64,000 nt of DNA from Tetmemena sp. SeJ-2015 (taxonomy: Eukaryota > Ciliophora > Spirotrichea > Sporadotrichida > Oxytrichidae), in assembly GCA_027382625.1 (NCBI GenBank), contig JAJKFJ010021383.1, forward strand, positions 99,958 to 163,957. The letters run 5' to 3'. The position numbers and the translations under genes are program-made. Of this stretch, positions 1 through 64,000 are shown piece by piece (position 1 is the first letter of the stretch; each line of letters begins with the position of its first letter). The notes under the pieces are model-generated. The model ran no database searches and was not told the origin of the DNA. It saw only the letters and a list, made by a program, of their open reading frames with translations.

Positions 1-69
1 TAATCCCAAAAGTTATTTCGCTAGTGAGTGAAAGCACAGGCAACTCAGTCATATAGCCTTATGCTTATA

Positions 70-1853
70 ATGTCAACCCAACAGCCTACTCTTTCTTCGT
101 CCAGCACATCTTCATCAATAGATGCTTAAATAAAAAATGAGAAGATTAACAAACTATACAACCATTTTATTGAAGCTACTTACTGAATCCAATATGGCCA
201 ACTTATATAGCCATCGCTTGTGCTTGGCTCTTAATTGGGTGCCTTTGGTATTACTTTACCTACATTAGATTAAAGCAACACTCTCTCTATCTACAAAAAA
301 TCATTATCATTATACCAATTTGCAAGATCCTGGAAACACTTATAACAGGGCTTTTTCTTAATGCCAAAATTATTAATATATGTGTGTATAACGAGTCACA
401 TAAAGTTGAAATGCCTGTCCATGGATAAGCGTGACCGATCCCAGCGAAAAGTATCTTGACATGGCAAGGATCTCCATAGTCACAATAACCTACACTATTC
501 TACTGGCCATACTGTTTTTAATGAGCAAGGGATGGAACACCACAGTATTTTAACTCACCAGAAATCAAGCAACCTACCTAACTATGATAATGGGCGCTGT
601 CTATTTAACTTACAGCGCCTACTTCCTTTCAGCAGATTTCATCGGAATAAGCTACTTTATGAGAGTAAGAAAGATTTTGTACTTAATTTATGATTAGGGT
701 TTGATGACAGTTTTGTACCTTGGGTTAGGAGCAGTTAATCTTAAGAATCTGAGAGATACTATAAATATGATAAAAACCTATCTTGATCAAAGCCAGAGGG
801 ATAATCCTAACGATGTCATGATTCCAGGCCTCACCTTAAAAGCTAAGATGCTAAGGTAAGAGTAGCCTCTTAATGATAATTTCCCTTTAGAATGTTCTTC
901 TTCCAGGTTTTAGGATATTTCTTACTCAAGGTGTTAAAGTATGGAGTGATTTCTTTCTTGGACGATGAAACCTTGGATTAGAGATTCGCTCTCTCAGTTC
1001 AGTGCTTTGACTTACTCTTCTTGGGATGGACCGCTCTTGATTTTCCGCCCAGAGTATGGCCCTCTTTCTTTAGACTTGGCATGAACGAGCTCAATGTAAT
1101 GTATCTTGGAAAAAGTCTTTTAACCCCCCCTTAATTTAAATTGAGATTTTGAGGGTAATTAAATAAGCTTATGTAGGTTCCTCTCTTGGGTGATGACAAC
1201 GGGGGTAACTAAGTAAGAAGAGGAAATCTTCCACCTATGCTTGAGGCCAACGTTTAAAGGAAGCTGCTCAGCTTTGAATACTTCAACGAGGATGAAAAGC
1301 AAGAAGGATTTGGACAGGACGAAATAGTAATCATCTTGAACCCCACCAAGTACACTATTGAAAAATAATGCTTCTGAAAAGGGATAAGTATTATTAAATT
1401 TGAAATTGAAGAGGACGAAGATGATATTCTTGTGAATAATGAAGACATAGTATCCTCTCTGAATGATAAACTGAGAATCATTATCATTATGTAATTGGAC
1501 TTTGAGTGAAAGGTTTAGCCGAGAGCATTTGTCAAAGAGTGTGGTGCAGGCGATAAAACCAAATGACATCCTGCATTAGCTGAAGTTTGCTCAGGTAGAG
1601 AAAAAGGGAGGTGCCTCTCGTTATGGAATCCCCACTCACGTTTTGAGGGGAGGCAGAAGATTCCTTAGTAGCAGAAATGCTCAGCAGTAAGCCCGAAGGT
1701 GATGAATCAACAGACGACGATGGAGAGGAGGATGCTGTTCAAGCGAGAAAAATTTTTTATCATGTTTATTTTTTTTAGTTTAATGTGAGTGCTGATCCAG
1801 AAGCTAATCCAAGAAATTCTAACAATCATAATAGCAATAATAACAATAATTGA
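70..1853 (+). CDS. Multi-pass membrane protein (7TM-like)
   Basis: Read with TAA/TAG as Gln, the frame starts at the ATG at 70 and ends at TGA 1851-1853. After a Ser/Thr-rich N-terminus come about six to seven hydrophobic helices. Examples are around 200-260 (AIACAWLLIGCLWYYFTY), 465-530, 580-650, 700-740 and 900-1050. The tail is acidic and Asn/Ser-rich. Two GT-AG introns fit (386-429 and 856-890). An 11-base TG-flanked insert at 184-194 removes a TGA and joins EATY to WPTYIAIA. Between about 1120 and 1560 the frame changes more than once and contains TGA codons, so further inserts are likely there. The helix pattern resembles lung-type/GOST seven-TM proteins, but I cannot name the family with confidence. 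Confidence 0.6.
184..194 (+). other. 11-bp IES, pointer TG
   Basis: TG at 184-185 is repeated at 195-196. Removing 11 bases eliminates an in-frame TGA and restores the membrane-protein frame. The pointer is minimal, so the exact boundary is weakly supported. Confidence 0.45.
386..429 (+). other. GT-AG intron, 44 nt
   Basis: It starts GTATAAC and ends GATAAG. Its removal fuses ..NICV to VTDPSEKY in frame and eliminates a frame change and a TGA. Confidence 0.6.
856..890 (+). other. GT-AG intron, 35 nt
   Basis: Canonical GTAAGAG...CTTTAG. Splicing fuses AKMLR to MFFFQVLGYFLL in frame. It shows that normal introns coexist with pointer-flanked inserts in this genome. Confidence 0.75.
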
Positions 1854-2668
1854 GGACACATTCACTCAAAACACATCGAAATATGGAGATAAATTTACAA
1901 TTATAAATTTGGAGTTATTTTAGAAAAAAATTATTTATTCCCAATGCAATTAGAAATGAGGGAATTTAATATCTAAAATTTTAAATTTTAGCAAAGCTTT
2001 CAGTTAAATTAAAGATAAGCAATACTATTTATGAGACATTAGTGATTTTTGTCTTATTTTAGATATTGAGATTTTTAATGAATTACTTTGGTAGATTTAA
2101 GTATTTAATCCACTCTCCTCTAAATATCTTTGTAAGACAAAAAAGCATCAGGAGAAATTTAGCTTTTTTATAGTTGTTAATTTTTCAATAGGCCGCTACA
2201 AATGTTATTTTTAGAGGTAAAATAAACAAACAATTTTTTGTGTGAAATATCCTTCATGCTAGCTCTTCTACTTCACAGCGATTATAAAATATTTTGTGCT
2301 TAGTTTTAATGAGAGAACAATCTTGCTTGAAAACTAATCCAAAGTTTTTTTTTAAATTAGAAATATCTCCAGCCCCCCTTTAACGCAAAATTCTTTAATA
2401 ATTTATTTTAGTTTGTTGAAGCAGAAATATTTTCCTAATAAGAAGAATAATAAATAATCTCTTGGTGATAGAAAAAAGATTTAGCGTGAATTTCTTATAA
2501 TAATATCTAATTTTAATATCCAGTATCAGAGAGATTAAATTCCTTTGAAAAATAATTGATCAAATTAATTAAGTTGACTGAGAAAATATAGAGAAAGTAA
2601 GACTTGGCAATAAAATTTGCGTACTATATTATTATAATTTATCAATTTGTAAAAATAGATAGAAAAGT
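1854..2668. other. AT-rich spacer
   Basis: No sustained reading frame is seen on either strand under the TGA-only-stop code. The sequence is strongly AT-rich with many homopolymer runs. It probably contains germline-limited spacer plus the short flanks of the neighbouring genes. Confidence 0.6.
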
Positions 2669-4165
2669 ATGGAAAACAAGTACCAACTTGCAAAGAGCTA
2701 TAACTTTCAATAAGATTTGGCTCCGGATATGTTCATCGACGCTAAAGACACAGTCAACCATTGGTGTGTAGCTTATAAGAAAATTTTTAGGGAGAAAAAC
2801 TTAGTCAAAATTCATTTCGAAGGCTGGAGTCTCAAATACGATGAGGTAATTCGTCATTAAGATTTATATGGGGAACTTTCCTTTCTGCTGGGAATTTCTG
2901 TAGCTCTATCTTTACTTTTCTTATTTCATCTGCTCCAAATTTTCAAGGAGGACACAAGAAGCTTAATTAATCAAAATTTAGTGGATTAAAAAGAATTCAC
3001 AAAGGATTACATCGTTCAGAAGACATGCAGAAGGCTACACTGGCCAAAAGAAATAGGCTCTCAGAGATTTCAAGATGGGAAATAAAAAATTACAACTCAG
3101 ATGCAACTTGTAAACAACTAATCTCACTCTTAAACCTTTTTACTATAGCTGAAGGAAGATATCGCGAGATGCATTGATGAGGGCTTCAGGAACTTCGAAA
3201 GCCATTTTTTAATTTAATATTATGAGTTCAGCCCCTATTTTTCAAAAACTTTTGGGTTTACTTCTGTAAAGCCTGGACGAACGAGGATGAGGAGGAAGCT
3301 ATCTGTGTTAAAACTTAGAACTGTAGGAGCTCCTTGTCGGCCGAGTATTGCTACAAAAATTTGGAGGAAAAAAAGATAATTTTACTGATTTATTAAATCC
3401 CACAATTATAGCGAATTAACTTGACCAAAAATGTTAGTTATAGATGGTTTTGAAGATACTTCTCTAAAAAGAAGTAAAAAAGACTAAAAACAGTGGCTAA
3501 TTACTGGAAAAGCTAGCTTTATAATCTGTAGTGAAAAAAATCAGGGCTTAACGGATAATATGTGTTTAAATAAGAGACTAAAACCTTAATTTATTAAGCC
3601 CAATGCATTTAACTTAATTTGTGAGAGGAAAGCTTTACTTTTACGTAGACTCGCTAATTTCATTGGTTGATTCTACTTAATAAATTTGCATATAATTCTC
3701 AGTGGAGGATTTGCCTATCATCTTCGAATTCATGACTTGCAATTTTAGTTTCATAATTACATCCTCAAATGGATAGAACTATTTCCGAGCCTTTTAAAAT
3801 CCTACCACGAGGCCATCTAGCATCCCAATCTCTACTTGGTAGACATGGATGCTGCTATAGCAAGTTGTGGCCCAGAACTTTTTGACATACTCAATAAGTG
3901 TTTTGGAGGCTGCTCTAACTATTAAATTATTATCATGAAATATCAGACTGAGTCTACCTTTGAAAGCGCTGAATAGTTTGTTAAAATACAATTTAGGGTC
4001 TTACTTTTTAAGTAGAGGAAAGAGCATAAAAGGTTGTCCCTTTGCGATGATTCTAAAAGCTCTGAATCCTGTCTACAGTATGCTTATGAAGGCTGACAAA
4101 AAATTCATGGCAGATTATTCCGACCAAGTCAAGAATATTCTCATCAAGAGACTCGAGAAACTTTA
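2669..4165 (+). CDS. USP N-terminal MDS block
   Basis: The ATG at 2669 opens [17 protein letters not shown]/Tudor-like stretch follows ([10 protein letters not shown]...[13 protein letters not shown]), then [22 protein letters not shown] sequence (frame near 3025-3085), [20 protein letters not shown] (3254 on) and LSAEYCYK. Then comes a region ending [11 protein letters not shown] at the CTTTA pointer (4161-4165). Several short inserts change frame. One is an 11-base TTTT-flanked IES at 3239-3249, whose removal joins SPYF to WVYFCKAW. A likely intron begins near 2847 (GTAATTCG). Confidence 0.8.
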
Positions 4166-7100
4166 AATGAATATTTCCTAAAAGATATAATTAGGCTATT
4201 TAGCTCGAACATCTCAGCGATTTGATCGGAGTTTTGAGGATCCCTGTACTCTATGAAATTCTTGAGCATGTAGATTATTTCTATGAGGATGTCTTTATCA
4301 AGTTCTTTGATTTCTATCTCCTAAAGGTTCTCTATAAAAATGAATTCCTAGAGTTTCTTCTTTCCTCTATAATAGTGAAACTTAAAGGCAGTTGAAAAAC
4401 TTACTTAGAGTCCTGAGTATCAAAGTCAATCATTTCAAGGATTGAAGTAAAGCCCTTTAGATGGCCAAAGCAATTGATAAAGGAAGATTACAGACCATTG
4501 CTTTTCTTTTCCTCTCTGTTAACAAACTAGTGATTACAACATAAGTAGAAGTAATATGCTTAGTTATATTTCATGAAGAATCTTTGGCATCTTGGGCAAC
4601 CTCAAATATTTCTAATTATATAGGGAGAAGAAAATTTTCACTCCTTAATAAGAATTTTATTACTTAAAGGCCTTTAGATTATTGCTAAAAATAGTTTAGT
4701 ATAATATCATTTGAGAATCAGTTTAAAGACAAGAGTCATAATAAAGTCTTATCCTCCACTGAGGATTAACCAACCAATTATTATCTTTTTACAGTCACCA
4801 ATTGTCATCTGAGGAAGATTTATCTTGAAATATTAGCAATAAATGCTAGAAGAAGAATTTTTATAATTTTTCTCTGGATCTATGTCAATCACTTATGCTA
4901 CACACCACTTAAATTATATAGATTTTTATTAAGATTTATTTTTCTATTGAGTTGATAAATATGATGAGAATAGGAAGCTCTCTGGAGTGACCACTCATTA
5001 TGAATAGATTCAAGTTCTGGCACAAGGGACTAGTATTTATAGATTCTCCTTAGGTGGTTGGCTGAGGTTACTAATTAATTATTATTTGATACTCTTTGAT
5101 AAGATCCTGATTAGAAAAGGTTTCCAAGAGCCACACGCAAAGCTAAATATTTTTAGAAAGTGCGACTTTGACTATTTTCATGAATGTGGGGATGGGTCTT
5201 CGTTCAACTATGAATGAATTATTTTCCTTAATTATGAAGTCATCATCTTCCTGAATGGGAATGTTTGGATATACACCCTACCTCTCATGTGTCTGCATTA
5301 AGGATTTATTCGTGAACAGGCAGAGGTATTTAGACGTTAGCTGAGTTTGCCTTCGCCACTTTGCACTATTCGTTCTCATTTAAATGATGAGCATTAAAGT
5401 TCCATCCTATAATTTTGTATGCTTCTTTGTAGAAATATTAGGATCATCCATCATCTCGTTAAATTTCTCCATTCTCATTTTTGTAATCTCAAACTCATTT
5501 TCATTTACTTCATAGCATTTAAGAACTGCTCATTGTTACTGATTTTTTTAAAAATAAGTACAAGTTCACAAACTTATCATCATCACCTCCAAAAGTCTCA
5601 TAAGGAATCTCCTCGGGATCAAATTCTTTGACCAAGTGATCGTTGAATTCGAACCACTTTCCATTTGGATTTTCTCTATCTTAGCTCAGAGAAATATAGT
5701 GACCTTGCTCAGCTGTTCCAATATGTACAACTACTCCCTTCAAGTTATAATCATAGTATTTAGATGGGATCTAATTTTATATGCTAATCTCTTCTCGATT
5801 TGTAAATTCTTGTCTTGCATTTCTTTTATAAGATCCTATTATCATTTCAAATTGAAAAGAAGTCACTCATGTTCATACTCATAGGGAACTCACAGTAATC
5901 GTTGATCTTGAATTTGGTCATGGTATCGTAATTGAATTCAAATCTCTTTAGAACCATGAAAAGCACATTAGGCATCCTCTTTATGCAGCACCTCTTTAGT
6001 GTGTTAACTTTCTTCTCGCATTTCTCGCAATAGTAAGCATTCAACAAACGTGAATGAGGACAAATATTGATTATCACATTTATTTCTGATTGTCTCCTTC
6101 GAGCATTTCTCCCTCAACAAAGGCATCTAGACTTTCCTTGATTGCTCTAATTATTAACTTGCAGATTGATGACCATAAAAGGCTCTTCTCTTTCGCTGTA
6201 GTGTGGACAACCCTTGCAGATGAACTCATTAGCGTAGACGCCTTAGAACAAGTTTCTGACTGCTTTTAGTTCCTTCTTACTTAAATTATATGCTATTCAA
6301 CCCTATCCATTAGCATATTAAAGAACTCATCAGCGTCTTTTTGAACCAATGTTGAATTACATTAGAAAATAGGATGAACTTCTTGGGATTCAAGTACTGC
6401 TTTTCAGTTTCCATAAGTCCACCGAAAATCATCTTAAGCTAGAGAAAGAATTTTAAAGGTGAAGGAGGAGTCTAAAACATTTCATCATTCTAGAGTCTCT
6501 CAGACTGAGAATCCTCAACTTACGAATGAAAAATACCTACTAAAGTTTAAAGAGACTTTCTGAAAGAGGGAATCATAAATAATTGTTGCATGAAAGAGTT
6601 CATGTAACAAATGCAACCTATGTTCTTAAGCCCAACGAAACCAGTCAAAGAGCGTTCTTACTAGTGAACGTTAATAGACCAGTCATTCCTTCTAGGAGTT
6701 CTCCAAAATGTCTCACTGATTTAGCCTTTCAAATACCTAGTTAAAATGAAAATTCCATCTCCATTGTTGACGCAGAGTTCCTATAAAACCTCCAGGCATC
6801 TCTCTCTGGTCCTATTATTCTTGCATTTCGGAGGAAGAGCCTTTTGCTTGGATATCATCTAGCCTCTTGTCTCTTTGTGGAAGAGACAGTCGTGAAGAAT
6901 GAATTACAGGAACTTGTTCTTCTCTGCAAACTGCTCTCTTGCTTCAGGGAATAATTTAAAATTATTTAGAAGAACTTTGAGAACACATTTTTCAGGAAAG
7001 TAAAGACCCCTGATAGAGTTATGTCCTCGTCCCTTGCGCATATCTCTATAATATCTCTCTCATAAATGATTTGAGTAAGATCCTTTATCAACTGATTGAT

Positions 7101-10100
7101 GGGTCTGATATTCTCTAATTCTTTGTATACTTCTGTGTTCATGAATATTTCATTCATCAAATCGAAAAACTTCTACGTCTTGAGCGTATATGTCTAAGTT
7201 AGAGCGAAGTCTAAGCAATGAAATTTTTCAGCATGGGTAGAGCTGGCATAACTCATTGATGTTGAAAGCGATGGAGTTTTGAATTTTGTCATTTTCAATA
7301 TCGATAAGAGCAGTTTTAATAAGCTACCCTAACTCCTTGAATTCGTAGTAAGTTGCTAGTTCAACAGGATGAGAAATATTAGCACAAAATACTTCCTCCC
7401 AAAGAATCATAGACTATTATTTCTTAAGCTGAAGATGAGTGGTTAGCTACTGAGTATGCGAATGTTCTTTAAACTTGAATTTTTCAATTCATGAACCTAT
7501 TGATAAATCACAGTTGAGATGAAACTACTCACAACTTAGAGCGTCTCAGTGATCAGGAGTTTCATAATAAGCAAAGATATATGTAAAGAATAGGCTTTAC
7601 AATACTCAAAGGATCTTGGCTGAATAGGTGGGTAAGAATTCTCAGGATTATTGTTAAAATCTTAGTCCTCGTAATATCTGTCTCCAAGCTGTGCTTATCA
7701 CAGAAATAAATCTGAGATTTTTCAATTAAAAGGTAAAAACTCAACTATAGGCAAGTTTTTATAGCAGTCTGTAAGAAAAGCAAAGCCTCCAACCTTCACA
7801 AAGACTTAGGCTATCTCAAGCTTCGATTAGTGCTCTGCTTATTGCTACTCTGAAGTTACTTCCTTTCTTGGAATAAGCAGTTCTTCTAAAACCATTAAGA
7901 AGTAGCAGAGTCGCGCGATCTCATTTTCAGGTCCCTACCATTAGAACCTAAATTATGAAAGAAAATTTTTAAAATCTAAAGAACAGCTTTGCAAATATTG
8001 CGGAGTTGTCTTATGCTGGATTGAATTTAAGCATGTTATCCTTAAAATGAATCTTTACTTAGGTAGAAATAGGAAGAATTTCCAGCAAGCTTAGTACCTC
8101 TATTTTGCAATCTTCAGATCCATTTTTCAGCATAAATATCATTAATTTTGAAGTTACTCCCTCTCCATTTCCTCTTTAGGTACTCTCTGAATATATCATA
8201 GATTCAATTGCTTGTAATCCTTGATAGGGTCATCATATAAATGCTCTTCCAAAGGACCTTGCTTAGTCTTAATAAAAAACTCACTTCACTTAAATTTGAG
8301 CAGAGTTTTTGCGAGTTGAAAACCTGAATCTGTAAAGTGACTTTAACATTTATGAAAAGCAATTCAGTTGATGATCAGGTCTGTCTATCGAGTTCTTGAA
8401 TTAAAGTAGGCACTTTTCAGTATTTTTAAATTTCAAATTTTATTTTACCTTTGACGTTTTATAAGCTATTTACGACTACTCTATCCTCTTTTTGTCTTCT
8501 ACTGATGATAATTGAAGCAGATGAATCCTTGCAGGTTTATCTTCAATGAAATAAAAGTTAAAATTATAGTTCATTTCATGAAAAAGAAAAATTTTTCAAA
8601 CTCCATATGATCTTAATTTTTTCCATAAATAGATTTGTTCGAGCTAAAGATAGCTGAGAAATATCTTAGATGCAACTTCTTTGAAAAAAGAGTGAGAGGA
8701 ATCAACGAACTCAAGGACATTTATTACAAGGTCCAAAATCAATACTTGAAGAATAGGCAAGAGTTGGCTTACATGAGATGGCTTAACAATGAAAAGTACA
8801 GTAAATGGATCATAGAATAGAAGATCTTAGACTTCATCTTCATAGAGAATCCTCATGTTGAACTTATCAAAAGATCCTTTGAGATTCTCAGACTATTGGC
8901 AGCCGATGAAAGGTTCTTTTATAATCCATAGTTTATAATGGAGATTTTTTCTTTACCCCAGAGATTGTTGAAATGCTTTGGAGTTGCTGCAAAGACAAGC
9001 ATGAAGATATAATCAGGGCTACCCTAGACCTAATTCAAGAACTCGCTATATTCCTGCCACTAGAAAGATTGCAGCATTTCTTTTAGAAGCTTCAAACTCT
9101 TAGAGAAAATGAGTATGATGAAAAATTCGTGAGTTTCCTGAGAAACTACACCCGCAATACAATGAAAAACATCCTAAAGAGGAGGGAGGATATTAACAGA
9201 AGTAGCACTATGGGAGGGCTAATGAATAGAGGAGGTAAAAAAGACACTAAAATTGATCCTTCTCAATACATAGATCTCCGTAAATTTTGGCTGATCATCT
9301 AAGACCAGAATAAGGTTTCATCCAAGATAAAAGAGCTTGCTCTGAACTCCTTGATAGACATACTTATGGAGTTCAATGACAAGGACTAAAAGTTGATGTT
9401 CATACAACTCTGCTTAGATAACATCAAGAAGGGAGAGACATTTTACAACTCCTTGATCTTCCTGAAGAGGATTCTGCAATCTTATCCTTTTGATGCATAG
9501 AACAGACTTAAATCTTCCTCGACTCCACAAGTGATTTCTGTCACTGCAATCCTCCAAGACATTTTCGCTAAGTTCGATCTCTTTGCCTTCATCTTCTAAA
9601 ACACTGAGCTCTATTTGAACTATTATTATAAAATGAATTGAGAATCATCATATTTGGCTAGTGCGCAACAAATTTTGGAGATAAAAACCAAGCAAGGTGC
9701 TAACTTAGAAAAAGTTGGTTAATCCATCTTTAACGGACAAGTAACTCATGATGAATTCATTTGGGCCCTTTTCGACTTTATTGAATTTGTGTTGGTGAAC
9801 TCCAAAGTTACTCTTAAGTTTGAAAATGTCGAAAAGCTTTTCAACTTGTTTGTGACGTCGGCAATCAGTGAAAATGAAACAGACATGTTCTTCCAACTCA
9901 TCACAAAAGAAAACGAGAGAGGAAAATCCGCACTATCTAGATTTTTACTTGACGACAAGGTGAGAAAGGAAGTTTTCTAGAGGATCTTCTGTAATAATCA
10001 GTACTTGAATAGTGAAAAGATAAACTCTCAGAATAGCAATTCACATCATTTTTCTTCATCTGCTTCAAAAGACTCTTCCTTATTGTAAATGAGGAAGAGA

Positions 10101-13100
10101 AGTCACTCGAGAGACAAATTTCAAATCTTAATTATGTCAAAGGCTTGGAAACTTTATGGAGCATAGCTATACAGTGCTAGAATTAGGAAGTTAAGGACCT
10201 CTGCAAAGACTTCCTCGTTGATTTGTATCTAAGGATAAGAACAAGATCCGATTCTCAAAAGAAAAGCTCCATTGAAATCTTCCCTCAAAAGTGCATATGA
10301 ATAAGCTTGATTAAACACACAACTTTTTATCAATAAATTAGCATTTAATCTTAATTGAGCTGAATTGCCTTAGGTTGATAAAGAACTTCATAAGCAGGTT
10401 TGATGGGGATCATATAGAAGAGGAAAACACGAATAATCTTGACCCAAGAGATTCAAAGTTGATAGCAGTGACTCTCCAGCCAGACAAAGTCACTTCCATA
10501 AGTCAATTTTTAATAAGTGGATAAAAGCTCTGGTAGCTTAAGAGGAAGATGGCTACTGCATTTAAGCTTAAGCTCAGTGAGTTTAAATCATCATCTAGAA
10601 ATTATGATGAATTATAATTACAAGATTGATAACATCCATATTCAGAGAGAAAGCAGGCAATTATGCTTTTATTTGAGAGGGAGTTCCCCAGATATCTAAT
10701 TTTAAAATCTACCAAAAATATTTGGATTACAAATTTTAGTTAATTGGTTATAGCGATGATTATCTGAACTAAGTTTATTGACCTTTTGAAAAATATTGAA
10801 TGACCTATAAAGCCTCTTCTGACTAGTGAAATTATGCAACTACCTTAATTATATAATAAAAAGCAATAATCTTCAGATATGCTCTCGATTTCATAAAGAA
10901 GGCATTAGTTTCTCATCTATAGGTAATTTATGTAATTATTATGCCAGCAACTGGAAAGCAAGTGAGTCTATTAAAGTAAAGCCCTCCTACTTCTTTATGA
11001 ATATATTCCTCAATAGTTGCTTAGACTTTGCAAATAATTCAATTTTAAATACGATAAAATGCATGTATATTTATCAGAAAGTCTATCCTCGAAGTTGATC
11101 ATTAAAATCTTTTTTTATCTATTTCTCTCATTTTGCAATTCTAAAATAGAATATCAAAAGCTATTATTTTTAAGACTTTATATTGTTTATAAAAACTAAA
11201 TTTAAAAAGGATTCAAATTAAAGTTTTAATTATAGAGATGATATTAAATGATGTAATAATTAAATTTCTTAGTATAATGAATCATATTTAGTTTATGATG
11301 AAAACGTGCTATTCTAGCTTAATCCATATTTGCAAAGAAGTTCTGTAGTGCATTCAAAGACATCGATGGACAGCCAATCGATCCTATGGTTCAAAAATCC
11401 TGATTATTGCATCTAATTTAATGGGTTGAGAATCTGATTGAAGGTAAGAAGAAACTATATCAATTCAAGCTCCTATATAAAAAGGGTTATATACACTAAA
11501 TTATCACATATATTTATTTACACGAAGTTAAGAACAAGCACTCAATCAAGGAACACAGTTATAAGTTAAGTGACTACGGCCAAGAAACTCTTGCTAAAAA
11601 GGATCTTATTAAACTCCTAAATATCTATCATAAACCAATAATTTAACAGTAGAAGACTTGAATGAAGACTAGAGAGCTGTCTATGATAAGTAGATCCCAG
11701 AAAACATTAAAATGATATGCAAATTTGTGAATTAAATGTATCAACAGACTCTTGCAAATAGTGGAATGCAGAATGAGCAGAAAGCACTTTCTATTATAAT
11801 TCCATTTGATAAATGAAAACTAAGATCAAGAATGCTTACGTCCTAATCTATGAGCGCGAGGAGATAATAGACATGGAGAAGTTAATCATTATATTGATGT
11901 CGATGAAAGAAGCAAGAAATAGCCTACAGATACGAATATGCAAATCTAGAAAATTCATAAGATCCTTTAAATGATAATAAATCCTTGAGAAAAACAAGAA
12001 GTTCTGGCTGAGCAAATTCATATTCAACAAAAGCTACATCGAATCGGTTTATAACATCTTCTTCAACATTCCTTATATTCTATTACCACCAGAGTTAATT
12101 TCTTTTGCTAATCTTGAAATTATGATGACTATGAGAATGCTAGAAACCATGATCTTCAAACAAAGTAAGGAGATTAGTTCGAGCAACTAAAGTTCCTCAC
12201 TACTTTCTTCCTAACACAGTGATTAGAGCCAAGGAACGAAGAAAATAAATGCTTTCAAAGAGTTCTTAATTGACTGCCCCATACCAGATATGAAGAGATT
12301 CGTTGGAGGACTTATCAGCACAGCCATGCAGAAAGTTTATAGGCATGAGGAAGCACAAATCATCAATTACATCGCCTAGATGAATGCTAGTGTTATCGAT
12401 TTCATAAATGAGTCTCAAGGGACTTCAATAAAGCATCATAGAAGCGTAAATATGGCTCAGCCAACCATTTTGATACCTCTTACGAAAAGAAGAAATGCAT
12501 ATTTCATATCTGAGAATTTATCAACTCATTAATCCACATGGCTGCCTCATAGCATGTGATTAACTTTTAGCTGATCTCAGGATAGCTTTACCAAGTCATG
12601 GCTCATTTCTCAGAACTTGGAGAGCAGGCAAGGCTTTACCTGCTGAAGAATAAGCAGCTAGCAAGATTCCTAGAGTTGATTTCCCAGAATGAAAAGCTCA
12701 CCCCTCAAACTGTGGATAAGGTAAGAAATGAGTCACTACAGTAAATCCCCCTCTTCAAGATAGAAAAGGAGTTCTACATAGCCTAAAACCTTGAAAAAGC
12801 AGTCATTATATTGACGGTTAATGAGAAGAAGCTACTCCTTAAGGATTTAATTCCCTGGCAAACATTCGTTTCCTACATCATTTCCAAGCTTGCTAGAAAA
12901 GTATTTTTGCTCTATTTATGAAATTTGCGAGATCATGCATCTTTGTAAAATCTTAGGTCCCCAACCCTTACGCCTTAGACTCACTCGCTTTCATCCCCGA
13001 CGATTTGGAGATGAGCTTGATAATAAACTTCAAGAACGAGTCGTGGTGGCGCATCAGCAGCTTTAACAAGATTTCTCGTAATGCAGTTGCAGATATGTTC

Positions 13101-14218
13101 GCCACATGTCATTCGATAATAAAGAGATGTCTCTGCAGCTGATTCAGCACTTGTTAGAATCCATCAATCGCGTGTCTTTCGACGGCTACAAAGTATTCGA
13201 GAGAGCCTTGGTAAAGCAGGTCATAATTAAGGACTAGTACTAGCTTGAAAGGACCAAAAAGATCTTGCAAGGCTTGCACGACATAATCAGAGCTAACACT
13301 TAGTAAACTAAATTTTCTCAACAAGAAAGGAGTAAACTTCTTATTTAAGGTTTATTATAAGGACGTAGATTCTTTGATAGAGATAATTGTGAAGATGGCT
13401 CACAGATCGTAATATGTAGTAGACTTGATGGGAAAATCCTCTAATCTCTACAAGCTGATAGAAATGTGGTCCAAGGAGTACCCCCACATTCCCCTAAACC
13501 AAAGCAAGGTGAAGATCTTCAAGCAGGGTCTGATCGGCAATAACGCCTTCAAGGGCAACTTGCAAGTAAACCAAAACTTCATAGAGAGGATGACAGCTTA
13601 CACCAAAGAAAGGCTAGGCAGGCTTTAGGCTTTGGTCAGCAAGGAGATTACACCCGATGAGAATCAATACGATTCAGACGATGACATGTACGAGGCTAAT
13701 CTACAAGAGAACTAGAAAGTTGATTACAGGTAAGCTAAAAAACACACTATCGCATGCTTATTTATCTCAGAATTTAATATTCTTAGGTTTCGCTAATCTT
13801 CCTTTTAGGGATCCTTTCACAAATGAATTCCTACATAAATGAGACAAACAACTTTGTTGTAATTATTAGATTCCAGACAGGAGTGGTTGAGATTAACTTG
13901 GATCAGATGGTAAGAGTAAGGAGAGAGGAGAGAATCTACCAATCCAACCATCAAGCCAATAAGCAGTGCCAGCCTCACACTTGGATCGAATGCGAAGCAG
14001 ACAAGCTTGCACCCCGCGAACACTCTCTCGATTAGCGAGAAGAGAAGGTTCTAAAACTATTTCCTACAGTTGCTAAACGCCATGCTACAAGGAAATAAAC
14101 TGTGTATAATCAATTATTATTCTAACTTATTGAAATTGAGACAACTGAAGAGGCATCGATATCATGGGTTGATCTAATAGCACAAGGCAATAAAAGTGTT
14201 CTTAAGTTAAAGTCTTGA
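2669..14218 (+). CDS. Scrambled, partly inverted ubiquitin-specific protease gene
   Basis: This is a large USP9X/USP34-type deubiquitinase whose pieces lie on both strands. Reassembled order by pointers: N-terminus (+, 2669-4165), inverted segment (-, 4326-4199), helical-repeat region (+, from 8636), then catalytic core alternating between - segments (about 8560 down to 5091) and + micro-segments (11335-11397, 11423-11457, 11525-11553, others), then the C-terminus (+, 12255 to TGA 14216-14218). The Cys box (GCICYMNS, catalytic Cys codon 6609-6607) and His box (GHYISL, His codon 5701-5699) are both on the - strand. Flanking regions match the helical N- and C-terminal regions of this family. 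Role: removes ubiquitin from substrates. Ten inter-strand junctions are in frame. Not every junction was resolved, notably between 10.26 and 11.3 kb and around 8.56 kb. Confidence 0.92.
3239..3249 (+). other. 11-bp IES, pointer TTTT
   Basis: TTTT at 3239-3242 is repeated at 3250-3253. Deleting 11 bases restores [19 protein letters not shown]. This is among the shortest inserts in the window. Confidence 0.65.
4199..4326 (-). CDS. Inverted USP segment (MDS)
   Basis: On the - strand this reads [20 protein letters not shown] and continues to DQIAEMFEL. It belongs between the end of the N-terminal block and the + block at 8636. Its 5' pointer CTTTA (4326-4322) matches + 4161-4165. Its 3' pointer TGTTCGAGCTAAA (4211-4199) matches + 8636-8648 over 13 bases. 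The fused protein reads [16 protein letters not shown] and [15 protein letters not shown] without a break. A spurious + strand ORF overlaps this segment. Confidence 0.9.
4327..5090. other. Spacer between inverted USP segments
   Basis: I could not assign any USP segment here. The + strand is open for about 60 codons near 4200-4390, but this is the shadow of the inverted segment. The rest is AT-rich with no conserved motif, and is presumably eliminated DNA. Confidence 0.45.
5091..8560 (-). CDS. USP catalytic-core MDS block (inverted)
   Basis: Reading leftward on the - strand: a helical region ([19 protein letters not shown] near 8530; [20 protein letters not shown] near 7740; a stretch near 7160-6970), then the linker LPPKCKNN near 6820. 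The Cys box follows (about 6640-6600), then [16 protein letters not shown] (about 6340), [19 protein letters not shown] (about 6220) and a double-Cys finger [19 protein letters not shown] (about 6030). After that come [11 protein letters not shown], the His box GHYISL (5705-5688), KWFEFND, and finally [13 protein letters not shown] ending at pointer TCAAAGAGT (5099-5091). Gaps in this block are filled by + strand micro-segments at 11.3-11.9 kb. A normal IES with pointer AAT (6089-6091 / 6039-6041) also interrupts it. Confidence 0.88.
8636..10260 (+). CDS. USP helical-repeat MDS block
   Basis: It starts at pointer TGTTCGAGCTAAA (8636-8648) and runs [19 protein letters not shown], then [18 protein letters not shown] (TAG read as Gln) and [19 protein letters not shown] (9090 on). 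Next come [19 protein letters not shown] and [20 protein letters not shown], then [20 protein letters not shown] (9760 on) and [20 protein letters not shown]. The block is close to colinear, with a few frame-restoring inserts (near 8945, 9645 and 10090). It ends near SIEIFPQKC. This is the conserved armadillo-like region upstream of the catalytic domain in large USPs. Confidence 0.85.
10261..11334 (+). other. USP interleaved region, partly resolved
   Basis: Coding pieces on the + strand include [19 protein letters not shown] (about 10360-10410), [33 protein letters not shown] (about 10570) and [14 protein letters not shown]. They match the part of large USPs just upstream of the region encoded at 8.56 kb on the - strand, so further even-numbered micro-segments are expected here. 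From about 10700 to 11330 I could not assign individual segments. The sequence is AT-rich with short open stretches. Confidence 0.55.
11335..11397 (+). CDS. USP micro-MDS, 63 bp
   Basis: It encodes [21 protein letters not shown] of the catalytic domain. The left pointer AAGAAGTTC (11335-11343) equals the - strand copy at 6384-6376. The right pointer TGGTTCAAAAA (11387-11397) equals the - strand copy at 6348-6338. Inserted between those two - strand sites it bridges [10 protein letters not shown] to [16 protein letters not shown] exactly in frame. The sequence is conserved in USP catalytic cores, and the - strand copy lacks it. Confidence 0.95.
11423..11457 (+). CDS. USP micro-MDS, 35 bp
   Basis: It encodes ENLIEGKKK. 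The left pointer GGGTTGA (11423-11429) matches - strand 6303-6297. The right pointer AACTA (11453-11457) matches - strand 6271-6267. Fusion gives [19 protein letters not shown], where the - strand alone has a frame break. Confidence 0.93.
11525..11553 (+). CDS. USP micro-MDS, 29 bp
   Basis: It encodes VKNKHSIKE. The left pointer AAGTTAA (11525-11531) matches - strand 6160-6154. The right pointer CAATCAAGGAA (11543-11553) matches - strand 6144-6134. Only 11 bases are not pointer. Insertion turns the broken - strand frame into [19 protein letters not shown], the conserved USP motif at this position. Confidence 0.95.
11554..12254 (+). other. USP interleaved region, end of catalytic domain
   Basis: Open pieces include [14 protein letters not shown], which starts at pointer TTTGTGAA (11724-11731, matching - strand 5572-5565 after GGDDDK). 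[18 protein letters not shown] (about 11827-11880) is the terminal strand of USP catalytic domains. [20 protein letters not shown] (about 12003 on) and [18 protein letters not shown] follow. They alternate with - strand pieces such as QIPLPVHEQILNA (about 5340-5300). Exact ends of these segments were not all fixed. Confidence 0.7.
12255..14218 (+). CDS. USP C-terminal MDS block
   Basis: It starts at pointer TCAAAGAGT (12255-12263, matching - strand 5099-5091), giving [21 protein letters not shown], a typical post-catalytic USP motif. It continues with [76 protein letters not shown] and [20 protein letters not shown]. It ends at TGA 14216-14218. Several short frame-changing inserts remain (near 12720, 12905, 13110, 13310 and 13730). 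Confidence 0.8.
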
Positions 14219-14625
14219 CCATGCAGGCCTCTATCTCTTTAATAATTATTTACATAAAACGCATATGGCTTATATAAGGTGAGGAAATGAAAGAATAGAA
14301 ATGAGGATAATTAATTACTTCTTCTTAAGACTGGATTAATTTCACCAGTTATCTTGCTTTAAGGGATCTCCTGCGATAAATTATTAGTGCTGCTGAATTA
14401 GCTTAATACTCTCTAGTGTTAAAGATTTATAAATAATTCAAAAAATAAGAGGGACTCAGTTATTAACATTTGAACATCACACAAATGACATAGTTTATTT
14501 AAAATTTTTATTCAAAGGTTTATAAATTAAAGGACTATTAAATTTACTTATAAATAATTGTAAGGCCAATAAGTGAAGTAATAAGTTATATAAAATATCA
14601 ATTACTTCAACTTACAATAATTTAA
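14219..14625. other. Intergenic spacer
   Basis: AT-rich, no sustained frame on either strand. It holds the 3' flank of the USP gene and the 5' flank of the disulfide isomerase gene. Confidence 0.6.
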
Positions 14626-16580
14626 ATGAAGAGTACATTAGCCCTTATCGCAGCACTATTGAGTGCAAGCGTACTAGCAGCAGGCCCTGGCAGCGGAGAA
14701 ACTTTCTATGACGAGAGCACTAAAGTTGTCAAGCTCACCAATCAAAACTTCAAACAGCTGGTAGCAGATGACAAAGAAGGCATTTGGTTTGTGGAATTTA
14801 TTCATTACTTATCATATTAACATAGTGTGTGAGTGATTTTATAAAGTAATTTTACGCGCCTTGGTGCGGCCATTGCAAACGCTTAAAAAGCACATGGATT
14901 GACCTTGCTAGATACCTCGAGGGTGAAAACATCAAGGTAGGCGCAGTTGACATGACCACCGATCGTGACGTGGGTGCCCCCTTCGCCATTAGAGGATTCC
15001 CCACTTTGAAACTCTTCGGCGGTGATAAGAGAAAGCCCCTGACCTACAACGGCAAGAGAGATCTAGCCAGTCTTACTGCCTATGCTATTGAGACTGCAGC
15101 AGAGCAGAGAAAGGGTATCGCTGAAGGTCTCTACGAGAGAAAGCCATGGAAGGAGGAGTCTACACATCTTAATCACCTATATCTTATATTAGAGAGTCCT
15201 CTAGCAATGAAGAGGAGCACAGAAAACTTAACGACTTTGAGATGCCAGATGTGAAGAAGATGAGCAAGAATTAGAGGAGCGACACCGTAAATTGGAGAAG
15301 GAAAACGAGAAGAGAAGAATGAGCGGTGAGGAGCCAGACAGGAAAAGAGCAGGTCGTGGCATTCCCCAGGAGGTCAAGAGAATCGACTCTGCCTTTTGGG
15401 ACGAAACCGTTCTTAAGGGCGACAAAGACTGGATCATAGTCATTGCTAAGGATAGCGACAGAGAGACCATGAGAATTGGCTCAACCATCAGGAGAGAACT
15501 CAGCAGAATCCAAGAGAAAGTTAAGATAGGATAATTTAGAATCTAATTCATACTTACAAGAGTATTTGTGGATTCATCAATGCAGACGAGTAATAGGCTT
15601 TAGTTGATAGACTTGAGATCCAAGAAATGCCAGCAGTTAAGTACTTTGCAAAGAAAGAAGGTGGTCTTAAGGACTCAGATGCTCAAGATGCTAAAGTCAA
15701 GGGACAATTAATAATTGGCTTATTTTCAAGTTATGAATATAGGACTGGTATCTTTCATGCCAATCGTGAACAAGCTAGTCCAAGATGTTGAATCCCTAAT
15801 TGAGAAGATCACAGACCAGAGAAGCTTCAACATAAAGTGCAAACCTAGAACTATCTGTATCATCTTCTAATGCTTTCATAAGATATTTTGATGTATATAA
15901 ACATCTTCTACGTTCCAAAAGAACTTTCCACTGAGGAGAGAGAAGCATTAAAACTTCTCTCCAATTAGTTTTTAAGCCAAGTTGAAGGCTTTGCAAAGCC
16001 ACGTGTCAAAGGCTGACGACATGACTTTGGCTTTCATGTGGACTACCTACGATCAGCAACCCAGTCTTCAAAACGCTATGAAGGTAACCACCTCTGATGC
16101 CATCCAGTTGGAGTGATCAGACCCTTCCAACGCAAGAAGGCCCTCATGGCCTCTTCCCTTGATTTGGATTCTGAAGATGCAATAATTCTCTTATTATAAT
16201 GCATCAATTCTTCTCTTTAGATGGCAAAGTTGCACTCAAGAATTTCCTGAAGGACGTCATCGAGGCAGACTTCCCCTTCGACGACATCTCAGACGGCGAG
16301 AGACCTAGAATTGTAGACCTGGGAAGAGAAGAGAGGGAGGAGTCGTTCAGAAGAAGAAGACTCGACAGGGAACACAGAAGAATGGACTTTGAGGAAGAAG
16401 ACATGATGATGCAAGATAGAATGCCTCCCAAAGTTTGACAAGGAGGACTATGACCAATACAGGGAGGATCCCTCAGGCCACAGAGAGAGGATGGAAAGAC
16501 ACAGAGAAGAACTTAGAAGAGACATCTAACGCCGCAGAGACCAAATGGAAGAGATGAGATAGGGCTATGCTGAACTTTGA
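14626..16580 (+). CDS. Protein disulfide isomerase, interrupted by IESs
   Basis: The ATG at 14626 opens a signal peptide (MKSTLALIAALLSASVLA). A thioredoxin domain with active site APWCGHCK (from 14853) follows, then the cis-Pro region GFPTLKLF (near 14995). A charged linker and a second thioredoxin-like domain (ICGFINADEQQALVDRLEIQ, near 15570) come next, then a third region (ICIIFYVPKELSTEEREALK), and a Glu/Arg-rich C-terminus ends at TGA 16578-16580. In-frame TAA TAG in NADEQQALV are read as Gln. At least five pointer-flanked inserts interrupt it. One falls directly before the CGHC motif. No ER-retention tail is obvious. One residual +1 frame change at about 16430 (near CCCAAA and GTTTGA) is unexplained. 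Confidence 0.88.
14795..14847 (+). other. 53-bp IES in PDI, pointer AATTT
   Basis: AATTT at 14795-14799 recurs at 14848-14852. Removal gives WFVEFYAPWCGHCK. A GT-AG intron from 14791 to 14846 is also in frame but would give WFQFYAPW, one residue short of the family pattern, and its 5' end (GTGGAA) is poor. Confidence 0.75.
15156..15193 (+). other. 38-bp IES in PDI, pointer GAGTC
   Basis: GAGTC at 15156-15160 recurs at 15194-15198. Removal joins WKEES to SSNEEEHRKLNDFEMPDV in frame. A GT-AG reading with a GTCTAC donor is formally possible. Confidence 0.7.
15523..15557 (+). other. 35-bp insert in PDI, pointer AAGA
   Basis: AAGA at 15523-15526 recurs at 15558-15561. Removal gives EKVKSICGFINADEQQ. 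A GT-AG intron from GTTAAG (15520) to ACAAG (15560) also restores the frame, so the class of this insert is ambiguous. Confidence 0.6.
15861..15901 (+). other. 41-bp IES in PDI, pointer CATCTTCTA
   Basis: The nine-base direct repeat at 15861-15869 and 15902-15910 flanks an insert carrying a TGA. Removal gives TICIIFYVPKELSTEE. The long repeat makes chance unlikely. Confidence 0.85.
15994..16006 (+). other. 13-bp IES in PDI, pointer CAAAG
   Basis: CAAAG at 15994-15998 recurs at 16007-16011. Removing 13 bases gives VEGFAKADDMTLAFMW and avoids the TGA in the adjoining frame. Confidence 0.7.
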
Positions 16581-17087
16581 CAAGTCCACCTTCTAGTTCT
16601 CTACTATAAATCAATTTTAATGTGAAAATAGAAATTTTGTTTGCATTTAAAGTTTAAGATTTAAAAGGAGAAAATTTTTATGAGTCTTAAACTAAAATGC
16701 ATAAAAACTCATCAGAAAAGTCAGATAAGATAAAAACTTCATAGTTTAAAAATAAAATTCTCTAAAAAGACATTTAATAAAGAATAACTAAGATAAAGAT
16801 ACAAGAAGATGATAAATAGACATTTTCAGAGTTTGAAGCAGTCTCTTCTTTTATCTATTCTATTTTGTGCCAAAATAATTTAACTTATCTCTATTTATAG
16901 AAGGAATGAAGGTGAAATATTTACAAGAACAAAACTTGTTAGGAAAATACAAATCATAGACTAATTATAGAGAAGTGAAGACTTAAGAATAGGAATAGTC
17001 TGGCTGCTAGAAAAGATAATTTTCGAGCCTGAAACTCTTCCTCTGTATTTATAAGGTGCATAATATAATGCGGGTTTCACATTTATC
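16581..17087. other. Spacer between convergent genes
   Basis: AT-rich. It lies between the stop of the isomerase (+) and the stop of the next gene (-). No coding frame, RNA gene or repeat array was recognised. Confidence 0.6.
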
Positions 17088-20000
17088 TCATTCATCTCTT
17101 GAGCGTTTGATACTTAGCAACATTTAGAGGCTTTTAAAAATAAAAAAGGTATTTTTGCTTTTGGGAATTTGTTACTGATATGGTATTGTATTACTGACTT
17201 TAATGAAGAGAAAGCAAAGTATGAGAGCTCCCTTGGTTGCTGAGTTAGTTACTGCCAGCCTGGGTTTTAGAGGCTGCTTCACCAAGGAATCAGGAATTAA
17301 CCTCTTTCCCTGCTTATACGGAGAGATGTTAGCTATACTATAATGAATAAGTGACTTTTGATATTATAAGCTGTGGTTGTAGAAGTATTTGTTACAATAG
17401 TCGTTCCCATAGTGTTATGAGGACCCAGACCCATGGATATTCTCTCATCCATCACAGAAGATATCGGCTAATCTGGCAAGGGTGATGGACTGATATGGCT
17501 ATTCACTACGCCTATGTTGCTGCCCTTCCTACTACCATAATTGAAGATTAGAGCCTGCTATTGATGAGAATTCAAGTCTGAGTTGTCAAGGGTCGAATGT
17601 AAGTTATCGATCAAATTTCCTAGCCTTAGCTCGTTACCTTGTGTTATGCAACCACTGATTGGAGAGTTCTTTCTAGAATTCTGTCTGCTCTCAACTTTCA
17701 TTTAAAGCATCTAAAGTGGAGAGTGATTTGGAATGGTTGCTTGCTATTACAACTTAGACTTCTTTGATAAGATTGAGCCGTAGAAGCTGTTAGCCTTTAA
17801 TCTCTGGTCTTCAGTCAATGAGCAAGCCTCTCTATGATCGATCGGCTGAACTTGTGGTCGATGCTGAGAGTAAGATGCTTTTCTACTGTGACCTGCAGTC
17901 TTTTCCTATTTAGGGCATTTATTCAAGACAACCATCTTCTACTCTTTGACCAAATCTGCTAGTGAATTTTAGTTGCTCTATTACTGTTCCTTTGTAAATG
18001 GTTACTTGAAGAATGTATGGCTATTTGGAGAGTAGTCTCCCCCGCTTATCATCATCTCCAGTTTTTTCTGCTCATTTTTACAAAGAATCCCCAAGTCATT
18101 TGCATTTTTCTAGTCTTCACTTTCATTCATTCCCCATCTCTCATGCAATCTAGGTCTCTGTCTTCTTCATTTTGCTACTTTAGGTCCTCATCAACATCTG
18201 TGAATTCAATCTCATAGTTTTTGGGTTGCTAATGGTTAGAGTGTTGCTCTCTCCCTCTATTTCTATGATTTTACCTCGTTTTACTATTGTTGCTATAAGC
18301 AGTTGACATGTTTTGGCTTGCAAGTAACCCCACAGCACCTGCAAATATTTTACTCTATGCCAGGCTAGCTGAGGTATGGTTACTCTAGGAGTGAGATTGA
18401 CTATGAGATTAAGAGTGACTTTGAGAATTGGAATGAGACTAGGAATGGCTTTGACTGTTGGTGTGAGAGTAGTAGTTTCCAACACTCTAATTAGCTTGAG
18501 TTCTCGTTGTCTTACTAAGCTTCTTATCAAAGAAGTTACCCTCATTCAAGCGCTTCTATTGGATTTACTAAGCCTGTGGGATTGAATTCTTATGAGGATG
18601 GAATAAAGTGGAAGTTGGATGTTGAGAATTGGAGATTGCATTTTAAATTTCCACTTAATCAAAGGATGCATCCAAAGGAATTTCAGTTTAGGAATGCTAA
18701 TGGAAGTTATCATCGTCTCTGTTGATGTAATTGAACTAGGCGATAGGATGTGTAGTTTGCTGCCTTTGAGATTTACTATTTATCCAACTGTTGATACTCT
18801 ATAATAATCAAAAATATGAGCAATTATTTAAGTAGTACTTCCATTATTGCTAAGGATTGGAGATCCTTGCATAGGTGAAAGCATCTGGTACTGTTATTGA
18901 TACGCTTTCTAAGGCTTCTTGCTTGAGCCTCTGTTATTAGACTCAATCAAGGGATTGTTGTAGTTTGAAGGAACAGAGGGCTGAGTTGGAAGTGGTGAAT
19001 ATCCAGCCGATCCACTCTAGTTGAAATAATTTTTCGAAGTATGCTGGCCTCTATTATTGAACCACCATACACTCTAATTGCCAGCTCGTCTGTGTTGCTT
19101 TCTCAAATTTTTTAGCTCTTCTTCCTTGTAAGTGAGTTGATTCTTGAGCCTAGATATCTAATCAAGAGTGCTGTGCTATTCCCCTAGACCAAGAGTATTT
19201 TCATGTTCTAAAGTCTTAGACATTAAGGGTCCACCTTAGATAGTGCCCTAGGTATTGAGATTGTTAGAGTTGTCATTGCCCATTATGAACTTAAATTGGG
19301 ATTGATGGCCGATCGAACTATGCATCTCAAACTGATTAGACATTTTCCTATGATTCATTTTCTTCTGGGAAGTTGGAAGACCGTTTCCATATGACACAAC
19401 TAATGAGGGATTGAAATCAATTCTACAAAATGAACAATTTAAATTGCTGTTCTCTTTGTTGGTTGAAGTGATGTTCGAAAGTATTCTCTTAAATGCAAGT
19501 GCGTTACTCTCCTTATCCTACCTCTCTTTCTTCAATTATCCTTCAGCATGACTCAATCTTATTCGAACTCTTTCAGTTGAATTTTTAGCTCCTCAATCTC
19601 AGAATCCTTAGACCCTACTGTTTACTTGAGCTAAAGATTCTCCTCTTTGAGTTTTTTGTTGCTCTGAGTCAAGTCGCTCAATCTTTAGATCATTTACTTT
19701 TCTTGAGCAAAGCTAGCAACTGCTTGCTTTAAAGTCAGCTGCATCTAAGATGATAGGACAGAAGTGGTTTAAATAGTATATACTCTATATAATAATAGCA
19801 CATGGGAATTTAGAAGTGTTTTGTTGACTGATATCACTTAGTCCATTCATGTGAGACTTCATTTTAGGTTGATTGTCACAGTTGATATTCGCTGGATGGA
19901 AGGAGTTCAAAGAGTCAAATAAGAAAGCCTCCTCATCTAACTCACCTTGATTTCCCACATACTACTATCTACTCATGCTTTGTTCAAGCTCTAGATTCTT

Positions 20001-22557
20001 CATCACATACTAGAACTAGTTGGTTTGGATTCTTCCAGAGGAACTCTGCTAAGATTACTTATTCAGAGGCATCTCAAATTATAGCGAAAGAAATAGAATG
20101 AATTAATTGAGGTTGATTCTTGTTAGAACGGTTTGTGCTGAGAGTCATCTACTGCTTGGATCTCATGTCCTCTTTCATGTTTGAATTATAGGCAGACTCC
20201 ATTTATTGATGGGAGGAAGTCTCTGACTGTTCCTCAATAGTGTATTAAACATATGGTAGAGGAAGCTTTTGCTTATTTCTTTGTCCTTAATTGAAAAACT
20301 GTGGGTGGCTCCCGCTCTGAGGAGCGATCATTTGAGCGACGTTTGAATTACATCCATACTTTTACTTTAGCATAATTTACTGCTACTGCCTAAGCAGATC
20401 GAATTCTTGACTTCTTGGCTCATCCTAGTTTTGATCATCCCACTAGCCACTAGAATCCTCTTTCAAATAGTCACTAACTTGCAATTTATCAGGTTATTCA
20501 TCGTCTTCACAGTGATTTTATTGCGAGGAGCTAAAGATGTGGAAGTACTACCTATTCCCATCATGGGGTGGCAGTGTCTCATGCGAGTTTTAATTCGAGC
20601 TCATTTACTGCAGAACCATATTTGCGGAAGGGCTCTATACATACTGCCAGTTATTTTGAGATGCGTGGTTGTGTTACACATACTCATCTGAGTTTGACGT
20701 GTACTTGTAGTTGTTTTACTAATGCTGCTCTTCCTAGTAAACTTAACCTTCAGTATGATCTTCCTCGTCCTCCTCATAAGTTCTGTCTGGGTATGAATTT
20801 ATTGCGTTCTGAGAATCATTAGTGAACTAAGGGATCAGATCAAAGCACTGAGAGTCGTCCCTCAAAGCTTGGTTTGGTATCTATTGACCTGAGAAACTGT
20901 TCTCGTATTGCTAGTTGAGATTATTCTACAGAGCTTGAATATTAAGCTCATCGCTCTCTGATCCACAGCCAAAGTTATTGCTGTATTCCAACTAATCTAG
21001 AGTAGAGTTATTGAACTAGGGATTTCTCAGCTTCCCTCCTTCATTATCACTGAGGTCATTGTTGGAGGTGTTAAACCTATTTTTAGTACGCTCTAAGAGA
21101 CTAGATTAGTCTGCATATCTATTTTAAATAGAGTTGTGAATAACACTGGAGCTCTTATTGTTAGAAGAGCTTAAGCACTCCCTTCTTCCATCATAGACTT
21201 GAGAATTCTCAGCAGCAGTAGGGTTCGTTCCTCTCTAGAATTCTTTAGCTTGCTTTTGCTGTTGCTAATTTTCTTCATCTTCATCATCGAATTCATTATG
21301 AGGGCTTCCTCCATATCTATATTGACTTGGCTTGTTTTAGGACACTTTTATGCAGGTACTGGGGGCACTAGTCTTTTGAGATGAAGTCCCTCCTCCTCTT
21401 AAGGCACTTTGCCTCCTTACAACACTAGTATTCATGATAACTGACTAATTATTGGCATTGGAGTTATTGGAAGCGTAGCCATGAGAATCAGCAGCAGATG
21501 CACTTTGGTACTATTCTTAAGAGTCCCCTTTTTAGAAGGTATCTTTGTGTGCGTGATGCTTGAACTCTCTTGAATCTTCCTCATTTTGAATTGCGATTTG
21601 TTCAAATTATTACTGATTTTCGTATTAGAATGAAAGCTTGGAGCTGCTCTCCTGACTCTTAATGAAATCGTAGTCATTTGAAAAGGAGAAAATGATAGTG
21701 ATCTATATGGGAAAATTTGAAGTTGCTCTCTTGATATTATCGTGCTCTTGAGAGAAGAGAAGCATCTTCATCGTCTCAGAGCTAAACTTGCCTTTTGAAG
21801 TGTCTATGGTGCTACTCATTGGAAATCAAAATACTCATAAGATTATCAATTACAGAAATGCTGTTGTCTGAAAGAGAACGTTTGAAGCCTAAATCAGAGC
21901 GTTCTCACTCAGCTATGAAGCAGACTCGACACTCTTAGTGTGGTAGCTGCCTATTTAAGCAGTGTTTACTTATCCGCTACTTGGTAATCTCTTGAGCTTA
22001 GCACCTATCAGTTTTATCACAGGCACATTTTGATCTTCCTGTGTGTTGGTAGACAGCTAGTTTTACAAGTTAAGTGAGGTTTAAGCAGTTGATGCTGCAC
22101 CCGAAGATTGATTTGAAGAGAAATTCTGTGCACTTGAAATTGATTAGCCAGCTGAGCTCTGAGAGAATTAGGGGTTAGAGATCGAGCTTGATTGGGAGAT
22201 TGATTGTTGCTTGAGAAGCAGGGGTGACTGATTCTTAAAACCATTTGCACTTGCTTAGTCTTTGTTAGTTGAGGAATTAGTTTTGAGAATGAGAGTTTTA
22301 GATTGAATTGCTCTCTCTTATGAAATTGAGGGCTCATGTGTATTTGATTTATTAATTTGAAGGTTTTCCTTGCTTTTTTGAGTTTGCGTTCCGCCCTTTG
22401 ACACCACATTCAGCTTTGGGGCTGGGAACTGAGCTGAAGAGGCGTGCCTAGAGTGCGCTGATGAGGAGATGACAGAGGATAGATTGGTGTACCTCTTGGT
22501 AGCGTCTTTTAGAGTGAGGGTGCTCACACCCTTTGCTTAAGAACTTGCAGCACTCAT
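17088..22557 (-). CDS. Large Ser/Gln/Asn-rich protein with coiled coil
   Basis: The start ATG is at 22557-22555 (MSAASSQAKGVSTLTLKDA) and a TGA lies at 17090-17088. Most of the protein is disordered and rich in Ser, Gln and Asn (many Gln from TAA/TAG). A coiled coil (KQAVASFAQEKQMIQRLSDL then NKKLKEENLQLKQTVGSKD) lies at about 19740-19560. A second charged helix (ISRLKNQLTYKEEELKNLRK) lies near 19160-19090. A Ser-His-Gln repeat lies near 18465-18380. An insert with pointer CCTC near 20130-20080 joins KNQPLNKQSQQSSS; alternatively a new gene starts at MPLNKQ there. It is treated as one gene. No enzymatic domain was recognised. Confidence 0.55.
18379..18465 (-). repeat. Ser-His-Gln/Ser-Asn tandem coding repeat
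   Basis: The - strand encodes a run built on SHSQ and SHSN units (NSQSHSQSHSNSQSHSQ and onward). The DNA repeat is imperfect because Gln is written alternately with CAA and TAA/TAG. Confidence 0.7.
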
Positions 22558-22733
22558 CTTTCTTAAAATATTTTCTCAAATTTAATTTCACCTGACTTAA
22601 CGAATTCATATTCGATGAATGATAGAGAGGAAGTAGTCTTAATCATTTATAGGATAGGGATTTAAGGAAATCAAAGCTTGATAATTTAATAGAGATACAA
22701 AATTTTCTGACTCCACTTTTCTGATGAAAGTCT

Positions 22734-23828
22734 TCAAGATAATGTTGTCAAATACTTCTGCAGCCACACCTCCTCTGGGATTCTAAGAAAATAATCTTAT
22801 CAATAAGGCAACTACTTACTTTTTGGCCCATTCTGGGGCAGGGAGACTCAACTTAGACATTGTGTTTTTAATTCTCGCTACCTGATCTATAAACAAGAGT
22901 CAATCAAAGAATACTTGGAAGAGAATTCGATTTACCTTCACTCATTGGCTTTGCAGCTTCTTCCTTGCGCTTTTCTATTGCTCTCTAGTTTTAGAGTCTC
23001 TCCTCATCTATCTCATCCCAACTCTTGAAATCAAAGCTCTCAGCTGGTTGTGCCTATGGTGCACTAGTAGTTTTCTAGTTTAGAGGCTGACCTTGAAAAG
23101 CGTCAAAGCTCTGTTGGAATATATCTGTGGAGCCTTTGAAATTTTCTAGCTTGGACTCTTCAATCTCTTAGTCGTCATCTTCACTTTGGCCCTAAACTTC
23201 AAAGTCAAAAGGCGCAGCTGGAGTTTCTAAGGAGGGGGCTTGATTCTGAGCATCAGTCAAATCCTCATTAAAGTCGTCGTCTTCCTAGTCACTTTCAATC
23301 GCTTGGTAACCCTGCCCGTTCAAATCACTTGCTTGCACATTTTCAAATTCGTCATTATCTTCTTCTCCCTCGCTTTGTTCATTTGATAAAATGATTTGAA
23401 CAAAAACTATGAAAGAAATTTGATGAAGGGGAATCAGAGTCAGAGTCTTGCTTTACAGGTTGCTGGTATTCATTAGTTTAAGGAGTTGACTAATTCACTT
23501 CTTAGTTTTGTTGTTCAATTTGACTCTGCCCATTTGTATTGGCTAACCCTGATGCTTCTGACTGTATAGGTTACATCATGTCGTCTGTGTGATCCAGCAC
23601 ATACTAAAGTCCTTTGAAGTCATTAGGATCTCCTTTGATGTTTGCATTTATACACTCTCATAAATAGGTTTCGTTTATAATATTTAACTCCAGGTATTCT
23701 TGCTCAAGCATGTTCAGTCTTAAGTTTGCGATCTCCTCCCAGTTACCTGGCACAAATGGAGATGCAACTGACTAGGAACTGCTGCCAGTCTCTTGCTGTT
23801 GATTAGATTTCGCGCTAGAATTTTTCAT
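22734..23828 (-). CDS. Acidic protein with conserved C-terminal motif
   Basis: ATG at 23828-23826 (MKNSSAKSNQQQETGSS), TGA at 22736-22734. There is a helical N-terminal part (NWEEIANLRLNMLEQEYLEL), a disordered acidic middle (SEDDDQEIEES), FxxF-like elements (QQSFDAFQGQPL), then SWDEIDEERLQNQRAIEKRK and a final block SKLSLPAPEWAKKIPEEVW. Two pointer-flanked inserts and two GT-AG introns interrupt it. The second intron is GTAAGTAG...CTTAG, just before IPEEVW. The tail looks like a conserved motif, but I do not recognise the family. A vesicle-trafficking adaptor is conceivable but unproven. Confidence 0.6.
23387..23423 (-). other. 37-bp IES with threefold TCAAAT
   Basis: TCAAAT (as ATTTGA on the + strand) occurs at 23418-23423, 23394-23399 and 23381-23386. 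Only joining the outermost copies gives an open frame (SPSSNEQSEGEEDNDEF). The middle copy leads to a TGA. Confidence 0.7.
23652..23678 (-). other. 27-bp IES, pointer ATAAA
   Basis: On the - strand ATAAA is repeated (+ copies TTTAT at 23674-23678 and 23647-23651). Removal deletes an in-frame TGA and gives ELNIINANIKGDPNDF. Confidence 0.75.
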
Positions 23829-24110
23829 TTTGATTTATATATTGTTTCTCAAGTCCAGAAAGTTCGTACTCAAGAGTATGATCTTTAGGATTCTACTCTG
23901 TGTGGTGAAGCGATTTAATATGAAATCAGAAATATCTAAACCAGAGGGAATGAATTCATTATAGCCTGCACAGAATTCCAAAGCTCGTTAAGCACTTATT
24001 AACTTTTTCTCCATTCAATATACTCACTAATAGAGCTTGTGAATTCTCTTTGAGGCAAGTAGAAGTCATCCCAAGATCTTTGATTCTGATTTAAGTTTTC
24101 CTTTGAGTGC
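23829..24110. other. Spacer
   Basis: Short AT-rich stretch between two - strand genes. No feature recognised. Confidence 0.5.
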
Positions 24111-27026
24111 TCACTGGTTCTTCTTTTTGAGCACCTTGAGTCTAGGGTCCTCCATGAGCTTCTGATCCAGCTCCTCGAACTTCTTAAGGGAGTTTCTGTA
24201 ATGCTGAGAAGCTCTCTCCGTGAGGATTTCGATTCTAAAGTTGGCCTTCGACACCTCCTTCTCGTACTTGGCCTCGTCCTCAGCCGTGATCTGGTCTCCC
24301 TTGCGCTTAAGATTAGGCGTAGGCGTTCTCCAAGTTCTTCTGCTCTTCTTCAAGGCGGCGTTGGATGATCTCAGCACGCGTCAGCAGTCTTTCCTTCAGG
24401 TTGCGGAGGGCCTCGTTCTTGACATTGATGGCCGCCTCCTCGTCCAACTCTGAATTCTCAAGGGAAAGCTTCTTAGAATAGGGAGGAGGTAGTCCTTCTC
24501 CTGCTCCTTCTCGTTCTCCTCCTCGTCCTTCTTCTTGCCCTGCTTCATCTTGTCTCTCGCCTTGTCATAAACAGTAGGTTTTAAAAGAAAGGTGTTATAA
24601 ACATAATTTAAGATATTTAGATGCTCTTCTCGAGCACTTTGGTGAAGATGTCATCCTGGTTGGGCTGCGATCTCAGCTGCTGGATGGTGCGCTCTCCTTC
24701 GTGTCGCCACTGAGATTCAGACTGAGCGTTCTTCTCGTACTCCTTGATCTGCTCGTGGCAGCGTCTCTCCATCTCAATGATCTTCTTGTTCACCTGCTGC
24801 TGCTTGTTCTCCTCGGTGTTCTTCTCGTTCATGTCTCCCAACTTAGCCTCTCCGATAAGGGCAGCTCTCTCAAACTGCTCAGAGTGAGAGGTGATCTTGC
24901 CGTCTCTGAAGTGGTAGTAGATGAAGACCTTGCCCTTCTCAAGGTTGAACTCAGTGCGGCGGATCTGCTGCTCTGCAGGTAATTCTAAGTCCATGGAAAA
25001 CTTCTGAGCCATCTTAGGATGACTGAGAAGCCCTTGTTGTGGGAGTTGCAGTGGTTGTCCTGGATGGTGAGGTTGTGCTTCTCGGGGATCTTGGCAGGGT
25101 TGAAAGTAACGCTTCTATAGACGAGTCTGTCCTCTCTGTTCTTGTAGCGTTCGAAGGTCTTCCTGCCGATCTGCTCCTCTCTGTAGATGAGGCCGTCCTT
25201 GTTACGATGGTGGTAGAAGTAGATCTTCCTCACTCTGCCGTCGATCTGGACTAGCTTCTTCCAGTAGTGAGAGCGTTCGCTGCTCTCGTAGTGCTCCACT
25301 AGCTTGAAGTGGTAGGGGAAGCGTCTGCGCATTATGAGCTTGTCTCTCCTGTTCTTGTAGTAGCTCCTGATCTCCTTAGTGATGAGGCGCTTGTAGTCCT
25401 CGAAGATGGTGATGCGCTTAACCAGTCCGTCAACTTACGAGCACTCAGCGTAGAAGTCCACCTTCACCTTCTTGTAGAAGACTGTCTTCTCTCCGTTAGG
25501 ACACAAGTCCAAGAACTTGTCTCTATTCACGAACAACTTACAATACACTCAAAGATAAAGGACTTATAATGATATGCTATAGGGGACCAAGAAGGAGGCA
25601 TGTCCAGCACGTCTTCATCCTTGCCCATGTTGTTGTCGTCCTCATCTTCCTCATCATCGTCTCCACCTTCTCCGTTCTCATCATCTCCATCTCCTTTCTT
25701 CTTGTCACCTTGTTGGATCATGACATACTCCCACTCGCCAGTCTGGTCGTCTTGGAAGTCGAAGTTGATCTCGTGGAGTTCTCTGGAAGGGTCTAGGTTG
25801 ATCCAGAAGTTGCGGTGGTTGAAGATGCTCTCCACTGAGTAGTAGGGGGAGTTGTGGATGTCGTATCTACGTCCAGTGGTAGGCTCGATGAAGAAGGTCT
25901 CTGAGAGTTCACGGTTGCCCTTCTGCATGAGCACCCAGCAGTGCAGTCTGCTCTGGCCGTATTCGTCTTCCTTCTCGAAGTCGGGCTGGTCATCGTCAAT
26001 AGTCACAGCCTTGATGCGGGCTTCCTCCTCATCAGCTTCTCTCTTCTTACGGACCTCCTCATCAAACTCAGAAGATGAGGCCTTTCTTTAAACTAGTAAT
26101 GTTAATGGCACATTTCTTGGTGACTTGGAAGTCTTCAATGGGGGTGATGAGGGAAGCCTTCTTCTCACTCATTTGCTCCTCGTCTCTGTCCACCTCAGGG
26201 TCGTCATGGTCTTCGTTGTCAGGCATATCAATGGGGAAGGGACACTCCATCAGGGCTTCATCCTTTGTAGTGATCTCCCTTGGAGCAGTTCCATACACGC
26301 AGTAGGCGTCATACCCACAACCAATCACACACATTAATTTAATGCAATCAGGAGAGAGCAGAGCACGATGGCCATATCAAAGGAGTCTCCAGCCTACCAC
26401 TGAAGCACGTTAGCAGGGGAGGGGATGATCTTAGGCAGCTTATTGGGAAACTGAAGCTCTTCGTACTCTATGAAATCAGACACGAACTTAGAGCACTTGT
26501 CCCACTCGTAGAGTTTAATTAAGCAGATATAAAATGCTCTATTGAAAGAGTTCAGTGTAGGGGAGCTTGGTAGGTCTAAGGGTGGTGCAAATGAACTTGC
26601 GTTTGCCGCACTCGTTTCTAGGGGCGAGTAGGAGTTTGCGATGAGGGTCGTAAATGACCTTGAACTGGCGCTTATACTCGAGCACGTGCTCCAACACCAA
26701 TTCCTCCTTTGAAGAGTTCTCGAAGTATGATCTAGGAGGCTCCTAATACTATAACACGAATTAGAATATGCAAAGATATAAAAAAGAGAGAGAGAGAGAG
26801 AGAGGGATGAACTCTAACTTTGAATTCATAACTGCTCTATTTAATGAAGAGATGATAGATTTCTTGTGAAAAGAATCTTTGGAGTTTCACTTCAGAAGTT
26901 TCCAGAGAGCGCCTTCTTTGAATCTATAGTTCAACTTACAGCAAAAGAGTGACATCTAATGGTCTTAGCAGAGATCTGGTCGTCCAGGGCGTCTGGAAGG
27001 TCCAGGGGCTTGAAATCTTCGTCCAT
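24111..27026 (-). CDS. DRC7: Dynein regulatory complex subunit 7
   Basis: The ATG at 27026 (MDEDFKPLDLPDALDDQIS) is followed by a GT-AG intron (26939-26743). Then come the family hallmarks: NECGKRKFICTTLRPTKLPY, SLLIGCGYDAYCVYG (papain-like fold region with a Cys) and DMPPSW. LDLCPNGEKTVFYKKVKVDF, SQVDGLVKRITIFEDYKR and RRFPYHFKLVEHYE follow, with a charged coiled-coil C-terminus (ILTERASQHYRNSLKKFEE). TGA is at 24113-24111. DRC7 is part of the nexin-dynein regulatory complex of motile cilia. Three clear pointer-flanked inserts are listed separately. Another frame change lies near 26090-26060. Three single-base frame changes (near 25005, 24470 and 24310) are not explained by repeats and may be assembly indels. 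Confidence 0.9.
25541..25581 (-). other. 41-bp IES in DRC7, pointer TA
   Basis: TA at 25580-25581 and 25539-25540 (+ coordinates). Removal gives MPPSWSPKLFVNRDKFLDLC. No GT-AG alternative restores the frame. The 5' end (TATAGCAT) looks like the TAYAGYNR consensus of Tc1/mariner-derived IESs. Confidence 0.8.
26328..26350 (-). other. 23-bp IES in DRC7, pointer TGATTG
   Basis: The - strand repeat TGATTG (as CAATCA at 26345-26350 and 26322-26327). Removal gives CSLLIGCGYDAYCVYG and deletes a TGA. Confidence 0.92.
26510..26546 (-). other. 37-bp IES in DRC7, pointer AACTCT
   Basis: The - strand repeat AACTCT (as AGAGTT at 26547-26552 and 26510-26515) flanks the insert. Removal gives KLPYTELYEWDKCSKFVSDF. 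No GT-AG intron can explain it, so it is one of the cleanest proofs of pointer-type excision here. Confidence 0.92.
26743..26939 (-). other. GT-AG intron of DRC7, 197 nt
   Basis: GTAAGTTG at the donor (26939 downward), ...TATTAG at the acceptor (26743). It joins RCHSFA to EPPRSYFENSS in frame and contains the AG microsatellite at 26785-26804. Confidence 0.8.
26785..26804. repeat. (AG)n microsatellite
   Basis: About ten AG units lie inside the DRC7 intron. Confidence 0.9.
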
Positions 27027-27202
27027 AGATTCTAAGAAAGAGACTTCCTCTTTATTCAAATTATATTTAATTTAATATTATAAAAACAGACAGTCAAGTT
27101 ACTTAAAACATTAAAGATCAATCTTAATTGGAAAAACTGTTATTATATTAGGAAAAAATAAATTAGTTGTCGAAATAACTCTCGCTTAGATAAGTTGCAG
27201 GT

Positions 27203-30104
27203 TCATAGAGGGGGGCCCATAGGGTGATTATGATAAGGGTCATAGCCAACAAGAGCATATTTGGAGATGTCGTTCTCATTTTTATCTATCTTGCATTTGT
27301 AGGAGAGCCTGAAGGGACACTCACCCTCATAAACGAACTCATTTATCGAACTTATTTGAGCCATCTGATTTTAGCTTCTATAATCTGCTCCACTCCCCTC
27401 CAATTTTAACTATCCTTGGCTCTATTTAGAGTCCTCGTTGTGGGATTACTGAGCAAGACCTAGTCCATCTTGCTAACCAGGCTAACACTCAGGTTTTATT
27501 AGCTACCTTCAATTCCTGTCAAATGAGAATTCATACTTATGCCATTTCCGTCCAACGACAGAGGCATCTGTGATTCATCACCTTCATGTGCGTTTGAAGA
27601 AGAATTACCGATACTTTCTTTTTCGATACTCACAGTAGAACCTCAATACTCTACTGCTTCCCTTTACTACATGTGACCCTCTCAACTGTGGAAAGAATCC
27701 AAGTTGAGCTCCTAAATGCTTCACTTTCAGGTTCACTTACTGTTGTGTGCCTTCAGAGAAATCGAACCTCTCAAAGAAGCGTGGAGTCAGATACAGTTTG
27801 GAGCCTATTTCTTCCCTCTTTGCAGTAGAGTATCTAGCATCATTTTAAATGTTGGCAAGCTGCTGAGCTGCTTTTTCATCATAGGCGTTCTCTTCAAAGC
27901 ATTCAACTTCATAGTTCTGTCTCGACTTGGTCTTCAATTGAGTAAGACCTATGAATATAGTGTTCACATAATCCAAGTCATCTAACTTCTAAGTGTATCT
28001 GAGTGGCTCCTCTATCATTTTATAGATAACTTGGTCTAACTGTGCAAAACTCATTTGGTCAGAGATGATGGAGTCTGGCAGGAATCTTCTACCCATTTCT
28101 TGCGGTGTCATAGGCTCTGGCACTATATATTGCTTATATATGATGTTTGTTTTGCTCAGGCAAGATACATTTTCCTCTTTAGCGATGTTAACTTCGTCAT
28201 CCAAGTCGATTACTTCTTACTAATTATCAGCCGACACTTGTCTATATTGTGAATCTTTCAAAGATTGCTCATGTCCTTTTTTGTTTAGAGCTATGGTGCT
28301 CATCTTTGCAGCGTCTTGTTAAGAGATCTCACACAGATCAAGTTCCTCCTCTTCCTCTTCATTTTACTAAGCTCTCTATTCTTCCTCTTCTTGTTTTTAC
28401 TTCCTGAGGCTTCTGTTCCTGCTCTCATCTCCATTATCAATAAGCAAGCCACAGCTTTACTGACTCAAGTTTGAGTTCTGATCACCTTCAACTTGCATTT
28501 ACATGTCGCCCTCATCAGCTCTTTCTTAAATTCCTCCTCCGAGCACTGAAATCGCATAGTGAGACTGTTCATTAAGTAGCTAGTGATTCATTTCAGAGTA
28601 AGGAATCTAGATTACTCCAAGCTCGGGATTGAATTCTCCCAGTTTATCATTCCTCAGCTATTACTGATGAAGGGTCTGGACGTTCTGCAAATGATGCTCA
28701 AAGCTAGAGACTAGCGGTTAAAGTGCTGGATTAATGATAGTTGTACCTCCCTTATTCTTCTTCTAGTTGCTCACTTCCTGATTCAAAATTTATCCAGCCA
28801 CCCCCTTAAGCATGAAGCCTCTATTGCATCCTAACGAATTCAACTCTCTCCTACTGCCTTTGTTGAATCTTCTAAGTCTACTGCTCTTACAAGTTCTAGA
28901 GATACTGAAACTGCATCTAGATCATAGCTTGATGTTTCTAAGTGGTCTTGTTGTCTATATCATCCATAATTGATTAGAGATAAGGCAAGTACTGTCGGTC
29001 TGAGAACTTTTCCTGAGTTTCATAGCAGTCGAACTCTCTCAAATTCTTGATGAGACTCATTGTATTTCTAATCTCCTTATCACAATCTTGATAGAGCTTT
29101 AACTTTTGCCCTTGAGTCAGCTTGTGTGAGCTCTTTCTATGTTTTTACTCTGACTAGAGACTAAGGGAAGAGAACTGGTTCGACATTGCTTCAGTTGTCT
29201 GAAGATACTTCTGAAACTCGTTTAAGTAGTTACGCTTTAACTCATCGAAGGTAGTTTCATTGGGATCATGAGCCTGCACTAGAGCAGAAGCTGCGACGTT
29301 TATATTGTACATCTGTTGCGGGAAGAGAGAGTTAGATTACAAACTTTTGTTTATCTAAAGACAGGGAATCTACTGTTGAGCTTTTATTGGCTGGTAACAT
29401 TTGGATTAGCTTTGTTTGCAGGCTGCTATTTTTGGCTTGGCTTAAGATTTAATGTGGGAATGGTAGTTGAGTTTTGAACTTTTTGTGGCTATGATGCTTA
29501 TCTAGTGACAGGTATGTTTAATACTTGAGGCTGCTGAATTTGTAGAGTTTAAGTAGTTGTTATTCGTACCAGCTTAATTAGGCACTAGTGCAGGCTTAGA
29601 GACTTGTATTCGGGTGGTAGGGATACTGAGAGTTGGTACTGTCTAGTCAGATGCCTTTCTGTACTTCCTTTTTTGATCTTGCACAAGTGGATTGATATTC
29701 TGGCTAGCCTTGAGGCTTGATATTGAGATGAGTGGGACGTTAGTTTAAATGGGAGGCTGGTATGAGGGTGGAGAGGTAATCATCTGCCCCAAGTACTATT
29801 GCTGCTGTTATGGAGGAGGTTGAGCATAATAGTTTTAGAAGTCCATCATTGAAGGAATGGGTTGCTGATATGGCGAAGAGAACTGCTAATAGGCTGGTGG
29901 TATGGCTTAGTTGGGGGTCAGATAGTTGGAGAGAGCAGGCATTTGATAGCTGCCTGGGAAAATAGGGTTGCCTCCAAAATGTGGGATCGACGCCTGAAAC
30001 TGCAATGAGTGCTACAGGAATTGCTACTGTTGCTGCAGTTGTTGCTTTTAGAGTTCTAGTTGCTGCTATTGAAGCTGCCTGCGAGTCTAGATGGGTTGTT
30101 ACAT
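27203..30104 (-). CDS. Gln-rich protein with C-terminal FAR1-like C/H motif
   Basis: ATG 30104-30102, then Gln (many TAA/TAG). The N-terminal third is low complexity (QQLQQQQQFLQHSLQF; QQPIPSMMDF). The middle is charged (MDDEVNIAKEENVSCLSKTN, about 28204). A more ordered part follows (PEPMTPQEMGRRFLPDSII, QVIYKMIEEPLRYTQKLD, EEIGSKLYLTPRFFERFDF). The C-terminus has CPFRLSYKCK and GYDPYHNHPMGPPL and stops at TGA 27205-27203. The Cys...HNHP pattern resembles FAR1/WRKY-GCM zinc domains, also seen in the gene at 31406-32750. DNA binding is an inference. Several inserts change frame (near 27980, 27590 and 27370). Confidence 0.55.
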
Positions 30105-30475
30105 TCTAAATCTATTTGAAACTGAAATAGGGGTGAGTGGACGTAAACTAGTTTTCTTAAAATTAATTATAAGTCTTTAAATGCAATCAAATATTTAATC
30201 TAAGTATGGTGAGGTTTTAAATCTTTCTTAGACTTATTAACTTTAAATTCAATTATATGCAAGATCAGAGAGAGCTTATTATTATTTTAAATATTAAACT
30301 TCCTCTTGCGCATTCTAATTTACGGGGTTTATAATACTAGAGACCAATCTTTGATTAACAAACTTGTATCTTATTTAATTTCTCTCTCTTCAAATGAAAT
30401 CTAACTTTTCGGAGGGATTCAGCTTAGAGAGTGAGTGAGAAAGTTATAATAAATTAATAATTATAATAAGGAAAG
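30105..30475. other. Divergent intergenic region
   Basis: AT-rich, between the starts of a - strand gene and the complex I subunit gene. It presumably carries both 5' flanks. No defined promoter motif recognised. Confidence 0.5.
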
Positions 30476-31195
30476 ATGAGTGGCTGGCACTCTGGCGACA
30501 AGTACATCGAGGAAAACACTGGCTATGCCGATTTCCCCGCAGTCAATAACATTACCGTCTACGGTCAACTTCCCTCCGACCAAGTCCCCTCCCCCAGTAA
30601 GTTAATTCCATATTAGGAAAAGAGATGAGAGCCTTGAACAATTGGAAATCTCTAATCATCTTTCTTTCCAATTAATATTTTTGATGATGATAAGTGATTA
30701 ATCAATCTGGATAATGACCTATCCTATCACTATCCTATTCTTTGAGCAATTTGCTATAATTCATTTCAATTTTTGACTTTGGATCTAACCTTTCTATTAG
30801 CCCGTTCTCGCAACTTGATTGAGGCGCACATGAAGAGTCTTAGACTGTTCCGCAAGTGGTGCCGCTACATGCCTATGATCGTGTCTTGGATGGCTTTGCA
30901 CAAGTACACCACCCCCGAGCAGGGCAAGCAGCAGATGGCTTCCTACTTCCGCCACTTCAACCGCGTCAGAGACCCAGAGCAGATCGACAACTTCGTCAGA
31001 ATTGGCTATGAGAGACTCTACAACATCCAGTAGATCGATATCATCGGACAGCCACTGCTCGACTTCATAGCTCCTCAGCACAGAGAGAACATCTCCAGAG
31101 CTCAGGGCTTCTCATACTTGGAGGATAAGAAGAAGGAGGGAAAAACTGACTTCCTTAACGACTTCCTCAAGAGCAAGAAGAGACCTCAGTGGTGA
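30476..31195 (+). CDS. Complex I LYR-family subunit (NDUFA6-like)
   Basis: ATG at 30476, TGA at 31193-31195, one long GT-AG intron (30597-30800). The second exon carries the LYR-type helix start LRLFRKWCRYMPM, then ASYFRHFNRVRDPEQIDNFV and YERLYNIQQIDIIGQP. In NDUFA6/B14 this three-helix protein sits on the mitochondrial complex I matrix arm with an acyl-carrier protein. The Q-Q before IDIIG uses a TAG. No pointer-flanked insert is needed: apart from the intron the gene is continuous, unlike its neighbours. The family call rests on remembered pattern, not a search. Confidence 0.7.
30597..30800 (+). other. GT-AG intron, 204 nt
   Basis: GTAAGTTA...CTATTAG. It joins VPSP to TRSRNLIEAH. This is the longest clear intron in the window. 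Confidence 0.85.
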
Positions 31196-31405
31196 ATACC
31201 AACAGCCCAATAATCTATGGAAGTTTCATAGATAGGGCGTGCGATAAGAAGAACGCTTATTCATTCAATCTGCATTCGCAATATTATTTAACTTTATTTA
31301 AACTTACACATTCAACTTTGATTATCATGATGAATAAAGAAGGATTGAAAAATGAGAGTGGGTAAGATTTTTAAATAATTAGGAAATAAGAGTTCATGAA
31401 TATCA

Positions 31406-32750
31406 TCACTCTTAATCCTCCTCCATTACTTATATTTGCTAGCGTTGATTCTTATCTTGCATGTATTGCTCCCTCTACTTAGCTGTGGTCTTTTACAGGT
31501 AGTTGAGTTTCCAAGATTGAGGTTTGAAGTTCTATCTCTGGTGGTAGAATTCTATGATGTCTCTCACTGGGTGGTTGTGAAATTCATCGTAGTCACCCAG
31601 TGTGAAGTAAAGTGAGTCCTTGTTCTGCCTATAGCGCACGTAGAAGGAGCACGCCTGCCTGTTCACCATTGTCTCCTAGTACTGCTTATGCCTGTAGGAA
31701 CACACGAACGAGAAAGCCACCTTGTGTGGCTTCAGATGATCCATAAGTACACTACACGAAAGCTAAAAAGCATAAATATGAAACTTACTTTCCAAGTCTG
31801 CAAGGGAAGCCATTCCTTTCGCTCGTTTCTCTTACTCTAATCAACAACTCTCTCTTATTCTAGCAGGCGAAGTCAAACTCATCAATCGATCCTTTCATCT
31901 TAAACGCCCCGAAATTCTCGTACTGGAACTTCTCTTCAGGAGTGAGAGTCTTGTGTTTGGTCTCTGATATGCTCAAGCTTTGCCAGTTGTTGAACCCATA
32001 GCGGAAATAAGATGGCTGCTCTACCTCAGTTTTTGTCGTAGTAACAGTTGACTACTGCGACCTTATCTCTTCCTTGAGCTTTTAATAACTTAGGACTGGA
32101 ACGTCATCAAGTGTGTTTTCAGTTTTAAAGGGAAGATTTTGAACTTGCTTTAAGAATCTTATCTATGGATAATTAGTGGATTGAGTAGGTTGCTGCTGCG
32201 AATTTGCCTGTTTAACAACTGAGGAATCCTATTATTCTTATCTGCTTTCTTATTTTCTGTTTCCTTTAACTTCTGTGTACGCTTGGTGGAGGGGGTTGAG
32301 AGTGGACTTTGAAGGATCAAATGGGTTAAACTTAATCAAGGGCTCAATTCTTGGAGGCTTTGAAATGGTAGGAGGTTATTGCAAATGTGACTCCTCCTCT
32401 ATCTTAACTAGATCCTTTATTTACTACAACAACTACAACTACTATTCAGCTGTTACTCTTGTTATGCTGAAAATTTGAGTTGGTCTATTATTAGTCTTTT
32501 ATTCTACATCTTCCATTTAACCAATTGGAAGAGATGTATTTTTTTCATTTACTGAATTCAATTTCTCGTTTTATTAGTTTGAATTTCTAAAAGGAGTAAA
32601 CTCTTAACTGCTGGTATGAGATTAGGAGATTTGCTTTTCTTTCTCAATTAATTTATCTCCTATTTGATCCTAGTCATTTTTTATTTATTAAGATGTACTT
32701 TTGCCTCTATCATCAAAGTTTGAAAAGTCTAAATTCAAAGTAGAGTCCAT
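31406..32750 (-). CDS. FAR1-like zinc-domain protein
   Basis: ATG 32750-32748 (MDSTLNLDFSNFDDRGK), TGA 31408-31406. The N-terminal two thirds are Gln/Ser/Lys-rich and disordered. The C-terminal third holds a FAR1/WRKY-GCM-like module: FYVRYRQNKDSLYFTLGDYD preceded by C-S and followed by EFHNHPVRDIIEFYHQR, with an upstream Cys in SFVCSYRHKQYQ. Such modules bind DNA in plant FAR1 and MULE-type transposases, so a regulator or domesticated transposase fragment is possible. One short GT-AG intron (37 nt, donor GTAAGTTTC) joins CRLGN to VLMDHLKPHK. No pointer IES interrupts it: over 400 codons read through with TAA/TAG as Gln. Confidence 0.7.
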
Positions 32751-32947
32751 TCACTAAAATTATAATTTTGATAAACTCTCTCCAAACTTTGAAGGTTTCA
32801 AGCCTTGTCTATTTATATTATCATGAATATTCTCATCAAAAATACTTCGAATATACAAAAATTCGAACTTTAAAATATAATTCTATCTTCCTTCATTTGA
32901 AAAGTTGTATTATTGGATAGTGGATCTTTTACAATTTATTATAAGGG

Positions 32948-33723
32948 TCAGCTCACTTGATAATTCTTACTGTTGGTGTTTTGCTAACCTAATGTCTGTG
33001 ATGAAGATCCGGTATTGTTGCCTCCTGCAACTCCCGTACTTGCCAAACTGCCAGTTGCTCTTCCCCAAAATAGTCTGCCTCCTCTAGAAGGGCTCATAAG
33101 TTCAAGATCGTGGTGCGCATTATTCTAATTCACTCTCGCCATTCTCCTTCTGATATTATGATTCTAGATAGATCTCCTCAGCGTCTCCCTCTTCTCCCTT
33201 AACTCATCAGAAAATATAAGAGTAAACTAGCAATTATAAACTGCTGATTGATCTTGGCTGTCTCTTCGATATTTACTCTGATAGACTCTGAAGTCCAAAT
33301 CTAAGTAGGTCGCCTGTCTAAGTTCTCCTACTCCTGCCTACATAGAGGACAGCTAGACTTTTCCTTGAACCAGCTCACTAGACACTCATGGTGATAGATG
33401 TGGTCCTCGTTGCACTTCAATTGCACCACTTGATCTTCAAGCTTAATCTCATCCAGGCAGATAATGCATTGCATGCTTCCTTGAGAATGAGAGATGGTCG
33501 TAATTTAAGACTCGTCTAACTTAATTTCTTCAGGGCTTGTCTATATAGGTACACGCCCTCCAAAAGCAAATTGTGCCTCAGAATCTCCTTCATTATCCCC
33601 TTGTGTGTGGATGAAGCTATTTGAACTCATGAAGTTATTGAATCTTAGACTACACTCTAAAATCTAAGCTAAAATTATGATCTAGACTTGCTTAGGATGA
33701 TCTGTTTTGAGTTTCAAGCACAT
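32948..33723 (-). CDS. RING-H2 finger protein (likely E3 ubiquitin ligase)
   Basis: The ATG at 33723-33721 has an in-frame TGA 18 nt upstream, supporting this start. TGA is at 32950-32948. The RING-H2 runs CIICLDEIK ... HIYHHECLVSWF ... CPLCRQE with the C3H2C3 ligand spacing. A basic helix follows (SDELREKRETLRRSIQNHN) and a Gly/Ser-rich tail. RING-H2 domains recruit E2 enzymes. A 26-base insert with pointer TTT, shortly after the RING, must be removed to keep frame. If the alternative start at MSSNSF (about 33634) is used, the overlap with the upstream gene disappears. Confidence 0.8.
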
Positions 33724-35660
33724 AAAATACCTTTCTTTTATTCAAAATTAAAGTATATCATAGTTAGACTGAGTGAGTTGCTGAAATCGAGATGAAGACT
33801 GCCTCTTTCTCTAAGAGGATTAGAGGCAACATTTTAAGCCCTATTCAGTCCATGGTTGGATTGAAATTGATTCTGTAAGGCATCTTGACTGACCACTGAG
33901 CTATAATTATCTGCATAACTTTAGCCCTGTCCCTGCCCTTATAGTCTAGGCTAGTCTACTTCGAAGTTTTACAAGTTCACCACTTCATCCTCGACAGTCT
34001 CGATGTCGAAGCTTGGAGGCAGAGTATTGAATACTCTCGAGGAGCTTTGTGGGAGCTCTATGCTTTCGTCTGCTCTTCTAGTTCGCTTTGTCGTGTCATC
34101 ATTCTCCTCACTCATCATTCCACCCAACTTTCCTTGATTTTCTTCTTCGCCGAATTCGAAAGGGTTCGAAGATTGCTTCTCCACTTTAAGTTCTTAATTC
34201 ACTGAGGGCTCCGAGGTAAAGCTGTAGTAAAGAGGTTTCTTGCTATTTTTGCCAGAACTTCCATTAGAATTGTTGGTAGTCCTTGTCTTGAGTCTATTTG
34301 ATATTCCTGCTGTCTTACTCTCTTTACCTTTCTTATGTCTTACTTTTAAACTTTCTCATAAATATAGCAATCCTCATTAGCAAAGTTAACGTGTATCTTT
34401 CTTGTTGGAGATTGGAAGAAAGTATATTTAGTTTAATCATACCAGCCGCCCTCTCTTTCAAACTGGCACTCTTGCCCTTCTTTGGAGTTTTGTCTTTTTG
34501 TATTTGCAGGAGCTGCGCGAATGTAATCTTGGCCTTATCAGCTTCTTTATTAACATTTAATACACACATTGATACTGCATTGTTGAAGATAAACTTTCTT
34601 TGACTAGTTTTTGACGCTTGAGTATATCTTAATGCATCTGGAGTTGCTCGATCTCAGTCATGAGTTACTCATTCTAAATATTGTTGACGAAGCTTTGCAT
34701 CTGCAAGTCAAAAACTTCCTATTGATCACGGGCTAGATCCCGCTATCGCTTCAACTCCTCCGGACTAAAGAACAAGCTAAACTTTACATGCAAGGGGATA
34801 GAGAATTATTTAGGTAAAGTTGTTCATTATTAATGACTTACCAAAAGCAATTTAAGAGGATGATCATCGCAAAGAGTTCAAAGAGCATGGAGGAGTAGTT
34901 CAGAAGATAGAAAGTGGACTGGGCTATTATAAACGAAAGACTTCTATTCGACTAGAAATTTAGGAAGAAGCTAGAGTTAATATGACCCTTTTCTACTTTA
35001 ACCTCGAGAGTTTAATTGCTTGAGCTGTTCCCTCTATAGAAAAGTTAACAATGAGAGATGAATACTACTTACAGTTAAGTTAAAGACCCATTCTCACCTT
35101 CCTTATTCGGAGAGAAGCTAGGCAAGGAACTATTATTGTTGTTATGGTGGGCTGCGAAAGAACTTAACTCTTGCTGATCACCTTAAGAGTAGTATTTGGT
35201 GTAGAGCGATATGAAAAATGTGAGGAATAAAAGCACTGAGAGGTGCACTACGAATATTATAGTGGACTTTTTCCAAACCTTCATAAATTTAATTAATTCA
35301 TTAATCACCGCACATAATAAGTATTCATATAGAGGAGGGAGTTTTCCATTTTTTCGTTGAAGCAGGCACGCCTGAAGTAGATTTAGTAGTTAGTCTTCAT
35401 GCCTAGTAAGAGTCCGAGGTAAATCTGAGCCACAGCCATCCCACCCAAGTACACCAAAATCAAGAATTTGAAAGCCAGAGGGATTTGAACTTCTGAGGCA
35501 GTAAAGTCAAATAATTTATTTGCTCTAAACAAATGAAGTTTCACTATATGTCAAGTCTGTGAAAATGATAGAAAAGCATTATGGGTATGGTCAGGAAGGC
35601 CACTACTATGCTCAAGACGATATGAATCATCAGGAATAAATTGGTGATGAGTACTTTCAT
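33714..35660 (-). CDS. Membrane protein with coiled coil and acidic tail
   Basis: ATG 35660-35658. Four hydrophobic segments are visible: FLMIHIVLSIVVAFLTIPIM, FLILVYLGGMAVAQIYLGLL, IIFVVHLSVLLFLTFFISLY and MLFELFAMIILLNCF. A coiled coil follows (SPEELKRQRDLARDQQEVFD ... EIEQLQMHQDILKRQKLV), then ITFAQLLQIQKDKTPKK, and a disordered acidic tail (FEFGEEENQGK). It stops at TGA 33716-33714. Two GT-AG introns fit (donors GTAAGTAG near 35075, GTAAGTCA near 34845). Pointer inserts are listed separately. A further unresolved frame change lies near 34590-34560. Family not recognised. Confidence 0.55.
34320..34344 (-). other. 25-bp IES, pointer AGTAAGACA
   Basis: The nine-base - strand repeat (as TGTCTTACT at 34336-34344 and 34311-34319). 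Removal gives RKFKSKTAGISNRLKTR in frame. The pointer length makes chance improbable. Confidence 0.85.
35511..35554 (-). other. 44-bp IES, pointer TTGAC
   Basis: The - strand repeat TTGAC (as GTCAA at 35550-35554 and 35506-35510). Removal gives FHRLDFTASEVQIPLAF and deletes a TGA between two membrane segments. Confidence 0.8.
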
Positions 35661-36101
35661 TTTCCTTTGCTACAACAATCTCCACTTTTTATAATTTAAA
35701 TTATGAACACAAAATGAGATTGAAGGACAGCTTTTTTACTCAATTCTCTGTATTTGCTCGATTCCATAGCTCTCTGGTCAAAAATTTAAGAGTAAAGAGA
35801 ACAAAGATAAGTTATTGATATCTACACTTTTAGCTCTCCCTCTTCTTCTTTTTACTTAGGATATGTTTTGGGGGTGTTGGAGTTATTAAAAAAGATGTTG
35901 ATTCTGTGATGATATATTATGATGATGATAATTTGTTATTAACAAGTTCCCTATAATTATAATAATTATTCTTCTTCTTACCAACACATTACATTAAAAC
36001 TATCCCTATAATACAATAAGAGAGAAATAAAATGAATGATGATATACCAATATTTGTCTTTAAATCACTATGTTATGAATTCGCATTTAGGGATACCAAG
36101 A
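35661..36101. other. Divergent intergenic region
   Basis: AT-rich with GAT/GATG-rich runs near 35910-35935. No coding frame. It separates divergent genes. Confidence 0.5.
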
Positions 36102-39047
36102 ATGGCTCAGCGGCAGAAAGTTAACGGACAGAACGGCGGTAATAAGAAACTATTCAACAACTTCCTAGAGTCACTTGAGCTAGGTAACAACTAAATCACA
36201 CACGTCAACATGCGGGGCTCAAACGCAAGGGGCAAGCAACGCAACTAACAACTCCTCAACAGCATAAAGTACGAGGAGCTTGCTAAGAGCAGCCAGCTAA
36301 ATCCATTCGCAAAGATGCTCGATGAGTCAAGCAAAGCAGGAAGAAACATAGTCAACCGCAGCCTCTGCTACGATTCCATAACAATTCAAGTAAGTAGTCA
36401 AGCGAGAAATAAAATTGCTCATCAAGGAATCATGTCTTAAGGATTTGTGTAAAACATTGACAAATCAATGAGCATACATTTTTCAAATGTGTAGTGGGTA
36501 CTGGAGGAGTGATGAATGGAAGTATAATAGCTGGCACAGGAGGTGGAAGTGGAGGAGCCTTTGTGAATCAATCCTTCGAGTATCCAAGCACCATGGCAAT
36601 AGGACATCCCAATAATGCTCTTTGTCTTATTCAAGTAATATGAAAATGCGACAGGGTCTTTTGGATACATGAGCTAACCTCCTCAGCCTTCTCACTCTCA
36701 GCATCAGACCAAATCAGTGGATGCCAAGAAATTCCATTTGAACTTATCTTATAGTTACTTACTTAAGTTAAATTACAGTAGTCACAGCAGTTCTAGAAGC
36801 AGCAACTGTAGCTGATGCATCAATAACTGTAACAGTAATCGCAGCAGTAGCAACTTACTCAGCAGCTGTCTACTCTGAGCACAATTAACACTCACCCTAT
36901 GAACTAAAGAAACATGGTGCTCAACCTGAGCCAAATGAAGAATCTTAGCTACTAGGCTGTCCAGCAGAAAGCAGCTTATGCGCAGTCCATCGGAGGAGCT
37001 GTCAATCAACAGTAGCAGCAACTCAACTCTGTTTATACTCTAGACTATCTCAAGTCCACCAAGGCACAGCACTACTCTAAACCTCATCATCGTCATTTAC
37101 GTTTAAGTGGCGAGATAACATATATCTAAAAAGAGTAGTATCTCAAAACAGCCCAAGGATGTTACTAAGCGTTCAGGAACGACTGGAGGCACTGAGAGCA
37201 GTAGCATCCCCACCTCTATGCAGAGCACTAATCAGTAAATTAAGCCAGTTCCAACTCAAGTGGAAATAACACTACGGTCTTGTCCTCACTTGCCAATCAA
37301 CAGTTGCTCCTTTAAAATTTCAACTAAAACTAGCAAGTGTTGCTCTCAAACAATAAGCACCTTATCTAATCGAAGTCGCTTAGAAGAAAAAAGGTGGCAG
37401 ATAAATTGTGCAACAGAACAATCATGCTTCTAATGTTCAACCGAATAAATTTAATTGAGATAAGGATTGAATTAAGAATCACTCTGGGATAAGTCTCAGA
37501 AGGATAGATAAGATGCGAGCATCCTCGCAGCTGGGACACTTGATGCAAAGCAACAACCCTAACAACATCACCATCGATTTTGACGCTCTACCTTCCAGAG
37601 AAGGAGCATAGAGCACTCTCGCTCATATTTAACCCCAGCAGTACACTATAAATCAATTATTTGATACTTCCTTCCACTATGTCAAGTATTGACAACAGTG
37701 ACAGCGTAATCAATTCTAAGAATTTTCCAATAAACTTAAACGCGAGCGATATCAGCGGCTTCAACGCCACGGCCACAAATATGACTACTGTCGAGCACCA
37801 TGGCCAGAGCACCTCAGGCAACAGTTCCCTCTAAAACATTAACACTCATCAGTTTAACAACACCTCTCTCTTCCATAGTGCTTAAAAGAAGAGCAATGCC
37901 AATTCGAACAACACTCACCATCTTTAATATTTAGCTTTGATATTTAACTCAGCAGGCAAAGAGTGGAAACTTGACCATTCATCAGAATTAGTACCAGCAG
38001 CAATAGAACTAAGTGCAGCTTCAATCCCAGTAGCTCCTGTTTGTGTAAAACATATGCTTGGACTTAGAAACTAAGATCTCTCAGAAGGATAAGGAGCTGG
38101 ACAAAGCAACTACACTTTCCTCCACTGAAAAGGCTCAGCTATCATCATTTGTATATGGATTTAATTGAATGCTCAAGCTAAAGCAGAAGCTTACCTAGGG
38201 CTGCTGGAAGAACTAGCAAGCAAGGATAAGGGATTCGGAGGAGTTCTACTGAAGCTGAAGAGCGGTCTAAGTGGAGCTGTGAAGGAGCTGAAGAAAGGGA
38301 GGGAGTAGTAGAGTAAGAAGAGCGACGAGGAGCACTCTTAAGAAACCCTGACTCTCAAGCAGAAGGTGGAAGGGTATGAGAAGATCATGAAGGAGATGAA
38401 GAAGCAGATCGCCACTCAGAAGCAAGAGATCACCGGCATCAAGAAGATGGAGAGCTACCTCAATCTGGAGAACTACCAAAAGCTGATTAACGAGTTCAAC
38501 ACGCTCTACGACCACTACAAGGGTCTCAAGGCTATCAATAAGAAACTCAAGGTGGAGCTCAAGCAGTCCAACCAGAGAGAACGTACCTTCCTGAAGCTTC
38601 TTAAGAAGACTAAGGAGTACGGAGAGCAGGCGGCTAGACTTGAGCAGGAGTACGAGCGATTGTTCAAAGAAGACTAGCGCTGGGGATCTCAGTGGAGAAT
38701 CTGGTGGTCGACTCCTAGGAGAAGCGAGAGCCAGAGATGATCGAGAGAGGAGGCGTTAAGATTCCCAAGCTAGATTTCACCTCCATTTACATCTAACGAG
38801 AAGTAGTAAGCAGCCATAACGGAGAGCAAGAGGACGACGACAGTAATGAGATAAGAGTGCACTTAGTTTATAATGAGTGAGTTTAAATGAGGGAGGGGAA
38901 GGAGGCGAGAGCTAGAATGAAGATGATGAGGAGGGCAGCCTTGAAGAAGGAGAGGAGGGTGATGAGGGAGACGAGGAAGCTAAGAAAAAGAAATTTGAGC
39001 TCTAAAAAGCCGAGTTCAAGAAGAAGATGCTAGTTGGGAAGGCATGA
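36102..39047 (+). CDS. Gln-rich and coiled-coil protein with acidic tail
   Basis: ATG at 36102 (MAQRQKVNGQNGGNKKLFNN), TGA 39045-39047. A GT-AG intron appears to start at 36390 (GTAAGTAG). A Gly-rich patch (about 36490-36560) and a poly-Gln region (about 36790-36870, mixing CAG, CAA, TAG and TAA) follow. Then come Ser/Thr/Asn-rich disorder and a long coiled coil (LLEELASKDKGFGG; KIMKEMKKQIATQKQEITG; KTKEYGEQAARLEQEYERLF, about 38180-38670). The tail is Glu/Lys-rich. Several frame changes imply further IESs. One at 38677-38700 (TGGGGA) is a single-base problem. Function unknown. Confidence 0.5.
38872..38885 (+). other. 14-bp IES, pointer AATGAG
   Basis: AATGAG at 38872-38877 and 38886-38891. 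Removing 14 bases deletes a TGA and gives HLVYNEGGEGGESQNEDD. Confidence 0.75.
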
Positions 39048-39461
39048 GTTATTCTGTGATGATCTTTTAAATTCATTAAATTGGTTTGTTAAGTATGAGA
39101 GAGTGAGAGTCAAATATTGTATCTTTCTTAACAGAGAGCATCGATGCTATATTATTCACAACTAACCAAAATATATGAAGATATAAAGAACGCATTAAAG
39201 GAAACTTAGAGTTTAATTATACAAAATATATTGATGATCATTATGATATACACAAGCTTTAGTCACAAATAAATGTCCAAAAATAAGAACAATTCAAATC
39301 AGTGAATGAATGTCTGTGGACATATATGCTCAATAATTTAGAAACAAATTATCAAAAGGTTATTACAAAATTAATTAAAAATACCAATCGTGTTTTTAAC
39401 TTAAATTTAATATGAGAATATTATAATCAATCCATAATAGAACTAAGAAATCACCCAAACT
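39048..39461. other. AT-rich spacer
   Basis: No sustained frame. About 75 percent AT by eye. It separates two + strand genes. Confidence 0.5.
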
Positions 39462-42400
39462 ATGGATAAAAGAAAGTAGCAGCCTCAGCAGCTGCTAAAT
39501 AATTACCTCTAATCACAAAATCCTTACGGAAGTTCCAACAACGATCCCAGTAAATAAGACTAACCTTCCAATCCGCAGATTCCTTCGAACCCAAACCTTC
39601 CTAATACTTACATAGTTTATAAAAGCTTGTGTATTCTTCCACATGAAGTTTTTTGAATTAATTAAACATGGAAAGTCTTAGTGTAGCTGAATTAGGGGAA
39701 GGGCGAGCCCACCGACGCTATAGTTCTGTGAAGAATCGGTGAGAAGCTGCTTCAGCTACTGGCTCAAGAGGCAAAAATTCAAAGTATGATCTCTCTAAAA
39801 ACTACTCTAACCTAGGAGTCAACCCTCAAAACTTCAAACTTAGAAAGCCCACTCCTCTTAACAGAACCTATCTCCATTAGATCAATTAGGTGTGCGACGA
39901 CTTTTAAGCTCTCATTTAATGTTTGAGAATTTAATTTGCTGTATAAGCACTTGAGCAGAGCTCAAAATAGAAAATTTTAAACATTAACATCAACAGCTCC
40001 ACTTCACAGAGGTATCAAACTCTCAAGACGAATGGAGTTGATGGAGCAGAGGTCTCTATCAATTTCAATAGCTTAAATTCAGGAGAATACTCTAATGGCG
40101 CCTCCAAGCTCAAGCCTGCTGATTAATCCCTCTCCTAAGGGAGAGAGCAACCCAAACCAATAGAGTACTTTCAGGGAGAGATAAAGGTAGAGCAAACCTT
40201 TAGAGACATGGGAGGTACTTCACCCGTGTAAAATTAGGACGTCAAGACATTGGTGTTCCAGGGTATCGAAAACAACGCTAACCTGTAATAGCTTGCTGGC
40301 AGGAAAGAATTTGTGAACATCAGAAATGTCCTCCCACAGGAATCGATCAAGAGTATTAAATTAAAGTTTATGAGGTTGTAGGTGATATGATTCGATCGAG
40401 ACATCAAATGGGGTGAGCTTCAACCACTCTAACTTGATGTCGCATTTGAGTCTCAACAGCAACACTCAGTTCGCCACAATCACTCCTGCAAGTGGCATAG
40501 TTTCAAAAATTATCGTGCTTTATTCTTTCTAATGTAATTATCTTCAAGGCCATCTCTCAGTTATAAGGCAGATCGCGTTCGCAAAGTCAGAAACAAAAGT
40601 GGTTTCAACACGACAATACTCCATAATAATTTAGCAAGTTCATTAATGCTATAACTTGTTATGGACAAACTTGAATAACTAAGGTCTAACTTAGAAGGAA
40701 ATATAGATTTAGCAGAGCTATATGAAGCATCCCTACAACTAGCAAATCGCCATCAGCTCACATGGTATTAGCGAGCAGAGGCCGGTCAAGATAAAGATGA
40801 AAAATCTTAAACTTAAGAATAAAGAAGTCACTAAGAATCATGTAGTATATATAAGAAAGATTTTTATAATGATTAATGATAATCAAAAGGCAGAGTTTAA
40901 CTTGGAGTTATCATCTTCGCCGCAAAATATAAAGCTTCTAAAAGTCATCAGTAAGAAAATATTTTACATAATAGCTATTTAATCAGCCAGGATTAAAAGC
41001 ACCTGAACTATTTCTAAAACAAGAACTTTGAAAAGTATGACACCTCAAACGTCTACGGATATGGAGCAAACGACCCTACTACTTATCACTTCTAACAGGA
41101 AAACTAAAAACCCTAAAAAAGAACTTGACCTTACTAATATCCAAGTTCAGAACACTTTATCCTAGCCACTTACATCTCTGGGGGTATCCTCTCTTGAAGC
41201 ACCGCACCAAACTTTGCCTCAACAGTCGATCGGATCTGCAGGAAACACTAGCTAACTTGAAAAGTTGATAAAGGACATGATTGTAAAAGGACAAGGAGCG
41301 GGATTCCACAGCTCAGACTATTTTCAGACTTGACACTTCTAAGAATTTCGCAAAGCCGGAGCTCTTTCCAATTCACTTAAATAGCCATGACCTCTCTGGT
41401 GCAATTCCCCCTCCTGATAACTTCAATTTGAGTTGTTAATTCATCTATAGTTTAATTAATTATATATTGAGCAGCTTTTTGGATACTCAAATTCAGCCCA
41501 ATTTTGCGAAGCCTTCCTAGACTCTGCGTTTGAACACCAAGGTCCCCCTTTAAAGCTACAAGCACTAGCAGAACCACTCTCAAGTATTTTACAAGGATGA
41601 GCCTTCCTTCATAAACTTAAACTCTTTCCAGCGCACTATTGTGGCTCAGAGGCAGGACATTTTGACTTACTAGGAAATGGAGAGGGAGAAGCAGGAATTA
41701 GAGAAGAGAATCAGAGATAGGTACACCATACTCAAGAAGCAACAGAGAAGGGAGGGCTCTAACATCCCTCACGACATCATTGCTTTAAACTAAGAATTTA
41801 TAAATCGAATGGTTAAAGAAAAAGTGTATGGGGAGGGAGTATATAAAAGATAATTAGATGAAATTCAAACAATTAATTTTCCTATTGCTTACCAGAGAAT
41901 AATTTCTAGCTCTAACCTCAGACCCTCCACAAAGAGACCTGACTACCAACCCTACCATCAAACTACTCAGAGCCTGAATCTTGTAGTTCAATAAGAAGTA
42001 TTTCGCTTATGCTTATTTATCTGATGAAGGGAATTGGCAGTGGAAGCAACTCAAAAACTTCTCGAAGAAACAACAAAAGACAAAACCAGACTGCTTTCCC
42101 CATAGGCTCAGAAGAGTTCTATTCAGGCCGCATAACTTCAATGAAGGGCAATATTTCAATACTGAATCAATCTCCGTCCTTGCTCAATAAAACTTCCCAT
42201 CTTTTTGTGGAGGATACTTCAAACACTCAACCCACTCCAACAAACTTAAAATCCTTCTATTTCAGTTAAACGATTTGAAAATTATTTCATAATAAAAAAT
42301 TTTCACATTTTTAACCCTTCTTTAAATATTTTGACTGTGTTGAAGGGAGTATTGAATGCGTCTATGATAAGCGGAGGCACAGATGAGACTCCTTAAAACT

Positions 42401-44958
42401 TCAATAGCTCCATAGCTACTTACAACATGAACATATCCCAGCCAAACATCATCCCCCACCAAAGTCCAGATCCTTACTTTGTTCTAAATACAACTTCTAT
42501 ATTTTGTTTGCATTTGATCGAGCAGGATCAACTGACAGCAGGAAGGTTCAGAATAAGAACGGGTGGATGTCAATTCAAGTCCAGGCTGGAAACGAGGGTC
42601 CTTAAAATACTAAGATAGCACTCTCCAATAAGAAAATAAATCGCATTTAGAGAAAGAAGATAGTTATCAACGATAACTTCACTACAATTTAAAAAGATGC
42701 TAGGGACTTGACACCTGCCAGAAATTATTCTATCGAGTTAGATATAACTTTAAATTTCGAATAAGGTGTGAAGATTACCAATATTACGATATTTATTGAA
42801 ATGAAACATTCAAGATTTATTCTCTTGATATTTTTTGGTTGACTTATTATAACATAAGAAATTTAATTTAAAGATATCTTCATAATAAAATATCCATAAT
42901 TTCCTGAATAATAAAAGCGACATTTCTTTATTTAGTTTGATAATACGACTGCTATAAGCAGAAGAGGACCTGGAAACTATTCCCAACTAAGACAAAGACC
43001 AAGGATAGCTAGTCAGTAGAGTAACTAATTTTATGCAGTCTTTTTCTTCATCGCACGATTATTGATCACTATGCTTATTTAAACTTGAGATCGACTTCAT
43101 CTGCTCAAAGGCAGCAAAGGACCAAAAGTGTGGGCACCCATTAGAGAATAAAAAGCATGCTGCCTGCTAACACCACTCAGTTTTATCAAATTCAGTAATA
43201 TGCGCCGCCAAATGTCAAAGCTGCCGATCTAAGGAGCCAAGATTCAAAGACTGTCATACTTCAGCAACAGAGTCGCTTTCATTCTTTGTCGCCTCCAAGG
43301 ACCCAAGATAAAGAATAGTAGAAGAGTCCTCTCTCAATTAGGACTTTAGATTAGAGACAACCTTAAAAGCAAGATGGAACTGAGTCCATTCAATTTTCCA
43401 ATTTGATATAGGATGGGAATACTAAACTGACCATGCTGAGTGAAGAATTTAGAATGGACCGCAATCGTCTCAACAAGAGCAGGAGGGAAGTCAGATAGGA
43501 TTTAAACTTAAATCTTGACAATACTGTCAACAGCATTCATCAAAGTGATGCTCTCTTAAACAGAACTTATTAGAGTTATTTCTTATTTTTAGATACAGTG
43601 GTAGGTGAATGGGTTACTGGTTGGTGGAGCCACAAACTCTAGCATAAATAACACCGCCAGTATTAACTTCAACGTGAGATAGAAACTTAACTTCAGATAC
43701 ATTCCTTAATTAAACTTTTACTCTCTCTCTCTCTTCATTAGTATACTACTTCATTTTAGTAAATTTATAATTCCTGATGAAGATACACAAAGATACAAGA
43801 CCGTAGACAGTGAGAGAGAAGATTTGAATCTGGAGGATTCTATAAATCACAGAGCGAAGGCACTAGACAGTTTAAAAGATAGAGATACGATTTAGAGGCG
43901 CAATAAATTTAATCAAAATAAAAACGAATCTTTCGGTGTCACTTAAGTCGATGACGCACAAAACTTATAAAACTCAGATATGGGAGGGAATGACCACTCC
44001 CGGGAAGAGGTAGCAGACCACATCAAGATTGAAAATGGAAAGATCATCATGAGCGACTCTATAGCTATGAATAGCTCAATCCCACTGGAGCAAATTAATG
44101 AGTTACTCAGCGCCCACAACCTGGGATAAGAAGATTTGTTCAAACCTCCTTAAATTGAATCATAAATTTATCATTGAATGTATACTTATAAGTTTTAATC
44201 AGCTTTCAATACACCGCATGCGAAGTAAAACTTTGTGTTCTCCTCAAATATCATTAATGCAAAAGATATTCGCCACAAAAATCAATGGAGAGACCAGGCA
44301 GCCACAGATTCAGACTCTGCAGGCTTTTCCAAGACCACTTTAAGCACTCAGAGACCTCTTATGTCTGGTGTTGGTCAAGGAAGCCTGTTTCAAAACAAGG
44401 TTACCTCTAAAGGGAAGCTTCAATTAACTCACACCTCTGTCATCTTAGTTTTCTTAAGAATAAAGCTTCTGAGTTATTAGAGAGGAAGATTCAGCAGTGA
44501 CTCTTCATTTTTAAAGATAAGATATGCCTCGAACACCCACACTTAGATTCACTAAAACCCAACTAACTAACAACAGATAATAAAGGCAGACACCAACTTG
44601 AATAGCAAGCATCGAGAACAAACTAGTAAGACCAATGGCATCCAATACTCAGGCATGATAAAGCATTCAACAGCCATAGATGGAGAAGATTCACAGTGCA
44701 AGTTTGAGGGGGAGTATGATAATAGAGAGGAAGTTTATTCTCATCTGCCCAAAACTCTAAGCAACTTCCACTCAAAGATTCCCTTAATTCAATTGTGTCT
44801 GTGTATGCTTATTAAGTGATTCGAGGACCATAGCGAGCAGTGAAGATTAGCAGTATCAGCAGTAGTAGTAGCAGCAATAGCTACATCGCAATTCCTATGC
44901 ATACGGAGGGTAGTTAGGTATCAACCGTTTATTATATTCGACTCTTATGATGAGTTGA
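39462..44958 (+). CDS. Low-complexity Asn/Gln/Ser-rich protein(s)
   Basis: ATG at 39462 (MDKRKQQPQQLLNNYLQSQN), last TGA at 44956-44958. Recognisable coding pieces: LGVNPQNFKLRKPTPLNRTY (39810), EQTFRDMGGTSPVQ and NNANLQQLAGRKEFVNIRN (about 40190-40330), DLAELYEASLQLANRHQ (about 40720) and EMEREKQELEKRIRDRYTI (about 41678). Then TKLTMLSEEFRMDRNRLNKS (about 43420), KALDSLKDRDTIQRRNKF (about 43860), LEQINELLSAHN, and a Gln run near 44855. Many IESs break it, and at about 40.5-41.0 kb a second gene cannot be excluded. No domain recognised. Confidence 0.4.
44838..44850 (+). other. 13-bp IES, pointer CAGT
   Basis: CAGT at 44838-44841 and 44851-44854. Removing 13 bases deletes a TGA and leads into the Gln run (EQYQQQQQQQLHRNSY). 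Confidence 0.65.
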
Positions 44959-44980
44959 GTTTTCTTGATTGAAGTTTATC

Positions 44981-46466
44981 ATGGGTCAACAATGGTAGAA
45001 AGTATCTGCAGCAGGTCTAGGAATCGGTGTGGGAAGCGTAGGCTAGATTTAAGAAGAAGAGGAATATATTGAAGATGAAGAGAGCAAGCGAAGTCACAAA
45101 AATGCCTTGAGTGAAAGCGAGGATATAGTAAGTAGTCGAAAATCTACAGTGGGGAAATGTGTAACTCTAGAGGAGAGCAGGCTTAATGGTAAAGAGAGTT
45201 CTAAGCATCTGGCTTCAGAGATAGCTACTTAGGGATTCTAAATGAATGACCATAGGTCAGGGGAAATACAAATAGCTAGTCAAAAACCCCAGGGAAGTTC
45301 AAGTACTGCACTCAGAAATGAATTCATTATAGCTGCTATTTTATAAAAGACATAAATGAAGTTTAGATAGGGTTCGAACTGGGATCATTTGGATAATATG
45401 ATTAGTCTCAAAGATAAAATATAGCGATGAATTAATCAGATGATTCAATAGTGATATCTAGCTCTAGAATTTAGACTACAGGGAAAGAGAAGGATAGTTA
45501 TAAGAACAGATAAAACTTTATCCCTTTAGTATTTTTCATTATGAACTATGTGGAAGCTCATTCGGCGATAAATGAGGAGAGTAAGTGCAACTTGCTCAAC
45601 TCTAATAGAACAGAGAATTGCGATAATTTTGAAGTTTAATTAGGGAGAACAAGTTTCAAGAGTGACCCTTATATAAGGTCTGAGGGGGCCACTCACAAAC
45701 AAAGAAGGAGCCTCATTCAATCCACTTAATCTCAGTTTCCAAGAGCCAAATAGGATATCAGCAACTTTGAACCTCCATCTGGTCAACAATTCCCAATCAA
45801 GGATTAGTGATTTTACTCTTATAGTGATGTTGTTTTATGATATAGTGGTTGATAGATCATGACTCAGACCAGTTTAAAGTAAAATTGGACTCAAGTCCGG
45901 CAAGCAACAACCCCAGAGGCGAATTGCTGCATTCAGATGACGAAATGATGTACGCAGAGGACTCGAGCCATCAACCTATCGCAGCTTGAACCCTCGCGAG
46001 CCAGAGCTCCTAAGACAAAGTACTCACTCACTTCTGGGTTTCAAGAAAGCTAACATTGATGAGCACTCATTATTTGTATTCTTTAATAGGAAAAAATGAG
46101 CAAGAGATGGGAGAAGACTTTGTGGAACTGCATGGGAATGGAGAGAGATATCGGGAGTTTACAAATGCTGAAATTAATAACAAATAAATCGCACAAAAAT
46201 AATAATAAAAGGATTCCATATCCAAATAAATGATATTAGACGACATCCATGCTTGTAAATTCCTAACATTATTTTTATTAGACGATGAGGAATTAAGGGC
46301 TCAACTGGATGTAGAAATGCATGAAGACGAGGATTTCATAGAGGTGATAGATGACGAGAGCGAGCGGACCGACCCTCCATCGCGCCTCATAAAGCTAAAT
46401 ATAGAGTCTTATGATAACTTCCTCAAAAATGCGGATAACTTTCCACTAAAAGGGGGCAGGCAGTGA
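44981..46466 (+). CDS. Acidic low-complexity protein
   Basis: The ATG at 44981 begins MGQQWQKVSAAGLGIGVGSV, followed by an acidic stretch (EEEEYIEDEESKRSHK) and Ser-rich disorder. The C-terminal acidic part reads RAQLDVEMHEDEDFIEVIDD and ends with KLNIESYDNFLKNADNFP before TGA 46464-46466. The N-terminal MG could be an N-myristoylation site (inference). Internal frame changes near 45430, 45830 and 46070 imply inserts. It starts only 22 bases after the preceding stop, so it might be the 3' part of that gene. Confidence 0.4.
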
Positions 46467-47252
46467 GTGATGCTTTATGAAACCGAATAAAGAAATAAAA
46501 TAGATTCATTGGAAGTTTAATGATAAGTAAGCAGCATCGTAATCATTATCACAATGAGATCTGATTAATTAAAATAACAAAGTGCGATAGATAAAATTCA
46601 AATACTTTTAGGCAGCAATAAAATATAAATATAGTGAACAGGAATTCAGCAGGCGTTGGTGCCTGGATCCAATTACTTCAGTCACTCATTAATCTCTCAA
46701 TCAAACACACAAATTTTTGTCTGTTTACTACTTATAAAATTCTTATTATAAATTGTTCGCTTTGATGTAAAACTGCTAAAATGTTTGATAGAGGCCTCCA
46801 AATATTTAATAAATTAATTGCGAGAGTGTTAGTCATCTTTCTTCTCGACATTAAATAAAATTAAGATAAATCTTTTTTACCCAATAAATTCCATCATGAA
46901 ATATATTGTAACTAAAATTTTAATTATTCTCGCAGATTTTCACACATATTTGATAAACAAAATTATTATAAGTTATCAATAAAGTTAATATTTTCTAAGC
47001 GTCTTTTGCACTCTTCATTCTTAGCTATGAGTTATTATAAGTTTGAATTAATTTTAGATACGAAAGCTACAACCGTAGAAGCTGCTATAATTAATATTAT
47101 TATTTTATTGTCCGAATGATATTTGACGAGAAATATTATTGCTATATCAATAATTAACTATTCTAATATAAGACTGTACTTTAATTAGAGTGGATATATA
47201 TATATTTGAATATATAGAGTCCCATTTATAATATTTTTTTTTTTTTAATTGA
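46467..47252. other. AT-rich spacer
   Basis: Very AT-rich with a T14 run near 47233-47246 just upstream of the next ATG. No coding frame or recognised element. Confidence 0.6.
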
Positions 47253-50200
47253 TGGATAAGAACGCCTTGAGGAAAACACCTAATTTGAGCGCAAATAAAT
47301 GAGAAATGAGGAGAGAATTATCCTCCCCAAGGACCATAAATTGCTCTCGCACGATTCTTAGAGCTACGACGTTTAATCCACTCTTCAACTCAAGTTGGCA
47401 ATCCTCACTTGTCCTTCATCATTAAAATACTATAAACAATAAGAGATGATTATTACTTTTGATCAGGGTAAAAGACAGAGGAAAGAAAATAGAGAACTGA
47501 ATTGTTCATCATCATAATCATTAGTAAAGAAAGCTTCTTGGGTCAGAGATTCTCAGATGAGCTATAGACCCATACTATCTGAGCTACGGAGTGGGAGAGG
47601 ATGATAATTTTACGGGGGAGGACTGCGAAGAGTCCAGGAGTAGAACTGGCGCAGATTTCCCCGAAAACACGGACAGTACCTGCGCAAGTCCTGACAGCAA
47701 GCGCCTCCAAGAAATCAACCTCTTCCATTCCACAAAGCAAACAGCGACTCAGTTTAGTCTAAATAGAAAAATGAGATGTGCAATATTTAATTGTGATTAG
47801 TCTTTGCAGGCTGCTTGATAATGGTGACAGTAGCTTTACTGCTGAGGATCTGGAGTGCAAAGAAGTGGATCCTCTAAACTAGCCCCCTCAAGCGATGAAA
47901 ACCAATTCGTAACTATTCCCTTCCCGTAAAAATATCTCAAACAATCTCAACCTACACATACAAAATACAAAGATGAGGGTCTCTTCGAGTTCTCTAGAGC
48001 GGATTGCATCTCCATTTAATTTTGAATCCAGAGACAGACTGTCGGGCAAAACTGATACTACGGCCCAATCACATAATTCAGCTTTAATTTTTTAAGTAAA
48101 TCCTCCAATTTAAAACCTTGAATTTATTGATGAAGCTAATGACAGAATAAATTAAAAGTTCTTGCAAGGCTCCTTCTAGCAGGAGCAAAAATGTCGGAAA
48201 AGTCAACAGCTCGATGAAGTGCAAGAAGAGGACGGGGGATACTGCGGTTAAAGCCTGGCTGGTGCGCCGTTTCAAGATGATTCGGATTTCTTCTTTGACT
48301 CTCAGATATAACCAGACTTCGAAGAAAAAGTCCACTTGAATTTATTTCCCAAATTATTTTAAGAAAGCAACCTAAAGGGAGAAAAGAAGTTCGCTCGTAA
48401 TTTACTGGAGGTCGGACTTAACCAGAGCAGGTCTTACCCAACCAACAGCCGAAATTTGCAGATACACTCATCTAGTGATTTATTCAGAGGCTCTCTCATG
48501 GATCTTTAAGGAGAGATTGATCCTCGGCTGAACAGATATGATTCTTAAATTTTAATCTCTCATCATATTAATATGAAAGAGTATTCCTTAAACCAGTTTT
48601 TAATTACTGAAAAAAATGGTGGGTAAAGATTTAGATATTCAAAATTTCTTGATCCAATATCATATGGAAAGAGTTAAGAAATAGAGTATTCACTAATAAA
48701 CGTTAGGTATCTATTTAGCAGATATAAGAGCTGAGGCAGATGGCCTTAAGTATAAATAATATTTAATAGTTTAATTGCGTTGGCTTCGCGACTAGTATAA
48801 CTAAAACTACTTTCAATATGCAGCATAAAAACCAGACGAACGCTGCCCATCATGGAGGCTCCGGAAACTAGAGATAAGGTGAAGGGCAAGGCTCAAAGCC
48901 ATTTTATCCAAGCAAGAACAAAAAATATGGAAGTGCAGAGAAGACTTTCAATGGAGTTTATTAGACTCACTAACAGCAGAATTTCAATAACTATCATCAT
49001 CCACAGATGGGTAAGTTTTAAATACCATTTTTATAGTATAATGGCGAAATAATTGCCAAATATATTGGCCCAAAATAGTTCAGTTAGTCATCTCACTAAT
49101 TGAGAAGGTCAAATTTTAAAAGCATGTATTTAGGCAACGCAAGAGGATACCAAAGTCCTTAGTAGTATTAGTACTAACCAAATATTTCTTAAGGATACCC
49201 ATCTCAATATTAGAACGCACCTATTGGCCATCATTATGGTTAATAGAATTTGAACGGTTCCTAGAGACCTCAAACCACGAGTATGCTTCCTCCCCACTCT
49301 ATGATGATGCCAAGTACAGGTGCCGCTCCTTACTAAGCGTAGATGATACCTTAACAGCAAATCATGGACATGATTAATATGGCAATTAGCTAAAATGGAC
49401 TCATTAACAAGAATAAGAATGGATGGAGGCCTTCGACATCTAAAAATCAAAATGGCTCAGGATTTAATGGAGGTGACTATTATAAGAGCCACAAAAATGG
49501 AGATAGCAGGGGCTCGGGAAAGCCAGAGAGAAAGAATAACAAAGGCTACTATCATGAGGAATGATATCAAAGCAGGCGCCCTACTTATGAGATGGTCGAT
49601 ATGGGAGATCCAGCTCAGCAGCAAGAACTCAATCAGGAGTGGGAAAAAGCTAAGTCTAAGATTGAAGAGTAGCTTAAAGAAGCTGAAAAGGATGAAATTT
49701 ATGATGACATAGAAGTTTTCACCAAAGTCTTTAAAAGACTGAGAATTTCATGGAATTGTAAATCAGAGTTCTTTACAAATAGCCAAATACTTCCCCTGAT
49801 TGATTCTTTGAAGAATCCAAAGCGACCATGATTAACTTGCTTATCAAATCACTAGAGGTCTTTGATTATGACTTGATCCTGAAAAAGAGATTACTCAAAA
49901 GACTCTGGGGTGTGATGATATCTGAGATTCAATATTGCGAAACTCAACACAAAAAATAGCCTGAGAGCTTTAAAGCTTGAGAAAATTTTACCTAAACTAC
50001 AGATAGGCACTTCGAAACTCTTAAGCTTATTTTCCAGGCTATCTTCAAGAAGAGCGACCCTCTTAATTCTCCTTTAGAATACGCAAACCATTCAAGAAGA
50101 CTATCTGGATGGCTCTTACTCTATATGGGAGATCTCTCAAGATATAAGGCCAAGTGCTCTGAGTAAGCATTTTAAAATCAAAAGTGAGATTAGAAATTCG

Positions 50201-51997
50201 TGGAGGAGAGTTGGAGCTTCTACAACAGAGCTAAGACTTTGTATCCTTTCGAGGGTAAAATCTTCAACTAATTGGCAGTGATATCAGCTAAGGAGAATGA
50301 TTATCTCGCTTCCATATATTACTTCATGTGAGCCTTATCATGCCACTTCCCATTTGAGTCTTCCAAGGAGAGCTTGATTGACCATTTTGAGGAAATTAGA
50401 ATCAAATTCAACGAAGAGAGAAATGCAAATTTCAACAGTAGGAGTGCTGTCCTCTCAAGAGGCGGCCCCGGCTCAAAGGATGAAAAGATTTTCTTCAATT
50501 TCATCCTAGCCTTCTTTAGACTCTAGAGCATACTATATTCAAGAATTGGAGTTGATGAGCTTGAAGCTCTCGAGCCTGAAGTAATGAGACAACTTAATGA
50601 TTACTTTCTCTATATTGATAAGGAATAGAATAAATTGGATGAGATAAGTAAAATTGTACACATCAGCATAGTGATGATATTCGTAGCTCACGCAACTATT
50701 GCAGATACTATTAAAGACCTTCAAAAGTAATAGAGAAAAGCCAAAAAAAATCTTAAGGAGGAAGAGTAAAAGGAGGATTCTGATGAAAGTTAAGCTTCTG
50801 ACTTTTAATTAAATGAAATGATCGTATATTGAGATAGTTGATCTGAGCTAGAGAAGGCTTTGAATCAATAGCTGCCAAGGTATGCTATTCAATAGATATC
50901 CAGCCTTCTCGTCTTAATTGTTGACCGTATTTCTCAACTGCCTTCCCCTTGGCTTGAGGGCTTGACCCCTCTTCTAACTTGGCTTACTCTACACAAGGAT
51001 GACGAACTCCTTACTTCTATATTCAATGTGAACCCTTAAATGAGGCAGGATTTATCAAGACTCCATAAGCTCCTTTGTAATTACGTTTATCAAGAAATGA
51101 AGCAAATAAGAGATGAGGAAGAGTAACTTAAGCTGAGCTAAATGATGGGAAATCAGTTACTTAACGAAGAGACTTACTTTGTCGGATTCCTCCCACTTTA
51201 AACCTTCATTGATAATAAGAAAGAGATAGGAAGTGGTGTCAAGTGCACGCATCCAAGAGAGGCACTAATCCGTAGTTTGATCATTAAGGATCATCTAGAG
51301 GTGCTTAAATGCACGCTTGAAGATATGAAACAAAGCTCAGAACAGTAGCCCTTCAAAGGATTCTCAAAGATCTAGTAGCCCTGAGGAAGTCAAGGAGACA
51401 GAAGAATTCTTTGCACAGATTGATAAGTTGGTGGTTAATTCTCAGAAGCTAGATCAGAGACCTCTGATTATAGTTGATGCCTCAAATGCAGCGATGAGAC
51501 ATGGAGGAGGAAAGTATTTCTCAGTTATGGGAATCTAGATAGTGATCTAGTTCTGGGAAAAGAACGGCCATTAGGTGGTTTGCTTCCTTCCCGATTATCT
51601 CTTCAGCTATGAACTAGTGACTCAGAAGAAAAAGTTGGCTGCTGCAGGAATTAAGGAAGGCAAGGCAGCCTAGATTCCAGATAACCTCAAGCTTCTGCAT
51701 GCTCTATCAGATAAAGGCTTTATTATTAAGACACCCCCACAGGACTATGATGACTCTTATTGCATCAAATATGCTAAGAAGTTCAATGCATTCATTGTGA
51801 CAAATGACAAATTCAGAGACTACGTTTAAAAGAGAGAAAACTCAGAGCAACACAAGGAGAGAAAGTGGGTTAAGGATCATTCAATCAGCTATACTTTCAA
51901 TGGAAATGAGTTCCTTCCTAATCCTGACTCTAAAATCTTCACCAAGTACGAATATGAAGACTACAAGCATTTCGCAGTAGAAGACTACAGCTAATGA
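47253..51997 (+). CDS. EST1/SMG-like protein with C-terminal NYN (Zc3h12-type) nuclease domain
   Basis: ATG at 47253 (MDKNALRKTPNLSANK), TGA 51995-51997. The N-terminal 2.3 kb is disordered. From about 49600 an EST1/SMG5-7-type 14-3-3-like TPR region follows: LKRLWGVMISEIQYCE, SGWLLLYMGDLSRYKAKCSE, FYNRAKTLYPFEGKIFNQLA, then PFESSKESLIDHFEEIR. From about 51400 a NYN/PIN nuclease fold follows, with acidic residues in LIIVDASNAAMRHG, PPQDYDDSYCIKYA and FIVTNDKFRDYV. SMG6 has the same order but a different PIN. The likely role is mRNA decay. An in-frame TGA (about 50327) replaces the conserved Arg of the YYxxRxL motif. A +1 frame change lies at CCCTGAG (about 51381). Confidence 0.75.
49969..49986 (+). 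other. 18-bp IES, pointer TTTA
   Basis: TTTA at 49969-49972 and 49987-49990. Removal deletes an in-frame TGA and gives PESFTQTTDRHFETLKLIF. Confidence 0.7.
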
Positions 51998-52743
51998 AAC
52001 TAGATTTCTTGTGAGGGAATATATGTTCCTTCATGAATTTATTTTGTTTGCACTTAAACTTTGATAAATCAGCTCTATTAAGTCTTAAGATATGATTCTG
52101 TTCTTGAAAAGGTGTTCAAATATTTTGACTAGTAGGGGATTTAAACACAAGCTGTAGGAGAGGTTATTCACGAAATCAACTGCTCTGCTTTTAAAGGTAT
52201 GGGCAAGCTCTCACCTTTGAAACTCGACCTAACGCGCTCTCCTCTCAAAAGGAATAGAGCTAAACTCTTTAATTTTCCATAAAAATATTACATCATGTTT
52301 AATAGTTACACTAATAAAGTTTAACACAATTTAGCTCTGAGGAATCTAGGGATTCTTCTGAAACTGCAAACTTTCCTTGTCTATCTTCTATAGCTCCTCC
52401 TCCTTAAATAAATTTAATTTTTAATTTATGCTCCCCATACTGAGCATCTATAAATATACTTAGGATATTAACTACAAGAAGCTCTGTAATAATTCGAAAC
52501 TCATTTTTCTATTTCATATCTTTCTTTGATGCTGTAAATAACGAAGTTGCTTTATGTTTCTATTTATTGGCATAAACCTTGACTAATTTTAAATATGATG
52601 GCGACCGACCTCACTCCTTCTTATTAGACCTTGATAAAAATTGATCTCTATCTCTCACTTCAACACCTCTACCCTAACTCCTTATGATGAATAGTCTCTG
52701 AACCAGTGAACTAATATTTTGAAAGTACATATTTTTTCATCAT
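51998..52743. other. AT-rich spacer
   Basis: No coding frame recognised. Presumed germline spacer. Confidence 0.5.
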
Positions 52744-54200
52744 ATGATATTTTGGAGAGTAAGACTAAAGAATAAGTCTTCATTAAAGCTTTTCTGCACT
52801 TCAAGGCATTATTGTGATTATTACCTGATAAACAGCAAAATATTTAAATATGAAGTAATTCTTTCAATGCGAGACACTACAATTTCAAAATGTTTATTTT
52901 ATTTAAGGAAAACAAGATTTTTAATTATATTTAGAATGACAACAACTCTAAAGATAAAATCACATTTAAGAAGCAAATAATCCACTACACCTACTTCAGA
53001 TTTCATTCTATTCCTTTCCAAACGAGACTAGAAAATCACTAAGAATAAGCAAAGTTCCTCAAATCGTGAAAGAGAGCGAGAAAACAGCGCATTAAATATC
53101 TTTATTAATTACTTTGCTTGAATTTATAAGCTAGAATTTAGGAAGAAGGAACTTATTCCACGATGCGTCAATGACTGAAAAATAGCTATAAAATGTTCTG
53201 ATAAATTCATGTCCATCGGAAAGTATTTTAAATATAGTTTTAAGCAATTATCTAATAAGAAAAATACTTTTAAAGGAAATGGCTTATGTGGCTAGTTTAT
53301 TTTCTCAATTTTGAAGGCTTATAATTCCACTACAACTCATCTCAAAGAAATCATCCTCATTTAATGATCTGAGAGTATTTTTATGTTAAGAAAGCTTGAG
53401 AAGACTTGAGACTATGTGACTGGCTCTAGAACAAAATATGATAGAAAGAAGAAACTTATACTACTCAAGTAGCTAATTATTAAATATCATCTATAAATTA
53501 AGTAAGGAATGATGTCAAAAAGATATTTTGAGAAGAGATGCATTTTAGAGTGTCAACTCGTTAACAAGCTTGCTAAAATATTGAGAGAAAACATTTTAAT
53601 TTTTTTTAAAAGCGCTTTCTCAATATTAACTTTCAACCTAATCCATTCATGCTTAAAGGTTCATCCTATAATAGCTGGTATGAATACTCATCATCGAAGT
53701 TACGGCTTTAAAATATAGCAAGGATGGCCAAGTACATAGATTGGTAAAAAACTTTCAACTCACTTAAAAAGTTTTGTGAAAATTCTTGACTGCTATCAGC
53801 CGAATCAACTCTCATTAAAGTTACAAAATTAATAAAAACCACGCTCACTCTCAATGATCTAAATAAATATCAGGTGTTCAAACAGACAACGTCATCTCTC
53901 ATTGGAAAGTTAAAGCACTCATCCAGGCAAATTAGAAAGGAAACTGAAATGGAAGATGGGATTTTAAAATAGCTTTGTATAATAGAGTCAAGTTGGTACT
54001 TGAGAAAGAAAATTCTAGAGGAAAATGAAAAGTTTCGCATTGCTCTACTACTCATTTATATCAAAGATACACTAAAACCCTTCAGGCTGAGCTAAGTGGT
54101 AGCATTAGAGCGAGCTATTTCTGTTTTTCTAGAAAGATATATATTTTTATCACTTTATTCTAGTGAACCTTTTTATTGAAGAGTATAAGATAATGATTCC
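52744..54200 (+). other. Weak coding traces, possible decayed or unknown gene
   Basis: With TAA/TAG as Gln, the ATG at 52744 opens a frame to a TGA near 53118 (MIFWRVRLKNKSSLKLF..., Lys/Ser-rich). Further open pieces are ASMTEKQLQNVLINSCPSE (about 53170) and LALEQNMIERRNLYYSSSQL (about 53420). A few have a helical-repeat feel, but no motif is recognisable. The base composition is close to that of the spacers. It could be a fast-evolving gene, a gene remnant or chance. Confidence 0.25.
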
Positions 54201-55017
54201 TTAATCTTCATTGCCTTTGGTTTTGAGCAAGGGAAGAAGGGAAATGATTCGGGGTAAAGAGAAGGATAAAGCAACTTATAAATATTCAGGCTATCTAATT
54301 TTCGCTCATGGGCGCTTATAATAATATTTTAACTGCACCTATGACTTATTTGCGCTCTTAGTATAATCAACTATAAAAATTTAGGGCCCTAAAAAGAGTT
54401 TATATTCTCCATTATTTGACTTTTCAATTTTAAATGCCCCTTAATTTTTGCCTAAAGCAACTCGCTTGCAATATCAAGTTACGTAATATCTCATATTAAT
54501 TATCGAAGCTGATCTCTTTATTAAAATTCGCACTTTCATTTTCTCTCTTCATTATCTATTATCTCCATTGGGGAGATTCCACATCTTAAATTGACTTAAA
54601 AAAATAGTCAATCGTTTAACATATTTCAAAAATAGATATATTTCCAAATACTATATAAATATCTAGATTCCACATTAAATCAATGTTAAAAAAAGAGGGA
54701 AGATTTATTTCTGACTGTAAATTGCGTAGGATGAATTGATTGGTTGATAATTTTTCTTTTTCTGCCTCCGTTTATTTATAATGTGATTAAATGCAGATCT
54801 ACTACAATCTCTGTAAATGAATTCAATCAAGAGACATTAAATTTTTTGTGTGACGAAAGCAGCCCACACCTAGTGGTCTTTTTAGATTTTAAATTTGAAT
54901 TGAAAGTGTAATTAAACTATAATTTATTTCTTTAATAATAGGATGCAGCAATCGAGGCCGCAGTCCAACTCTTATAATATAAAATAAATTGACTAAGTTC
55001 CACAGACGTCAGGAAAA
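54201..55017. other. AT-rich spacer
   Basis: No sustained frame. It contains short palindromic AT stretches only. Confidence 0.5.
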
Positions 55018-58000
55018 ATGATTAACCAAGGGTCAGCAGGCGGAGGAACCGATCAGAAGCCTCTGCCCGCCATAGACGAGATGGCACTCCAAAAACTCCA
55101 AGCCTGGAGATCTAAGTGCAAGGAATTTCTAGAAAATGCACTCGAACTCATAATCCAGAGCAGGGGTGCTTCATTTGGCCATCTTAACTTACAAAACTAA
55201 CTCAAATAGGTAAGTCAGAATGTTGATGAAGCCAAGAAATCTCACTATTCACGATGATAATAAGAATGGTGAAGTATTTTGCCAACTTGAAATCTTGAAA
55301 AAGAATTTAAGTCTCTCTGTTTCAGTACAATCCGACCTCTTTCTATTATTCTGTGAGCTTATAGCTTACCTCTTCTATCTTTGGTTAAGAAGAGGATTAC
55401 TCATTAAGTTACTTATTCGATCATTTACAAAGAAAGAAGAAGAAGAAGGACATTTGAATTCTTATTATTGTTAACCCTTCATGTGTCTCAATCTAATCTG
55501 TAGTTCGGGATGACGATTCAAAACCAAAGTGATCTCAGGTAATTGCTCTCAGCCTTTGGACAACTCACTCCAAGCATGAACGAGCAGCTTTACAAGAATT
55601 CAAATTTCATAGTTTGTAATTTAAGCTTCTAAATTGCAATCAGACGGAGAGACCACTCTTCCAGGAAGTTTATCTGGACATTATTCAGACCAATAGAATC
55701 GGCTCAGTCCTTTGCGAGCGTTGGAATTTTAGTCTGTCACTGACCTTATCTGCTTCAAAAATGTAAGTGCGCAGTTCTTTTCAAATTATATGTTTACCAA
55801 TTCTCCTTCCTCATTTCATGCTTTTAACTTTGCATACCTATCTTCAGCTGAGATATCCATAATAATCTTAAATAGTGGAGCAGGCATTGATCAAGGAAAA
55901 TCCAGTTAAGCTCAATACTTTAAGAGACTATGCGTTCTCCTTCGCTCTTTGAGATCCTTCCAACTCACTCTCCCTTAAAAACTTATTTCAGTTTGCTTAA
56001 TTTTCTTAATATTCTTCTTTTCCCTCTCCCATCTTTCAACTTGACCAATAAACTCTAAAAATTGGCAAAGAGCCCGAGCGTCAAATCTCATGACCAAGAT
56101 GTGCTCAAAGATATTTTGAACGAGCTGAAGACAGAATACGAGTTCAAGTACGATGAAGAGCTGCTTGCTCATGATTTTAGTAACGAATCGGTCACTGTGA
56201 ATAGGAAAATTGGCGCCATCAGAACAAATTTTGGGGAATTGAAAATTGAGGTCCTCTATATTAAGCAAGATGAAATCGTAGAGCAGTTCAAAATGAAGAT
56301 TAAGGAGAGGATTGAGAGTTAGGCACTCAGCTCAAAGAATCCCTTTCAGCAGTCTCTCTTTAACGCTCTGGGACCTGCTTAAAATCCAACACCTCAACAG
56401 CCTGGCTAGCTATAAATTTCTTCGCTTTCGGGGTTATCTGCTTTGAGACCTAATAATTTTATAATTGTAGGTCTGTTTAAGTAAGATTTAATAATCAAAT
56501 ATCCTGTCAGTCAAGATTCAGAGCGAATTCTGACAACACGTTTACTTAGTCAATTAATCATAGAGGATTCAAGTATATGCAACTACGTGAGTAGATGAAC
56601 TCACCTGGACCCTCGGATGGCATTATGATTAGAGAGGACTATTTCACCAATGAGAAGCAAAAGCTATTCTACTAGGCCTCCCACTAACATTCTGGTAACT
56701 CATTTTCTTCAGGCCTCTCCAACAAATCCAATGAGTTCTTGAAATAAGTTCACTCATGAACTATCTTCCACTTTAATTTTGATAAGGGCTAGGAAAGGGA
56801 TCAGGGGTAACTCAACCTTCATATATTCCTCTTGTAAATTACCAGCCTACCACTTAAGGATCGTCCGGCTTGTAAAAGTCTTCTCTCGAAGGTGGCAACG
56901 GAGGATTCGGTAACTTCGATTCAAATGACGGCTTTTTCTCGAATAGACCAGTGAGACCGAGGATGGATCCATTCAAAAAGTTTGGAGACACCTCCTAACA
57001 CTCTAGAAACAGAAATTTCAGACTTTCATTCGATGAAGGAGCGAAGACCTTGAATAGTCAAAGGTCATTGACTTCTTTATTTACTCCTCAGAGCAGGTAG
57101 AACCCCAACTCGTTCCGTAAAGTCTCCTACTTATTTAATATATACTCTTACATCTTCACACTCTCTTTGAATTAACTTGCCTGGAGGGAATGGAGAATCG
57201 CTAACTCATAGGATATTCAGCGGTCTTATAGAGGAAGAGGACAATACTTAAGATGAGTCTTCAACCCTATAAAAACTACAATCTAAGCAAAGCTCTTCAG
57301 CTCTGATCAAGTTAACCTTGCAAGGTCAAGCTTCCTTAGAGGAGAAGAAGAGCTCTCTGAATTCAAGACTGGCTAGCAATAAATCTTCAGCCTCTCTAAG
57401 AGCAGGCTTGGATACCCTTGGTCAGAATAAATTGGCTTCATCTCCTAGTCATTAATTCTTTGAACTTCATTTATACTCTATCATTAATTCTTCCATCAAA
57501 TGCCACTGAGAAAAGATTCTTTACTCAAGCAAAATGACCTTGACAACTTCTAAAATAACTCAATAGGCCGCGCCTCATTTGGAGGACAAAGTGGCCACGA
57601 GCCAATTATATCATGTTATTAAATAATTTACTCAATTAGAAGGATATCATCTTGTCAGGATTTCGGTGGAATTGGAGGGATGCCTAATTCTAATAGCTTC
57701 AGCCTCGATCCGCTGTTTCAGATAAATGAAAACAAGAAGTACCTCGGTTTCCTGGAAGAAAGCACAGATGAAGAGAAGTCTAATAGTGACTATTCAATTA
57801 ATCCACATTAAAAATTTATCATTATACTAGGAAAAGGAGAGGGCGGGGCAAGGAGGTGAAGATGATGATAGCGCGCAGAGTATCGGAGACAGCTCAGAGA
57901 ACGAGGAAGATTCGTGCTCTAATTTTCTCTCTAAGCTTGAGTCTTACGAGAGGAGAGTCAATTAGAAGCTTGCAACCTACCAAAGCACCGACTAAAAGAG

Positions 58001-58243
58001 TTTGAGCGACATGCACAGAAAGGGAATTATTAAAACTTAAAATGCAGCCTACTTAGATGAGCAGGCCTTCTCCTCTTATAAGACAAAATCATTTTTACTT
58101 AATCCTATCAGCTTGAGATGAAGAGAGAGCTGTTCCATATGATGAGTGTGAGGCAGTTAGTGTATTAGTACTAAAGCAACTAGAAGAAAAGGCAGGTGCT
58201 ACAGGGAATAGCCTCTTAAACCTCACTCAAGAATCCTAAATGA
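55018..58243 (+). CDS. Unrecognised protein with disordered C-terminal half
   Basis: The ATG at 55018 starts MINQGSAGGGTDQKPLPAID, then LQKLQAWRSKCKEFLENALE, with a GT-AG intron donor at 55208 (GTAAGTCAG). Further pieces: IQNQSDLRQLLSAFGQLTPS (about 55513), EQALIKENPVKLNTLRDYAF (about 55875), DVLKDILNELKTEYEFKYDE (about 56095) and IIVGLFKQDLIIKYPVSQ. The C-terminal half is Ser/Asn-rich (GGNGGFGNFDSNDGFFSN) with an acidic patch and the end FHMMSVRQLVYQ. TGA 58241-58243. Frame changes near 55480-55500, 55760, 56000 and 58110. Family not recognised. Confidence 0.45.
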
Positions 58244-58838
58244 GGGGGGTTTGTATTAATCTAGAGATGGTATCTCTAAATTTTTTTTGAGATAGTGAAA
58301 CTTCCTGATTCTATTTCAACTCAGCAAACATTGATAACTCTAATATATCTTGAATCCTCCTCCTCCCACTTAAGGAGTTGCTAAAGGAAGTTTAGCTAAT
58401 TGATTAGCTACTACATCATTTATAGCCAACTCCTTAAGATTAAATGGGTACGATGAGGATCAAATGATATCTACCACTGTATAACATTAACAAGATTAAA
58501 TAATAAATAAGTAGTTAATTCCAGATTAATATGATTTAAGAGACATATTAAAGTGCATCAGCTGTATTTTGTGATGTGAGTGTGTGGATATTTTTATAAT
58601 GAACTGACTGAATAGAGGAAGGAATAGGACTAGGAATGTAATAATAATAATTATAATAAATAATTCTCAAAGAGTCAAAAGGGAAGAAATAATAATAATT
58701 AAGGGAATTAAAGGGCCCCCGGCATAAATAAGATAGGCCGTGACGTCAATGATATTGCTGTGACGCACTTATCTGACGCACACAAACCTACCCGCCGAAT
58801 AGGGATATTAAACACGTGGCACCCACCTCACATTCTGA
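58244..58838. other. Spacer, AT-rich then GC-rising
   Basis: 58244-58690 is AT-rich with repeated AATAATAATA-type runs. From about 58710 the base composition shifts sharply toward GC (GGGCCCCCGG), marking the edge of the hairpin-rich element that follows. A palindromic TGACGTCA lies at 58741-58748. Confidence 0.55.
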
Positions 58839-59215
58839 GCAGAAGCCCCCGGCTTCTGCAGACCATCCAAAAAAACCTAAAAGGAGAAAAAAAATCCGGT
58901 AGCTTCGGACCGGGAGCAAGTCGCTGCTCCGTAGCGTCTGGCTTCGCTGTCCAGCTGCATGACTGAGTGTTTGCCCATAGATCTCGTCCCTCCACGCCTA
59001 CAAGGATTAGGAGGGTGAGTGGGAACAACTCACCTTTGATTATCTCTCCAGTGAGCAGCCCAACCACCTTCCCCAGGGCTTCGGCTGCCATTATCCCTTG
59101 CCTCTTTTAAGCACTCACCCAGTAGCCAATGGATTACCAAACCAGAAAGCCTTCAGGGAAAGGGCGACCGGTGCCTAGTGCCAGTCGTGTGGGTCCTGAA
59201 TTTTAACTTTCTAAT
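58839..59215 (-). ncRNA. GC-rich hairpin cluster, candidate structured RNA
   Basis: This block is visibly richer in GC than its surroundings and holds several perfect stems: GCAGAAGCC/GGCTTCTGC with a 3-nt loop (58839-58859); CCGGT/ACCGG (58896-58913); GGAGCA/TGCTCC (58913-58930); AGCG/CGCT (58933-58948); GGTGAGT/ACTCACC (59014-59034). Read on the - strand, the 58896-58913 stem is followed immediately by eight T residues (58894-58887), as in a Pol III-type or stem-plus-U terminator. I could not match it to U snRNAs, SRP RNA, RNase P RNA, tRNA or telomerase RNA. A 5' part with introns and a short ORF is an alternative, and strand is uncertain. Confidence 0.4.
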
Positions 59216-59236
59216 TTAATAATAAGGGAAGAAATA

Positions 59237-59893
59237 ATGTCCAACCCACACTTGTTTATGCTCACTAGAGCTCTCCGCCAGAGGGCTATTATTGGAGCCA
59301 ACTCTCAGGCTATGTTTGCTGCAGTCAGAGGAGGCGGTGGTGGCTTCCACAAGCCAGACCCTCAACCCTGGGGTCCCAAAGAATCTACTAGAGTCGTCGC
59401 TCTTGAGGACACTAACACAGTTCTTTATCACGACACTAACCCTGAATTCCATCTCCACTTGCACGCAATCAACTTCAAATATCCATTCATAGTGGAAAAT
59501 GTTAGTGCATCTTATCAATGAATGTGGGTCCAGAATAGCAAGCAAGGATGGGCTTTGTGGTGGATCAAGATTCTGTTCTTCATCACTCCTTGCCTTCTCT
59601 TTGGAACCTACATCCACTCGCTTGCTGGCTCAAATCTCACTCCTGGTTTGAGACCTGGCAAGGACCACGCTCACATGGCTCCTAAACTCATCAATACCTT
59701 GACATGCATTTTAAGAGTACATTATTCTCACTATGATTACAATAACTTGAAGAACAAGAACACTGAAGATGGAAAGGATTTCATCGGCCGCAGAAACGGA
59801 ATGTACTACAGAAACATCTGCAGACAGGTCAACGACTTTGACTTCAAGCCTGAATACGTTAGACTCTTGGAGACTCACGGCTTCAAGTTTTGA
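59237..59893 (+). CDS. Small single-membrane-span protein, probably mitochondrial
   Basis: ATG at 59237, TGA 59891-59893. It has a basic, Ala-rich N-terminus (MLTRALRQRAIIGANSQAMF), which would suit a mitochondrial presequence. A soluble HxH-containing part (EFHLHLHAINFKYPFIVEN) and one membrane helix (WWIKILFFITPCLLFGTYIH) follow. The tail reads NGMYYRNICRQVNDFDF. A 33-nt GT-AG intron (59501-59533) carries the only TGA and fuses VEN to NSKQGWALWW. A respiratory-chain accessory subunit is plausible but not recognised with certainty. Confidence 0.6.
59501..59533 (+). other. GT-AG intron, 33 nt
   Basis: GTTAGTG...GTCCAG. Removal deletes a TGA and keeps the frame into the membrane helix. An AATGT direct repeat also flanks part of it, but excision there gives the wrong frame. 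Confidence 0.65.
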
Positions 59894-60078
59894 AAGCTTG
59901 AGAGACTTAAAGAGCGAGATAAATCGTTGCTGTCCTTTATTTAAATTTACAATTAACTCAAGTTAATGCGTCTCAATCAACTATAATCTCACTCATATTA
60001 CTCAACCCTTTATCAATTTTATATTTGGGTCTGCTTCTCAGAGCTAATGCACATGTTCCTCTTCTCCTTATCTTTCAC

Positions 60079-63000
60079 TCACTTTTTATTAGGGTGTCTC
60101 CTCTGCACATGCTGTTCTAGCTCGTCCTTATTCTTAAACTTCCTTCCACAGGCTTCATCAGGGCAGTTGAAGGTGGGCTCTGGCATGTCGTTAATTAAAG
60201 CGTTCACCATATCCCTTAGTCCCTTGATTTCCTCCATCTCTTCCTCATTTGCAACGTCCTATAATTCGTTAATAAGGATTTAGGGTTGTTTATGACTTAC
60301 CATTATACTGTCTAGTTCTTCTCCGAGACTGCTGAGAATCTGATCCAGCTTTTCAATTTCCCTATTGCCCCAGAACTGGCTAGCAGACTCTTGAGCTACG
60401 TTATGAAGCGCCTTTGCTGCAACCTTTGCAAGTTCCATGTCCTCTATGTTTGCGTCTCTTAGCACATCTATGAGTTTGGCAATGACTCCTTGCTCTAGCA
60501 TCTTAGTCCTCGTTGCGGGGAGCAGAGTGAGGTTGATTACGATACCTATTGCGTAGAATACTAGATCTCTGAGAGTGTGGTCTAATACTACAGCCAGTGC
60601 CTCCAAGAAGGTTGGGTCGTTTATGAACTCAAGACACAAAGTGGGATGGCGAGAAAGATTTGAAAGTACCCTCACTGCTTCGACCTGTAGCTTGAAACTA
60701 TACATAGTAAATAATTTTCTTTGTAGCTCTTCATTTGGAGTATTGAGGATATATCCCTTGAGCGAGTTGAACATGTTGACGCGCAGTTCATCAGTAAGCA
60801 GTTGATTGTGAGGGACATCGTAGAACATGATGTTGGTGCAGCAGCTGATGGCGTTGAAGAGGAACTCCTCGCTCTTCTAGTTACTCTTCCTCTTCACAGA
60901 CTCAAGCATCTTTCCCATAAACAAGTCTGCTAATATAAATTATATAAACACAGCTTTTATAATATTGAATTTATAAAGTTGAGTTTCTCTTGAGAGCTCT
61001 TCAAGTGCTTGGATGTGAACAGCTCATCAGTGCTCAGATTCGCCACCAGTCTGGCAATTAATTTAGCATTTTATTAAGATATATGTAATTAGTCTGATGA
61101 TCTTGATTAGGTTGTCTTCGATGTTGGCGAGGTTGTTAACTGGGTCAAGTTTGGCCTCCCCTTTGGGATTCTTAGGGTCTTCGATGTATCTGTCTACACC
61201 CTCTCTTACTAAAGTCTCCTCCTTCTCAAAGTAAGTGAGAGCCACTTACAGTAAACTTAACAACTGTATTGAATTATTTAACATTACATATAATATTTTA
61301 TCTTGCTGAAGGATGGCTGGTAGTTTGCAATCTACTCCCGTGCCTCCTCAAAGTAGGTGGTAAGGTTTGCAAGCACAAAGGAGATTCTAACTGGGAAGTC
61401 TCTGATGCTCTGGTAGTCCGAGAGGAGGTCTACCAGTGACTGTAGCTTGTGGCTTTTGATGAGCGCATAGGAGCATTCAGAGTCCATCGATACCTTACTC
61501 AGAATTCGAGACACGTTTATCATCAGTTCAATAAATAGCATAAGCATCATATATTCATAATTTAAATGCTCTTAGTGGCCTTTGAACTTCTCCAGGATAT
61601 CCACTAGTCTCTCAATGACTCCATTGGCTACAAACTACTCCTAACTTATCTCTTCATTAGCTAGATTTCTGAGTGCTCCGCATATCTACACCAAGTTCTG
61701 AGCCTTCTTGCTCATGTTAGTCCCAAAAGAGATTGCCTTCTACATGCATTTGCTCAGTAGCAGGATGTACCGTTGCTTTACTGCCTCTGCTTACAGCTCC
61801 TAAGAGGACTGAGAGAAGCACTTTATAGAGCCGATCACGTAGTTTACCAGATCGTAGATCAAGTCCTCGTTTAGGATCTCCTTTCTATTCACTGTGTGAG
61901 AAGTCAACTATAGAAATAAGTGGATCAAATAAACCTCATCTTTAACTTGATAATCACATCTGCTCGATCAAGGTAGCACTGATAGAGAGCTCTCGAAAGC
62001 TGAGGAATAAGTCCCTCACTCTTGAAAAGCACATCGTTCTTCTTGTCTTTAGCATATACTAGCAGCACCTTCATGGTTTCGAAGAAATAGCCGTACAGCT
62101 TTTTGAAGTCTGCCTGCGTGCCATGGTTTAAGTTGTCACAGTATCTATCGAAGATCTTTAGAAAAAGATGTATGTTGCAAGCAGAGAGGCGTAGCACAGA
62201 GCGAGGATGTTTTACTGACAGCAGAGAAAATGAGCCCTTCAAGAGAGTCTCCAAGAAACACTGCTGCTGCACATTAGCTGGCTACTTCTCGTGTTCTAAA
62301 TGAAGATACAAGAGAAGAACCTTAAATTTAAGTATCTGTGGCGAGGGTGTATATTCTGGTGCACAGCTCCATTATCTCCTCATCATTAACTAACGGTTTC
62401 TTCTCCTTGCCCTCCTACTTCTTGCTTTGAGTGATCATAGCGCAGTGCCTGCTTATCTCGCTAATGACTTCAAAGTACTCTCCCATGTACCCACTCGTCA
62501 GCTACTCTTCACTCTCCCCTCCCATTATTCTCTCAGTCATGTATGCATCCTACTCCTCCTGCTCCTTTTCCTCCTCCCCACTATTCTTAGATTGGTCGAT
62601 GTTGTTCACTCTATCCTGTATCTTACTGAGAGCAGAGGAGTAGTCTACTTTCTCCTCGTAGTGTTCCACTCCTTTGATGTCAAGCTGCATTTGGCTCTCG
62701 AAGTAGTCCTCATACTAGTCTTCGTTGTCTCCTTCACCATCGCCGTTCTCTCTGTTGCGGTTGGCTTGCTTGATCTACTGCTGAATCTTCTGAAGGTTGA
62801 TAAGGTTGTCCATGCGAGACTAATCAAACTTCTGCTGCTCCTCCATACGCCAATCCTCACCGCCTACCATCAAATCTGAGAAGTCCTCTTCAAGGTCTTA
62901 GAGAGCGGATTCATTTTAGGCTGATGAGTTCAGCCCACTCTTGTTCAACTGGCTCCCACTCTTTTAAGTTCCAAGCACCTATCGAGATTACTTATAATAC

Positions 63001-63307
63001 ACTTACAAGTGTAAAAAGTCTAAGATTTAGAAGCCTGGCTTGTTGGCTTTGGAATTATAGCCTTTTATTGTTGAGGATAAACTATCACGTTATCTTAAAT
63101 TAAATACCAATAACTGAAATGAGGATTTGCTTGATCTGAATTGGTTTAAACTGCAGGTCTCTTAAGCTTCACTACTGTTTTAGCAGGGCCTGCTAAGTTT
63201 GTGCTGCTGCTCCCACTTGCACTCCCTATGCCAGATCCTGAAACAGAGAGAACGCTGTCAGTAAGACCGCTCCCACTTGAAGTTCCTAAATTCTCCTGAC
63301 TGCCCAT
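60079..63307 (-). CDS. ARMC2-like armadillo protein with C-terminal C2H2 finger
   Basis: The start is chosen at ATG 63307-63305 (MGSQENLGTSSGSGLTDSVL); no upstream in-frame ATG was found. A Ser-rich N-terminus is followed by acidic/charged linkers. Armadillo-type helices then run from about 62270 to 60300. Examples are FKKLYGYFFETMKVLLVYAK, VEAVRVLSNLSRHPTLCLEF, RDLVFYAIGIVINLTLLPAT and AKVAAKALHNVAQESASQFW. A GT-AG intron (GTAAGTC...TTATAG) after GEELDSIM leads to FNCPDEACGRKF...HVQRRHP, a C2H2 finger, and TGA 60081-60079. The arm region resembles ciliary ARMC2, which is needed for axoneme assembly. The zinc finger is not part of the usual architecture as I know it. Many frame changes indicate IESs (near 60890, 61060, 61260, 61560 and 61920). 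Confidence 0.65.
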
Positions 63308-63376
63308 CGCTTGCACTTTCACTGGCTTGGTACTATCGAATCCCTTAATCTGCTGCCTGCTTATATTGCCCACAGT

Positions 63377-63393
63377 CAAAACCCCAAAACCCC
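63377..63393. repeat. Interstitial telomere-type repeat
   Basis: CAAAACCCCAAAACCCC, 17 bases of the spirotrich telomere unit C4A4. It lies 63 bases beyond the kinase stop and 70 bases upstream of the ARMC2-like start. On the - strand it reads G4T4G4T4G, the orientation a somatic 3' telomere of the kinase gene would have. Confidence 0.95.
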
Positions 63394-63455
63394 ATAATAT
63401 GATAAGAAAGTGAAAATAAGTTGTGTATAATTAATTTCTTTATTAATACTTATAA

Positions 63456-64000
63456 TCATGCTAAATTTTAACCCTAAACAGGCAATCTAAAGTCTTCTAG
63501 GAAGGTGACCTTGACGTCTGTCTCATATTCTCTGAATTTTATACCTTTAAGTGCTTCCTCTATCTCAGATAACTGAGTGTTAGGTTTCATAGGTTGCTTG
63601 ATTATTACTTTGTTTACTAACTTTTTCAAGGTTTCTGATACCTTGTCTATCTTACAATGTCTTGTTGCGAATTATATTGCATCATCTTCACTTTCACACT
63701 AGTAGTATTCCTCTGGTTTCATATCGCATTCAAGTATGATTGCAACTATAGACCAAATGTCCCACTGCACTGAACCGTTGAGCCAAGTCTGTCTCTATGG
63801 GAAGTAGCCTGCAGTTCCTTGCACCGATGCTTCCTCAATGTTTTCTCTTCTTACAACTCTGTTGAAGTCTATGACAGTTGCTCTGACTGGTTCAAAGTTT
63901 ATCATGATGTTCTCTGACTTGAGATCTCTGTGCACGAATCCCAACTCATGCAACTCCATCACTCCTCTAACGATTAGTGAGATACAGTAAGCTAGTACTT
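63456..64000 (-). CDS. Protein kinase, C-terminal part (cut by window edge)
   Basis: Open from the window edge to TGA 63458-63456, no insert needed. It contains the catalytic loop HRDLKSENIMIN, then VIDFNRVV in place of DFG, an activation segment EEASVQGTAGYFPQRQ (APE region altered) and SVQWDIWSIVAIILE (the usual D-W-S of the F helix). A C-terminal extension follows. The metal-binding Asp is kept but the Gly is Asn, so activity may be unusual. Substrate unknown. The N-terminal lobe lies outside the window. Confidence 0.85.

Follow-up and report, generated by a model that had tools for sequence, protein, structure and literature searches.

A ubiquitin protease gene with coding segments alternating between strands, predicted to be assembled by inverting and joining about 15 blocks

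Positions 2669 to 14218 of the window (the whole 64,000-nucleotide stretch of DNA analyzed) appear to hold a USP9X/USP34-type gene with coding segments that switch back and forth between strands. We put at roughly 0.93 the probability of this reading, in which the somatic gene is predicted to be assembled by inverting and joining ∼15 blocks at short repeats, or pointers, while the spacers are discarded (Table 1). The developing somatic nucleus would flip and join these blocks at the DNA level and, if other hypotrichs are a guide, would do so under the direction of long RNA templates (PMC7599177). A scrambled, partly inverted ubiquitin protease gene with odd/even interleaving had been proposed in an earlier note, and this proposal is supported both by the order of blocks recovered without pointers and by the pattern of the pointers themselves.

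The blind order was obtained with a profile alignment that made no use of pointers and was allowed to jump between strands. Across the locus, this alignment changes strand eight times, and its block order agrees with that given by the pointers. The locus scored 887, whereas seven other stretches of the window that served as controls scored between -59 and -68. Alignments restricted to one strand reached only 425 (+) or 406 (-), and a single-strand gene with introns or frameshifts was rejected on these grounds. Five of the blind segments have scores (24.7–26.8 bits) that are at or barely above the control maximum of 25.0. Blocks 3, 9, and 11 were assigned from pointers, reading frame, and conservation judged by eye. 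Setting the jump cost too low led to an overfitted profile alignment, which was discarded. When the weakly conserved middle of the gene was mapped at a low jump cost, nothing more than a loose colinear track emerged on the - strand, and the ∼350 residues that separate the catalytic domain from the ubiquitin-like part are mapped only loosely.

The earlier note placed the N- and C-terminal parts and several catalytic micro-segments on the + strand and the catalytic core on the - strand. It made no mention of an inverted N-terminal cluster (∼3906–4603) or of the 13-bp pointer TGTTCGAGCTAAA, and the locus is larger than first described.

Table 1. Blocks in predicted order of joining, pointers at joints J1–J14, and the track of the blind alignment (window positions; signs denote strands)
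Feature	Strand and positions	Pointer sequence	Remarks
Block 1	+ 2669..3909		N-terminal coding; start ATG 2669; ordinary same-strand spacers inside; ends at J1; blind parts 2723-2845, 2982-3077, 3582-3659, 3761-3907 (+)
J1		GAGG	Weak, ambiguous
Block 2	- 4428..4603		Inverted N-terminal segment; blind 25.7 and 26.7 bits, barely over control maximum
J2		ATGATT	Ambiguous
Block 3	+ 4047..4159		N-terminal segment; missed by blind alignment, read in frame translation
J3		GAGAA	Ambiguous
Block 4	- 4199..4332		Inverted; blind 28.9 bits; ends in J4
J4	-4211-4199 / +8636-8648	TGTTCGAGCTAAA	13 bp; once per strand in window
Block 5	+ 8636..10584		Large; J4 to J5
J5	+10576-10584 / -8285-8277	AGTGAGTTT	
Block 6	- 6376..8285		Inverted; catalytic Cys box; ends at J6; first part 8285-7202 loosely mapped
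J6	-6384-6376 / +11335-11343	AAGAAGTTC	
Block 7	+ 11335..11397		63-bp micro-segment, J6 to J7; found blind, 26.8 bits
J7	+11387-11397 / -6348-6338		
Block 8	- 6297..6348		52 bp, J7 to J8; QKDADEFF motif
J8	-6303-6297 / +11423-11429	GGGTTGA	
Block 9	+ 11423..11457		35 bp, J8 to J9; missed by blind alignment
J9	+11453-11457 / -6271-6267	AACTA	
Block 10	- 6154..6271		118 bp, J9 to J10
J10	-6160-6154 / +11525-11531	AAGTTAA	
Block 11	+ 11525..11553		29 bp, J10 to J11; contributes KNKHS; missed by blind alignment
J11	+11543-11553 / -6144-6134		
Block 12	- 5565..6144		J11 to J12; finger cysteines, His box; two likely ordinary same-strand spacers within
J12	-5572-5565 / +11724-11731	TTTGTGAA	
Block 13	+ 11724..12171		J12 to J13; catalytic domain ends here (NAYVLIYER); ordinary spacers likely within
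J13	+12166-12171 / -5230-5225	TAAGGA	
Block 14	- 5091..5230		J13 to J14
J14	-5099-5091 / +12255-12263	TCAAAGAGT	
Block 15	+ 12255..14218		C-terminal coding; ordinary spacers inside
Blind track	+2723-3907, -4598-4246, +8641-10602, -7202-6382, +11341-11382, -6349-5579, +11822-12058, -5193-5098, +12260-13736		

Exact pointers are present at 11 of the 14 joints (J4–J14), and seven of these (J4–J7, J11, J12, and J14) are 8–13 bp long. The pointers of J1–J3, which belong to the inverted N-terminal cluster, are short (4–6 bp) and ambiguous. Within the locus, those of J4, J5, J7, J11, and J14 have a single copy on each strand; AACTA, AAGTTAA, and TAAGGA have further copies and are not unique. A comparison of pointer length with random placements, which covered four of the 14 joints, gave P values of 0.0025 (the floor) for J4 and for J7, 0.030 for J14, and 0.040 for J6. 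Chance pointers were set aside based on these values and on the once-per-strand occurrence. All eight pointer pairs quoted in the earlier note are found verbatim at both places and on the strands it gave. It counted ten pairs in total, and the two that went unquoted are most likely AGTGAGTTT (J5) and TAAGGA (J13). The pointer word of the locus is 1 2 3 4 3 2 1 14...5 4 5...14, which consists of two odd/even “return” patterns with pointer 4 in common.

Joining the blocks at J4 and J6–J14 produces a single open reading frame that uses TAA and TAG as Gln, and J5 is also open under this code. J12 is absent from the output of the automatic joint scan, and its frame was confirmed by a separate check. 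The joined core contains a full USP domain (Pfam UCH, PF00443; 173 bits, positions 1–254), whereas the separate pieces yield UCH scores of only 46, 44, and 41 bits. Catalytic Cys, His, and Asn/Asp boxes are present, with motifs at core positions 14, 289, and 308; micro-segments b, d, and f include no near-invariant columns. The closest relative of the joined core with a solved structure is USP9X/FAF-X (E 4.4e-61), and the joined N-terminal peptide matches Stylonychia P0007 with an E value of 7e-30. Judged by these sequence matches, the gene is a USP9X/USP34-type ubiquitin protease and a predicted deubiquitinase. It is like the USP9X and USP34 deubiquitinases in its full UCH domain, catalytic boxes, flanking regions, and size class. 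However, it has diverged, with a core that is at most 52% identical (BLASTP) to any listed relative, whereas an unscrambled sister gene is 84% identical to Stylonychia lemnae.

This sister gene is located on the same contig, ∼40 kb from the scrambled copy. When the same alignment method was applied to it, 20 of 22 rows fell in order on a single strand. Its similarity to S. lemnae (tree support 100/100), the use of TAA and TAG as Gln, and C4A4 repeats in the assembly are the signs of a spirotrich germline found here, one that is likely from a hypotrich related to Stylonychia. Since the C4A4 pattern is identical when read backwards, its control carries no information. The genetic code differs from that of Euplotes, and the DNA is therefore presumably not from that genus. 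Elsewhere in the window, two of 20 other open frames scanned have Pfam matches, and no Rfam match in the window reaches the gathering threshold. A neighboring gene is a disulfide-isomerase gene, and two short tandem repeats lie in the window, both outside the locus.

Two probes made of joined sequence, of 155 and 362 nt, match nothing in the assembly besides this germline locus, a point against the predicted somatic gene. The palindrome-like layout of the locus is also what chimeric fold-back reads, arising in assembly or amplification, might leave behind. Yet a fold-back would yield near-identical arms, and the arms here are diverged, which is why this source of error was set aside. The arms also interleave in steps as short as 29–118 bp and have complementary coding content, and we consider the probability of an artefact to be negligible. 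Another explanation holds that assembly of the scrambled copy into a working gene has ceased, leaving a decaying relic in the germline, and that the unscrambled sister does the work. The scrambled copy has a long branch in the tree (1.11, compared with 0.10 for the sister) and its placement is unresolved, and there is no close relative among the listed 120 of 468 proteins. These characteristics would suit a relic. However, the joints preserve the reading frame and, in the core, 57 of 61 near-invariant residues, and all of the catalytic boxes remain intact. Retention of such features over 15 blocks would be surprising in a relic, and we judge this explanation to be very unlikely.

The origin of gene scrambling in hypotrichs is not yet settled (PMC9797194). 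At this locus, the length of a segment correlates with the length of the spacer that it replaces (rho = 0.96, n = 11; permutation p = 1e-4 for n = 10 pairs). Sequence similarity between segment and spacer exceeds that of dinucleotide shuffles in three of ten pairs (d, 0.0005; h, 0.004; n1, 0.0065) and is not significant in the other seven; the Fisher value over all ten is 4e-4, and an eleventh pair (a) has P ∼0.10. The same three pairs emerged when dinucleotide shuffles and random real DNA replaced mononucleotide shuffles as null models. In hand-chosen stretches, one short spacer entry of which overlaps segments, the G+C content is 37.2% for segments versus 29.1% for the AT-rich spacers.

The match in length, together with sequence similarity in three of ten pairs, fits the published duplication-and-decay (Gao/Feng) model. 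From this locus, an inverted duplication likely gave rise to the pattern, after which each stretch would have stayed intact in one copy only and decayed in the other. If the inverted copies decayed in this complementary fashion, then a spacer on one strand is the remnant of the segment taken from the other. An alternative model of origin (discussed in PMC9797194) could accommodate the seven pairs that lack significant similarity and the existence of short pointers of 5–6 bp. Neither the length correlation over 11 pairs nor the similarity in three of them is obviously predicted by it, and we view this alternative as rather unlikely. For the duplication-and-decay reading, we give about even odds to a more specific form, in which the locus captures, as if frozen, one stage of how a scrambled gene is born. 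A pair of inverted duplications that hinge on the common 13-bp pointer would have decayed in complementary patches, and a working gene would be woven from both strands. The colinear sister would keep the starting state, and scrambling and fast protein divergence would have come together in one copy only.

On a single contig, one large gene is present in both scrambled and colinear form, and the scrambled copy seems still to bear traces of the inverted duplicate that it replaces. Related species could therefore be used to test the duplication-and-decay model one step at a time. A conserved gene of this length may also serve as a marker of assembly accuracy over 14 inverting joints.

The locus clearly adds a new member to a kind of gene scrambling that these ciliates are already known for. 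Hypotrichs have supplied many documented examples of inverted odd/even genes (PMC5940158; PMC9797194). The two papers listed on scrambled ubiquitin protease genes name no such gene in their titles or in the openings of their abstracts. The DNA polymerase alpha gene of Oxytricha and Stylonychia is likewise joined from many segments during development, is an extreme case, and can involve both strands. However, it is a different gene, with >40 segments and two loci >3 kb apart (PMC7599177), compared with ∼15 blocks in 11.6 kb here. The odd-even loci attributed to duplication and decay in Euplotes woodruffi, Oxytricha, and Tetmemena show the same correlation between segment and spacer in length, as well as one in sequence that is seen here in three of ten pairs, and scrambled genes tend to possess paralogs (PMC9797194). 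In E. woodruffi, the shared cores have ∼97.5% similarity (PMC9797194), whereas the similarity at this locus is weaker. As with the “return word” loci of Oxytricha trifallax (1234 4321), the pointer word here is fully reducible, and mixtures of such operations account for 96% of scrambled chromosomes in that species (PMC5940158). At this locus, two return patterns are centered on one pointer (J4) within one gene.

The gene order at the scrambled ubiquitin-protease locus was recovered without relying on pointers by aligning a profile of 11 database relatives to both strands, every jump being penalised by the same fixed amount. A first profile run with a low jump cost was overfitted and was discarded. 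The resulting blind alignment arranges 30 segments, among them a 42-bp piece (11341-11382), in the order of the protein and switches strand eight times, in agreement with the two-strand order that the earlier note had read from the sequence. Its score is 887 at the locus; seven control stretches elsewhere in the window, treated identically, score −59 to −68 and contain no segment above 25.0 bits. Of the 30 segments, the one at 6526-6600 reaches 13.2 bits and is noise; five others (24.7 to 26.8 bits) are at or barely above the best control segment. This alignment missed block 3 (blocks are numbered in protein order) as well as blocks 9 and 11, which are the shortest of the micro-segments. A gene confined to a single strand was rejected, since one-strand-only alignments score 425 and 406, compared with 887 when both strands are used.

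The blind alignment also places an inverted N-terminal cluster, absent from the earlier note, between + 3907 and + 8641. In total, there are about 15 blocks with 14 predicted joints (J1-J14) between them, and the strand switches at every joint. Read left to right, the joints run 1 2 3 4 3 2 1 14 13 12 11 10 9 8 7 6 5 4 5 6 7 8 9 10 11 12 13 14, which bears out the proposed odd/even interleaving. This joint word is two return words with pointer 4 in common and is fully reducible, in terms taken from PMC5940158. Within the spacer replaced by block 14, a 13-residue stretch aligns to profile columns near the end of block 13 and is perhaps the remnant of an additional duplication.

All eight quoted pointer pairs occur verbatim at both sites and on the strands claimed for them. 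Ten pairs had been counted; the two left unquoted are most likely AGTGAGTTT and TAAGGA. The frame is open at J4 and J6-J14, and also at J5, with TAA and TAG read as glutamine. Block 12 holds two same-strand spacers, likely ordinary, that must still be excised from the joined frame. The 13-bp J4 pointer occurs once per strand within the window. The pointers of J1-J3, inside the N-terminal inverted cluster, are 4-6 bp and non-unique. These words, along with AACTA, AAGTTAA, and TAAGGA, have several to many copies within the locus, and their support comes from their position in the joint chain. J12 is absent from automatic joint scans of the locus, and was accepted because an exact word is present at both sites and the frame is open across the joint. 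A chance test covered four of the 14 joints, all of them among the eight strand changes of the blind alignment. It set the longest shared word that is in frame and free of stops against 400 placements drawn at random within the locus, and gave P values of 0.0025 for J4 and J7 (the floor), 0.040 for J6, and 0.030 for J14.

Once joined, the catalytic core matches Pfam UCH over its whole length at 173 bits, as a full USP domain, whereas three unjoined germline pieces (5612-6636) reach 46.1, 43.8, and 40.8 bits. The nearest solved relative is USP9X (FAF-X; E 4.4e-61), followed by USP34. Over residues 213-543, the joined N-terminal peptide aligns with P0007, a protein of Stylonychia (E 7e-30).

Features at and around the locus (G000 is the assembly; C2462 and C2828 are contigs in it)
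Feature	Location	Strand	Basis
Inverted N-terminal coding cluster	window 4598-4246	-	blind alignment
J4 pointer	window 4211-4199 / 8636-8648	- / +	
13-residue stretch	window 12178-12216	+	21.4 bits (control range)
Protein disulfide-isomerase-like gene	window 14631-16600	+	by-eye reading
Open frame (code 6), Zc3h12a-like NYN ribonuclease domain	window 51329-51997	+	E 5.9e-26
Open frame, weak armadillo-repeat matches	window 60079-61023	-	one match at Pfam cut-off
Colinear unscrambled USP9X/34-type sister gene	G000:C2462:51382-60000 (locus L021, outside window)	-	profile alignment, core identity
Dense C4A4 repeat array	G000:C2828:3805-4156		

A sister gene of the same family lies on the same contig, about 40 kb from the scrambled gene (42.6 kb to the end of the stretch retrieved). 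Aligned to the same profile under the same settings, it reaches a score of 2066. One strand carries 20 of the 22 rows in order; the remaining two are an 11.5-bit noise row and a strand-concatenation artefact. The sister core is 84% identical to that of Stylonychia lemnae, with which it pairs in the tree at 100/100 support. For the scrambled copy, the best identity among the relatives listed is 52% (BLASTP), or 58% over the trimmed columns of the tree, where it has a branch of 1.11 and no resolved placement. Across 60 relatives, 61 core columns have an invariance of 95% or more; the scrambled copy keeps 57 of them and the sister 59, and none of the 61 falls in micro-segments b, d, or f. This retention argues for a scrambled copy that is probably functional and fast-evolving, and against a relic.

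At odd/even loci, the spacer between segments n−1 and n+1 is predicted in PMC9797194 to come from a copy of segment n. The locus has 11 segment/spacer pairs, whose lengths include any ordinary internal spacers. Segment length correlates with replaced-spacer length (rho 0.96, n=11; permutation p 1e-4 for the first ten pairs), also when the two N-terminal pairs, whose bounds were chosen among alternatives, are removed (rho 0.98, n=9). With pointers left out, three of ten pairs are more similar in sequence than dinucleotide shuffles, at 0.0005 for d, 0.004 for h, and 0.0065 for n1. No such excess is seen in b, c, e, f, g, i, or n2; all ten combined give 4e-4 (Fisher), or 7e-4 against random real DNA. 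The local match of pair a has P about 0.10. A 362-nt query joined from pieces of both strands matches, over its full length, the copy on the − strand (88%), and the + strand at query 50-181 (86%) and 288-316 (100%, block 11 itself); no second site appears among the matches listed from the 146-Mb assembly. The pair lengths, the pair similarity, and these two-strand matches suggest, with moderate confidence, that the locus arose by inverted duplication followed by complementary decay.

Three features suggest that the genome is that of a hypotrich akin to Stylonychia: glutamine at TAA/TAG, C4A4 repeats (67 matches in the assembly), and the sister gene. The dense C4A4 array is possibly a germline telomere or the end of a telomere-bearing element. 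Directly after the scrambled gene, the disulfide-isomerase-like gene keeps its order along a single strand, with brief interruptions. Its top database match, which covers 56% of the query at 67%, is an unnamed protein from a contig of 1,857 bp.

A literature search combining scrambled genes with “inverted duplication” did not return that phrase among the matches listed. Inverted and odd/even germline genes of hypotrichs are well documented in PMC7599177, PMC5940158, and PMC9797194, and the ubiquitin-protease locus is one further example. What is unusual here is that a single contig brings together a sister gene in colinear order, a pair of return patterns sharing one pointer, and spacers that match the segments in length.
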